Shown in pieces: positions 1-64,000 of a DNA stretch of 64,000 nucleotides; the stretch's first letter is position 1, and every line of letters begins with the position of its first letter. Under the pieces are notes generated by a model, which was not told where the DNA came from, made no database searches, and worked only from the letters and a program-made list of their open reading frames with translations. This DNA comes from Polytrichum commune. Lineage: Eukaryota; Streptophyta; Polytrichopsida; Polytrichales; Polytrichaceae. The DNA is taken from positions 27,329,501 through 27,393,500 of the forward strand of contig OX485805.1 of NCBI GenBank assembly GCA_950295325.1. Direction: 5' to 3'. The position numbers were made by a program, and so were the translations under genes.

Positions 1-550
1 TCTTGAAGCTTAGCATAATGAATACTCCGAGTAAAAGGGCTCTAGCCCGAGAGTACATCGTTAGTGAAGGCAATGTTAACACTCAAGAACTGAATGTCGG
101 TTTAGAAAATGGAGTTATATTCTAGGGTTTTGACTCTCTTTATAAGTAGGTTCTTGACATCGAGGATTAGCTGCTCTGCCTTGAAGTTCAAGCGGAAGCA
201 GATGAAACATTTGATGACCTTAAGAAATTGTTTGAATCATTTCAGAGCAAGATCCGAGCGGTCGGCCTCAAAGCCAAACGCAAAAAACTTCAAAACTTAC
301 GCCAAATGACGATTCATGACATGTTCAACTAAGAAATCTTAAACCCTACATTTTTTGCCAAAAAATGCGTACTTAAACGGGTGCGTACTTAAGCGGGAGG
401 TTACTGAATTGTACCTCTATCCTAACGAAGTAATGGGAATACTAATCTTAACATAACATATTATTAGGCCCGAGAAACCTAGGAGACCTACCAAGTAATG
501 TTATAGAGGGGTTGATCACCTACATGTGTTTGTCTAATCAATTATTATTT
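1..550. other. Decayed sequence with a short coding remnant
   Basis: No intact gene is visible. On the plus strand, about 160-330 reads as a short charged peptide ending TIHDMFN just before a TAA. It looks like the C-terminal tail of a lost coding region, perhaps from a transposon, but I do not recognise the family. The rest of the segment is AT-rich and uninformative. Confidence 0.3.
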
Positions 551-3500
551 GATCATTGCCATCACTTCACGGTTTCACAAGAAGGCAACATGTCTATTTC
601 CTACAAGTTTTGTCTTACCAATCGAAGAATAATGTTGACTTAGATGTTGCCACCGATGTGAATTATGGGATTGCTTACTCTTTTTTCAAGTGGGGTTTTT
701 CTCTCATATCAATTGAAATACGAGCTATACCATCACTTCATGGTTTTTCACAAGAAGGTGGTATGTCTATCTCTTACTCTAAAATTTCATGGAGTGGAGC
801 TCCTCATAATCATTTTATGCGTACAACTATGAGATTAGTATTCTCACATCACCGGCATTGTTGGATCAACAATGAATGTTCATATGCAACAAAATACAAA
901 ATAATATTGTTATTACATTCCTCTAGTTGTCGAAGTTCTCATGTAACTTTTGCAAATGAAGTATTGCTTTCTTTACATTTTGATGTCAAGTGCATACAAG
1001 CTCGATGTCTCATGGACCAACATAGGGCTTGAAAGTTGTAATAGACACCTAAAAGGGTTGGATAAAATGTAGCATTCTATGGCTTATGATTTATTCATCT
1101 CAACCTCATCCCACCATATTGACTCCGGGTTTTTGAAGTTAATTATGATGCAAAAGCAACTTCAAAACAAAACAAAACTCTTGTAATATGATTCAGCTTG
1201 CATGCAACCTACCTTTGTTTGACATACCGCACAACTATCAATCTTTGATATGTGAGCACAATCCTCAAGTATATCACATGTAATTTACACAAACTTTGTG
1301 AAGCTATAGCCCCAACATAGATAGCATATGGAAAAGTACAAGGAGAGATCAATTCTAGCGGTCATAAACACACTAGACTTTACATGACCACCCATGCATT
1401 CAAACCTGGGTGGACATAGCAACAAGAATTGATCACTAAGAACTGTAACAAGAATCATGTGACATGATGAAAACAACCAAACTACCCCAACTTAAACAAT
1501 CCCCTCTTATAAGCTATGCTCCATAAGCTATACCCCCCTACTTAAATGTAGGTAGTTTACCCCCAAGGAGACCATATATGCCAAGCATATAACTTCTTGT
1601 CTACACAAATGAGTTTTTCTTTATGCAAGTGTTGAGCATTATTATTATTAAAATTAAAATTTATAGCCTATGGAAGAACATTTGTGTGTACACCAATGCC
1701 CACAATTGAATTCTCGATTTATAGTCCTTTAGTAGGTCTCATGTGGAAACTTTTCATTATTTTGCGGATCATCGACATCTAACTCGTGTCTTATGATAGC
1801 TCCAAAACCATCACCAAATATATGCGTTGCAACATGAGCTTGTTATTTGGAGATATGAAGTGTTCTTCTATGTTACCTAGAGATTTTTACACCTGCAATG
1901 GATGGAGGTCATCCTCAATGCTAAATTGTTTGTTGTGTTGTTTAGAAAAAGGTAGCCCATGATCACCGGAATCTAGAGTATCAAGTTGATTACCTATCCA
2001 TGTTTGCACCTTTGGTTAGTGCCTCTGCGAGGCACATGCCCAAACTAAGAAACGATTTTCAACTTGGAGATAGTTTGTAACATTGCATCTTAATCAGTGT
2101 TGTCTATCACAACAATCTTTGAACGTGGATCAATCCATTGGATAAAGACTTAGGATGCATTTACACTAGAGTCCAAGATCAAAGAAAAAATGGGCAATTC
2201 ATGTACAAGGGGGGGGGGCAACATTGACGGTATTTTAGAAACGACTTGTGATAAAAAAAAATAGGGTATTTAATATTCATTTGAGGTAAAATTTTGAAGA
2301 ATTCTATATAAGATATAAGGGGGGGGGGGTGAATGTTGGAAACCTCTTATAAAACATACCATGCAATTTACATGTGTATTTTTATTATATTTTTATTAAA
2401 AAATGCCTTGAATAAGGGTATCCTAAGTTAAATACTATGTAGGTTCAAGCGGGATGGATGAAAATTACTTTTATCTAGTCTATTTTTGTGAACATTAAGA
2501 GTGTATTTATGGTGAATTATGGTTTGAGGGTTTTGGATGAGCCAAGGGGGTCGGCTGTTTTGACAATGGGTCTTCTCTTCCATGGAGCCTAAGCTCATCT
2601 TCTCTTGTAGTTGTTGGCGTGCTTGGTTTGCCATTCATTACAATCTTGTTGGTGTAATTAATTTCTATTGTGTTTTCTTCTTGCCATGCCACAACAATGC
2701 AATCCCATTATTAAAATGCCAATTCACAATGCACCCCCCTTGGCTAAAAATTAAAGGTTATTTGAGAAAAATAGGGTATTTAATATTGAATGCATTCTAG
2801 ATTTCTAATTACCAATTGGGTAGTCAAAATTTAAGCCCAATAGTTTTCTTCTACTTTAAAGACTCCTAATATTTTAATTCCCAAAGATAATACCCCCCTT
2901 GAAAATAAGTGGTTATTGCATGTGTCTCCAAAAATTTATTATGAGTGCCCCCCCCCATGGGGGGCAATTCTATTGATCAAGAGCAAAAGACAAGACCCAA
3001 GCGACTTACACTAAAGTCAAGGTCCAAGGTATAAGAAATATATTGTTGCTAATGTTGCATAATTTTCAAGCTAAATGTCAGCCATTCCCGCTTAAAAAAC
3101 TCCTTTCATTTTGAGAAATATATCTTGAAGTTTGGGTTGAATCTTGAGTATGAAAGTAAGCTCCAAAGCAATGCTGGTAAGGTATTGCCTTCAAGTCATA
3201 CTAATAGGGTCAAGGTTATGGATATACAAGAACCAATACCATACGCAATGACATGGGTAGATCATTTTCAAAAATTGATTCAATCATGGTACGTGTAGCA
3301 ATAATCGGCAGTTTGACAAAGTATGTATAACATTCCTGATATTGGTGCCAATTCATGAATGTTTTGACATGAGATATGCTCACATGCATTGAAAGTAAAA
3401 TTCATCTAACACAAATATTAAATCATCATCAATAAAACATAGTTAAGTTATGTAGGACCCGTTGTAAGAGAGTCAAAGCTTTGTTTCCAAACTACATGAT

Positions 3501-3890
3501 CCGCAAGCCGATCGACATGTGTTTAGCCAAGCCAACAACAAATCACATACCCTTTTCCGAAACCCACATAACTCGGTGATATGAAACCACACCGCAAATA
3601 ATGGTACGAGAAATCCATCTCGATTGTGAGGACAAAGTGGTAGGACTTTGGAAGCTTTATGGACTCTTAAATACCCACCCACTAGGGTTTATGACATGAA
3701 TTTACCTAATGCCTTGCCCGCAAGTAGAGTCGCCTAAACTTGGACAATTACCAAGTGACATATCCGCATGGCACCTATATTAGAATGCCACATAGGTCCA
3801 AAGGGATCTTTGGGCTCCAAGTTCCTTGGACCCGGAGCCTAATGTAAACCAACCCATTACAAGCGTGGCACCTTGATGACTGCCTAGTTA
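551..3890. other. Non-coding, repeat-derived intergenic DNA
   Basis: No supportable gene. A block starting near 555 (TCACTTCACGGTTTCACAAG) recurs in diverged form near 733, so there is a local direct duplication. The text around a G-tract at 2209 (TTACACTAGAGTCCAAG) recurs loosely near 3007, and ATAGGGTATTTAATATT occurs near 2263 and 2771, which suggests pieces of one repeat family. Short ORFs here (for example 556-1032) have no recognisable domain and biased composition, and I do not call them genes. Confidence 0.5.
2209..2329 (+). repeat. Two long G homopolymers
   Basis: There is a G10 run at 2209-2218 and a G11 run at 2319-2329, followed by a C9 run at 2948-2956 and then ATGGGGGG. Comparable runs occur at 23814-23828, 24947-24960 and 51867-51879. 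Runs this long are uncommon in AT-rich plant DNA, and their exact length may be a sequencing artefact. Confidence 0.8.
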
Positions 3891-3919
3891 TTATCCAGCA
3901 AACGCGAAATAATGTAATC

Positions 3920-3939
3920 CACGTGGCACGTGCCACGTG
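3920..3939. promoter_or_regulatory. Triple overlapping G-box palindrome
   Basis: CACGTG occurs three times at an exact 7-bp spacing, at 3920, 3927 and 3934, and the block is itself nearly palindromic. CACGTG is the G-box bound by plant bZIP and bHLH factors (light, abscisic acid, phytochrome signalling). It lies about 1.6 kb upstream of the Agenet gene start and about 300 bp upstream of a GC-richer leader-like segment, so it plausibly belongs to that gene's promoter. Confidence 0.6.
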
Positions 3940-4212
3940 TCAACCGGTAATTGGAACATTGGCTGATCCCGGGCTGGCTCCTCGCACCTTGGCTTGAGGC
4001 GCTCGTTGCAGAGTCGGAGTACTACATAGTCTCGTCCCACCTTCCGCGGTAGCCTCGGAGGCCTCCTCCGCATTCCTACTTCTCCGCAATCTTCAACACT
4101 TGCACGATGCTATCACATGAAATGAACTTCCTGTAATGGGCACAAACAGGTTGCCGCTGGTGAAACATTTGCCTCCTCGTGCCCACGCGCTCATTTCGTC
4201 TGAAAACGAGCC

Positions 4213-4243
4213 TCTAGGGTTTCGTATTACTCAAACCCTAGTT
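4213..4243. promoter_or_regulatory. Pair of telo-box motifs
   Basis: TAGGGTTT at 4215-4222 and AAACCCTA at 4233-4240 form an inverted pair of telo-boxes. In plants this motif is typical of promoters and 5' leaders of housekeeping and growth genes. The surrounding sequence (4080-4320) is GC-richer than its flanks and looks like a first non-coding exon or core promoter region of the downstream Agenet gene. Confidence 0.5.
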
Positions 4244-4344
4244 TTCGGTTTCGAAGGCTCCGTTGACGCGTTTCAAGCCTGGGAGACACTTGGAATGGGT
4301 TGCCGTATCGGAACGTAACTCGATGAAGTGAGCATGACATTTTT

Positions 4345-4950
4345 TTCCCGATGTTTTTGCAATCAGGTGAAGAGTATTGTGAAATTGGTGTCACGGGTCA
4401 TGGTATATTGGTCGACATGGCTGACGATGGTAGCGAGGGTTCGGGATTATGTTATCAAATGTGTACAAGGGCCTTGTCAAGAGGCACTTATTCTGTTTTG
4501 GAGCTCAATGACCTTCACTTTAGTAAGCAGGGGTGTTTTTTTTTTTGATAGCTTCCTGCAAGCTTTGCTTTCCCTATGTGCGTACAGACGGGTTCTTGTT
4601 ACACAGCATGTGGTTCATGGGTGAGGTTGCTTATACCTCCATTGAGGGTTTGCATAATCTTCTGATATTTTTGCAATCAGGTGAAGAGTTTCGTGAAATT
4701 GGTGTCTTGGGGAATGGTAGTCGATATGGCTGATGATGGTAGGGAGGGTTTGGGTTCTTGTTATCAAATATGTATAAGGACCTTGTTAATGGGCACTAAT
4801 TAGTTTTGGAGCTCAATGGTCTTCATATCAATAAGCAGGGGTGTTTTTTATTGCTTTCTGCAAGTTTAGCTTTTCTTATGTGCATTTAGGTGAGTTTTTG
4901 TTACAGCTATGCGGTGGTTCAAGGGGGAGATGCTTATACCTGCATTGAGG
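4345..4950 (+). repeat. Tandem duplication of a ~314-bp leader segment
   Basis: GCAATCAGGTGAAGAG begins at 4359 and again at 4673. The following roughly 290 bp align almost throughout, including AAGCAGGGGTGTTTTTT and the closing TTATACCTSCATTGAGGGT. The two copies differ by substitutions and small indels, so the duplication is not recent. It sits between the G-box/telo-box region and the ATG at 5579 and is probably part of a transcribed 5' leader or leader intron. Confidence 0.75.
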
Positions 4951-5578
4951 GTGGAACTTTGTTTGCTTTAGCTTTGAAAGTGCACATTCTGGTTCCGTTG
5001 CATGCTGACAGTATGTACGGTACAGCTGGGAATGCTGTCTTAAGAGTTTTTTTAGAACTCTTAGCGTGGGTGAATAACTTGTAAGTTTAAAGGGCAGTAA
5101 CTGGCATTGCTTCCGACAGGAGTTTTTGTTTATAACGAGAAACGGTGGTGATCTTAGGAGGGCGAATGTGGTTGTGCGTGAGTTCTGTTGGGTGGATTTT
5201 ACTCTGAAGTATAATGAAGCAGGCTTGGAGCGCGATGACTTAGTTTATTAATGTGGATGTGCTAGCAGGTCGTATTTCAGCAGCGCAGGGTATCAACAGG
5301 TTTATATGAGCTCTGGACTTGGGTTGCTTAATGGTGGTGAAATGCCCTTGTAATTGCCAAAGAGGAGGGTAAAGTGGGCATCTTATATGTATATGACACG
5401 GGCACCATTTTACTTTATGTCAGCTGGGGCACTGTCCCCCATCCTCTCAGTCTGTTGGACTCTCAGGGGACAGTAGAATTCGAGAGACAAGTGTGGTCAT
5501 GCCGAATTTCGACTAGCTATTGGGGTAAGTTGACGAGGTGCCTCGTGTGAAAGTGGTAGGTTTTGTGAAGGAAGTTTA

Positions 5579-8500
5579 ATGGATTCCTCACGCTCATCAT
5601 CTGACGTGGAGATGAGTAATGACGAGATGGACACCCAGGACGAAGGGGACAGGAGGGACGGCGATGAAGAGATGACGGAAGAAATGACAGACCGGCAGCC
5701 TGATTTCTCTGCTCAAGAAATTGATGTGGAAGTTGAAGAAGTCACAGTAACCGAAGTTGAAGAAGTTACAGAAACGCTGGAAATTGCCATGGTAGAGGAG
5801 AATACAAATGATCAAGAGGATGTTGACTTTCCAGATCCAGGCAGCATTGCAGGTCATAGTTATGCAGAAGGAAAGGAGTTGGAGGCTCTTAAAGAAGAGC
5901 CAGGGTCAGATACCCAACTTATTCCAGAAATAGGTCCAAGCTTGCAGGCAGCGAAAGTAGACATGGACGCATTGAATCCAGCAGGTGCTGATGATGTCAG
6001 TGGTCATATGAATAGAACAGTTGGACGGCAAAGGTCCAAGTTGGCCCGAGGAAGGGATCTGGGGACTACGATTGAGCGGGATGTAACTGAAGTCGTAGCT
6101 GATCTGGAAGTATCGGAAGATGCTGTAGAGGGCGGTGCTTATGTACAGGGATGTAATTCTGGTGACAACGAGGGTGTAGCTCTGAATGGTCACAATGAAA
6201 AGGTTATTGAGGAGAATAGCGATCACTTTCCAACTACACCTGGAAACGAACAAGCCACAAATGACAGGGGGACGGGTGGACACCGTCATTCTGTACCACC
6301 GACTAGGAATGGGGATGCAAACCTAGAGGAAAGCCATTTACATGGAGGTAGAGAAACATCTTTTGGCGTTCAGGGTCATGAAGCAAGTGCATCACATTGC
6401 AATTCTGGGTTGAAAGAGAATACCTCAAGTGGGGATGGACTGGAGCCTAACAGGGAAGGAAGTAGTCCAGATGGCAATGAACACATTGCACCACTTGACT
6501 CTGCACAGATCCCCCCAACTGGTGCCCAGGCGGATCTTGGGTCAGCGTCCACCTCTGTATCTTTATTCACTGATGCAATGCAAGCTCAATTGCGAGCTCA
6601 GATTTATGTGTTGTCAGCCTTGCGGTAAGGGTGCCCGACTAGTTCTCTCATTTTCAGGTTGTGTGTTATAACTTCCAAACTAAAAGATTAAAATTTTGTC
6701 ATCTCTTTCACAAATCTTACAGTTGAATTTCTTATTATCCTTGTAAAGCAGTTGAGTATGTTAGATTGACCGTGATCTTATCTTATCTTGTGAGCATGCA
6801 TTGCAACTAGGAATATCTGATGCTCACTGCAGTCAATATATCACATGTTCAGTAAGTACACTATCCATTAGTACTGATTTATCTGTTGTACCATTGCAGT
6901 AAGGGTAAAAAACCAAGCAAGGGCATTGTGGCGACTGCTTGTCCAAAGAATGTTGAAGGTACACTTCAATACATGCAATTTTGCATTTGTTTCTATTTAG
7001 AGTTCTTGTTGATGCATGCATATGAAGGGAATATGCATGCCGTGGAAAAGTGCATTATCAGTAAGATTCACAGTTTCACACGTGTATCTTGCTTTTCCCG
7101 ATATCATGAGCCGTATTCATGGGCGTTTTGAGCATGTACTTACCTCTGTTGTACACACTAAGAAGCTTGCAAAGAAGTGTTTTGACATCCATGCATTATC
7201 AATAAAGAAAGAAACTCCGAGCACAAATTTGGCCTCACAGATCTAATTATGGAGTGCTGACTTCAGTTGTTTTGTAATTGTTTGTGATGTTCAAGCTTGA
7301 TTGTTGAACTAAGTCTTGATGCAGTGCCACTACTTTATGTCTTCGTTCTGTCTAAACTGGCACAATACCTAGCAGCTGGCAGGTGTGATGTTCATCAGGA
7401 GCTACTCTCTGAATTTCAGCACAGGTCTTTCCATCCGAATTTTCGGACCTCTTTCACTGGGGCACTGAGTCCTCAGGCTTGGCTTTGAGAACTTTGTCCA
7501 AAGTTCTCATCGCAAGACCCCTAGGATGGTATTGCCGCAAGTAATAGAAGGTTTTTGAATACTTCAAAGGAGGCATTGAGTTCTGGCACCTTACAAACTT
7601 GCACTGTCATGTCAGGAAGTGCAGAGCCCCTATTACCTGAAATGGGAAATCTGAAGAATAGTGACACCCAAGCACAACAAAAAGGCACTGGCCCTTCAGG
7701 AGATCTTGGAAGAGCATCTGATGATGCAGTGGCAGTTGAGCCAAACCAGAGTTTGGCACATCAGAACGCCTCTCAGGCTGCTGACAGTCAAATTCAGGAT
7801 GAAACAGATAGGCAGTTGGAATTGGCACAGTCTACAGCGCAAGATGCAATGGCGACTGCTACCTCAGCCCTTGCACAGAGCCATATGGCTTGGGCTCGCA
7901 TCCAATCGCATAATCCTTCAGAAGCAGGAACTACAAGGGAAGCCCAAATAGCTTCTGTAGCTGCCACTGTTGCGGCTGCTGCTTCAGTCGCAAAGGCTGC
8001 TGTTGAGGCAGCCAAAGCTATTGCAGAGATATCCATTGATGCTTTGATGCAAGCTGGAGCTTATGGAGGAACACAGCTTAGGTTAAAGAATGGCCAGGAT
8101 CTATTTCAGGTAGCTTACATCACTTTTGAAACGACGCTTCGCATGGTGTTGGAAGTACGATATAGGAAGATTAACCTTTGAGGCTTATCGCTGGGTGTAG
8201 TAGTGAGAATTTGCATTTATAATGGATGGTGTTTACATGGGTTTGGGTAGGCAACATAGAGAATATTTAGTAACTGGAGCCATGGTAGAGGTGACTTCTT
8301 CATACATTCTTATTGCGTTTCTGACATTCTAATTGCTCATCTTAGCCAAATGCAGAATAAGAATAATTCACGAAAAGTGGTGTGTTGTTAGTATTTTCTA
8401 AAAGGGAAGACAGACGCCTGACACTAACCACATGCAGACTGCAAATGGCAACCAACCTGCTCCACGTGGAAGGCCCAGAAAGAAGCCGGCCTCCAATCAG

Positions 8501-11500
8501 AAAACTGGTATGCTGGATGCTGTTGTACAAGCTGCTGGGATGGCAGCTGAAGCTGCAGCACAGGCAGGGGCAGTCTTGGCCAAAGCAAATCCACTAATGC
8601 AAGCAACTGGAATGGAGGGATTCTGGGCAAAATCAGCTCACGTTGAAGAACCTCATGAAAGGACACAAGGCATTGGATCAAAGAAAGGAAAAGCGTCCAT
8701 TGGTAAGAGAACTGAAGGGACGTTCAAGAGGTTCAAGGGTCAGAGGGGAGCTTCACCTGCTGCAGCATCAACCAAAATCTCCAAGGGTGCAAGTCATAGA
8801 ATGGAGGGTCTTTCTGGAAAAGGCAAACAAACACCAGTTAAAAAGAAGGAAGCAGCTGGAAAGAAGGAAGGATCTGGAAAGAAGCAAGGATCTGGAAAGA
8901 AGGAAGGATCTGGAAAGAAGGAAGGATCTGGAAAGAAGGAAGGATCTGGAAAGAAGGAAGGATCTGGAAAGAAGGAAGGATCTGGAAAGAAGGAAGGATC
9001 TGGAAAGAAGGAAGGATCTGGAAAGAAGGAAGCATCAGGAAAGAAGGAAGCATCAGGAAAGAAGCACGCATCTGGACAGAAGGACACACCTGGAAAGAAG
9101 CAAGTGGGAAGGAAGAGAAAGGTTGCTATCCAGCAGAAGGAAAGTAATGTGTCTTCAGGGAAGCGCAAGAGTGTGGAGGCACGACTAAATGCCAATGAGC
9201 CTCCAGCTTCTACAGACACAAACAACAGATCAGACTCCATGGCATTGGGGTCAGTTGTGGAGGTCCGTATATCTGGTTGAATCTGACACTTGTGAGACTG
9301 CAATGCTTCCAGCTCTTGTTCATAATGATGTATTACTGCATTGAGCATTCCACTTTCTTCTCACAAAATGAGGATTTTATGCAGGTCATGTCTGCAGATG
9401 AAGGTCTGCGAGGTGGCTGGTTTACTGGGAAGGCTTTGAAGGTGACACAGTCAGAAGCTTACGTGATGTATGATGAACTCCTTACAGACGATGGTGGGTT
9501 TGCACTGACTCTCACTCAGATGTACAGAGTTTGGATGATCATGACTAGTAGTGGAAAGTCCTAGTGCTTTTTCTGGTGTTGATCTGCAGGCACAGTACAC
9601 ACTGGATTTCCCATTATCTGGGAATGAACCAAGGTTTTGGCACCTTCCAATTTTCCCAGAATCTTTTGTGTTGTCTTAGGGCCCTTTTACACTAGAGCTC
9701 GAGTTGAGAGCTGGAACTTGCAATTTCTGGGAGTTTGATACTTGGACTTGACAAGCTCAAGTGCAAGAGTCTCATCCAAAGCTCAACTGTTGAGAGCTTG
9801 ATGACAGTTGAGATCTTGACCAATCATCAAGCTCTCAATGGTTTAAGCAAGTGTAAAGTGGCTATGCTCAAAGTGAGATCTTAAGGGGGGAATGATACTA
9901 AACAAAGGAGCATTCATGACAAGCCAAAGAATGCTTGAATGCCCATTGGCTTGGGACCCACAAAATGGAGAGCTTGAACTCATGAAGTAGCATAGGATTT
10001 TGACTGAGAGCTTTGTTGTAGTCATTCCATATGGGTTCCATATGGGTTCCATCAAGGCGCCATCTGAGCATTGTAAGCCTGGTAAAAAGTTCAAGCTCTC
10101 AAGTTGAAAGCTCAAGTGCAATGCGGATTTGAGTGAACAACAGGGCCAATGAGAAGGCTCCTTCCTTTGAGCTCTCAGCCTCTAGGGTAAAGGGGTCCTA
10201 ATCCCATTGGCCCTGCCTGACGCACATTGGATGCAACAGCTTAGCATACAGTGGAAAATTGCATTTACGATTACTTTACCATGATTGGGCAGTTTGGCAT
10301 GTACCCTACTTATCGGTAATACTCAAAAAACACTACAGCTTTTTAGACATTAGATTAGAATGTGATTCTTACATTTATTTCAGACAAAAGTAACCATGTT
10401 TGTCATTAATGGATGGGATCAAGATGATGTGGGCCTTAAAGTGAGAGTTTGTAAACCTAGTGTGCATCAACATTTTTGTATTTCTGTTGCAAGGAGTTGT
10501 TGCTCAATCTTCCTCCTAGTAGAAGCACAACTGCTTTCCTTGTTTGGTGAGAATATTACTTGTAGTTTAAGCTCCAGATTATTATGTTTGGTTCTTTTTG
10601 CAGCTTCTGTGGTCCAGATAATGTGAAGGTAGTTTCTGTCTTGAATTTAGGTAATAGGGCTGTCAGCTCACACATCTATAGATCTTTTATTAGGCTCCCT
10701 GGTGGTTGTACCTAGGTTTACCTTGTTACCTTATTTCCTCTTTGATTGGTCTATTTCAGATTTGTAACTTGCACTAGTCTGTAGAAAGAATCAATTGGTT
10801 TTCCTTAGTCATTACTAATTTGAGTATGCTGTCTGGATGTAGGTGCCTCCAATCTTTGTGAGTGGTTTCCCTATAAGGCACTAGAGAATGGCCCAGGTGC
10901 TAGAAGGCAGGTAAGGCCTGTGCATCCCTACAGCTTGGCTAAAGAAGCTGGTTCCAAAAAACGAAGACGAGTAGCATTGGGTTCTCAAACTTGGAATGAA
11001 GGTGATCGCGTGGATGCCTTTGTCCAGGATGGGTAAGTTTCTCATCTGCATTCTCAGACATATTTAGATAGTGCAGGAATGTGGATTGAAAGTTAGTAGA
11101 GGCCTATTACTCTGCATGGAATCTAGGAAGGTAGAGATGGGATCTTGAATATAAGGGCAGGTCCACTTATTGCAACTCTCCTTAGCTACACCAGATATTT
11201 ATACTGCAGATGAAGGATAATTTATTTGGTTGCATTGATCACCATGAAACTGCACTCGAAGGTCTTCATGTGGTGATTGCAACGTAGCCCGGTATCACAA
11301 GGTTGTGCTTTCTGTTAGCGGTGTAAAGAGTTTTCTTGTTTCACATTATTCAAAGAAGCCTATTTTGTTTTGCCTTACTGAATGATACTATGGTTCACAT
11401 GTTGTATTGACATTTGACACCAGCTGGTGGGAGGGAGTTATAGTGGAGCTAAATGATCTGGATGAAAGCAAAGTCACTGTCTATTTTCCAGGTCAGACAC

Positions 11501-14089
11501 TGTTCTTGTGTCTGTTGTATTTATTTTTTTGGTCTAATGTTGAGGTGTTCATTTTCCCAGTCTGTTTGGCCATGTGCAGCCATTGGGCAGATCCATGCAT
11601 AACTAGAAAAGTATTTCATTTGTCATGTTTAAGTAGCATTTATGTAACAAGCACATTGTACCCTTGAAAGTTTAGTTGAAGACTCCTTTTGAAATCTAGG
11701 ATTCCCTTGAGCAGCTTCAACAGTTAGCCCTTTACAGGGTTTCTGGAGAACTTGATTTCTCTCTATACTTTCACCTCAGACTACAAACCGGGCAAATTGA
11801 ATAATATCCATACAAGTGTGCATGGTGGTTATGGAAAATGCTCTACGTTATCATTTGGATATTTCTTGGGAATCCACTGTGGAACCCTGTTTTAAGTTTG
11901 GTTATATAGGCTTTTCCAATCGTATTGGTCTATGCTTCCCACAAAGTGACCAATATCCTTGTTTAAGGCAGAGGACTAGAAGATCTCATTGCATGTGTGG
12001 TATAGCAGTCTAAACATGCTCTCTCTAAGGCATTTCAATACAAAATATAGACTGATGATAATTCTTGAATATTCACTTGTGTTTCTGCAGGGGAAAATGA
12101 CACACAGGTTATCAAGTCTTGGGATTTGAGGCCCTCTCTGCAATGGACAGATAACAAGTGGATGCCTATGTCAGAGTCACCAGAATTAGAGGTATAGACC
12201 CTCTGTCATGGCCTCCTCTATGTCAAGTAAGAATTACTCTTCACAGTGTGATGACTGCCGTCTGATCTCCTATTCAGCTCAGTCTCAAGACTGCAGCTCT
12301 TTGGTTGCTTGTGGATAGTGAACTTGTTCGACATGAATGTGTGTTGGCATGGTTTCTTGGAGGAAGTAAATGCTTTGTAGGAATCCCCCTTAACTTGCAT
12401 GGTCTGGGTTTTGTGCTTCCTATGCATCGAGTAATGTGGCTTACTTGTGCAGTTGTGCAGTGTGTGCCTCTGATTGATGCCTCCCTGTGGCACTTTAAAG
12501 TATTGTTTTCAAGGCCCTCATGTATAGTAAATAATGTGGAGGTGATTATACATGTGCACCTCGTTTGGCTTAGATAATCAGCACCCCTAAGAGTTGACTG
12601 TCTGGTATCAAGGTTTATGGCTCTTGTTGGAGCTCAAACGTTTATGTAGTACATACCTATTACATATTCATATATATGGAGCAAATTTTCATGCTTAATT
12701 TTACAGTAGGCGTCATATACACTATAGCAGGAACTTCTTACCACAACAGTGTATAACATGGAACTTGCTGTGGTCAAAAGTGTAGTGAAGCTGGACCAAC
12801 CTTCTCAACAAAAATTAGGTCTAGACAAAGGTATTTTGTAAATTTTGTAATTCATATCAGTTGCAACTTTAATCTTTTCTATTAGAGCTTAACCTCTGTG
12901 AAAAGTATTAGACTAGGTGGAGGAGGGTTGTTAAGGGTTTTATGTCTCTAAAGTGCAGTTGCAAATTTCCGCAACTTAGTGCTTCAAAACCAGTATTATG
13001 CGTACTACATCTTGATGGCATTCACATACCTTGATCTCTTTGTAAACAGAATTTCAAGCATTACCAGCTTCCAGAGTTTTGAATTCTGGTTTATCAGACT
13101 TGGAAGAATTTAAGATGTAATATTTGTGACCTGGCTCTATCTGAAGAACATTCTAGTGATCTGATCTCATTGCAAAGCAGTTGAGGATCTGTCTAATTTG
13201 CCCATAAGAATCCCTTATTTAATCTCAACAATTTAGAAGCTCAATATATGCCTCCTCTTTAGGCATTGTCTTTAGCTCCTGTGAGCTGACTGGTGGTGGG
13301 CCTTGGAAGCAGAATGAGCAACCTAAGAAGCGGCAGAAACTTGCAGGGTCAAGTAGCAAGGTTAAGAAAGACAAGCCGGAGAAAGTGAGTAATTTGGAGC
13401 CAACCAGCAATGACAAGAAAGACAAGCTAGAAAAATTGAGTCACAAGAGAGATAAGCCAGAGAAAGGCACTCGCTTGGAGCCAACCACTATTGAGAAGAA
13501 GACAAGGGCAGCGAAGAAAAGTTCTCAGGAACTTAGCGGGGAGGTTGTTGAACCCACACCTGTCAGGACTACACGCAATGCAAAGGACAAAACAAACACA
13601 CAAAACAACTCAACTGCAAGCCAGAAGAAATCAACTGAGAAGAAGTCCTTTAAAAAGAAGGCAGAAACTACGATCTCGGAAAGTCAAAGTCAAGCACATC
13701 AAAAAGATGTGGTTCCACCAGGAACCCCAAAGAAACTGAATTTTGATGTGGGCAAGGTTATTTTGACAAAACCTGCAATAATTGTTGAGAAACCAGTAGT
13801 GCATACACCTGCCACCAGGGGGAAAGTAAGGGCAGAGAATGAAGACAGTAGACGACAAACAAGGAAAGCCTCAACTGCGAAGGTATATATTTTTGGGTAA
13901 TCCTTGCTGCAAGTCATAGTTCTAGTATGTGGTGCATCGTTTTTTTAATGCTTACTTTTGTGGAAGACCTTTTCAGATTCTTCTTTGGTATCCTGTCAGT
14001 TGAAGCACTTGTGGAATTTATTTTTGTGGTCTGGTTCAGCGAGTAGCCTATTATCTGACTGGCGATTTTGGTTTGTCTTGCAGGTTTGA
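5579..14089 (+). CDS. Agenet-domain nuclear protein, G2484-1-like
   Basis: Exons that join in phase: 5579-6624 and 6900-6958; an unresolved part near 7323-7480; one ending at 8109; then 8438-9262, 9385-9493, 10843-11032, 11424-11491, 12091-12191, 13286-13882; and a terminal GTT-TGA at 14084-14089. Exon 1 encodes an acidic N-terminus ending in LRAQIYVLSAL, a motif typical of G2484-1 proteins. The 7.5-8.1 kb exon encodes the Ala-rich segment (AAVAAAASVAKAAVEAAKAI) of the same family. Two Agenet repeats follow. The first spans 9250-9493 (SVVEVMSADEGLRGGWFTGK). The second spans 10960-12191 (GDRVDAFVQDGWWEGVI, then KSWDLRPSLQW). The C-terminus is Lys-rich and basic. Agenet modules are Tudor-like and bind histone tails or other chromatin proteins; the exact role here is unknown. 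Exon order and phases agree, so the gene looks intact. The 7.3-kb exon and the last exon are uncertain. Confidence 0.85.
8856..9063 (+). repeat. Coding 18-bp minisatellite (GSGKKE)n
   Basis: About eleven to twelve near-identical copies of an 18-bp unit reading GGAAAGAAGGAAGGATCT encode GSGKKE, with edge variants ASGKKE, GSGKKQ and ASGKKH. The array lies inside the 8438-9262 exon of the Agenet gene, between the Ala-rich segment and the first Agenet module. The unit is a multiple of three, so copy-number change keeps frame. It gives a long basic, disordered linker. The other frames of this array also stay open and produce spurious ORFs on both strands. Confidence 0.95.
9678..10200. mobile_element. 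MITE-like element in an Agenet-gene intron
   Basis: The left end (TAGGGCCCTTTTACACTAGA) and the reverse complement of the right end (TAGGACCCCTTTACCCTAGA) match as imperfect terminal inverted repeats, followed on both sides by GAG and AGCT-rich text. The body repeats GAGCTTGA and CAAGCTC motifs and has no ORF. I could not find a clear target-site duplication, so the superfamily is not assigned. It lies wholly in the intron 9494-10842. Confidence 0.65.
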
Positions 14090-17000
14090 TGGCCTGCATA
14101 GAAAGAGGCCATAAACTTCTCATCGAGGTGAGTTCATCTTTCCTTAACTCAAGCGTGACATGGTTGAGGTGCTTGCAGATTTGAACTTATTATACATTTG
14201 AATACTGAATACTTATGCGACCACCAAGAGCACATCCTTGATCACATAATGACTCACCTATACACATATACTTGAGGGAAAGACCAAGTTGTTGAGATGT
14301 CATCAAATTCTATCTCATCTTCTTTGGCTTGCCTTTTGTAATCTCATCCGCCTCAGGTTATGCATTGGCTACGTGTCTGGGACTCTTGTTGATTTCTTTT
14401 TGTAAAAGGTTGAGGGGGTAGACTTCCATCTAGACAAGCCTATGCCTACACAAGCTGATTGGAAAGCTATCGTAAAGCCTAGGTGAATCAAAGTCCAAGT
14501 AAACCATTAAGCAATTTGCATTGAAAAAGTCATCCGTTAACTCAATGGGACTTTTGTGTTGGGAGTTGGTCCCTTGTGAAAATTTACTGGTTGTTTTCCA
14601 TACAATATCAACAATTTCGTTCTACTTGTTGTGCATGGTTGGAGGTAGTGTTTGAATTTGAATGAAGAGCAACTTATTTCAATTCATTGAGGGCCAGACA
14701 CATTTTAGCACCTCAGGTATGCCGCAATGAACTGATATAGAATGTGCTTTACTCAAACGTCCACACTACCTCCAAGCATGGACTGAAAACTTGCCAAACA
14801 TGGAAGGTGTTGTATGCAAAACAACCAACTCCCTACCAAAAGTTATGTTGAGTTACAGGATAACTACGCTTTGGCCATATATAAGGTAGATATAAGGAAA
14901 ACTGCGAAAATAAGCTGATTAGGCCAGAAAGAGTGGATTGAGCTTTGTGCAATATTTTTCAGAGATGCAGAGGAAATGATGAGGAATGCAAGTTGTTTAA
15001 TAATTTTATTTCTTGTAATTAGTTATATTTTCCCAAAGAGGCAAAGTAGTCAAACCCCCTATGTGTACACTAGAGTCTTCCTAATCTGAGCATCAAACAA
15101 TCCTACTCTTTATACGAGTGCACACGAAACCGTTAACTCAATGGTACCCAATAGCGATTGGAAGTGGTGTGAAACACCACCTATCCGGCCAATTATTGCA
15201 TCCCACCTATCATTACATCCTTTTCGGGCCACCATTTTTACAATTACTTGTTTTGGGTCCACACAAGAATCATTCTACCAGTAGTGCACCAGTAGTGGTC
15301 ATTCACCATTTTCAGTTTTTCTACCTTATAAACTGATAGTCCTTGATGTTCTCTCTCACTATGCAGGACGATGTGGTTAATGCTGTTGTGGTTTAAGAAG
15401 GCCAGGTTCAAATGAAGTGGTAAGAGATGGTTTTGATAGTCACCTGTCTATTGTAGGTACATGAAGGAGTTTGGTGTATCTTGGAGTGACTGCTGGGAAT
15501 GTCTTACGAGTAAGATCTTTCTTGTGGTCATTGATGAACTACTGGAATTTTTGCTGAAGGCATATGGAGATCGCATGACATACTTGGGGCGAGTTCTTGT
15601 TGGTCTGTACAAAAAAGCTTACATATGCTGTCAGAGTTTGGCCCAGGATGTTGAATGACAAGTGGTGACCAAGAACGTTACGAAACAACCTGACCAAGCT
15701 CTGTCATTGTCTGATGACCAGATACCAAGTGATTGCACATCCTGCCCTCTCTTTGTACTATCATTATGGAAGCATGTGGGAGCCGATTCTTTGAGGTCTC
15801 ACAGTTCCTGATGTGTTCTATCAGAAAAATGGAGGCCCTGAAAAGCTGGTCTTTTTGGCGTTTCCTGTACATTGTGGTGCAGGTAGGAAAGTATATTGTT
15901 CATATTAGGTCACAATCACCAGCCCTTGGTATGTCAATAAACCATTCTGATGCTTGGTGCTGGTAGTGAGTACTCATCGGAGCAAGACTTTTTTATATTG
16001 GTTCATTTGCGATCTAATTTAAGAAATTGTGGTATCCAATTCATGAACGTGATGACATGCTTTTATTTTAATTTTTAATTTTTTTTATGGCAGGGATTGC
16101 ACTGCTCCTGTTTTAGATCCCTGGTACGTAGAATATGTATTGCACTTTAAACACAATGAAGACAGTTGGAGTTGGTGGGTGTACTTCACTTTTTCAATAT
16201 TGTTTTGTGTAATTCCCTTGAGGTTCAGTGACGTTTTAGCCTCCTAGTCACTTACTCCACTGGTTTTATGAGCTGTTCCTATTCACCTGGCCCCTCTCCC
16301 TGTCTTATGCCTCACATAACAGGATTTCGGTTTAAGAAGCATTCAATTGCACATCATCTTCCTAAATGTATGTCCTTCTATACTCCATGTTAGAAACCTA
16401 TCCCCCTATAGGTTTCTGGTTTAATCATCCCAAATTTGCTTCACTAGTTCAATTTGGGTTTTGAATCTGTTTTTGAAGTCAACTCACATTCAAAAAGTCA
16501 TACATACTATTTAGGGGCGTTTTCGTTGGATGAAGGGGAGGTATGCTTGTATGCAACAATTCTCACTTGGATTCGCATACATTGGAACAGTCTTCTTCAC
16601 CTATATCCACTTCAAGTTGGAGACGGGGCTGAGGTTGAAGTAGTTGACCTTTGTTTAGCGGAGCCCAAGAACCTGTGGCAATGTTTGAACAGTTAGATTG
16701 CCAGAATGTCACATGAGGTGTGAGCTGAAAAAGCAAATGGGGGAACTGGTTGAATTCCCAGAGGGAATTAGTAATATAGCTTTTGATACAAAACTTTTAC
16801 GCCCTCCTACTTTTGCATTGAACAGTAAAGTCGAATAGTAGTTTGTTTCACTCATCCTGTGGTACTTTTGACATCATATGTTTGAGTAGGTAGTAGTAGT
16901 ACCTTTCGCTGAACTCATGTGATTTGGTAATGAGATTGAGTGGCCTTCTCCAAGCTGGCAAAGGTGCCAAGTACTTCAAGAAGAAGAATCTCGCGAACAG

Positions 17001-17470
17001 GAGGAGAAGTGACATTGAGTAGATAAAAAGGAACTGTTCAAATCTCCCACATGTGTGAAACCCAACATCAATTCTTTCTTCATATGTAGGATTCTGTTGG
17101 ATTTTGATTTATTTTTCTATTTTTGATTAACTTTTGTTGCAGAGTGAAAATGGACAAATTTTTGTTGATAAGTGATAATCCCTACTGCACAAGCAACAGT
17201 TAGCTGCAGAGACAACATCTGAATTACCCTTTCTTCTATCAATCCTCACACTGATTTAGTGAAGACTAAAAGTTTTTTCATTATGCGAGACGTACACGAG
17301 GTAAGTTTGGCGCATATCCTTTGGGCCTCAGCAACCCATACATCGATTGCATCACAAACAGAATAAACTGTAGTAATTGTAGGCCAGCCAGGTACCTGCA
17401 TCCCATGATGATTTTCACTTCCTTGGCTTGTATCCAGGCATGTACAATTAGTCTGCTCACATTCTCAGTT
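14090..17470. other. Intergenic DNA downstream of the Agenet gene
   Basis: No confident gene. Short plus-strand open stretches exist, for example 15461-15658 and 16933-17021 (the latter ends RRRSDIE then stop). They may be leftover exons, but I recognise no domain and cannot connect them. The segment may include the 3' UTR of the Agenet gene near 14090-14160. Confidence 0.4.
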
Positions 17471-17477
17471 AAACCCT

Positions 17478-17618
17478 AAACTCTATATCTAAATCCACAA
17501 GACAATTGATCAATTGATCAGTGGAAGTACACAAGCAAACCAGCAATAGTCTAGTCCAATAAGATCCCTCCAACTGGGATTGTTGATCAATTGTCTTGTG
17601 GATTTAGTTATAGAGTTT
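17478..17618. repeat. Inverted repeat, 36-bp arms
   Basis: Arm 17478-17513 is the reverse complement of 17583-17618 with one mismatch; the spacer is 69 bp. There is no ORF. This could be a small foldback element or MITE remnant. It lies downstream of the last recognised elongase exon, where further exons of that gene would be expected. Confidence 0.85.
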
Positions 17619-17999
17619 GCCTATGAAGTTGGTGAGGGTGCTATCAAATTTAAAATGAACTATAAATTACTAGCCTGCATATGATATGGGCTAGTGTTAT
17701 TTTTTGGCAAAATTTCGGGAAGTATTTGACCTCAAATCTAAGAAATGGAATGTTTTGTTGGAAAAGAGAAATATTATTGGCCAATTTTCCCAATTTAAAA
17801 TTTAAAGTAAATGAAATCGCCCAAATTTCTATTATTGGTATAATTCAAGATAAATGTTACATTATATCAAAGTATTTTCATGGAATAGTTTTATTCCTAT
17901 GATGATGATCGCTGCTTTGGCTACAAGAATAAGATGAATCAACACATGTACACTGATATGGACTATAAAGGCCTAAAAAATTGATGGTTTTGTACTTAC

Positions 18000-20900
18000 T
18001 TTCCCCACCATAGATACTTGAGCTTTTGGTCCTCGGTTCGAGCGATGGTGGTGGCAAGCAAGAAGTAGAAGTACATGGCAGCATGGAGCCATGCATTCAT
18101 CGCAGCAACTAAATAGACTGCACATTCCAGATCCCGCAACCTACCCTCCTCATTCAAGCATCTGATGTGCACTTACGTCAATGTGATTGCAGCAATCAAG
18201 AGTGTGTTTAGAATTTCGAAGTCAAAACTCCCCAAGTTCCTCATAGAGGATAACCAAGATATGGCAGTTGACAAGATACTTGAACATGCACCACAAATTA
18301 CAAGACGTTTGCTCCAGAGTTGGTGGTGTACTTACTGTCACCAGTTGGTGAGAGGTAGCAGATAATCCAACACACAAAGGCGATGCTTGAGTGATGGTAG
18401 AGATGAAGGGATTGAATCTGGCGCGTGTCACCTTTCATGAGCATCAAAAACTGTCAAAGATTTCCATTCCAAAATTAGGTCACCTTCCTTGTCCTGTCAT
18501 GCCTAAGAGCATGCCCGCCACCAATCCCTTCAAATTTTCTTGTTCTCATTGAAATTTGGGGGTTTCTAGACTCTTGTCTATGAGAGTGCCCACTAGTCCT
18601 TTCAATAGTTTCTTATTTTTTCCATCGATGTTTCAGGCTTTTTAGGGCATGACGACATGCTTGTCCCACCATTTATAACCAAAAATTGCTCATTGTCTAT
18701 TGTAATTGTTATGGAGGGCCTCTCGTTGAAGGCTTTCATTTAAGAATGCTCTAGATGAAAGTTCACGGTTCCAAGAACATATATAGGGATTCATGTGAAA
18801 CAATTTGAGGCAAATGGAATCCTTGAACTGGACCCTCCCTTAGACGCTACCTTCCAAAATGGTTCTCCAAAACATGAACTCTCCTTTGAACTTCATGGCT
18901 TGGTTCAGACCATTTGTGTTTCCCTCCCAAATGATGCCATGTAGATGATACCTCACTTAAATTGCGTCTTTTTCGTCTCGGACCCTCACCTAGAGACATC
19001 TAGTCTAATTTACACCTCTTGACCATTAGAATTGCTCCACTTTGTTGGACCCACATCTAAAGTGCCCATCAATTGATGGGCTACAAGGAATTTTGCTTAT
19101 ATTTATATATGGAGAGATGATCATGCTAGCTTAACCGATCGGTAGGAAGAACTAACTTACTTTTGCCCAGTATGGTGGGCATGCTCTCAATATTTTTGGG
19201 GGACATGACTCAACATCGATGTGATCAGTGATCGGGGAGATTTTGGGGCATAATTGGTTGAGATCCTAGTGTTTGCAAGTCCGACATCCTTCGGTTACAT
19301 GTTGACATCCTTCGGTTTTTCTATATCAATTTGGGGTATATTCCATAAAATTCCTCTAAAGTGATGGGTCATTTTCCTGCAGTCTTGAACTTCAACCGGT
19401 TATTTCTCAAACTCAACCGGTTCATTTGCAACTAAATGCCAGTTCTCCCCGATCATTGGATGTGATTATATTACTGCCACATGGATATGATGCAAATGAG
19501 ACGACTGCGTTTTGAAGACAGAAAGCTCTTACAGTGTCCATGAACTCATAGAACTTGGATACATAAAATATGTAAATGTAGGTGCCCATCTGCAATTTCC
19601 ATCCATGACCACAATCTCTTCAGGCCACACTAATTGGTACTAAGTAGGGTTCACGTGAGCAGTTCACAAGGTAGATGACAATGATTAATTTTTTTCCCTT
19701 CAGATTTTTGTTCAGATTATCACATTGAACGAGTGTTCACACAGAATTGTTCAAGTGGTTGAAGTTGTGGTTTGTGGCAACCTTCAACCACTGTGGAGTG
19801 GAGACAAATTGAATATGTGGATTCTAATGTAAAGATTATTGAAAAATAATGCCTCCTGTAAACCCTCTCTCATGCTTTGATCTTGAAGGTTTCTCCTTCT
19901 GGCTATCAACAAATGAAACCAAAGGCAGTAAATCACAACCATCACAACCATCACAACCACCCTCAACTACGCCTTGTATTGTAGTTGAGGAACTTAGAGT
20001 AAGGTAGCTGACCCATTTCCAACGATCAACTCATTTCCACAGTTTAGATCAACCTATTTCCGTATAACATAATATCAAATTCTGTCCAATGTTGGTATGT
20101 CATGGTTGAAATCTAAATATAGGTTGGTTATGTTGAGACCTAAGCATATTTAGGTGTTACAATTATCGCTCACGGGAGTCTAGAGTTCTCGGTTTGTAAC
20201 CGATTGGTGATTGAAAATAGGGTAGCCTATATCACGGGTTTATGTTAAAGAGAATATCCACTTAGAGGATTCATAAAAATCTGGTTATTACAAAAAACAT
20301 TCCGCAAAATTATGAATTGCTTCTTATTTCTATTTCTGAACACGGCATTTTTTTCCCTTTGATCATACCTAAACCACAACCACAAATACGCTAAATTACT
20401 TAATTGATTGGGAACGGGTCGGCTTCCTTACTTATGTTTGTGGTTGTGGTTGTCATCGATGCATTTTATCCCTCCTTATCCGCCAAAAATGGGACCAAAG
20501 AAAGTAAACTACACCATCAATCACCCTAGAAGTTGTGGTTGTGTGTAAATGGTCCTTAAGAAAGTATGGGACTTACTCACTTGAAGGTCATCATCATTGT
20601 ATTGGTTGCCCCAAATCGAGTACCTGCAAGCCACACACAAATAACAAATTCAAAATTTTAAAGCACAATTTAATGATCAAATCAAAATATTGCTTCAAAA
20701 TTTTGGGGACTCTCAACCCCATGTCGGAGGGATTCATAATGGGGAAATCACTCTCCAATTCTGCTCATGGTTTCTGCTTTCATATTAGCATTGCTCATAC
20801 AGTCTTCTTGTATTTCCAGAGAATTATTACAGGATTGTCTTTGAAGAACACGAGTGCAATTTCTTTATTGTACCTCACTCCATCATGAGTTTGGATCGTT

Positions 20901-21828
20901 TCTTGAATCAAGTGAGCATATCTAATTGATATCAGATTTATCGACGGATAACTCTATCAGGAAGAAAATAAGTTTGTGGAGCTGAATAATTTCCTGTTGT
21001 CTTCCCTCAAGAAATATGTACGGAGGTGTCTAAGTTGCGACTCTCGGACTCCTTGCTCCTTGACCTGCCTTTGGTGTTTGTAGGACGATGTCCTAGTTGA
21101 CCTTGATACTCTCGACTATGAACTTCCAATTCACCAACAACCGATAAAAAGAACTAAGAAAAGGGAATTGTTAAATCGACCACGTCGTTTGTTGAAACGA
21201 TCACATAGACACGTCGTGTGGTCACACGACTTGTCAAAATTCGATTTTTCATCGCACACGAAGAAGAGCAAGGTATCAACTCTGTGTTAGAATCGATAAA
21301 CTCGGTCAATTTGGATGACGAGTCATAACCTAATGAACACCTTACATATTGATTGTGGTCGTTTTAATTAACCAGGGTGCGATCGATTTAACGATCCCCA
21401 TCAAATATCATGGATGTGGTTAGTTCCATGGCTTGTAACGAGGGTGAGATTACTTACCCTCCTCGGAGTGCCTCAAGGAGAATGCCGATGCCAAGGTAGA
21501 CGCTGAGGCAGCAGAGGATGGCATTGTGCATGACGATAATTCGGTGAAGCCATATCGGTTCGGGGACGGTGGGAGTGATGCCTGAATTTCTGATGTGAGA
21601 TTGCCATTTGCTCACAACGAAGAGGTAAGAGAGTATGGTGAGGATGACGTAAGTGGGGCTCCGCACGAAGGCGAAGTTTGCTGTCACGGGACTCGGCTCT
21701 CGCATGTCGAGCCCGAAGAGGAAGCCGATGAGAGCGATGAGGATCGAGTCGAGGCTCCATGGGTTTGTGGAGGTGGCTAAGGGTTTATGGATGGTGGAAG
21801 TGTTGGTAATACTTCTTTTCGCCGGCAT
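18000..21828 (-). pseudogene. PUFA elongase (ELO family), partial or disrupted
   Basis: ELO enzymes catalyse the condensation step of fatty-acid elongation in the ER membrane. Exon 1 (21828-21458, 123 codons plus 2 nt, donor GTAAGT) starts at ATG and holds hydrophobic segments with the RSPTYVILTILSYLF and VMHNAILCCLSVYLGIG patterns of moss Delta6 elongases. Exon 2 (to 18336) carries MEIFDSFLMLMK, then TRQIQSLHLYHHSSIAF with the diagnostic histidine box HxYHH. Exon 3 (18117-18000) reads AAMNAWLHAAMYFYFLLATT and LKYLWWGK. Exon 2 to 3 splices in phase. The 5' edge of exon 2 is a problem: no AG acceptor is visible between an in-frame TGA (18482-18480) and the conserved EIFDS, so the gene may be broken or use an unusual site. 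C-terminal exons were not found. The presence of this enzyme points to a non-seed plant. It may be a pseudogene or an incompletely resolved gene. Confidence 0.8.
18483..21457. other. Large intron of the elongase gene
   Basis: About 3 kb separates elongase exons 1 and 2. It is AT-rich and has no recognisable coding domain. It contains a short ATCACAACC microsatellite near 19937-19963 and diffuse repeat-like text. One missing elongase exon (the segment between the N-terminal membrane helices and the EIFDS motif) should lie here, but I could not find it. Confidence 0.45.
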
Positions 21829-23810
21829 CGTGATGTGTTTTCAAGTGCATTTACGGAGCGTCGTCTCTTCTTCCTCCCTCAAAAACCCCGGATGCAAATT
21901 CACGGCGATTGAAAGAATGGAGATAATTAAGGGCGAGATCATTCCACGCCCAGATTCCAAGTCGCCTCTCACGTTTTTCGGGGTGCCATTCTGGGGTCTC
22001 GAGGCTTTCGAGGCCAACTTCGTGAAGCTTTCGATCGTCGATCGGGCGCAGAGCTTGTGGTGGTAATCATCATTTGGTAAATTTGTTTTTGATAAATTCC
22101 GGCTATCGTAATTGAATCTCACCAAGATATTTCGCTCTCATGGTTTTCATTTCACCTCTATTTAGGGCCATGTCAAAGTGTTTGGTGCCACAACCAAAAA
22201 AATCTTTGCTTCCATCCCAATCAAACAAAGGGCATCGAACTTTCAGGAATCCCAGAAACCGCAATTACATTGAACACCACAATGTTGTCTCTACTTTTAA
22301 ATTGGGTCTGTCTACCATGGATGTGAGGCATTGGGATTCAAAAATAACAACATTAAGAATGATAACAATAATATAAACACCGGCTTCCTTTGGGATTCAA
22401 TGAATACCTGCACACAACTTTTGGTATCTGACACTTAGCAACTTACACTCGTCTGTAATACCTAGTTTGATGGCCGATGAGAGAGGAGATGGTCACAAGA
22501 TGCTCAAAATCAACACCCAAAGAAAATTTGGAAGAATGAAGCTCATCCAATTCCAATATTTGCACCACAAACTACCCTGGTGGAATTAACCCCACCTGAT
22601 TAATCAAGTACGAAATGCTCCTATGTTGATTGTAATATGTACATGTTGCTGTTAGCCTTGCAAATCGACGACGAATCTGATGTAATTGCTGGGAACACAA
22701 TTACAACGTTAACCTCGACCAACTTGACTTAACCCTAAATACTCACGGTAAGTACCTATTATCATCAGTCTGCTGGATAAGTAGTGCAGACTCCAGAGTA
22801 ATGGCTTTCCCCATGTTTGGTTATGGGACCCTCCATTTTCAACTCATGGTGGAGATTCTAAGTTCTCCATCTCCGTAACAAATTATTAAGCAGTGGGACC
22901 TTCTTCTAATATGTTGGGTATGACCTCCATGTTCTACAATGTTTAGGTTATACCAGTCATTAATATCTTTTTGCTTCAAAAAGATTGAGTCACATGCGTT
23001 GAGAGTAGACAATCAAAATTCAAATCCAAACTAAAAGCTCTATAGTGTTAGGGATTTGATTGTTCTATTCTCAAATCTCTTCTCTGCATGATGGGCCCAC
23101 AAAACAGGCTCAACTTGCTATGTAATGTTATGTCCACCTTCCGTTTGTGGCAAGGTATGTGGCCCTGTTGTGGACACTTCCAACTCCACATGACAATTTC
23201 GGTAAGTATCAATTATTTCATCATCTCCAATCCACCTTCCATCTTTGATAAGGTATGTGGTTATAGTATCAAGGGCACTTCCACCTCCACGAGAAAATTT
23301 CAGCCGTTGGTTCGGATTAGGGATTGACTCATCTGGTTAGCAATTGTGAGTTATGAAGATTGTCATTTCAATTTCAGTGTCGGAGATGAGATGCAAAAAC
23401 TAGAAGAGGTGAAAGTGACCAACATTGACTATGATGTGATTGTTGAGAACATACAATATTCACCTCAGCCAACTCGTCCACAATTTTATACACCTGATGG
23501 TGAGAAAACCCAATAGTCAACGTGTGGAAGTTGGAACACTCCATCTTTAATTTATAGATAGAGATTCATCATCTTCATTCTTCTATGCGTGGTTAGGGGT
23601 GCAATCATATTGTGGGCACTTCCAACTCCAAGACAGTTTTAGTCGTTGGATCATATTAGAATAATGTCTCATTTGGTCAACAATCACAAATCACAATGAT
23701 TGACATTTCCCAGTGTCGATTGAGATGCAAAAATCACAAAAGGTCAAAGTGAAGACTCTCTTTCTCTTTAAACTATCACACAAAGCCCCTTGATTGTTTT
23801 GACCCCTCTA
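21829..23810. other. Elongase upstream region and intergenic DNA
   Basis: The first 250 bp upstream of the elongase ATG are GC-richer and probably hold its 5' UTR and core promoter. An ORF on each strand here (21653-22066 plus, 21841-22125 minus) lacks any recognisable domain. From 22.1 to 23.8 kb only repeat-like text is seen, including two loosely similar blocks near 23110-23300 and 23575-23660 that share CACTTCCAACTCCA. Confidence 0.45.
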
Positions 23811-23813
23811 GGT

Positions 23814-23828
23814 GGGGGGGGGGGGGGG
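23814..23828 (+). repeat. G15 homopolymer
   Basis: Fifteen consecutive G at 23814-23828 lie immediately before a perfect hairpin. This is the longest homopolymer G run in the window. Confidence 0.85.
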
Positions 23829-23832
23829 TCCA

Positions 23833-23932
23833 ACATGAAAAAAATAGGGCCTATATTTCAATTTGCCTCGGCTAATCAAATTGTATTGATTAGCCGAGGC
23901 AAATTGAAATATAGGCCCTATTTTTTTCATGT
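23833..23932. repeat. Perfect 47-bp hairpin
   Basis: 23833-23879 is an exact reverse complement of 23886-23932, with a 6-nt loop at 23880-23885. A hairpin this long and perfect is either very recent or kept identical by gene conversion. It is preceded by a G15 tract. There is no similarity to the GC-rich hairpins at 58-63 kb. Confidence 0.95.
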
Positions 23933-24147
23933 ATCGGCTTAATCTAATTGTAGGATCTCTACCTATTTGGACTCATAAACTATGTGTAAAATCTTGGGCT
24001 CATATATTATGAAGGCTTGGGCAGACCAACCCGTACACTAATTCCTTGGAGGCAAGGGTTCATGCATCCAACAAGGAACGAGTGTATGGGTTGGTTCGCC
24101 AAAATCCATTATGAACTTGTTTCTTTATTTGGGCCTAAAGTTAGGGT

Positions 24148-24580
24148 TTTCTCTGTGAACTCTGTAGCATCAAAGGTTGGCGAGAGGTGAATATAGAAAG
24201 CAATATGCCAAATGGAGGGGGAAGGTTTGAGACAAGTCATGAGGAAAATGTGGCAAATGTGGTAGAAGTGACTCCCAAAACTCCAAACAATAGTGCAATT
24301 GGTATGTTAGATGATACATTTTAACAAGAGAAAGTTGAATTGGGAGATAGCCTTGAGGCACTTACCAAGACAATCATTGAAATGATGGGGGCCAAATCTA
24401 CACTAAGGAAAGAAATAGCAAAAGGTGAAACATATGTGGAAACAATTACCTCGAAAATGGTTGAGAGTGGGTATAGGTGTCAAATTGTTGAGCAACATAG
24501 GAAAATTGCCAGAGACATACATAGTTGTGATATTGTTGAGTTTTGTGAGGCAGAGCTGAGGGATGCTTATCCTTAGAGAG
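24148..24580 (+). pseudogene. Decayed coding fragment, family unknown
   Basis: A plus-strand reading frame reads coding-like from about 24202: MPNGGGRFETSHEENVANVV, then, after an in-frame TAA near 24322, a charged helical segment (ALTKTIIEMMGAKSTLRKEI) to the stop at 24574-24576. Composition suggests a coiled coil. I do not recognise the family. A transposon origin is likely from the decayed surroundings. Confidence 0.4.
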
Positions 24581-24946
24581 AAAATTTGATTAAGAAAGAA
24601 ACAACCTTTAATCATATTAAGCACAGAAAATGTTAGTTGGGGATTGTTCAAATCATGTTCAACAATGCTATCAACAAGTACAAGGTAGCATTTTTTAACT
24701 ATTACCACATTGATAGAAAACTAAAAAACTCACTCACAACTAAACCTATAGATCAGCCAACCTCTGATGCTACACCTTATCAACATCAAATGCCAATTCT
24801 AAGGAGCAATTTCTAACGCTAACACCTTCAAACACAATAGATGGATGTGCAAAAAATGTTGTATGTGACATCCAAGGAGATTCAACTTCATCTTGGGAGA
24901 TTTTAGTAGGAGAGGTTGGAGGAATAGCTTGTAAAAGTCTAGAGGA

Positions 24947-24960
24947 GGGGGGGGGGGGGG
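24947..24960 (+). repeat. G14 homopolymer
   Basis: Fourteen consecutive G follow AGAGGA. It lies about 370 bp after the end of the decayed coding fragment. Confidence 0.85.
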
Positions 24961-27060
24961 TTCTCTAACATGGGATGTATTAGTTGCTTCACACTTCTAT
25001 GTCTTTTGCCATTAAATTCATTGTTACTTGTGGAGCCCAACTCAGTGTCCTTCAATTAAGAATTTTTACCTAGGAAAAATTGTACATGAAGTAAAGTGTT
25101 ACTTAAAATCAATATTAATTCAAGCACACATGTAATAAATATATTAGACATGTGCTAACAAATTTAGATGGTGCAAACTAGAAAACATGGTTCTTGATTG
25201 TGAACCTCCAAAATGGTTCACCACTCCGCGGGATCACGTTTAGCTAGGATTTTACAATTAAAAGTTATAATTGATAGGGTATCATAGAAAAAATAGTTCA
25301 TTTAGTATTTAGCCCCCAAAATGGGAAGGTGAATTACTGAGGACTTCGGGCCTTCACCCATCAGGGAAAAAGCAACTAGTTAAAGTAGGGTTAGTAAAAA
25401 AGAAAACTAACTAATGGTAGAAACTAGCCAAGTTAGAAAAAATTACTAGCTAGAAAGGAACTAGCTTAGTAAGAAGAATTGCTAACTAGTAAAAGCAACT
25501 AGCTAAGATGTTAAGTTAGTAGAGGCTAACTAAAAAAAAATAGTTTATCAATTAGTGTGGGCCATATAAGACAAATGGAGGTATTCGGCGTAAGAGGGCA
25601 AAATTGGCATGAAGATTTTTGAAGAAAAAAAGGAAAAATTTTATGGGGGTCACTTGCCACTTTATCTCCTTGCCAACTCGATGGCAAAAAATAAGAAAGA
25701 ATTTGAAGGACTCCCATCGGAGCCACCTCGGCGAAAGGGTGACAACCTCAACCGGGGAAACCTCCAAGAGGGTAGGAGTTATAACTCGACCTTCAAGGGA
25801 CCTACACGAGGCCCTAGAAGTTTCTGAGCTAAGGGGTGCACCAACCATGTAAGGGGTGATGCCTAATGCATGAATGTAGTAAGATAGGTTGTGTGAACAA
25901 AATCAACTAAGTAAGAAAGAAGTTGTGTAAATGGTGAGACTTAAAGCAAGTCCCCCCGTTTAAAAAATATAAACACAACTACATAAAAAAGTAAGAAGAA
26001 ATTGAACGGTCAATTAAACCGTCGCTATTTTGTCCACGGAGCTAGGGGTGGTATGAGTCACACCGGTTGGTCTGTACTAGCATCATCTCAATTCATAAGT
26101 TAGGATTGCCTTGGTTCCAAGGCTGGTACGTCTGTGCTTAGACTAGGTTGTAGGTCGTAGGTTAGAACTAGATATGAATACGATTAGTGGGTTTTAAGGC
26201 CACAATAGTAAACACTAAGGCCCAATCTCCGGAGGTACTACAACCGCAATTTCAATCCCCCTCCAAAAATCTAAGCACTCACCTTATACACCTACCATCC
26301 GGATTCGGCTTGGGCACCTGCAAGTGCATGCCACCCTCAACTATAACTAGAGTTATAGTTGATACCGCAGTCTATATACATCCTACCCCAGGGGGTGAAC
26401 TCTTCATTGAATCCTAAATGACGTGCGTGGGTGACTATGAAATAAAACCCCTTTAATATGAAAATTTTATAGGAAAAATAAAAATTGTATACATACTAAC
26501 AGTAGGCTAGAAAAATAACTTGTGAATTTATACTAAGCTTTTCAATTTAATAAGATAAATGCCTCCACTACATACACAAAATATAAATCATGAAATAAAT
26601 AGGATTTTCTCACATATTTAATCCACTTGTACTTTCCAATAATATTTTCCATTCATAGAATAATGCTATGGTCTCCAGTTAGGCCTACCTCCAAGAGGTG
26701 GATTTTGAAAATAATCCAAATGACCGTGAAACATGATCCATTTGATACCATGTAGAAATCCATGTTGACTTTACATTAATCTTGCATTCAATTACTCCAT
26801 CGATCCCTCAAGTGTAGTGTGCAGCGAACTTAGACTGGCTCTGCCTCTCCCACCAATGAGAGTGCTTGAAGTGCAATGGTCATGGGCCCTAAGTTTTGTG
26901 TGTGCCTTTGAGGAAGTTTAGTGTTATTGGTGGATGTGTGTTTTGGATTGTGAAGGGGTTTTGTGTGACCCAACTTTGGATCTCGCAAGGAGATTTCCAG
27001 GTTCAACACAAGGCTAACCAAGTTTGAGACACAAGTTGTGGTCCCTTTTTCACGAAAAAC
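24961..27060. other. Non-coding repeat-derived DNA
   Basis: No gene seen. 25360-25540 is low-complexity, built from variants of AACTAGCTAA. A 24-bp near-perfect palindrome (11-bp arms, CAACTATAACT) is at 26338-26361. Open stretches at 25552-25852 on both strands have no recognisable domain. Confidence 0.5.
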
Positions 27061-27973
27061 ATGGTTCCACATTCCGTGAGAGCCGATCCAACTCTTCTAG
27101 CATACAAACCGAGCAGCATGCCCACAAAGGTGGATGATGGCAATGTTGAAGTTTTGAAGGCTGAAATGAAAGAAAGGAATAGAAATTGTAAGGGTGTGCT
27201 AGAAATTAAAGTCATGAAGGAGATTGTGCTTCCTCTACCCAATATTGGGGATGAAACACAACATGTTATTTCAAATATGTTATTGTGAGGAAGTGTTTGG
27301 AGAATCCAATAATGCAGTCGTAAAAGTTACGCCAACAGTGGAGTATGACAAACATCAAATCTTCAAGGCCAATTTGGTTTCTTAACTTGATGCCAACCCA
27401 TTTTTGTCCAAGGATAGGCTTACGCGAGATAAAAATTCAATCTACTTCAATAACGGTGATGACTACATCAACGCCTCCTCCTTGCCCACTTCCATGTTGG
27501 TCGGATTGGGATATGATGTGGGCGTCTTTTTTGTTTCAGAAAATTCAATGAGAATTTCTTCAACAGTTAAAGCTGCCAAGAAATGTAGTAAAGGGAGACC
27601 GCCCAAGAAACAACACCCCCTTAAAATTTCCAAAGAGCTGACAATATTATGTGGTGGAGTGGGCGGGTTTAAATGGTAGGGAGGAAATTTGGCACGAAAT
27701 GGGAATTGTGCATGCAACCGGCTGACCTCCCAAAAAATACAGGAAACCGCATTTAAAAAGGGAATTGCCAAGCTGACTTTTGAAGTCTTGATGTATTATT
27801 TTTCCCTTGCTCCATTATACATCAAATTCCACTATGACCAAACAAATTGTAAGTGGGCAAATGTAGATTCAATTATGTCAAATGTGATAGTGGAGTATGA
27901 TTCAAATAGGAATATTTATTTGCTTGGTCCCGTACATGTTGAGAGCTTATATGATTTTTTTGAAAAATCATAG
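27061..27973 (+). pseudogene. Decayed transposon-like ORF, family unknown
   Basis: Three open pieces read as one decayed protein: 27061-27288, 27318-27679 and 27689-27973. The middle piece includes VKVTPTVEYDKHQIF, then an in-frame TAA at 27383-27385 that would be Gln with one C, then LDANPFLSKDRLT and KAAKKCSKGRPPKKQHPLK, a basic GRP (AT-hook-like) stretch. A TAG at 27677-27679 ends it. The last piece is hydrophobic and ends SLYDFFEKS. I do not recognise the family. The AT-hook-like motif and the decay suggest a DNA-binding transposon protein, but this is inference. Confidence 0.45.
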
Positions 27974-28454
27974 TTGTAAGAATTGCATTGTTGCTTATCA
28001 AGCTTAAACACCTACCCCTTGTAGACAATATTGTTCAGCATTTGATTCTTTTCATACGATAATGTTGCATATTTGACTCATCTTGAAGGTTCATTTAACT
28101 TTTTATAATACATTACTTGAATGTGAGAACCATCTAATTCTTTCCTTTGTTCTAGTTTTTGTTCATATTTTTGAAGGTAACCACACCAAATTCCAATAAA
28201 TTCCAATTTTGGCATTGAGCACAATTGTCTATTATTTGATTTATTTTTATTTTTATTTTTGTTATAGATTAACGTCAATTTACATCAACATTCCAAATTT
28301 TGATAAATGGTACACTTTACAAATATAAAGTTTATAAAATAAGTTCATGGTGTATATTACATTTACCTATAGGGTCTTCAAAAATACCTCAAGTGCCATT
28401 TTATCTACTAATAAGGTGTCAATTATTCTTGAAGATTAGATAAATAGTCACCTT
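27974..28454. other. AT-rich non-coding DNA
   Basis: No gene seen. It is very AT-rich, with a TTTATTTTTATTTTTG stretch near 28240, and leads into the hAT-like terminus at 28455-28512. Confidence 0.5.
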
Positions 28455-28512
28455 TAAATAACCCCCGACTGCACGTGGTTTACAAAAGAGTATAGCAGGT
28501 GACCTCCCCGTG
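28455..28512 (-). mobile_element. Single terminus of a hAT-type MITE
   Basis: Read on the minus strand from 28512 the sequence starts CACGGGGAGGTCACCTGC, then TTTTGTAAACCACGTGCAG. This matches the ends of the complete MITE at 34592-35182 (CACGGGTAGATCAC and CACATGTAGATCACTC, then CACGTGCGGC). The other end was not found, so this is a solo or truncated copy, or part of a longer element whose left end has decayed. Confidence 0.6.
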
Positions 28513-31126
28513 CATGTAACTCAACGATTGTATCAAACAAACAAAGACAAAAACACAATAACTTAGCCACAATATGGGGAGCAAAACTCAATGTAGCCCA
28601 TGAGCACTCCAAGCACTTGTAGTGTGTAAACACCTAGAACCCAAAATACGAACCTTAACAGAATGAACATGGTTGTCATTGAGGACTATTACAATGTAAC
28701 ATCACTGAATGAAAACGTGATTATGATGAAACTAACACATCTATTGTCAAGTTTTTCTCTAAAGCTCAGGGCCCTTTTTTGTACATCCATCATCATTTTA
28801 TATTTCTTAATAGTTTTTTTTTGGATGCACACACTAGAGAAAATTAATACCTCTTCCTCATGTATACTATGTACACTAATACCTCAAACTTCCCTTTCTT
28901 ACACTCATGGTAGTCGTACGTAATATGAAGAGTCCACCCCCGGGTTGATTGGTAACCTAATAGATGTTTGGTGATTTTTATTGCGTTATACCTACATGAT
29001 TGCAAAGATATTGTTAGGGCCTTGTGGGTACATCTTTAACTGTGACATTTCTTGATTTGATCATGTGGTATCCATACTACTAGTAGCATGATCAAAGGTT
29101 GGCCAAGTGCGGAATAAAACCCTTAAACACCGCTACAACCAAATTTGGTCACAAAAGTTAAGGAAAAAACAACTAAAGGGTTGACTTCAAACCGCATGAT
29201 TTGGGGCTCATAGAAGTTTGCTATATAGTAGAGTTATTTGTAAAATAAAAATGGATGAAACCACATGTTTGGAGGGGGAAACCCAAGCTATGCCCAATAT
29301 CTAAGTACTTTTAGAATCAAATAAACTCTCGATTTGTACAAATGAGTCAAAGTAGACATCCAAGGTGATGTCACCATGGAAATTATAAGGTGAGCAAGAG
29401 ATTATACAAACAAGAGTTATAATTGCACAGAAAATAGTGGATAACACCTTACCTTGGCTAGACTATATTGGTTTTATTCACATGCTCGTGTACCTAGTTT
29501 AAAATAAATATATGCCAATTGAGAATAATGCCAATCTACATTATTATAAATAACAACATAACATATAATTTGTAACCACCAAAAGTTATGGTCAAGACAT
29601 TGGGACGACATTTTACCAGACCATGGAAGGGAGGGAAGCCCAAATATACAAATCAATACAACCTAAAAAATTGGTAATCACCAAAAGCAAAGTGGTTTTT
29701 ATCCAACAATTGCTAGGTTGATTACCTAGTAAAAAATTACCAATTGATTGTTGATTACCAATTTTTTACTAGGTAATCAACCTAGGTTTTCACAATCAAT
29801 TGGTAATTAGTTCCAATATCAAATTGTTTTATTTATAAGTTAGTTCATGTGTTACCACTTGAGATCTTAATGCAATTCTTATAAGTGCATGTGATGATTA
29901 ATATAATTATAAATAATACTTCTCATAATTAAGCATGTAATATACATCTCATTCACAAAACATATCAAGCTATAGATGTGTAATGATCAACTTTCAACAT
30001 TTCTTTTTGAGGAGTTCAATCATAAGTATTGCTTTAAAAAAACTATAATATATTTTCTCTTAATTTTCAAATCATGAATATGAGTTGAGGTTTAATTCAA
30101 CATCATTTTATTTCACAAAGTCCCATTACTTCTCCGAATAACCTTGAGCACTTGGATCTCACCTTCATACTACTCTTTTGAGTGTTTGCTCAAAAGATGC
30201 TACTCTCTTCTCAATTGATAATCATTCAAGTCTCACAACATCTAACAACTAACAAAGTAATTGAGATAGGAAGAGAAATAACACTCTTGAATTAAAAATA
30301 ATTGTAAGTGTATTTAAAAATTGTATCCCATGAATGAGAGATACAAGGTAAGCTCAAGTGTTGTTTGACACTCAATCTTAAGATAATTTCGTTGCTATAA
30401 AAAATTGTATATCTCCTAAAATCATCTCACTGCATATGGTCTTTTCCATTCTTACGAGAATCTATGTTCCATTTGATACTCATCTTCATTCTCTCTAGAT
30501 CCTATTTCATGTCTAACCTTTCTAGATGAGAGTTATTCTCAAACGGTTACAACCATTAAGTCTTTTGGATGTTCATAATCCAAAATTTCTACTTTCATTT
30601 TTACCATGGCTACATCTTCCACAATCCATGTAAGTATTTATTTACCAGTGCACTTTAATAACATTGTTGGTAGTTACTAATTCTCAAGGTATAGGTGAGG
30701 TGGTTCTTGGCAAAAAATCCTCATTTGTACACCAATCACTAATTCTTTTTCCTATGGCCTATATTATCCTCATAAGTTGTTCTTCCAATCGATGGCACTA
30801 ATATTCATAATTATTTTTTGTATATTATTATGATCTCCTTCATCAAAGCCACTGCCTAACCTATCTTTGTGGGTTAGCTCTCCTATTACTGTGCGTCTTC
30901 CTTTTAATTCCGTGGCTAAATACTTATTTCCATGCCCACTTCTACAAGGGGTGCACCTACACTTGATCTATGTACACGTGTGAAAACCCCTTATTTGATG
31001 GGGGGAGGGGTATATACCTTCCTTCCTTGAATATTTTCCACCCTATAAGTAGCTAAATTTCTATTGAATGGTATTTTCTAACACTCTATCATTACATATG
31101 AATTTTAGAGTCGCATAATTACAATT
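28513..31126. other. AT-rich intergenic DNA with one hairpin
   Basis: No coding region is supportable. An inverted repeat with 24-bp arms lies at 29713-29736 and 29763-29786. The rest is AT-rich, with no recognisable domain on either strand. Confidence 0.5.
29713..29786. repeat. Inverted repeat, 24-bp arms
   Basis: 29713-29736 (starting CTAGGTTGATTACC) is the exact reverse complement of 29763-29786, with a 26-nt spacer. Weaker matches to TTGGTAATC flank both sides, so the original foldback may have been larger. Confidence 0.9.
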
Positions 31127-31595
31127 ACCCTATCTGGGAGCACACGCACACCAAAAGTTTCCGGATAGGCGTTTTTCACTGCCTAATCCGGTCTGTCCGG
31201 ATGATCCGAGTATCATCCAGGGATTCTGTGAAGTGCAGGATGTCAGGGACCCTCTTTTCCTGCTTGAAAGTCGACCACCGGCCGGATTGGCTTTCCGGAT
31301 CCGGATAGTCCTTTGGAAGTTCTTATTCCGGGACTTGCCTTCCGGAATGAACCTCTACAATTATGTCTTACTCCTACATGCATCTTTCCTCAATACCTAC
31401 CTACCTACTTCCTACCTCCATTGATGATTGGGTTCATCCGGTGAAGACGTCCCTATATGGTCAGAATCCGGATTTCTCTCACAACCAGTCCGGATCGGCC
31501 TAATCTTTCCTGGCAGGTAACACAGAGAATCCGGATGGTTCCCGGAACTACAACGACAGAAAGGTTAAGACTCGGCCGGAGATATGTTAATCCGG

Positions 31596-32057
31596 GATAA
31601 CTGGGCGATCCGTGCCACTTTCCGGATTACCCCGCCCAAAGACTGTGAGACCTCTTCAGAAGGTCGGATGGCGTAAGTCTGGCACCTCCCTGATCTTACC
31701 CAGTCCTAACGACGGCTATCTCACATGGACGTTACCCAGGCATCCGGAATAATGAGGTTTCCTTCCCACTACACGCCGGAAATGACCTTCCGGACCAGAG
31801 TCCTAACTGTTCCGGTTTCTCTCCTCCTTCCGACAGACCGATCCGGCTACAACGAACTTAGGCTCTACTAAATCTGAGATAACTGGGCGATCCGTACCGC
31901 TTTCCGGATTGCCCCGCCCAGGATCCGTGAGACCTCTTCAGAAGATCGGATGGCGTAAGTCCGGCACCTCCCGGATCTTACCTAGTCCTAACGACGGTTA
32001 TCTCACATAGGCGTTACTCAGACATCCGGAATAACGAGGTTTCCCTCCCACTACACC
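31596..32057. repeat. Direct duplication of ~180 bp inside the TIR element
   Basis: 31596-31776 and 31878-32057 align at a 282-bp offset. Both begin GATAACTGGGCGATCCGT and both contain GAGACCTCTTCAGAAG, TCCTAACGACGG and TCCCACTACAC. It lies 3' of the element's ORF and shows substitutions between copies. The function is unknown; it may be a subterminal repeat used in transposition. Confidence 0.85.
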
Positions 32058-32510
32058 CAGAAAGGAGCCATAGTACTTTAGTCGGATCAGATCCGGGTTT
32101 CCTCTCCTTTGTTCTATCCATACTTCCTACTCATCCATTCCCTCTAGATCCGCCACATTCTCCTAACAGTCCATGCACAAAACAAGTCAGCATAGATGGA
32201 GAACTAGAGCTTTATTGAGTAGGGAGCAACAAAATACAACATCGGAGAAGAGAACCCTTCTCAAGCTCCTTATTCAGCCTTAAGTAGAGGCTTGCAATCC
32301 CTAACTACTGGTGGCGGCCCAGGCGGCCGCCCTGAAAACCCTAGGCAGCGAGAAATCCGGAAACGCGTCCTTCGCGGAATTTCCGGATCTCGATCCGCTT
32401 TTTGCGCTGACAGAAAATTTGAATTTACAGTCTTGCCAAAACTCAAAAAGCATCCTAAACTCTGTCTGCCTAATTCTGATTTACCTAATGTTAATCTACC
32501 TAAGTCTAAT

Positions 32511-35212
32511 CTAAGTGGTGCGATGCTTTTTCGAAGCCATCCCCTCCTTGGAATGGCTTGTGGGCCCGCTGATGGCGGAGGAGCCTCCTCCGGGGGTCAA
32601 AAGTCGCCGTTCCTGCAGCCTTGTAAATACCCTCCTCATGTTTGGGGAGGGGGCGATCTCTTCCTCGGAATCGTCTGCCGCGGGCGGATCCTCTCCTGAT
32701 CCGTCACTCGATCCGGATCGCGTTGCACCGGAAACATTCTTCTCCTTCCGGGACCTCTGGCCATGTGAGGGGTCACTTCCAGTGGTCCGCTCCCTGTTCC
32801 GGCCATGGGAGACGGAAGTCATCCGGGGATCCCTCGCGGACATCACGTGTGAGGGTGGGGGTGCCCACTGCTCTTGTATCATACAATCCGGAGCAGGAGC
32901 TGGCGAGGCCTGCGACATAGGCGCCTTACCCCGATCCGGAGTCTTCGTCCGATCCGGTGTCCTCATCCTTTCCGGAATTTTGGCCCTCTCCGGTGTTCTG
33001 GACCGATCTGATGTCCTGCCCCGATCTGGATTCGGTGATTGTCCACGTCCGGACCTTGCTGACCGTTCTGTGCTCTTTCGTCGAACCTGGGAGGAGCGGG
33101 TCCGTTCCGGAACAAGAGTCTTCTCCCGATCCGGAAATCTTCCGGATTCTGGTGGCTTGGAAGTTCCTGCTGGCTGACTGGGTCCCGCACCCACCCGAGA
33201 GGCCGGAACTAGCTCAACCTCCCCTATAACCTCGTACAGCGTGCCTGTTGGAGATCCGGGTGGACCCGGATAGAGCATCCGTCTAGGGGTACCACTCGGA
33301 GGCAGGAGCTTCTGGATCTCCTTAAGCAGATCCTTCATCGAGCGGGAGTACTTCACCAGAATCTGGAGCGTTTGTCGGGCGGAAGACGGATCCGCTGACT
33401 CCATTAGTTGGTCATAGAGGTGCGCCTTGTTGACGACTTCTCCCGGATGGCCCACTAATTCCCGGACCCGGCTTAGGACTACAGCTTGTTCCGCCTAGTA
33501 CTTCCGGATCTTCTCGCTCTTCTAGGTGAGCTCCTGCGTCATAGCGGCCACATGCGCTGCGAGTTGCGCCTTCTCCGTCTCCAAGGGCTCTACCTGCTTC
33601 CGGTCCGTCCGCTTGGCCAACTCCCGGAGGATATTTCCGGGTCCACAGTTGCCTAAGGTCCTGTTCACCCCACGAGTGATGTGCTCCATCCGGAAGTACT
33701 GGTTCTGGAGCTCCGTCAACTCATCCCGGACGCGCTTGAAGGGGGCTTCCAGAAACTCGAAGGTGGAGAGGTCAATGTCCTTCCAAGGAACTTCCTGGCT
33801 AGGCCCAGCTTCCTGTCGGGCTGGTGGTGAGGTGGGTTTCCGGACCTTCGGAGGGGATGAAACCGGAGGTGGTTCCGGAACAACTGTGTCGCTGGAATCC
33901 TCTGTTCCGGTTTCCGGAACTTCGACTTCCGGAGTGATCTTGTACACCACCTCGTCCTCCGCTATCGTCAGCATGTCCTCCTCTTCTTCGTTGATGCAGC
34001 CGTGCTGCTGGTAGAGGTGGAGGATGTAAGGGGAAAGAAATGAGGGTTTCCGGCCAATGTGGGGGATGGATTTCTCCACATATTCCTGAATTAATCTACC
34101 CCAATTTACAGGCCGGACTCCGGACATGGCCCCGAACAGGGTGTTGGCCATGGTAATGCTGAGCCGCTTGGGCTTTTCCGGACTAAGGATGGGGAGAAGG
34201 AATTCTATGACTTTCCTCTCTCTATGGTTCTGGCAATTCCCGGCATGGAATCCGTCCTTCGGATCCGGATCCGTTCGGAATTTTCCCACATAGAAACTAT
34301 CCCTGCGGCTAGCCCAACCCTCGCCTTTTCCTCTCAGAAATCCGTAAACCCTAGCCCATACCTCCGACGTCCATTTCTCCGGATCCTGCCTAATAGTCCG
34401 GAACCACTGATTGCCTCTCTCGAATAGAAATTCCCGCAATGTGGCTTCCGCCCGGAGATTCCAGGGCTTGGTGAGTAATCCCTCGCACCCCATCCGGCTA
34501 AGGTCCTCTATGAGCTCCTTCAGCTCGGATTCTCTCTTCGGGATGGCCGGCGATACAGGTTTCACGGGAATTGGGACTTGCTCCCTCTCATCACGGGTAG
34601 ATCACTTAGTGCATTTTAAAAACGACGTGCGGCATAATATAGAGAGGATTAAAATCATTTGAAATAAAAATTATAAAGGAATTCCAAATAATGAAGGGGC
34701 CATTAAATGTAGACAATCCCATTATAAGTAAGTTAGATGGACATAAAACGTGGGCCATTATTTTTTTGTAAAATTAATATAGGGGCTGAAGATAAGGATC
34801 CTAGAAGGATCCTATGTGTTTTCATCATAACAATGTTTGCAATGGTATTACTTTGCTATGGTCTCTTATGTGTTTTCTTCATAACTCTGTTTGCAATGGT
34901 ATTATTGTTTGCACCCTGCTTTGTTTCCATGCTTTCCCTCAACACTCGTCAATTGCGTTAGGAAGTAGATTAGCTTTTATTACTTAAAAAGAATATAGAG
35001 TACAAAAAATTGCAGTGACTTGGACAATATAAGTAATGGAAGGGTACAAACAAATGGGCCATTTTTTAAATTTAAGTAATTATAGGAGGCTTTAATTCAG
35101 CCCTTGAAGGTAAATAACCCCAAAACAAAAAATCCCCAGCCGCACGTGGTGCACAAAAATGCCTTAGAGTGATCTACATGTGCCTCTCATTTTCCTCTCG
35201 TGCTTCCGGCAT
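32511..35212 (-). pseudogene. Long transposon ORF broken by two ambers and a MITE
   Basis: The frame from 34583 to 32511 is continuous except for TAG at 33524-33522 and TAG at 33497-33495, eight codons apart; both would be Gln with C for T. Upstream, the frame is cut by the 591-bp MITE. Across that insert the same frame continues for ten codons to an ATG at 35212-35210, preceded by an in-frame TGA. Without the insert and the ambers the product would be about 700 residues. The N-terminal half is folded-looking (TSEVWARVYGFLRGKGEGWA, MANTLFGAMSGVRPVNWGRL) and loosely resembles the putative plant transposon protein domain. The middle is Pro-rich, then coiled coil. The C-terminal third is an Arg/Pro/Ser-rich array of PDR and PER motifs (RTPDRTKTPDRGK). 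A structural, gag-like or nucleic-acid-binding role is possible but unproven. Confidence 0.65.
34584..35190. mobile_element. 591-bp hAT-type MITE nested in the ORF
   Basis: CCTCTCAT at 34584-34591 is repeated at 35183-35190. The element between (34592-35182) has inverted ends: CACGGGTAGATCACTTAG on the left and, reversed, CACATGTAGATCACTCTAAG on the right, with further matching GCATTTT and CGTGCGGC. An 8-bp duplication plus CA-starting termini fits the hAT superfamily. It has no ORF of note. It inserted into codons 8-10 of the host ORF, so it postdates the CCGGA-rich element. Confidence 0.85.
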
Positions 35213-35706
35213 TTTGCTTCACACCTTCACACCTTCAACAATCCCCGGAATTCTACCCACTAATCACTTTAGAATCCCAGCAAACCAACTGTTGGTGACT
35301 CGGAAAAGCAACTCACCACTCGTTCTCTCAACAATGCCGCTCGCGGAAATGGCTCGGAGAAGAGGAAAATTTCTCTTAAGTACTCTCTCTCTCCTCCTCA
35401 CGGGTCTGGTTCCATAACCGTTTCCTCCGCAACCGTTCGGAGTCCGTTGTAATCACCTCCCGGTCCGGACGCTCCGGACCGGACTGTTCCTAAACGGTCT
35501 TCCCTAGTCAATATCCGGTCCGGCCAAAGTGTCCGTTTTAACCATTTTAACGCGTAAGGCGGATGCCTAGAACCTTATTTCTTAAAACAACTAACCTACC
35601 CTAGGAAACCCTACTTTAATAACAACCTCAGGGTATTATCCGGGTATTAATCCGGTTAGGAAGCCAATCCGGACTTCCGTGGATTTTTGGGCTCCCACAC
35701 CCTATC

Positions 35707-37895
35707 TTATTTATAAGTAGTAGAAATTTCGTGTGAACAATTTGCACATAAATTACGCATACAGTACACTATGCATACATTACTCTACGCATATATTACT
35801 TTGCACATTACACACATACAACCATCATACTATAGATTTTAGCATATTGCGTCTGGTTCTTGAACCCCTTCATGAAACCCTAAATAAACCAGTTGTAGAT
35901 AGGTTTTTGGATTGGATTCCGATTAACAAACCACACATGGAAAATTATATAAATATCATATTCAATTTTGAGTGTCATTATTAGGTTAATTGATAGGTAA
36001 TAATGACTTGAGAATGAAATTGGGATATCAAACCTCGATAAGACCTTATTCGATGGTAGTTATGTGAATTAAAAGATTAAGGAAGGGATTATTAGGGTCA
36101 TTCAATGGAGTACATGCAATTGCACGGTCTCTCCTTCACAACCATAGTCCAATAGTCACGACTCGCTATACCATGGGTGATTTTTTCAATGCAGAGCCCT
36201 TGAAAATAGGTGCTCTAGGAGAAAAATGCAAGGGCCCATCACATAGAAATGTTGTTACAATGTTTTTTAATTGAACCTTTTTGGAGAAGGAAAATGAAAA
36301 CAAGACAAGACAAGAGAATGGTCAAATTTTAATTTTTCAAAACCACCATTTTTGGACATACATCTAAAAAGAATAAGCACGTTCATTTTTGGGTGCACGG
36401 TCATTCCTCTTGGTCCACATTTAGTTTACACCTAGTGAGGGGCCCACATGCTTTGTAAATTTATTATTTCAAGAAATCGGACCATGTAAATTGGACCATC
36501 AAGTCGGACCATGGAAAACGGCCATCTTCCATGGTCCGAATTCATGGTGTAAACCGGCCCTAAGTACACTATCAATAAATAAATAATTCAATAATTATCT
36601 TGGTAACTATGGAATGTTGTATGGTTGATTAGCAAAATTGTGTGTATGCTATCATGGGTGATGTGCATGCAAGTTGTGATATGCATCCTTGAATACATAG
36701 TATTTCAAATGTTGGCATCTATCATGGCCACTTCATGGACTATGGATATTTATAGATTTTTTTTGGTCAAGATTTTCCTAAGTATTGATTAAACACATCC
36801 TATGCATTCAAATTGTCTCCCATGTTTTGGTTATACCTCAAAATGAAGAATTGTATTTGAAGCATTACATGGGTTATTTTATTCCATTTAAGTGAAGGTA
36901 TTTGAAGCTTGAATTTTTCAAGGATGTGTATGTCATTGTTGATATCAATAATGTGGGGATCCTAAGGAGGATTTTTGTGTTTGTTGCATTCAATGATTTC
37001 AAATTGTTCACCTATTGTACACATATATTGAGCACACTTGTGATTACAAAAATTTCTCCTTTATAAATGATTTACAATATATTATTATCACAAATGGTCA
37101 TTAATTGCCACAAAATATTGAACAAAAGTGATTTTTTTTTGCAATACTATCCTCCTTTCCAAATTTTCTCCATTGGACCAAAAAGGTCATTTGGGACAAC
37201 AATGTAAATTGCACAAGGAACCATATAAATAAGTGGATCCCAATATGCTTGTTCAAGCACATTTGCCCGAAGGGGGCTGGGCGTGCTAGCATAAAGTCTG
37301 AGGGCCAACACTTTACTAGCCGATGAGGAGGGGGGTTGGCTTGAGGCAATGTTGTGTTGAGAAGGTGATAGATGATGTATTAGCAACATGGACAAGGACG
37401 GTGGATGAATGGGTTCTCCATTCCCATTAGGAAGACGGTTGTTTTGACCGTCAATGTGCGGTTGGTGTCCACGACAATTTGGTTGGTGGTGAGGGGGTCA
37501 AAGACCTCTACCGTTACCACATGGTTATGTTCTTCCATTGCACTACATGTTGCTTCTTTTTTTCGAGAAGAAGTCTATGGGTGATGAAAGCAGCTTCTGA
37601 CTTCTAGTGAGGCCACGTTGCCTGTGCTTTCTCAACCGTCGGATTCGACCGATCTAACCCTCCTCCCCTGATCTCCTCCGTTCCTGCCAGAGAAGACAAA
37701 CAGACACTCACTCTCTTCACCTTCCCGATTACGATTTCCGATTACGCATTCTCTGTTCGGATTGGATCGGTGCTAGTAGGGTTTCAAAGTTGGGGTCTAG
37801 ATTTGTGTGGCATAAAAAGATTGTGTTGTGAAGGTTGGGAGCCATTGGCTATTGGAGTGTGTAAATTTTAGAGTTCTCTTCTTCGGAATCGCATT
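35707..37895. other. AT-rich intergenic DNA
   Basis: No supportable gene. 35720-35860 is rich in CATACA and CATATT. A short inverted repeat (13-bp arms, TCGGACCATGGAA at 36504-36516 and 36527-36539) lies in the middle. From about 37600 the sequence becomes GC-richer and leader-like (pyrimidine-rich stretch near 37660-37730), which suggests a promoter or first exon of the patchwork downstream. Confidence 0.45.
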
Positions 37896-37902
37896 TCCAT
37901 GC

Positions 37903-38520
37903 GAGCAGCAGCAGGTGAGCGACATGCAGGGTGGATGAATTACGTCGTAGTAGTTCCTTCTTAATTCACCAAGAAGTGAGGCAGTCGGAGATGGAATTGC
38001 ATGTTTGAGAGGGAATTGTCTACATGTTTGCAGTTCCTTGTGCAAGGGAAACAATGTCCTGGAGGAATTTGCTTCCGTGCGGAAAGACCACAACCGAGCC
38101 AATTTAAACCGATTTCAGACCGTACACACTTCCGGTATCGAAACAATGTCGCCGACGATTTCGATATTGTCTCTCTGAGGCGGTTTGCAAGGAGAACGAG
38201 CAGCAGGTGAGCGACATGCAGGGTGGATGAATTACGTCGTAGTAGTTCCTTCTTAATTCACCAAGAAGTGAGGCAGTCGGAGATAGAATTGCCTGTTTGA
38301 GAGGGAATTCTCTACATATTTGCAGTTCCTTGTGCAAGGGAAACAGTGTCCTGGAGGAATTTGCTTCCGCGCTGAAGCGGATTTGCAGGGAGATAAGCAG
38401 TAGGTGAGCTATAAGGAGAGTGGACGAATTTCGTCGAAGTAGTTTCTTTTTAATTCGCCAAGAAAGAGGGAGTCAGGAACTAGAGTGTAGGAGAAGAAAG
38501 TGAGGCAGTCGGAGATGGAA
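37903..38520 (+). repeat. Tandem duplication of ~294-bp leader-like unit
   Basis: GAGCAGCAGCAGGTGAGCGACATG-type text near 37903 and 38200 starts two highly similar blocks that share GGATGAATTACGTCGTAGTA and AAGTGAGGCAGTCGGAGAT. A third, more diverged copy begins near 38394. The blocks contain candidate splice donors (CAGGTGAGC). They lie just upstream of a short ATGAG|GTAAGT exon candidate at 38652-38656. Confidence 0.8.
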
Positions 38521-38699
38521 ATATCTGATTAAGCGACATCGTAATCGACTTGTACATATTTCCAAATCATTCCTTACTACGGCCACTAAGGTAGACACCA
38601 ACTCGCCATCGAAACGTCTCTTTGAATCCCTCTTCTTTCAGCGACCATCAAAATGAGGTAAGTCTCCGAGCTTGCTGTTGATTCTTTTTTACCTGTCTT

Positions 38700-39070
38700 T
38701 GGACCCTTATTTGTGTCAACCAACAACAAGCAGGTTCAATTGTTAGTTCGGTGGCCCAGTTCCCGTTTCATTATCTAGCCACTTTTCTATGTTGAGTTTT
38801 CACTCCTCCCGCAGCTGTGTTGGGAGTGCTCTTTTGGCTACAGGTAGTTTTTTTCTCCTCCTTCTGTGTTAGGGTTTGGAACCATGTCTGTCGTAAACAA
38901 CAATGCGCAGGTTCAATCGTTGTTTCGGTGTCCCATATCTATCTACACCACTCGAGCCTCCTTTCTAATCTTAGATTTCATTTTTCCCACATCTACGTTG
39001 GGAATGCATTTTCGGCTACAGGTGGTGAGGGTTTTGTACAGTGTGTTTCTTCGAGGGTTTTAGGGTTTAG
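38700..39070 (+). repeat. Tandem duplication of ~180 bp
   Basis: The block from about 38720 (CAACAAGCAGGTTCAATTGTT) to the GGCTACAGGTAG near 38845 recurs from about 38899 (AACAATGCGCAGGTTCAATC) to the GGCTACAGGTGG near 39025. Both copies end at a TTGGGAGTGC/TTGGGAATGC-CTACAG motif followed by GT, which looks like a duplicated small exon or splice donor. Confidence 0.65.
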
Positions 39071-39718
39071 TGTAATATGCACGTTATCATTGAGTTTGCT
39101 GTGTTGACTGTTTTTATAAATGAAGGTGTAATTTATCTACACAATTCCATTTTGCATATTATTTTGAGTGGTCAGCGAAGATTGGCAATTTGCAAGAAGC
39201 AATTTTTGGGCACTTTTTGAAGTGGTAAGGGTGGGTTGTGGTTGGCTAGTTACTGCAACGATTGCAGGGACCTTGATTTGTGCCATGACCCTGCATTTTT
39301 AGAACATAATTGTCTCAGCTTGTGTTGCATTGTGAGGCTTCATAGCTCCTAGATCGCATTCTTCTTGCGCAAGTGTTCTCGGTCAACAGATGTGCTTCAA
39401 AGCTCAATACTGCAGGGGATGAAGGAGATAATGCAATTTTAAGGAATCATAATCAGCAAGGAGTTGGAACAGAGAGACCACATCCACATCATGATAATGG
39501 CATTGGTAAGGGTGGGAGAACTCATCAGAGCAAAGGCAAGGGGAGATTAGTGTTGTTTGGTCTCGACAACATAGCCCTTTCTTGTGTTAGAAGCACCTGG
39601 ACCATTTGGCTGTTGAGGATTTGCCAAGTTTTTTTTTAATTTGAACTGAAATTTGTTCAATTTTTTTTGTGAATGTATCATTTAAGATGTGCTAACAAGG
39701 CTTTATCTTGTATATTGG

Positions 39719-40324
39719 CAGCATCAGTTGACTCATCAGCTCATTCTGGACCAACTCCTGCCTTGGGTGCTGCGGACCAACGTGACATTGTCTGGACAAA
39801 GGTTTACACTGACTTTTGTAACTTTGGGTGACTTCCATTGCGTTGAGTATTAGGAGTTTCAACTTTAAAAACCATGTTGACATCTGGTGTTTGTTTGGTT
39901 GCACAGCTACAATATTTGAAGTACAAATACTTACCAGATATGAATGAGCTTTATGGGATGCTGTCCACTCGCAGCAATCAGGTTGTTCATCTGTTCCACA
40001 AAACCTTTTAACATGAAAATCACCTATGGGTGTTTTGAGCATCTTGTTCTGATGATTGCAAATTAGAGGGTTCCTGCAGAAGTGAAGCGTCTCCTTGTTA
40101 GTGAAATTCTCTTATGGTCCAAAATACACAACAATAAGAGTCAATATTGGAGGTTTGATGGATTCTCCGGAGATGGTTGGTTCGAGGGTGAAATTGAGAA
40201 AGGGATGTGGAACTACTGCTCCGATATTATAACAGGGATGCTTGTAAATACTGTTGATGAGGAGTTCGTCATTTGCAGCAGTAAGGTAGCAAAGCTCACA
40301 TATCTCATGGATTATAAGCTATGA
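39719..40324 (+). pseudogene. Exon-like fragments, possibly MED15-like
   Basis: An acceptor near 39720 opens a small exon ending DQRDIVWTK. A second near 39907 reads LQYLKYKYLPDMNELYGMLS, which loosely resembles the (Y/L)LP-x-LNELY helix of plant Mediator subunit 15. A third (40075-40324) encodes VKRLLVSEILLWSKI and an unrecognised C-terminus ending in TGA... the frame closes after MDYKL. The MED15 resemblance is weak. These pieces precede other captured fragments in the same orientation. Confidence 0.3.
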
Positions 40325-41107
40325 TGTTTTTAGGGTTCCGGATTTGAAGGGGACATCAGCCAATGATCGATGATGCATTTTTAAGGGGCAGGGGCCGAAA
40401 TAGGCTACACCGAAATCAATTTGAACTGCCTGAAGGCTTCTGTGGGCGATGACATGAAATTTTGTTGATCAATATGGAGTAGGTTATGCAGAGGTAATTA
40501 GCAAATCCCTGCTTCCCAGCATGTGAAGAAGATAGAAGAAGATACCTAATTGCAGAGGTGTTTGTTTGTGCTTTGGACAAAAACCTGCGCTGTGATTTTC
40601 TTCTTCTGAACAGATTTCTAGGTGGGACTCGAACAGATCATAACTATCTCCTTCGTAAATCTTCACACCAAATCCTATCTATAAAGGTATCTGTTGAGTA
40701 ATTTGCCTCTGGAGTACATCAATTTTGGTTCTGTCAATGTGTGACTTCACTAGACTAGGTGCTGCTTTGGTGCTCGATGATGTGCAATTGCAATCCATTT
40801 TTTCTCAATGGAGGTTCTATCATGTTTTCTTTTCGTTATTTTCTTATTCTATGGGTTCTCACTTAACTTTCTTATCCATAGAACGTTGTATCCAAGTATC
40901 CTTGCACCTAAGTACATGATTTAGTGTTATATAATCAGCAGTCTGTAAGGAAAAAGGTAGGGGCCAAAGAAACAAGCAGATTTGCAGGTTCCAAGTGTGT
41001 AGCCATATGTAATGCCATTTTTCAATATATCTCACCATCTCTTTGAAGGATGGTCACTGAGTTTGTCCTGTGCTTTTTCGGCTTGTGCCAGTCAATATTG
41101 CGGTAAG

Positions 41108-41621
41108 CAAATTTCAAGGGAGCTAAGTTGTTGGGTGCCAGTTTCTTTGACTCAGATCTGACGGGTATGTTGTATCAGACTGTTTTTTAACATATCAAGT
41201 TTCTCCATGTCCTTTTTGAATTATTGTTCACATTTTGTTTGTAGAATGATCTTTTATTATGATCTGTTTGTAAATTAATGTGAATTTATGGCTGCTTTTG
41301 GGTGTCACAGGAGCTGATCTTACAGACGCGGACCTTCGGGGAGCAGACTTCTCTCTAGCAAATGTAGCTAAGGTATCACCGCTTTATCCGAAAGAGGTGT
41401 AGAATTTTGCAGTTGCGGGAATTATTATTTCTTAGCCAGAAGGTGGACACAAAGATTTGGGAATGTCATGTTTCCTTATATAGTTCATCAACCAATGTTC
41501 ATGGTTCATCGTTGTACTAATGTTGAACAGTAATTGCAGGCTAATCTGACCAATGCCATTTTGGAGGGTGCTTTGGTAACGGGAAACACTTCATTCAAGG
41601 GTGCAGTGATCACCGGTGCTG
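41108..41621 (+). pseudogene. Lumenal pentapeptide-repeat protein fragment (TL17-like)
   Basis: Three exons in consistent phase: about 41108-41164 (NFKGAKLLGASFFDSDLTG), 41311-41372 (ADLTDADLRGADFSLANVAK) and 41540-41621 (ANLTNAILEGALVTGNTSFK). The A(D/N)LXX pentapeptide repeats, and the TGNTSFKG motif, match the thylakoid-lumen pentapeptide proteins such as Arabidopsis TL17. The transit-peptide part and the conserved C-terminal Cys-containing exon are missing: the next downstream exon is unrelated. So this is an internal, intron-containing fragment of a nuclear gene for a chloroplast protein, probably captured by the surrounding element. Confidence 0.75.
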
Positions 41622-42730
41622 GTAGGTTATATTTTATATAAAAGTGATTGCGAAATCAAAGGTCTTGGGACAAAATTAGAAAAATCACTTTTGCATTTTA
41701 TTTATTTTTCCCCAAGAGCTTGGGTTCTGACTATGCGTGACGCCAACACTTCTGTTTGGTTTGAATGGTATCAATAGCTAGGGTAAACTAACAATTAGAT
41801 GGCTTAGGATGGAGCTTTTGCATAAGAGTCTGAGTTGATTTCCGTTATGTGTTATCAGCCAAATTCGTATATTCTATGTGCTCATTGTTCAATGTTTTTG
41901 TGACCCAAACTTTTTGATTGCTGTAGAGGCGATGTAGGGTTGTCAAGTTTCTTCTACTGGCGGATATTAATTTCTTTCTCTACATATGGAACACATACAT
42001 TGAACGCATATAGAAATGGAACACATACATTGAACGCACATTCCACCTCAACCTCACAAATTGAGTTCTCCTTCATTGAAAATTCAATATAGTATATAAA
42101 ATTGTCTTGCAAGAGCAATTCTATTTGACCTATTAGTATACAAGGGAGCTTGTTATGACATCCTCATATTTCAAAAGCACTTCATTTACAAAACTACTTT
42201 TGTGCACTGGCCAGCGAGATGTTTTAGCATAATTGGTTATATTTCATCTGTGCGAATAATCAATTGCAACGTGTATTGTTGCGCTATACCTACACGTGTA
42301 ATACAATCTATTCAGAGTCATACATAAATGCTTGTCACTATGCATATCCTATAAGAACAATTAAATGAAGTTATAGTGTTGAATAAAAATAAAGCTCTAC
42401 TCATGTCATAAATCCACAACTCTGATTTTCTCACACAAACAAGCCCCCAAACAACTTAATATGTTGAAATAAATAGCTTGGTTGAAGTAAGGCATAACTA
42501 ATATGATGAGGTTCAAAAAAGAGGTACAAGAATAAACTTGAATAAGGCGTATGCAACGGTTTCAACCATGGGATCAATCGTGGTCTCACAGAAGTAATAT
42601 GCATGATTCTTGGTCAAAACATACGAGTTTTTTTTTCAAACATTTATATTGTTGTGGAATATGTGGCGTGACAAAGATGGGAAATCACAAACAACAATAT
42701 CAATTAGTACATAATTCATAAAATGATGCT
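41622..42730. other. AT-rich DNA, possible 5' side of the Helitron
   Basis: No gene. GGAACACATACATTGAACGC occurs twice in tandem near 41989-42047. The Helitron Rep region begins downstream. A TCTCTACA near 41980 would fit a Helitron 5' end (TC start), but this short motif is not decisive. Confidence 0.3.
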
Positions 42731-42733
42731 ACA

Positions 42734-45022
42734 ATGCCCACCCAAGGCTCTACCCCATACGGAGCAACAAACGCATATCTTGTAGACTTCACAACCAACG
42801 CCTCAGGTGACAAAATGATTATTTGTACACTATGTCATTCAAAGAACAAACCTCCGAATGCCCCTTATGTGGTGTACAACTCACCAACATATATGAGATC
42901 TGTAATCACAACCAATCCTTTATATGTCCAAATGCTATCTTTCCTCGACATTGGAATGCATATACATTGAAAGATTGGGGTTTAAGTGTTGGCAAAATTG
43001 TGGACACTAGTCTTTTGAGCACCCTTTGTTTGGTTGCGGTACAAAGTTAGATTTGTCACAATCAATTGAACATTTGGCATCTTCTCTAAGTCCATTATTG
43101 GCACAAAACCTAACTACCAACCCATTCTTTCAAACATATGTTACAATTTTTGAGCAGCCTCACAAGAGCATAAGTATGTGCGTTCTTACACCAGATGTAA
43201 TTCAACAAATAATTGGAAATGCTACATTACACTCGATGTCATTTTCACATATGAACGTTCCGCACGAAATCTATGATCTGACACTATTGTTCGACATGCG
43301 CAGACAAGAGAGACCCAATGAACATGTGAATTTTCATTCCATAGGAAATGTGCATCTTTGAAATGGTACTAGCTCTGATAAAAGAAGAGAATCCATTGCA
43401 TTTAAAACAATACATTGAACGCAAATATATGAGGTATGACTTTTGAAAGTGCATTATTTCCATTTCTATTTCCGCATGGAAATGAAGCCTACGATGGTTG
43501 AATAACATTATCAGAATATTGGAAATACCGCATGAGTACATTGTTCTCGCCTTTCATTCTATATAAACCATACTTATTTTACATGTATGACATACGCCAA
43601 TCTGTGCAATTATTAAAAGAAATTTTGCAAACATGTCTGGACAGAGAAATTAAACAAACAAAATAAGCACACCCGAACATGAATGATGCCGAGATACTAC
43701 AACATATAATAAAGTACAATCTTCCTTCATCAATAGAAGGGTCCTCACGATGGCACAAATCCCAACTACAAGACTTGCTTGCAATAGTGGAAAAGTTTGG
43801 CATGTCTGATTTTTTTCTTACTTTAACAGCTGATGAAGCAAGTTCTCTACGATGGGAGGAAATAACACATATAGAATACATGGTGCAAAAAATTGATGCC
43901 TCACTTACATGGAAGGATTGCCCTGTGGAATGTGCATCCCTATTCCACGCTCGATTTTAAAAAAAATTGGATTCTTACATTCTATTAGGACCCCGTATGC
44001 TTGGCCGTGTTAAAGAATACGTGCTTCGATATCAAATACAATTTTGCGGATCGTTGCATGCACACATTATTTTGTGGATAGAAAATTCAGATGTTGAACA
44101 CATTGCAAATGAGATTACTGCTACCCTCTCCGCTATGTTTGATACAACACTGAAAAAAATTCTTGAACCTACATATCCACATCAGAATAGGTTGTTCAAA
44201 GAAGTTATACGAAAATAACTGCATTCATGTTGTTCATGATGTTATCACAAAAAATGTAGGTATTTGTAAGTATGGATTTTTATTCCCTATTCATTCAGAA
44301 GCAAAAACAACATATAACACAAAATCAAGAAGATGGGATTACTATAGACCCCGAATTGAGGACCGAAATGTCGTTCCATACTATGCATCCCTGTTACTTC
44401 TTTGGAGTGCACATATGAATATACAAACAATCAATAGTGCGTACTGGTCATATTACTTACTCAAATATGCAATGAAATGTGAGCCACACGTTCCCATACA
44501 ATTAGATAAAACCAACGCTGAACGATTGGGCATTCAAGAAACGTTAGACGCTCAGTTACAATTGATATTTTCACTTATTATAGCTAAGCCAATTTCGCCT
44601 GTGGAAGTTGCGTTGGCTTGCCTTCACATCCCGATAGTGCAGAAAAGCAAAGCAGTTTGATACACTGATTCAAAACCGCCTTTGCTACAAACAAAAATTG
44701 TTACAAAATCAAGAGTACTAGGATTCCATCCTATTGATGCATACTGCAATAGACCACTTGATTTTGAGAACATGACTTTTGTTTCGTATTTCAAAAGATT
44801 TGAAATAGAGAGAATACAAAGGCCTAATGGAAAATGCTGCGGGATTGACATGTTTGGGTTTTATTTATATGAGACATCGAAACTCACTAGATTCATTGAT
44901 TTTCATCCTACGTATAATACAGAGGGATTTTTCTTCAATATTCTTCTAAGCAATGTTTGCTTTAGAGATGAAAGAGAGCTTATATCATACCAATTTATCT
45001 TTTGTTTTTACTTGTTTTCTTA
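42734..45022 (+). pseudogene. Helitron Rep (HUH endonuclease) fragment
   Basis: Helitron replication initiators nick and rejoin DNA with a HUH motif and Tyr residues. Across three frames, with several frameshifts and stops, the sequence reads as a Helitron N-terminal and Rep region: MNVPHEIYDLTLLFDMRRQE near 43250, ITLSEYW and LFSPFILYKPYL near 43500, FFLTLTADEASSLRWEEI near 43810, and RYQIQFCGSLHAHIILWIEN near 44030. HAH there is the HUH pair. AYWSYYLLKYAMKCEP near 44440 follows. The helicase domain is absent or unrecognisable, so the copy is truncated and inactive. It points the same way as the host-gene fragments on both sides. Confidence 0.85.
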
Positions 45023-45048
45023 AGAGGACATTTTTCTTTGTGTTCCAG

Positions 45049-46284
45049 GTGTAAAGCAATTTGGTGCTTCCTTTGATTCTGACTTAGGTCCAAAGAGGAC
45101 ATCAAGCAGTGATTTTCATATAAATGGTGTTGATTTTATGGAAGGCAGCAGAGTGGATGACGATGTTCCAGATTCCCCTTGTTCACCTGGTATGTTACTC
45201 TCACAGCTCACAACAAATCTATTCCTGAACCAACTATGTAACCCTGTGGTTGAGCTAGCATTGTGAATGAAGAGTATTGCAGTGATATTCATTTGATAAT
45301 TTTTTTTTGTGGTGGCTGGCAGTTGTGGTTAGTCAAGGAAGGCCTTACAGCATTCGGATGGACGATGAAGTATTGGTTAGGTTTTCGCCAAAGAATCCAA
45401 CTTCCACCTACTTCTTTGGTGACATGGTGCGTGCCTGTATGGAATTGCATGTCATTTGCAAGCCACATCATGCACGAGTCCCTATTTAACTACTTTCTCA
45501 TCTCTGTCCCAGTCTCACACTTTCGCACCTTAAGTTGTGTACCTAGTTGTCAATTGGCTTTGCCATCACTTCTATTGTAGACCAGGAGTTGAACTTGACA
45601 TTCAAAATTGATAAGAATGCCAGTTTTTTGAAGGATTAACATAGAAAGGTATTACTATGCAGGTAGCTGGAACTCTTCAGTTCTTTCATGAGGAGAGTTC
45701 AAGAAGATGCTTGGAGGCAAGACCCAGTACCCTATTTCTTCTTCTTCTGTAGCTTCTTAGGATTATTTTTGCTGTTTCTGAAATGGTCAATGAGTCTAGG
45801 TCATGGTCCGAGACCCAATTAACATGCACATAAACTTTATTTTTTCATCTTCACTTCTGTTCTTCTCTTACGTGATTGATCAAGACTTGGCCATAGAATT
45901 TTTTTTTGCATATAAATGCATTTCATATGTGCTATATATTGTGTACATTATTTTGCAATTTTCCGGGCAGCTGTGAAAAGGATCTCAACAGTTACACATT
46001 TATTCTAAAATAGTAATGGGCAGGTGCAGAACAACATATACATGACTTTGGGCAACTGTGTGATGACGTGACAAGAACTTTTGATCAACATGGCCGTCAG
46101 CAAGAATAAAGTGTTTCATCTGTGGTTGTCTAAATTAAGCTTAATGGCTTGAGGGATGCTTGTGCTCCTTCGACTTACTTTTCCTGTAAATCTTGTGCAG
46201 GTCACCGCGGTACTAGAAACTCGGGAGGTTTTAAATGCAGCTGCAGTGCATCCTTCACGGAAAAATTCTTCTACTATAACCAAG
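45049..46284 (+). pseudogene. Rgp1-like (arrestin-fold) gene fragment
   Basis: Four exons join: 45049-45189, 45323-45426, 45663-45716 (GC donor GCAAG) and 46201-46284. They encode an acidic Ser-rich segment, then RPYSIRMDDEVLVRFSPKNP, TYFFGDMVAGTLQFFHEESS, then VTAVLETREVLNAAAVHPSR. The pattern of a beta strand, FGD, GTL, Cys-x-x-V and LE-x-x-E resembles the arrestin-like domain of Rgp1, a subunit of the Ric1-Rgp1 exchange factor for Golgi Rab6. The assignment is from memory of the family pattern. Only an internal part is present, and the downstream exon belongs to another gene (NAP1). Confidence 0.5.
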
Positions 46285-46525
46285 GTATGAAGATCTTGCT
46301 TGTGATGTTTCTTTAAGTGGCAAATCAGATTCTAGTTTCTTTTCTTTCAATTCTGGCACTCATGTTACTTGGAAAGGCTGTACTATATGATGCAGATAGT
46401 TATCTAGTGAATAGGTAGAGACAGAACATGAATTTCAATAGTCCTTGGAAGAATATGCTATATGAATGACCAGAACTACTAGGCATTGTGGTTAATGTTA
46501 TACTGCTATGTTCAATTGGTAACAG

Positions 46526-46651
46526 CTGCCGAAATTCGCTCGAGATGCTGTTTCGTATGCAGAGCAACTGCTTGATTCAGTCATGGGAGGCTTGGAAGGT
46601 TTGATCAACATCTTAGATTCAGAAGGAGGGTATGGTTCACTTCACAATAAG
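46526..46651 (+). pseudogene. NAP1/GNARLED-like exon fragment
   Basis: One exon flanked by AG and GTAATC encodes LPKFARDAVSYAEQLLDSVM followed by GGLEGLINILDSEGGYGSL. The GLEGLINILDSEGG motif is characteristic of NAP1 (Nck-associated protein 1), the WAVE/SCAR-complex subunit called GNARLED in Arabidopsis. The neighbouring exons are not NAP1: the text after the donor has no LLPEQA continuation. This is therefore a single captured exon with pieces of its introns. Confidence 0.75.
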
Positions 46652-47489
46652 GTAATCCATTAGCCATAGCTTCAAAAATTCCATCAAACAAGTGTCGCAA
46701 GCTGCACCTGGAAGTCGGGCACTTAAGGCTCACTCTCCAGCCGTTCTGAGGCTTCATACAAATCTGCGAGTTAGTCATCACCTTCACCCAAAAAGACTTA
46801 TTTCAAGTTTAGAGGATTCTTGCGTGTGATGTTCTTATGAATGCCACGAGAACATCACGAAGTGACGATGTTGATTTACATTCACGTACCTTTCTGTTTG
46901 AAGTTCTCATTGATGTGAATAATATTGGCAAAATAACATTTACATCAAAACCCCTTTCTCTTCTTTGTTGTTCTCATGCAGAGACTTGTGAATTGCTCAC
47001 TCAAAAAATCCTGTAAGTTTATAAGATTCTTGCAAGTGACATGGTTATGGATGCCACTAGAATACCACGAACCTATGATGGGTTATGCCGACTACCTTCA
47101 GATACCTTGCTGTGTCAAGTTCTCATTGATGCTGAGAGTATCTGGCATAATAGCATCTTATTACGATTACATCAAACCTCTTGTAATTGCTGAAACTGCG
47201 GTCACATAGAGAAGCATTACAAATGCGGTCATCGAAAGGCTCAGAATTCAGAATTTAGAAATTTCTGGCCTTTTGAATGTACTTATGCCAACTTTCTCAT
47301 TGTGCAGATGCTGAGACACTATCTGGCGTATAACATCATTCAATTACATCATCAAACCTCTAATTGCTGAAACTACTGTAACATAGAGAATCATTACATA
47401 TGCGGTACCGCATTTAAAGGCTCAGAATTCAGGATTAAGAAATTTCTGCACTCAAATAATGTATTCATGCCAGCACTGTCGTTATGCAG
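46652..47489. other. Duplicated non-coding DNA between gene fragments
   Basis: No coding region. Two or three diverged copies of a block recur: the AGAATC/TCATTGATG text near 46810-46980, 47000-47240 and 47290-47420 shares ATCATCAAACCTC and AACTGCGGTCACATAGAGAA. These look like tandemly repeated intron sequence. Confidence 0.5.
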
Positions 47490-49066
47490 ATGGTGCCTCG
47501 AGCTCAATCCCAAGACTCTACCTCCACTACCACAAGCATCACGGAGAAATTAGACCCAGACAACTCGAGGAAAGAGGTTTTCGAAGCTGCGGCCAACAAC
47601 ATATTAGAAGAGTATGAGTCGAAGCAGTAGGAGGAAGAAATCTCAAGTGATTCAAAGGAGAAAATATCCACCAACGGAAAAAGCTCCACAGATGGGAAAA
47701 GCATGAAATCAAAGGAGCAAGAGATTGATTGGGAGAATGTGCCTACATTGCCTGACGAAACTGAGATTGCTCAAAGACATCCATTGGACCCCCACAAACC
47801 TAATTTCAGTGAGCTTCTGCCTGAGGCTCTTCGGCCATATCCATCCTTTGAGGGTTGGTTTATTAGATTGTGGGATCCCAAAATGGAATTTAGTGCTGCT
47901 GTGATCCTGGCTACGAATTATGCCACTGATGAGAGCCAGGTGACTCTACTCTTTGCTCCTGGAAAGGACTCCGACAGAGGGAAGAACGGTGAGATTAAAC
48001 CCGAAGGTGACAGAGACAGTGTCAGATTTAGGTTTACTTATGCGGTGGCCGTCAAATCCAACGTATTTTAATTCATGAGTCTTTGGGTTGGGTTTTTTCC
48101 TTCCAAATCAGAGTTTAACATAGTTTGATTATCAGAAGAACGTGAAGTAGAATGTGAAAATGAGTTACCTAATGATTTCATCATGAACAGGATCAATTCC
48201 AATCACATCAAACAACATCAACATTGTACAATACCTACCCAACATAGGGTTGCAATTTCATTCTGTTGTTTCTACACTTTGATAGTTGCAAGACCTAAAA
48301 GTTGAGTTGTGAGTTGAATCTTTGCTATAGCATTCCGATACTGCAATGATGTATTTGATAAAGCTTAGTGCTCCTCCAGTTTACACAGTAAATACAGTAC
48401 TCGGGATTTATTTTTCCAAGGATGTGGCACAAAGGATCCAGCAGAGTTCAACAAAATTTGGTAATCATAAGAATGTAGATTAGAATGTGATAATGCCTTT
48501 TCCCCAATTTTATCAGAAATTGTTGTAGCTTTTCTGATACTGCAATTATGTCTTTGATAAACCCTACTCCTCTTCCTCCAGCATTTAATGTTGAGGGTTT
48601 AATTCCTTTTTGGCGGTAATTCAGCATTTGGCTAATGATTCAACCAAGAATGATTCAACTCATAAATCAAGCTTTTAGGTCTTACAAATATCAAAGTATA
48701 GAATTGAAAGATTGAAATTGCAACCCTATGTTTGGTAGGCATCGATTCAATGTTGCTGGTGTTTGATTTGAAATCAGTGTTGACATGTAGAATTAGAGGT
48801 TTGTGAGGAAGCTGAAAACCCGTATCTATCGAATGAGATGGCTTTTCCTAATTTTATGAAATGTGATTCTCACGCTTTGGATCCGCAGGATGCCAAGTTC
48901 AGTGAGAAGGAGAATGATCAAGAGTGGGGAGAGAACCGGGGCGAAGAGCCCGAAGGCTTCGAATGGGAGGCTAATGGCATAGGGAAAAATCATTGTCACA
49001 CCGCACACCACTGATTTGGACTTCACTGTCGAAGGTTACACCTTCAAAGCCCATTTGACCAAAGAG
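47490..49066 (+). pseudogene. Tocopherol-cyclase-like gene fragment, disrupted
   Basis: Exon 47490-48062 (donor GTATTT) encodes a Ser/Thr/Glu-rich segment. It is interrupted by TAG at 47628-47630 (Gln if C), then reads RPYPSFEGWFIRLWDPKMEF and AAVILATNYATDESQVTLLF. The FEGWFxRLxDP pattern resembles the N-terminal strands of tocopherol-cyclase-like proteins. The exon from 48889 reads FEWEANGIGK, then must shift frame in an A5 run (48985-48989) to continue IIVTPHTTDLDFTVEGYTFK. So at least one amber and one frameshift disrupt the gene. The cyclase-like assignment is moderate. The fragment lacks a C-terminus and is probably non-functional. Confidence 0.5.
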
Positions 49067-50392
49067 GTCCTAAATTCTAATCTTGACCCTCAATTGGAGT
49101 GCAACTCTATTCACTTAGAATTATTTTTCTAGTCTCGTTGGTCATACATCAATGAGCTTTGGGCGCAACTCATATTGAAAGATTTGATGATTGGTGGAAT
49201 TTGCAAAATTTGATATACGCTGCTTTCTTCAGTGTCGCCATAGCCAAGTTTGCAAGTTTGGTGAGCCAAGGTAAAAGTTTATTGAGCCCTTACCTGTGCC
49301 TAAGATGGTGGAGCTTTGTCTTAAGGTCACCTTTGCCCACCAAACTTGCAAACTTAAGCTTAATTTTGAGAGTAGTCATTGATTTCAAGAGTTGTCCCTT
49401 CTGAAAGTTGTTCTGGTTTAATTTTCTAATGCTAGTGATAAGAAGAATATGTTGTAAGTAGTTATTGGATACCTTAAATCTCGCACATCAAGTGATTTGC
49501 CTTCCAGTGTTGTAAGCTTTTTGGATGTGATTTTCTTGTCTGTTGATCGTTGCAGTTGTTATGGGATGCTCACAAATCTGAAAAGGGACCTGAAGCCAAA
49601 GGAGCAATCATTGAGCCCTTTTTTTGAAAGTGCTGCTCGTTGTAAATGACCAGAGTGAGCAACTTAATCAAGCAAAGACACTTATACTATATCTTAGTCC
49701 TTAGTCAATTATTTCTCTATGGTCTTGAGTGGGCCGGACTGTGCTATTACCTCTGATAACCTCTGTCATATGTGCAGCTTCTTTTAGAGCAAGCTGCATT
49801 GCGCTTAAACCAATTATCAAGAATTGGCATGACTGGTGTCAAGAACACGATATTAAACATTATGGGACTTTAGGGTAATTTTGGGACTTTTGTGATGTAA
49901 GTCGGGAACTCATTGAGAACCCATTGGGAGCTTATTGGGAACTCATAGGGAACATGTTGGGCAGAACACATGCGACACAAATACTGTTTGATTCCAATGG
50001 TTGTTTGCATTAGCCATTTGGGTATCCAATGACATGCAGCCACTGGGGACCTTAGTGATGGGTCCCCACTAAGTGCCATAATGGTGAGACTCATAATCAT
50101 AAATAAATTGTCATACAATATGGGAATTGCACCCACAAATGTCCTTCAATGAAACACTGGATCTATGCTGGGAGATATGTAAATTTTTCATGTTGTGCTA
50201 AGTATAAAATCTTGCAAATTGGCTGATCTGGAAATACTCTACATTTGTACATTGGCATTCGTAAAGTATGAATTACTGATTGGCCAAGGACTCAAAGATG
50301 TTCTCCAAATGAGGCTTGATTTCTAAAGATTGTTCCCACGTAACTTTCTCCATGAACACCAAGTCTGGGATCCTGCTCTCGATATATGCCAA
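49067..50392. other. Intergenic DNA; possible last captured exon
   Basis: A coding-like stretch after a GTTGCAG near 49557 (LLWDAHKSEKGPEAKGAIIE) may be another exon of the preceding fragment, but it ends in a frameshift or stop. 49880-49950 contains short repeats of GGGAACTCATNGNGAAC. 50165-50392 is likely the 3' UTR of the minus-strand gene. Nothing else is recognised. Confidence 0.4.
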
Positions 50393-53300
50393 TTATTGAG
50401 AGTCAAACCCAATATTTTGTGCCGCAAGCACCACCATCTCAAGGTTGTATATGCGATCGCTGAGCAACAGACATTCCGTATATCTCTCTAGAGCAGTGGT
50501 CATGGTCGTTTGTAGTCTCATAAACTTACCCGTAACTTCATCAATCTCCGCAGCTAAGTAGTTAAACTCCTCATGAATTGTACGCTCTCCCATTGGGGGC
50601 TCCATCAGGCCTCTTTCCTCATCATGACGTTGTGCCAAATGACATGATTCCAACATCGCTGTGATTGGGAGGTTCTCCTCCCTATTGTCATAGACATGGT
50701 TCACCATTGCTTCTGAATGAGGATGGAGTAGGTCATCTAAATGAGGTAGGATTTCTTGAGTGGCTTCCCACATAGTGTTCTCTATCAAGTACAAATCTGG
50801 TACACGTTGTTGGAGGAACTCCACTTGTGGGATGGTGAGCCCTATATCAATAGTTGCATGCACCAATCTCCCAAGCATGTGTGCATCCATTCCAACCAAG
50901 CGGCATCCTTGATATCTATCTAGCGCAGTGGTCATATTCGTTTGTAGTTGCATGAACCGTTCCGTGCAGACATCAATTTCATTGGCTAAGTTGATAAACT
51001 CGTCGTCCATACTTCTCATTTCCATTGTAGGGTCTAACGGGCGATCCGGATCAACTGTTTGCAATCTCCGGATCCACTCCCCAAATCCAGTTGGCCGGGG
51101 AGCTGGGGAGGGGGCGGGACGCCCATCCACGACTTCCTGATTTGTACGAACACATGTGATTAATGCAGCAACATATAAGGGCAGATTAACAGGGTCCACA
51201 CATCTGTAGCTACCGTGGACGTGTTTAGGCAAGACATACATGCTTTATACATTGCGACCAGTCATGCCAGTGTTTGGGCAAGACACGTAGGTTCCATACA
51301 TTGGGAGCTTCCGTGTGAAGTATTGTTGCAAGACAAACAGGAACCATACATTGCGACCAGTCATCGAAGTGGTTGGGCAAGACAAATAGGTTCCATACAT
51401 TGGGAGCTTCCGTGTGAAGTATTGTTGCAAGACAAACAGGAACCATACATTGGGAGCAATCATGCACTTGCGATTGAAGGACAAATAAGTTCCATACATT
51501 GGGAGCATGGTTGACATCTGTACCGACTTGGCGGAAAACAATGCATTGGGTAGTGGAAGTGTTTGGCCACCTTGTATATATCAAGTATTCCATTAACAAC
51601 TGGGTACAATATGTATTCCCGCACACATTTGACACATGATGGTTCAACTTCTAGCATATTTAGGGTACAAACGGAAGATTTGTCCATCACAGGGAAGGCT
51701 CCCCTTTAGGGCATATAAGGTGAGGCTAACCATTGGCGGACCGGGTTGAGGGGGTGTGATGTTGGCAAGGTCAGCCAATCCAGCCTGCAATAGATGGACA
51801 CCTCTTGAATTAGGGCCTCGTGACTCGATAAGAGCAATTTGATGCTCGCGGGTAGCAAGGGGTCGCGGGGGGGGGGGGGTCATATTGACGTCAGCAACCT
51901 GCGCGTTCAAAACAATCGTTGGTACTGTGGTAGTGACGGGTTGTGGGTCATATGTTTTGCCAATGCTCGCCAATCCAGCACGCAACATTTGAACACCCCT
52001 TGAATTAGGGCCCCTTGATTCAATAAGAGAAATTTGGTACTCGCGTGTAGAGGTGGAGCGTACGATGGGCAACGTATCAGAAGGGGGTGCAGACTCTTCC
52101 ACTGCGGGTTCCATGTTGAGATCAACACCCTGCACGGTGACAAAGGGACAAGCAGGCTCTGATTTACTAATTTACATTTTTGTCGCCATACATACATATG
52201 ATTTGCAACTGAGCCTGATTTTATGCCCCACACACACTGGTGCAGCTGAAGCACAATTCCATACACATTCACGAAAATTTATACAAATGAGCCTCAATTG
52301 GAAATGAAATGTGTGTTTGATATTACAATAACATGTACACAATAACATTGTCAAAGTGTGAAATAACTTAAAATTACCATAGGGGATCCATGAGTCCATT
52401 GCGAGTGGTGCAAGTGGTCTTCAGAGTGACAGGTCTTCACTGGTGGCATCTCCAATGTCTTGCTCGATTGTGAAATGTGTTTCGCCGCGATTAGACTGCG
52501 TGAATGCCCCGATGTCGGGCAGACAAAAGCAGAGGGCGTGGAACTGGAAGGTGTGTACCCAACAGGAGGAAACTGGAGATACCATAAAATACAATGTTAC
52601 ATGCCACACAATACTACTTATTTATTTCCTACTTCTAGTGGAGCGAGTTCTAGAGGTTGCAACTCAAGGTCCATTGAACCTACTTATTTAGGTACTATTT
52701 CCATTGGCTTGAGTTCTACGGGTTGCAACTCGGGTCCATTGAACTTGTTGGATTGCATAACTGCCATCTTGACTGCATCGTTATGCGGTATAGGTTGTTG
52801 CCCAAATCTATGTCTGACCACAAAATCGCGTGTGTCAGACATTGGTGAGTAGTACAATGATTCAAAGAAAGGGAGGAGAACCTTCATCATGTCTGCGTCA
52901 TGGACCCGATTATTTGTGAACGAATTCGGAAATATACCACACTCGTCCGGATTGCAAACAGATTTGTAAGGGCAATCATCTACTAGAATGGTGTTTGACT
53001 CTGTAGCTGTAATCCTCCCAGAATCGAAAGATATAGGTGGCCACCAAAACTTCCTGACCAAACTCTTCAAAAACAATGGAGCTGTTGGCTTCAAAGGGTT
53101 CGTCACGACATTGCCCCACATGTCCTTGAATGTGGTGCAATCCTCTTGGCCAAGTACTAAAGCTGGTTTTGGCAGCCCAGCAAATAGATACTCCACCACA
53201 AGGTCGACAGTTGATTTTTTCATGGATGACCTGTGAGGCCAAACCCCCCACCCTTAAGCGTCCGTAGTCCGAGTAGTGGGTTTGGGCTCACATTCCTCCG

Positions 53301-56300
53301 CGGTATTGGATTTGGACTTGGATGAGTCCATAGTGCAAGGTTCACCCTTCAAGTGGTCTTGGATTTAACTTTGGTCTTTGCTTCCTTTGTCTTGCCATCG
53401 CGAGAGTGCTCCACATTCTCCATTAAGTTGTGCACGTGGTTTATTTTTAAAGAGAGGATGCAAGTGTTAAAAAAAACACTATTCTCTATAGTCAATCTCA
53501 AATACATTTACTTGTGAAAGCCACACATAACACTAACTAGCATAATGTAACTAACTACTTGTCTATGAGCTAATTAGGTAGGCTATCTACTAAGCTCCTT
53601 CATGAACCCATCTCTTTACTTTCTAATTACATAAACCTAGCTCCTTCATAAACCCAGCTCCTTCATAAACCCAGCTCCTTAGCTTCTAACTAAACAAACC
53701 CAGCTCCTTCATAAACCCAGCTCCTTCATAAACCCAGCTCCTTCATAAACCCACAACTTTGTAGTTGTAATCCCCAACTACCTCACTAATTATTCAAGCC
53801 CTTAACTAATCTTCCTACCTAATTTCCCTAATTCTACTAACAACCCCTTTCTAATCACACAATTCTTCTCTAATCCTAAAATCCTAAAATCCTAGAGAGG
53901 AGAGGGGGAGAGAGAATTTCCTAACTTCACTAAGACTAACTAATCCACACAAGTATATTTTTGCACTCATCACAACATCAAGTGCTCAACTCTTAAACAT
54001 GGAACTTGCAACCACGTGTATTCAAAACATGAACTTAAAGTACCACAAATTGGAATCATGAATTAACTTTAAAATCCTTCACGTCAACACTAATTCTACC
54101 AAGAGGTCAAGCCCTCTTCAAGGCTAACAAGCCTTGGCTCTCAAACTAAAAACTAAGCACACACATGTGCTCCAATATGGCTTCCCACACCCACACTTAT
54201 AACTCGTGGGGTGCCTTGGAGCACAAAGGAAAGAGAGGATGAGTGAGGGAAGAATGAGGGATTATATAGTAAGCTTGAGGGGGTGAGCACCCTCAAGGCT
54301 CACGATAAGCCCTTGAGATTTCCTCCTACTTAGTAGGCGCCAATCCTATCTTCTAAGCCTTCCTCCCTCAAATGATCAACAAGGATCCTAATTCGAACAT
54401 TTAACTAGCCTTGGCTTTCTACCTACCACACTTTACCAAACTTGGGATGCTTCAACCCAAACTTAGCCTCCTTCGCTTTCCGCCGCCATAACTTTCTCCC
54501 CTTACTTTCCCAAATCGTCGCTCACCACTTAATTCAAACCACGATGCTTAACTCGTGATTTGATTGGTGCTTTGAGAATTTGCTTATCCTCCACCTTGCA
54601 TTCTTCCTTGGGCCTTCCCCATTAAGTGGCCATGATGAGGTGGTCCACTTGTGCGCTCCATGTGATCCTCCATTCATCCCAATTCGAATGCACTTGCCTC
54701 TTGAGTCACTTTGGTTGTCTCCATCCATTTGTACTAGCCTACTCACTAACTACTCAATCCAAGTTCTCCTTACCTATCCTCATTCACTCAAATCCTTCCG
54801 AAGGTAAAAACACAATAACAACTCACATCCTAGCCTCTTACAACATGGTACTTCTAAGACTAACATTTCACTCTTTTTATATTTTTGTGAAGTAACATGC
54901 TACTTCAAAGTGCATCAACTAACGTTTCAAGGGTCTAAGACTAAATGTGGGCACCCTTTTGGGCTCACATGACCATATGCAAAGATGAAACATTGTGGAC
55001 ATCCGGTACCAAAACACCTTGTATCCCAGTCTAGGGAGGACAACCTTGGGCCCTACCAAGGCAGGAAGTTTGTCCGCCGCACGATCGTGCATTACCCAAG
55101 TGGGGACAGTCCCCATATTGCTGTGACGGGGGGTACAGTGGCAAAATATGCCGTTTAAATCGAACACCACAATGAACCTCTTGGCGGGCAATGCAGCAGG
55201 CGCCTACCGACAAGAATCCAATGTGAGCTTCTGAAATTTGCTAAAATGAACTAAACAAAGAATGACCTTGCAAATCTACGCATGATAGAACAGACCATTA
55301 ATGACTTGATTGTGCTGATTTGTAATCCACGTGTGGTATGCGAGACGTATGGGCGAACTCGAACGTGCATGGATTTATGGGCCCAGACCAATACCTCGTA
55401 GTGTATCGGATTGAATTCCCATCGAGCAGAGTACCCTAAGGAAGGATCTTCAGGATACTTAGACATTAGTCTTTTAGCACACGCAATTCCCATCTCGCTT
55501 GTGAATACGCAGATAGGCCTATTGACCTTTGGGTAGGTGTCATCGTAAACAAAGAGCTTATCATAGACAATGTGTTTTGGTATAGGCGCATCCACAGGCG
55601 TTATCGAGTGTTGTGGACCCTGAACCCAAAACTACGCGACGATAAATTAAAGAGAAGTGAAAACGTTGAAATAGGAATATGTAAATCAAAACTAATAACC
55701 TTGAGTCCGGGATGGAGGAAACTTACATTAACATGACTAGGCACCACTTTGGCAAGAGCGGCACGCCGTTTGTCTTCATCTTGATTGTTGTGCATCGTCC
55801 GGAAATCGTGGACATCGGTGTTGTCAAATACGGGGTGGGGAGCCTTGTCACCGCGTGGCCAACGTGTCAAATACCTCTTCACTGCTTGTGGGGCATTTTT
55901 AGTGGCTTCTGGACTGTGGCAGTCCAACGGGATGATATTGACGGCACTCGACGATGCCTGCACCTTCGGAGGAATCTCTGTATTACCAACCACTACGGCG
56001 AGATTTGATACGTTGTCGACGACAGCTAGTGTTGGCTGGACAGACTCCAGCTCGGAGGGCCTAAGTGGAGGCTCAGTACAATGTGCCACTGGGAGGACAC
56101 AGTCCGTCCCACCAGTTGGTAAGATTTTCCTCCGCGGTGATCGTATTGGCGATAATGGACTATCACTCATAGTGATGATTGATGGCACATCTTGACTGGG
56201 AGAGGGGTCTAAGTCTGTAGGTGGAGCACGCTTCTGCACCGTTGCTGTCGTTGCGTTTAGGGGACCCATAACGGGCGAGAGTGGCATGGGATCGTCGTTG

Positions 56301-56404
56301 ATAGTAGGTGACGTTCGAGGAGACAATGTTGCAGAGTGTGGTGGATCCACTTGTTCTGGGTTCTGCAAGGAAGCCTGTGAATTGCAAGACATCATTAAAG
56401 ACAC
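50393..56404 (-). CDS. FCP1/NIF-type HAD phosphatase-like multi-exon gene
   Basis: Exons read 5' to 3' on the minus strand: 56404-55700 (Pro/Ser-rich, no fold), 55619-about 55267 (HYEVLVWAHKSMHVRVRPYV, unknown), 55203-54974, 53230-52684, 52572-52440, 52131-about 51731, and 51203-50393. Exons 55203-54974 and 53230-52684 form a CTD-phosphatase-like HAD domain: RFIVVFDLNGIFCHC, YRMSTMFHLCIW, LGQEDC, then NTILVDDCPYKSVCNP. The intron between them (54973-53231) splices exactly in phase. The nucleophile Asp (codon 55161) is kept, but the second catalytic Asp of DxD is Asn, so activity is doubtful. The next exons carry two internal duplications (IESRGPNSRGV twice; EFxxLAxEID...MTTAL twice). No stop breaks these exons, but 55267 to 55203 does not join in phase as drawn. 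It may be one transcript with the ParB/methyltransferase exons upstream, since phases there also agree (56673 to 56404). Confidence 0.65.
51251..51508. repeat. ~100-bp tandem repeat in an intron
   Basis: Units begin at about 51251 and 51350 (ATTGCGACCAGTCAT) and, diverged, at about 51450. They share CATACATTGGGAGC and TGCAAGACAAACAGGAACC. The array lies between the exons 52131-51731 and 51203-50393 and has open frames only by chance. Confidence 0.85.
51867..51879 (+). repeat. G13 run in a coding exon
   Basis: On the minus strand this is C13 and encodes consecutive Pro (MTPPPPRPL) within the 52131-51731 exon. A length error here would shift the frame, so the downstream reading depends on this count. 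Confidence 0.8.
53641..53754. repeat. 17-bp minisatellite in a phosphatase-gene intron
   Basis: CTCCTTCATAAACCCAG repeats in perfect copies at 53641, 53658, 53704, 53721 and 53738, with a diverged piece between. It lies in the 1.74-kb intron 54973-53231. The remainder of that intron is AT-rich with no recognised ORF. Confidence 0.9.
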
Positions 56405-57931
56405 CTGAATGCAAAATAGATACTACATGTCCAAGCCAAAAGATTATACTTTATTTATAATAAATTGTGGCACATATGGCCTCATCTTCCCACAAGGGAT
56501 GAATTCTACACTATCCTATCTAAATGTATTGAAGAAATAGGCGTCCTAGTCGACAAGAGGCTTCAAGATGCCGCGCCGTCTCCGACATGGATCAAACATC
56601 CAGGTGGAGATTCAGTCACTTGAACAGGGTCAAAAGAAAGTAATTAAAATGAGACGGGGTTTGAATACTTACATTGGCCTCTTCGTCGTCGGGGGTGTCC
56701 TTGGTTGCAGGTTCAGCTTCCATATGCATGGCTCCATCCACGCGATCCACCTCCATTCCTTGGACGCCAACCTCCACTTGTGTGATATCCCTCTCGATCT
56801 CGGCAGCTCCGACGGCGACTTCCACTGTAGGGGCTGGTTGCGGCACCGGCTAAGGGGTCTGTTGCCGAGCAAAGCTCATTGCTTCTTGGAGCAAGCCCGA
56901 TAGCATGGTGGGCAGTGTTCTGTTCATGATGCCCACGATTTTCTCCTCCACCCACGTTTCTGTAATCGCAGGCTCTTGAGACTGTGTACTATGTCTCTTC
57001 GACTGCCGGTCTTTGTGCTTCCCTCGCTTGGAAGCCTTGGGTTTCCGTGGACTAGGGGGTGGGATCTCTTCGCCACTCTCATGGCGATGTGGTGGCGACG
57101 GTGGTCCTGAGGTGGTTGGAAGATCGGGTGCGGGTGTGCCCACAACGTATTCGGTTGTGTTTTCTTCGACAGGGGCCTCGCGGTCGGCCTCTTCCCCTTC
57201 AGTAGGGTCTTCCGCTATGGCCTCATTAGGGTCCTCCTCGTGGACCTCCTCAATTTCCTCCTCCACGCCCTCGTGTTCGTCCCCGCCATCATCATCGTCA
57301 TCGTGGGTGTCCGCCTGTTCAACCTCCTGATGTGGTTCCTCTAGCGGGTCATCCGCCAGCGAGGTGACATGATCAGGATCCTCAGCAAAGTCGAGCACCC
57401 TGGCCTGCAAAGGGGAAGGTGAATGACGAAAATCGTGCGGTCGCCTTTGTGAGTGAATGGAATCGCTATCCGATTGCGATTCCAACTGCTGCTCCTCCCC
57501 TCTGCTAGCAGCCTCGTCTGTATCCTGCTCGCTAGGCGCCTCTTTGTCGTCGTCGTCATGTTCAGGCTCTTCGTAGTCGTCGCCCTCTGAGTCGTGTCTA
57601 TCAATGTCCATGGCATCGATATCCACACCGGGTGAAGGATCTCGGGGGGCATCCTCCAACAACAGTGTTGGGGTTGCATGTTGTTGACGATGAGGTTGCG
57701 AAGCTTTGCCGTGCGCAGCGTCATCCTCCTCTTCATCTTGGAAGTCTACTGCCCGAAGGGGTCAAATGTGTTCAATCTTATCGGGCAGCGTGTGCACAAA
57801 GCAAGAGTCCATATACGAAAACACATGTTGGTCGTTCATCTGCCCACATGAACAATATAAATGTTATGTAACTTGACCCATTTAAAACAAGAACTTGAAC
57901 CCTTAAACTTGAACCCTCTAAAACTTAAAGT

Positions 57932-58031
57932 CCTCCCCACTTAAAATCCTCCCTGCAGTGTACAAGGGAGGTTCCTCTCGGCCGAGAGGAACCTCCCTTG
58001 TATACTGCAGGGAAGATTTTAAGTGGGGAGG
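57932..58031. repeat. Intronic hairpin H1, ~50-bp arms
   Basis: The arms 57932-57981 and 57982-58031 are reverse complements with only a few mismatches and no loop, centred on CTCTCGG|CCGAGAG. The core GGGAGGTTCCTCTCGG is shared with the other hairpins in 59.6-62.8 kb, but the outer arm (TTAAAATCCTCCCTGCAGTG) is unique to this one. It lies in the intron 58074-57840 of the ParB/methyltransferase gene. Confidence 0.95.
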
Positions 58032-59588
58032 GAGGCAGTGAGGGACTAGGTGTAGGGTGTTGCAGAGAACATACCAATGCGGCAGCAATTGGCTTCAAGC
58101 CGCTGAATAAGTTAATCACGACTCCTCCCATGCTTCCAAGGAAGCTGAAAAACGACAGATAAACCTCCATTCGCAACTCCCCCCGGGTCACTTCGTATGA
58201 AAGTTCGGACCACTCCTTGGGGTTCACATTGTAACGCCGAGCTTCAGGCGGCATCATTGGACATCGGAAGATTTTGTGGCCCGGGAGGATGCTCGGGCAA
58301 GTAAGGAAGTCCACGTAAATCATCGGTGACTCCCTCTTGCAGTCCACTTCCTTGTAGAATGGATAATTCTCGGCGTGACAAGGTAAATACACCGACGGGA
58401 TATTCAGGAACGTCTGCGGATGCTTACGAATTATGGCTGAGATGAATTCCTCAGCTGCGTTGTGGTTTCGCAAGTCGGAGACAATCATCCAAGCTGGGAT
58501 GGTCTTGAGTCCGGGAGACCATATTGGATCCGTAAAATACTTCACCAAGGACTCCACGACCGAAGAGGACACTGGTTGATCGACACAACCTGGAATGAAT
58601 CTAAAGTCCATGACCCCCCCTGTTATGGTGAACTTCGACATCCAATCAAGATCACGCTTATCTTGCACAGGGATCAGTAACTTCCTTTTGAGAGCGTTGT
58701 ACTCGACATATCGTGTAATCACCTGTCCGTCACTCTCTTCAAGGTCCGTATGATACCACTCATTCAACAAACGCAGACATGCTGGGGGCGGATCCAAGAA
58801 CTTGTTATTGGGCATCCGCTTCTTGTTCAGCCAACTATCAGTAGCAACCTGGTAAAGCTTCACCCACTTGGCCTTCGAGATACAGTGGTCCTTCTTGAAT
58901 TTAGACCAAACGGATCGGTTGAGACACTCAGCACCCTCCGCGTCCTTTCCCCAAATGCCAAGATCTTTTGGATCGCATGCTGACAATTCTTGCAGCAGTA
59001 TGTTTTTCCACTTTCTAAAGATACACCACGACTTCAAGAGTGACACATTAGAGTTCTTTGTTGACCTGAAAGTCACTCTAGGAACCTCTTCGCCTGGCCT
59101 CACTTCGAGTATTCGTTTTGCACATAAAAGATAGTCAGGCTTAGTCAAACCGGCCAAGACCCTGAAAGTTTCTCGAGTCAATGGTTTGCAGACATAAGGC
59201 TTCTCCTCGAATGTGGTTCCCGATTTCTTCTTCTCATGACGCGCTCGTTGTCTCTGTTGCGCTTCGAGGTATTCATCCAAATAGGTTGATCATGGCTTGT
59301 CGGGATTCATGAGGGTCCCCTTCTCATGCGCAATGAAGATCTTCTTCCACAACCTGGCAGTCTCATCGTCGGCCATGATGATTGCGAGCTCAGCATTAAG
59401 GTCCGCGTGGGTGATACCTCTCGCAATGGCAGTGAACGAAGCCTCCATTCTTGTTGTGAAATTCTGCAATGTGGAAGTGTTAGAATACAAACATAAGGGA
59501 AATAGACAGGAGAGATCGAGTGGGAAAGAAATCAACCATGGCATCATGGTAGCTAGCTATTTAGGTAGTCATGTCTTTTTAGGTATGT

Positions 59589-59806
59589 ATCCCTCCCATG
59601 AAGTCCTCAATGGAGGTTCCTCTCGGCCGAGAGGAACCTCCCTTGAGGACTTCATGGGAGGGATCCCTTGAGCACTTCATGGAATCCCTCCCTTGAGAAA
59701 TACATGGGAGGTTCCTCGCGGCTGCGAGGAACCTCCCATGATCACTGCAAGGGAGGCTCCCTTGAGAAATATATGGGAGGTTCCTCTCGGCCGAGAGGAA
59801 CCTCCC
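59589..59806. repeat. Three intronic hairpins H2-H4
   Basis: H2 is 59589-59626/59627-59664, with 38-bp arms whose outer part reads ATCCCTCCCATGAAGTCC. H3 is 59703-59719/59724-59740, with 17-bp arms and a GGCT loop (CTCGC variant core). H4 is 59775-59790/59791-59806, with 16-bp arms. All share the GGGAGGTTCCTC core with H1. CCCTTGAGAAATACATGGGAG text recurs before H3 and H4, so this stretch also grew by duplication. They lie in the intron 59881-59464. Confidence 0.95.
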
Positions 59807-61439
59807 TTAAACACTACATGGGAGTGAGGGAGTTTGAAGGGAGGGAGTGAGGAAGTGCATTGTATGAATATGCATACTTACTTTCCATGTCTCCATCATT
59901 TTGGGGTCGAGCGTTGCCTCAGCTTTGTTAACCCTTTACTTCTGGGGCCTGCCTAGTTTCACCCACACTCTACAACAATACATAATCTGGGTTGTCCAAG
60001 TAGGGGTGAATTTGTTAAATGAATTGGAGTTATTTAGGGTATAAGATAGGCGGACTGTCATGCTTGGATCCTCGCTCCAGACAATTGTACAAGGCCACGT
60101 CTTCAATTTATCTTTCAATGTTTGTTCTGTGTCTTTGTGCCCTATAATTTCCTTTGATGCAGCCACGCTGTGTTGACCGTTGATAATGAGAAAATTTCCA
60201 TTCTTGATGTCGTCCCAAGTCATCCCTTCTCTCCATCTTTCACCCTTATTGAGCTTCGGCATTAGGCAAAGATTGTGATGAGGCCATGCCGGTGGAGTCT
60301 GTATAAGGTAGTTCTTCATGAGTGCTACCCTGGTTTCATCCAGTGGGCGAGTAACCTGGTAAGATTTAGCTTGCATCATTTTCTTGAAGTAGACATGGAA
60401 AACTTTCTCCACAACGAAAGGGTAAAGGTGTCCAAATAATTGGACAAACTTTTTCCGGTCCGCTGCAGCTGCCTCCAAACTTGGTTCCTCTCCATGTGCG
60501 ATAACTCTCCCCTTCTCTGCTGCAGTGAGCACTAGGGGAGTTTCATCTGTGTCATCCGTCGCCTTCATCCTCTTGGCCTTGGTCTTCCTGGGTTCATCAG
60601 TTGTCCTCTTCGTGGCCGGGGGTTTCCTTGGGCCCGTTGTCTCTTCGGGATTGTTGTCAAGAATTGGCGTTGGGTTGAGGGTTCTGGCCAACGGACCAAT
60701 GTCACCTGAAACATTCTTAGACTTCTTAGAAGTCTCTCGTGTTCCTCCAACAGCTTCCTCTCCGGGTCTCTGTTTCTTTTGTGTCTTCTTATTTCCTCCA
60801 TCATCATTCCTAGAAGCGACAAGAATCTCCGCTTGTTTCTTCTTTTGCTTCTTTAGCGCCTCCTTCTCGGACGCCTCTCTTGCATTGATATCACCTATTG
60901 CTTCAAGTATAAAATTTATGGCCTTCTTGGAAATGCCAGAACCCATCACTCTCTCCATATCTTCTTTGTCCGCAGTAGGGAGCGTCGAGATTGATTGCGT
61001 GAACGGCTCCATATGGAATCTGTGTCTCTTGCAATCGATGGACAAAATTCGTGTTTCAAGTCCTTCGACGACCGACACGTTTAGTTTGTCGCTATCACTG
61101 ATAGAAGCCGAGGTAATTGCATTTCCCGGGTTTGGAATCCAGCTTTTGTCCACCAAGTACGCGAATGTTAATTTTAGAGGCGATTCATTGTCTTTTCTAT
61201 GTACTTGCAGCGACCAGTGTCGCAAGTGGGTGTCCCTTAATTCCCAGTGGACACCCTTCGGCCCCACTTGGATATCCCCAACAAAATCGGTCCATAAAAC
61301 TTCTCTCTCCATGTCACCTGCACGGATCATTGAACTGGTTAGTGTGTGGACTGCATGAAAGAGAGTGTGAAGTCTCAAGAGTGTGAAGAGTGTGAAAGAG
61401 AACCTCAAGAGTGGTGTGATAGTGTTTCTACATTGCGAA

Positions 61440-62655
61440 GGGGAGGAGGATCCTCTCGCCCGCGAGGAACCCCCTCCCCCGCTCACAGTGAGCCCTCGTG
61501 AGGTTGATAACCTCACAAGGGCTCACTGTGAGCAGGGGAGGTGGTTCCTCGCGGGCGAGAGGATCCTCCTCCCCCCTCATTAGTGATCCCTTGAGGGGTT
61601 ATCAACCTCACAGACCAAGGGCTCAGTGATGAGCGGGGGAGGAGGTTCCTCGCGGGCGAGAGGATCCTCCTCCCCCCTCATCACTGAGCCATTGTGAATC
61701 TCATGGACCTCACTGAGCCATTGTGAGTCTCATGGACCTCACAGAGCCAAGGCTCAGTGATGAGCGGGGGAGGAGGTTCCTCGCAGGCGAGAGGATCCTC
61801 CTCCCCCCTCATCACTGAGCCATTGTGAGTCTCATGGACCTCACAGAGCCAGGGCTTAATGATGAGCGGGGGAGGAGGTTCCTCTCGCCCGCGAGGAACC
61901 TCCTCCCCCTCATCACTGAGCCATTGTGAGTCTCATGGACCTCACTGAGCCATTATGAGTCTCATGGACCTCACAGAGCCAGGGCTCAGTGATGAAGGGG
62001 GAGGAGGTTCCTCGCGGGCGAGAGGATCCTCCTCCCCCGTCATCACTGAGCCATTGTGAATCTCATGGACCTCACAGAGCCAAGGCTCAGTGATGAGGGG
62101 GAGGAGGTTCCTCGCGGGCGAGAGGATCCTCCTCCCCCCTCATCACTGAGCCATTGTGAGTCTCATGGACCTCACAGAGCCAGGGCTCAGTGATGAGCGG
62201 GGGAGGAGGTTCCTCGTGGGCGAGAGGAACCTCCTCCCCCGCTCATCACTGAACCATTGTGAGTCTCATGGACCTCACAGAGCCAGGGCTCAGTGATGAG
62301 GGGGGAGGAAGTTCCTCGCGGGCGAGAGGATCCTCCTCCCCCCTCATCACTGAGCCATTGTGAGTCTCATGGACCTCACAGAGCCAGGGCTCAGTGATGA
62401 GGGGGAGGAGGTTCCTCGCGGGCGAGAGGATCCTCCTCCCCCCTCATCACGGAGCCATTGTGAGTCTCATGGACCTCACAGAGCCAGGGCTCAGTGATGA
62501 GGGGGAGGAGGTTCCTCGCGGGCGAGAGGATCCTCCTCCCCCCTCATCACTGAGCCATTGTGAGTCTCATGGACCTCACAGAGCCAGGGCTCAGTGATGA
62601 GGGGGGAGGAGGTTCCTCGCGGGCGAGAGGAACCTCCTCCCCCGCTCATCACTGA
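61440..62655. repeat. Tandem hairpin array, about 12 units of ~100 bp
   Basis: Two palindromic modules alternate. Module A is a GC-rich core, GAGGTTCCTCGCGGGCGAGA followed by GGATCCTCC. Module B is a 50-60-bp hairpin with CTCATCACTGAGCC at one end and GGCTCAGTGATGAG at the other. A-cores occur near 61447, 61543, 61645, 61776, 61878, 62008, 62108, 62208, 62309, 62411, 62513 and 62611. The first and fifth are in the opposite orientation to most (CTCGCCCGCGAGG). The first two A-cores flank a long inverted repeat, 61440-61505 against 61509-61576. The array lies just upstream of the ParB/methyltransferase start at 61330, where a promoter or leader would be. ORFs reading through it are by-products. 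Confidence 0.95.
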
Positions 62656-62667
62656 ACCCTTGTGAGC

Positions 62668-62731
62668 GTAGGGTAAACCCCTAACAGAACTGCTTAGTCA
62701 ACTAAGCAGTTCTGTTAGGGGTTTACCCTAC
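62668..62731. repeat. Perfect 31-bp palindrome at the array edge
   Basis: 62668-62698 is the exact reverse complement of 62701-62731 with a 2-nt centre (CA). The arm starts GTAGGGTAAACCCCTAACAG and shares no sequence with the A or B modules. It immediately follows the last array unit. Confidence 0.97.
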
Positions 62732-62756
62732 TTGAACGAGTGTTCACTGGTCGCCT

Positions 62757-62796
62757 GGGAGGAGGTTCCTCTCGACCGAGAGGAACCTCCTCCTCC
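62757..62796. repeat. Last copy of the GC-rich core hairpin
   Basis: GGGAGGAGGTTCCTCTCG, a 2-nt centre (AC), then CGAGAGGAACCTCCTCC. It is the same core as H1-H4 and the array A modules, and no further copy was seen to the right. Confidence 0.9.
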
Positions 62797-62959
62797 AAAG
62801 CTACTTGTGTACGGATGGGAATTCCGTACAATTCGGACCACTCATTACATTCATCCATTGATTTGATGTGATTCTATGTTTATGTTAATGTTTTACATTG
62901 GATTTAACAAGGGCATGAATATAAGTATAAGCATGAGCATAAACAAGCATGAGCATAAA

Positions 62960-63500
62960 CATAACACATTCAATCAGATAACACATTCAATCAGATAACA
63001 CATTCAACCAGATTGAACATTCAATCAGATAACACATTCAATCAGATAACACATTCAATCAGATAACACATTCAACCAGATAACACATTCAACCAGATAA
63101 CACATTCAACCAGATTGAACATTCAACCAGATAACACATTCAACCAGATTGAACATTCAATCAGATAACACATTCAATCAGATAACACATTCAATCAGAT
63201 AACACATTCAACCAGATAACACATTCAACCAGATTGAACATTCAATCAGATAACACATTCAACCAGATTGAACACAAACACACATTCAAACACATTCAAA
63301 CAAACTAAACGAGGTTCTGAGTTTCAACACAAACACACACATTCAACACAAACATACATTCAACACAAGCAGAATCAATGTAGGATTCACCACAAGCACA
63401 TTCAAACACATTCAAACACATTCATACTGAAGATAAACCTAACACATTCAAACACATTGATACACATTCAACACAACCACATTCATACTGAAGATAAACC
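62960..63500 (+). repeat. 17-bp minisatellite grading into an 11-bp repeat
   Basis: ACACATTCAATCAGATA and its variant with CAACCAGA repeat in 17-bp steps from about 62963 to 63276, with ACACA alternating with TTGAACA junctions. From 63277 the array becomes shorter CACATTCAAA and TTCAACACAAACA repeats to about 63500. It is non-coding. Confidence 0.9.
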
Positions 63501-64000
63501 TAACACATTGAGTTGAGAGTTACCACAAGTTGCTGGAAGGAGGGCTGAGGATTGTGGGAGACTTGGCTATGGAACTCAGCACCCCAACCTAGAGAGAAAA
63601 GGCGAACAATCTGGCGTAGAGAAAAGTCGAACTGGAGTGCGACCAGGAGTGCGACCAGGTGTAGAGAAAAGTCGAACAATCTTGTTTAGGATGTACAATT
63701 CAATCTCAGAATCTGAGAGCGTGGAAGGTGTGAGTGGAACTTGGAAGGAAGAGAGGAGAAGAAGAGAGGAGGTGCCGACACAAATGAGGAGTCGCCCGAC
63801 ATTCGAATGGACGCCACCCGGGCGGGTACGGCTACTGGCCGGAATCGACGGTTCAGATTAAGCCGTCATCATGGATGGCCGGGATTAACTCACCTTCCCA
63901 TGATGACAAGTGTACCGACTAGTAACAACTGCCTATGGGACATGTGTTGATTGAGTACCTTTTCCCCGGTTGCTCTTTCAACTAATTTTATTTTGGCCGT
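63501..64000. other. GC-richer segment after the minisatellites
   Basis: No gene is recognised. GGAGTGCGACCAG is directly repeated near 63630-63660 and TAGAGAAAAGTCGAAC recurs at 63617 and 63661. An open plus-strand frame (63637-63861) is Arg/Glu-rich with no known domain. It could be an exon or promoter of a gene that continues beyond the window, or the distal promoter of the minus-strand gene. Confidence 0.35.

Follow-up and report, generated by a model that had tools for sequence, protein, structure and literature searches.

The locus studied here raises the question of why a chain of palindromes lies directly upstream of a gene in the genome of Polytrichum commune. We analysed a window of 64,000 nucleotides (assembly GCA_950295325.1, contig OX485805.1, positions 27,329,501 to 27,393,500), in which an earlier note had described about twelve units of ~100 bp, a hairpin A alternating with a hairpin B. 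In window coordinates, the palindromes and repeats of this region are:

57932-58031, no strand, 100-bp palindrome centred on the core of the array, in a further putative intron
59589-59806, no strand, putative intron-1 palindrome cluster with the same core as the array (59589-59664, 59703-59740 and 59775-59806)
61438-62660, no strand, tandem array of 12 palindromic cores in ~100-bp units (cores at 61438-62637)
62668-62731, no strand, 64-bp palindrome with a 2-nt centre, adjoining the array, which contains TTAGGGGTTTACCC and is without the core motif
62754-62797, no strand, isolated 13th core with the half-sites GGTTCCTCTCG-AC-CGAGAGGAACC
62961-63268, forward strand, 17-bp tandem repeat ATAACACATTCAACCAG in 18 copies, in the non-coding middle of the element

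The number and length of the units held up. The sequence GGGGGAGGAGGTTCCTCGCGGGCGAGAGGATCCTCC is present, with up to 3 mismatches, in 12 copies at 61445-62637 (shuffles expect 0.00), eight of the 11 start-to-start spacings between cores measure 100-102 bp (range 95-131 bp), and Tandem Repeats Finder reported a 100-bp period for the array. The units are near-identical to one another and 2 of the 12 cores are inverted. The B arm CTCATCACTGAGCC is also real, with 20 occurrences at up to 2 mismatches, 10 on each strand, between 61620 and 62658 (0.48 expected). However, since the arms can pair across every core as well as across every spacer, the alternation of A and B is in large part the geometry of tandem palindromes; in a greedy list of non-overlapping palindromes, a strong one over a B centre appears in the first unit only (61440-61574). 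That a single strand could fold into hairpins was borne out by a 300-nt piece of the array, which folded as single-stranded DNA with -129.4 kcal/mol (z = -18). No Rfam family reached its gathering threshold anywhere in the window. The 62668-62731 palindrome beside the array contains telomere-like words.

The array sits inside a giant DNA transposon and is not a satellite. The earlier note mentioned neither this transposon, to which all of these palindromes belong, nor the sites at 57932-58031, 59589-59806 and 62668-62731. The parts of the transposon that define it in the window are:

49844-64000, continuing past the window, no strand, left part of the giant DNA transposon, subfamily A, recognised from copy alignment, 28-bp terminal repeats and TSD
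49844-49871, forward strand, left terminal inverted repeat AACACGATATTAAACATTATGGGACTTT
53232-54969, no strand, nested insertion absent from three other copies, with TG...CA ends and a 5-bp repeat TGACC (by eye)

The window copy reaches its right end at C3:27427903 and measures 48.6 kb including nested inserts, of which the one at 53232-54969 is perhaps a solo LTR. A 4-bp TSD, CAAG, is found on both sides of the window copy. A cleaner copy of 26.35 kb occupies C3:33705648-33731997. Genome-wide, the 28-bp pattern of the terminal inverted repeat (TIR) gave 79 forward and 92 reverse matches, against none for the reversed control, and a perfect 4-bp TSD was present at all 20 end pairs tested, which were paired by hand from the ends listed (100 of 171); 10 of them lie close to genes of subfamily A and 7 close to genes of subfamily B, with 3 others. 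Both TIRs and TSDs, the marks of a cut-and-paste DNA transposon, are thus present. A 261-bp piece of the array had 77 matches on five contigs of the 408-Mb genome.

The middle of the element has features of its own. In the copy at C3:33.7 Mb, ~12.7 kb between two genes (~9.8-22.5 kb) holds no ORF of at least 120 aa, and much of this length is 97-99% identical among copies. A 329-bp imperfect palindrome, ~73% self-complementary, lies in the non-coding middle (window equivalent 70132-70460, locus L005). The sequence of the 53232-54969 insert starts a second time in the window copy, at 73846 onward (L018), a position that falls among the palindromes clustered ahead of the right gene.

The element carries a right gene with a DUF7869 domain (PF25273, E 1.8e-34), an FCP1/NIF-like gene, and a left gene that adjoins the array, whose exon-1 ATG is at 61312, the array beginning ~130 bp upstream. 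The coding parts within the window are:

52687-53253, reverse strand, part of the FCP1/NIF-type phosphatase-like gene
55604-57761, reverse strand, probable further left-gene exons, acidic/low-complexity ORFs without a family
57928-59289, reverse strand, left gene exon 2, a 454-aa open stretch
59939-61312, reverse strand, left gene exon 1, of which 458 aa were used, with an [ND]GQH[ST] motif and no Pfam family

In exon 2, the frame of another locus (L009) is open for 89 residues further upstream, where the frame of the window copy is closed. The FCP1/NIF-like phosphatase gene, of which a longer ORF in L015 (6438-7283) matches PF03031 with E 5e-9, was perhaps captured from the host. The two left-gene exon queries found at least 105 and at least 93 matches in the genome, fragments and remote relatives included.

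The left gene had earlier been labelled ParB/methyltransferase, and every homology test of this label was negative: Pfam, NCBIfam, PDB-sequence profiles and a viral-contig scan all failed to support it. Searching the own genome, PF02195 (ParB_N) matched contigs C12 and C23 only, and PF01555 (N6_N4_Mtase) gave five matches, none of them at element loci; hhalign comparisons of left-gene alignments with a 4-row phage/virus-type ParB-methyltransferase alignment gave probabilities of 0.2 % for ParB_N and 0.1 % for the methyltransferase. The NCBIfam DGQHR model reached E 0.58 with the left protein, far below cut-off, and the resemblance to ParB/DGQHR consists of the [ND]GQH[ST] motif only; a motif-I-like NLF(S/G)GLKP was seen by eye. 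Searches of Pfam, NCBIfam and PDB sequences recognised no DNA-binding domain in the left protein, and two single-sequence AlphaFold2 models had a mean pLDDT of 37.

Genes of the named kinds do occur elsewhere in the assembly. Contigs C10, C12 and C23 hold phage/bacterial-type ParB_N and/or N6_N4_Mtase genes, which are probably assembly contamination; relatives of the contaminant-like ParB-methyltransferase were found at no locus in the genome-contig scan and at three in the viral scan. At least two copies of a 577-aa ORF lie on contigs of chromosome size (L088:577-2307, C1:9662150; L087:1342-3072, C4:44111740); this ORF encodes an N6_N4_Mtase domain (E 1.1e-7 for the L088 copy) and is possibly another transposon-borne DNA methyltransferase. 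The L088 gene has no meaningful similarity to either left-gene exon.

The palindromes travel with the left gene, with some exceptions. Their consensus for subfamilies A-D, TTYCWCTCGNNCGAGWGRAA, occurs at 653 places in the genome (reversed control 0). The 50 places listed are all on contig C1; for 45 of them a left-gene match is no more than 20 kb away, for four it is 28 kb away, and one place is isolated. In addition, an array at C2:60977843 has no left-gene match nearby. A widespread satellite unrelated to the gene, with large arrays dispersed independently of the gene family, is not what these 50 of the 653 places show. The two genes of the element also keep company: 57 of 70 DUF7869 matches with at least 76% identity have a left-gene match within 50 kb (13 are without), as have 55 of 66 left-gene matches a DUF7869 match (11 without). 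The DUF7869 gene of the window copy itself is absent among the 150 matches listed.

We then looked at where the palindromes lie in individual copies. The subfamily-A core GAGGTTCCTCTCGGCCGAGAGGAACCTC, with up to 3 mismatches, occurs at 162 places in the genome, of which ~50 were listed, and the reversed control gave none. At a score of at least 15, the 26.35-kb copy contains seven palindromes, against none in three shuffles of the same copy (coordinates of that copy):

6293-6392, 7950-8025, 8040-8075 and 8111-8142, in putative left-gene introns
9867-9912 and 10510-10681, upstream of the left gene
21638-21667, before the right gene

The first long right-gene ORF found in this copy begins near 22.55 kb, and the cluster before the right gene holds additional core sites here and in other copies. 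Palindrome arms reach 172 bp at some sites. Outside the element, positions 1-49843 of the window contain one palindrome at this score, which is unrelated. A long, A+T-rich palindrome without the core lies at 23833-23932 (score 47).

Beyond this copy, we examined 10 further left-gene loci and four inter-gene regions. Nine of the 10 loci, from subfamilies A-D, have palindromes with a score of at least 15 upstream of exon 1 and/or in the following intron; at this score L030 has an intron site only, and L026 and L031 have upstream sites only. The tenth locus, L032, has no palindrome at a score of at least 15 and five at a score of at least 11, a threshold at which five shuffles of L031 gave none. 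The earlier idea of a palindrome chain in promoter or leader position that goes with a gene family was therefore well founded. In subfamily E, the palindromes are likewise upstream of the left gene. In each of the three F regions, palindromes form tandem arrays at a distance of 2-3 kb on the upstream side of the DUF7869 match and pairs ~2 kb upstream of the exon-2 match, and two of these regions have sites ~0.4 kb before the exon-2 match as well. In the D region, sites lie 2.0-2.4 kb upstream of the DUF7869 match, and the listed B sites are placed likewise, so that A, B, D and F all have palindromes 2-4 kb upstream of DUF7869 matches. Altogether, palindrome clusters near the same genes recur in six subfamilies, which we named A-F in this analysis and whose left proteins are down to ~26% identical.

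The placement of the palindromes bears on whether they are simply minisatellites without function, their palindromy having arisen by inverted duplication and concerted evolution. A loose pattern counted 13 cores on the upstream side of the left gene in the window, the array accounting for 12 of them, and four other copies of subfamily A had 2, 6, 7 and 7, indicating that the array gains or loses units. This variation, the near-identity of the units and the presence of inverted ones are all what a minisatellite would give, but a minisatellite would not be expected to keep a similar placement and architecture across six diverged subfamilies. By blastn, the upstream DNA of A has no match to the one C and the one D locus tried, and matches one B locus at 59-86%, mostly in repeats, while intron 1 of A aligns with C and D near its ends only. 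With the palindromes persisting where upstream DNA no longer aligns with the C and D loci tried, we regard functionless minisatellites as very unlikely.

We then compared the palindromes themselves. Their general form is NNTTNNNNNCG-NN-CGNNNNNAANN, i.e., two inverted half-sites of ~11 bp around a 2-bp centre. The main half-site, followed each time by two bases and its mirror image, is GGTTCCTCTCG in A, ACTTCCTCTCG in B, ACTTCCACTCG in C, ACTTTCACTCG in D, ATTTACGAACG in E and GGTTTGGGTCG in F; minor half-sites are GGTTCCACTCG and GGTTCCTCGCG in A, TTTTACGAACG in E and AGTTTGGGTCG in F (9 of 37). Across 23 loci, the window included, 138 perfect 22-bp dyads surround CGNNCG (A 27, B 32, C 6, D 29, E 7 and F 37), and one shuffle of each locus (232,512 bases) contained none. 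Dyad symmetry, the 2-bp centre, the flanking CG and TT/AA at +/-8-9 are common to all six subfamilies: half-site positions 3-4 (TT) and 10-11 (CG) are invariant, and the other seven of the 11 differ among subfamilies, the half-sites being rewritten with the dyad kept. As the perfect-dyad filter enforces symmetry, matched changes among those sites are partly so by construction. A less filtered count, which required no more than the degenerate A-D consensus, found complementary bases at the variable W position in 27 of 27 A, 33 of 33 B, 14 of 17 C and 27 of 27 D sites. Subfamily C is the looser one: of its 17 consensus sites, 6 are perfect over 22 bp and 3 are asymmetric at W. Among all perfect 22-bp dyads around a 2-bp centre, collected without prescribing the inner letters, 138 of 148 have the inner CG. 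The centre itself is variable but not fully free: GC predominates in A and CT/AG in B and F, E has a mixture, and C and D have AT throughout. The two centre bases do not complement each other in 27 of 32 B, 5 of 7 E and 37 of 37 F sites. The array units of the window are imperfect dyads with 1-2 mismatched of the 11 half-site positions, in which the intron sites differ from them.

This architecture allowed us to weigh the idea that the palindromes act as hairpins, either as intron or leader hairpin RNA (siRNA or miRNA precursors) or as extruded cruciforms. The fold is very stable (z -18), in agreement with the earlier hairpin/siRNA reading, and the best evidence for such a role is the long arms at several sites (172 bp), which go beyond the need of a binding site, although they may be by-products of inverted duplication. 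On the other hand, the CG-NN-CG bases beside the centre are invariant even though they could not all pair in so small a loop, and TT/AA at +/-8-9 is fixed in six subfamilies; selection for a hairpin alone predicts neither constraint. We also reason that an siRNA made by the element against itself would be selected against. Since the invariant bases are those that a hairpin would hold in its loop, a hairpin function is less likely than recognition by a protein, and we consider it distinctly unlikely.

A dimer that reads the DNA across a 2-bp spacer would fit these observations, as the bases beside the centre are invariant whereas those of the centre vary and are often asymmetric. The deviation of the window array units from perfect symmetry counts against a tight binding requirement there. 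Sites of 28 bp with a 2-bp centre also bring to mind the crossover sites of a site-specific recombinase of the serine-recombinase type, which are comparable in size and centre, and inverted units are present in the array. However, no recombinase family was found among the element ORFs scanned and each element has many sites, making crossover sites a most improbable explanation.

If a protein of the element binds the palindromes, the rates at which its parts diverge may indicate which one. Compared with A, and with fragments excluded, the left proteins are 74-79% identical in B, 64-68% in C, 57-59% in D, 25-32% in E and 25-27% in F. The corresponding values for the DUF7869 stretch are 89-92% in B, 89-91% in C, 86-87% in D and 68% in F (three loci), with loci assigned to subfamilies by neighbourhood and the whole stretch compared rather than its DNA-binding part apart. 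Of the 28 positions of the A TIR pattern, the B and C ends listed match all but 1-2. Thus, the half-sites change with the left protein (57-79% in B-D) and not with the ends, and DUF7869 keeps 86-92% in B-D. Between A and B, the left-gene exons have dN/dS values of 0.14-0.16 at dS 0.91-1.07, and by this measure the left gene is under constraint between subfamilies; beyond A and B, dS is high or saturated, and within subfamilies dN/dS is 0.12-0.74 at small distances.

These comparisons also bear on the possibility that the palindromes are bound by the transposase, taken to be the DUF7869 protein, and are required in cis for transposition in the manner of subterminal repeats. As this would require, the listed palindromes belong mostly to loci of the element family studied here, and a cluster of them is upstream of the DUF7869 gene. 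Yet the TIRs (A-C) and the DUF7869 domain (A-D), the latter compared without setting its DNA-binding part apart, stay similar while the half-sites change, and ~5-11 kb separate the palindromes of the 26.35-kb copy from its ends. Moreover, the core is missing from L073, a 5.6-kb deletion derivative whose ends and TSD are intact, although the loss may have followed insertion. We therefore think transposase sites unlikely.

We consider it probable that the palindromes are operator-like sites for a dimeric DNA-binding protein that serves the element, probably the product of the left gene, with a putative role like that of the VANC proteins discussed below. The window array would then be the promoter-side cluster among the operator-like sites of one element, which lie upstream of both main genes and within the putative introns of the left gene. 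A sequence-specific dimer is envisaged to read the two half-sites across the 2-bp centre, and the faster-diverging left-gene product is the most likely candidate. By analogy with VANC, binding might keep the regulatory DNA of the element open against host silencing, or might auto-regulate its genes. Protein binding, the identity of the binder and an anti-silencing outcome are all three what we infer from the pattern of sites and proteins. Each subfamily would serve itself alone, its half-site and its protein having changed in step.

It is tempting to speculate, as a tentative extension of this proposal, that in a clade of giant plant-type transposons the palindromes form a self-recognition code, in which a fast-evolving dimeric protein reads a palindrome rewritten in each subfamily and thereby marks its own copies, amounting to an independent invention of the VANC strategy. 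The contacts to CG-NN-CG and TT/AA would be fixed and the outer letters rewritten in every subfamily, and the marking, by way of operator arrays at the two promoters and within introns, could consist in anti-silencing or in methylation of its own, perhaps via the two invariant central CpGs. The six half-sites would in that case be a natural mutational series for protein-DNA co-evolution. Among the titles and abstract starts of the literature searched, we found no description of palindromic target arrays in such transposons.

Several known systems resemble the one described here in part. Foldback and MITE-like palindromic elements share the long inverted repeats, but the cores here are recurring internal parts of one element family. 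In bacterial ParB-parS systems, palindromic sites are clustered near the gene of the binder, as they are here near that of the putative cognate binder; parS, however, is a 16-bp palindrome without a spacer, and ParB has no detectable homology to the left protein. With regard to TSDs, those of MULEs are 8-10 bp long as against 4 bp in this element, and a 4-bp TSD is found in the Sola superfamily, although it is not unique to Sola and other superfamilies may have one too. According to the available text of PMC12477816, Sola1-1_Ec32 of Ectocarpus is a 21.5-kb transposon with a ParB + N4/N6-methyltransferase gene opposite the transposase, and the product of this gene is proposed to bind and modify its own transposon. 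Giant size and an accessory gene encoded opposite the transposase are features of both DNA transposons; in contrast, the left protein here fails the ParB_N and N6_N4_Mtase tests, and palindromic target sites are not mentioned for Sola1-1_Ec32 in that text (PMC12477816). An accessory gene of this kind is found in other algal transposons too, and the ParB/methyltransferase label of the earlier note points to such elements, but in view of the negative homology tests we do not class the left protein as a ParB/methyltransferase. The proposal that some giant transposons carry proteins binding their own DNA would become directly testable if our reading is correct.

It is not settled how a transposon can escape silencing and yet leave the rest of the genome closed; the known answer is VANC in Arabidopsis. 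As far as the available texts describe them, the VANC proteins of VANDAL transposons bind short motifs and cause hypomethylation, and these motifs, which are repeated in tandem both upstream of the transposon genes and inside their introns, differ between related transposons (PMC5735166, PMC10398659). The layout of the palindromes is strikingly similar, but there are differences, as the motif here is a 22-28-bp palindrome with a 2-bp centre and the string 'palindrom' occurs 0 times in the main text of either paper (PMC5735166, PMC10398659), and as the element here has 4-bp TSDs and a DUF7869 gene. If our proposal is true, it would be a second and apparently independent case beside VANC, with a much clearer recognition code, in which six half-sites with fixed and variable positions can be read. 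In both the MULE-type VANDAL elements, as described in these sources, and the element reported here, motif arrays specific to the transposon or subfamily occupy non-coding parts of the transposon, upstream and intronic, units are gained and lost, and the motif differs along with the transposon protein.
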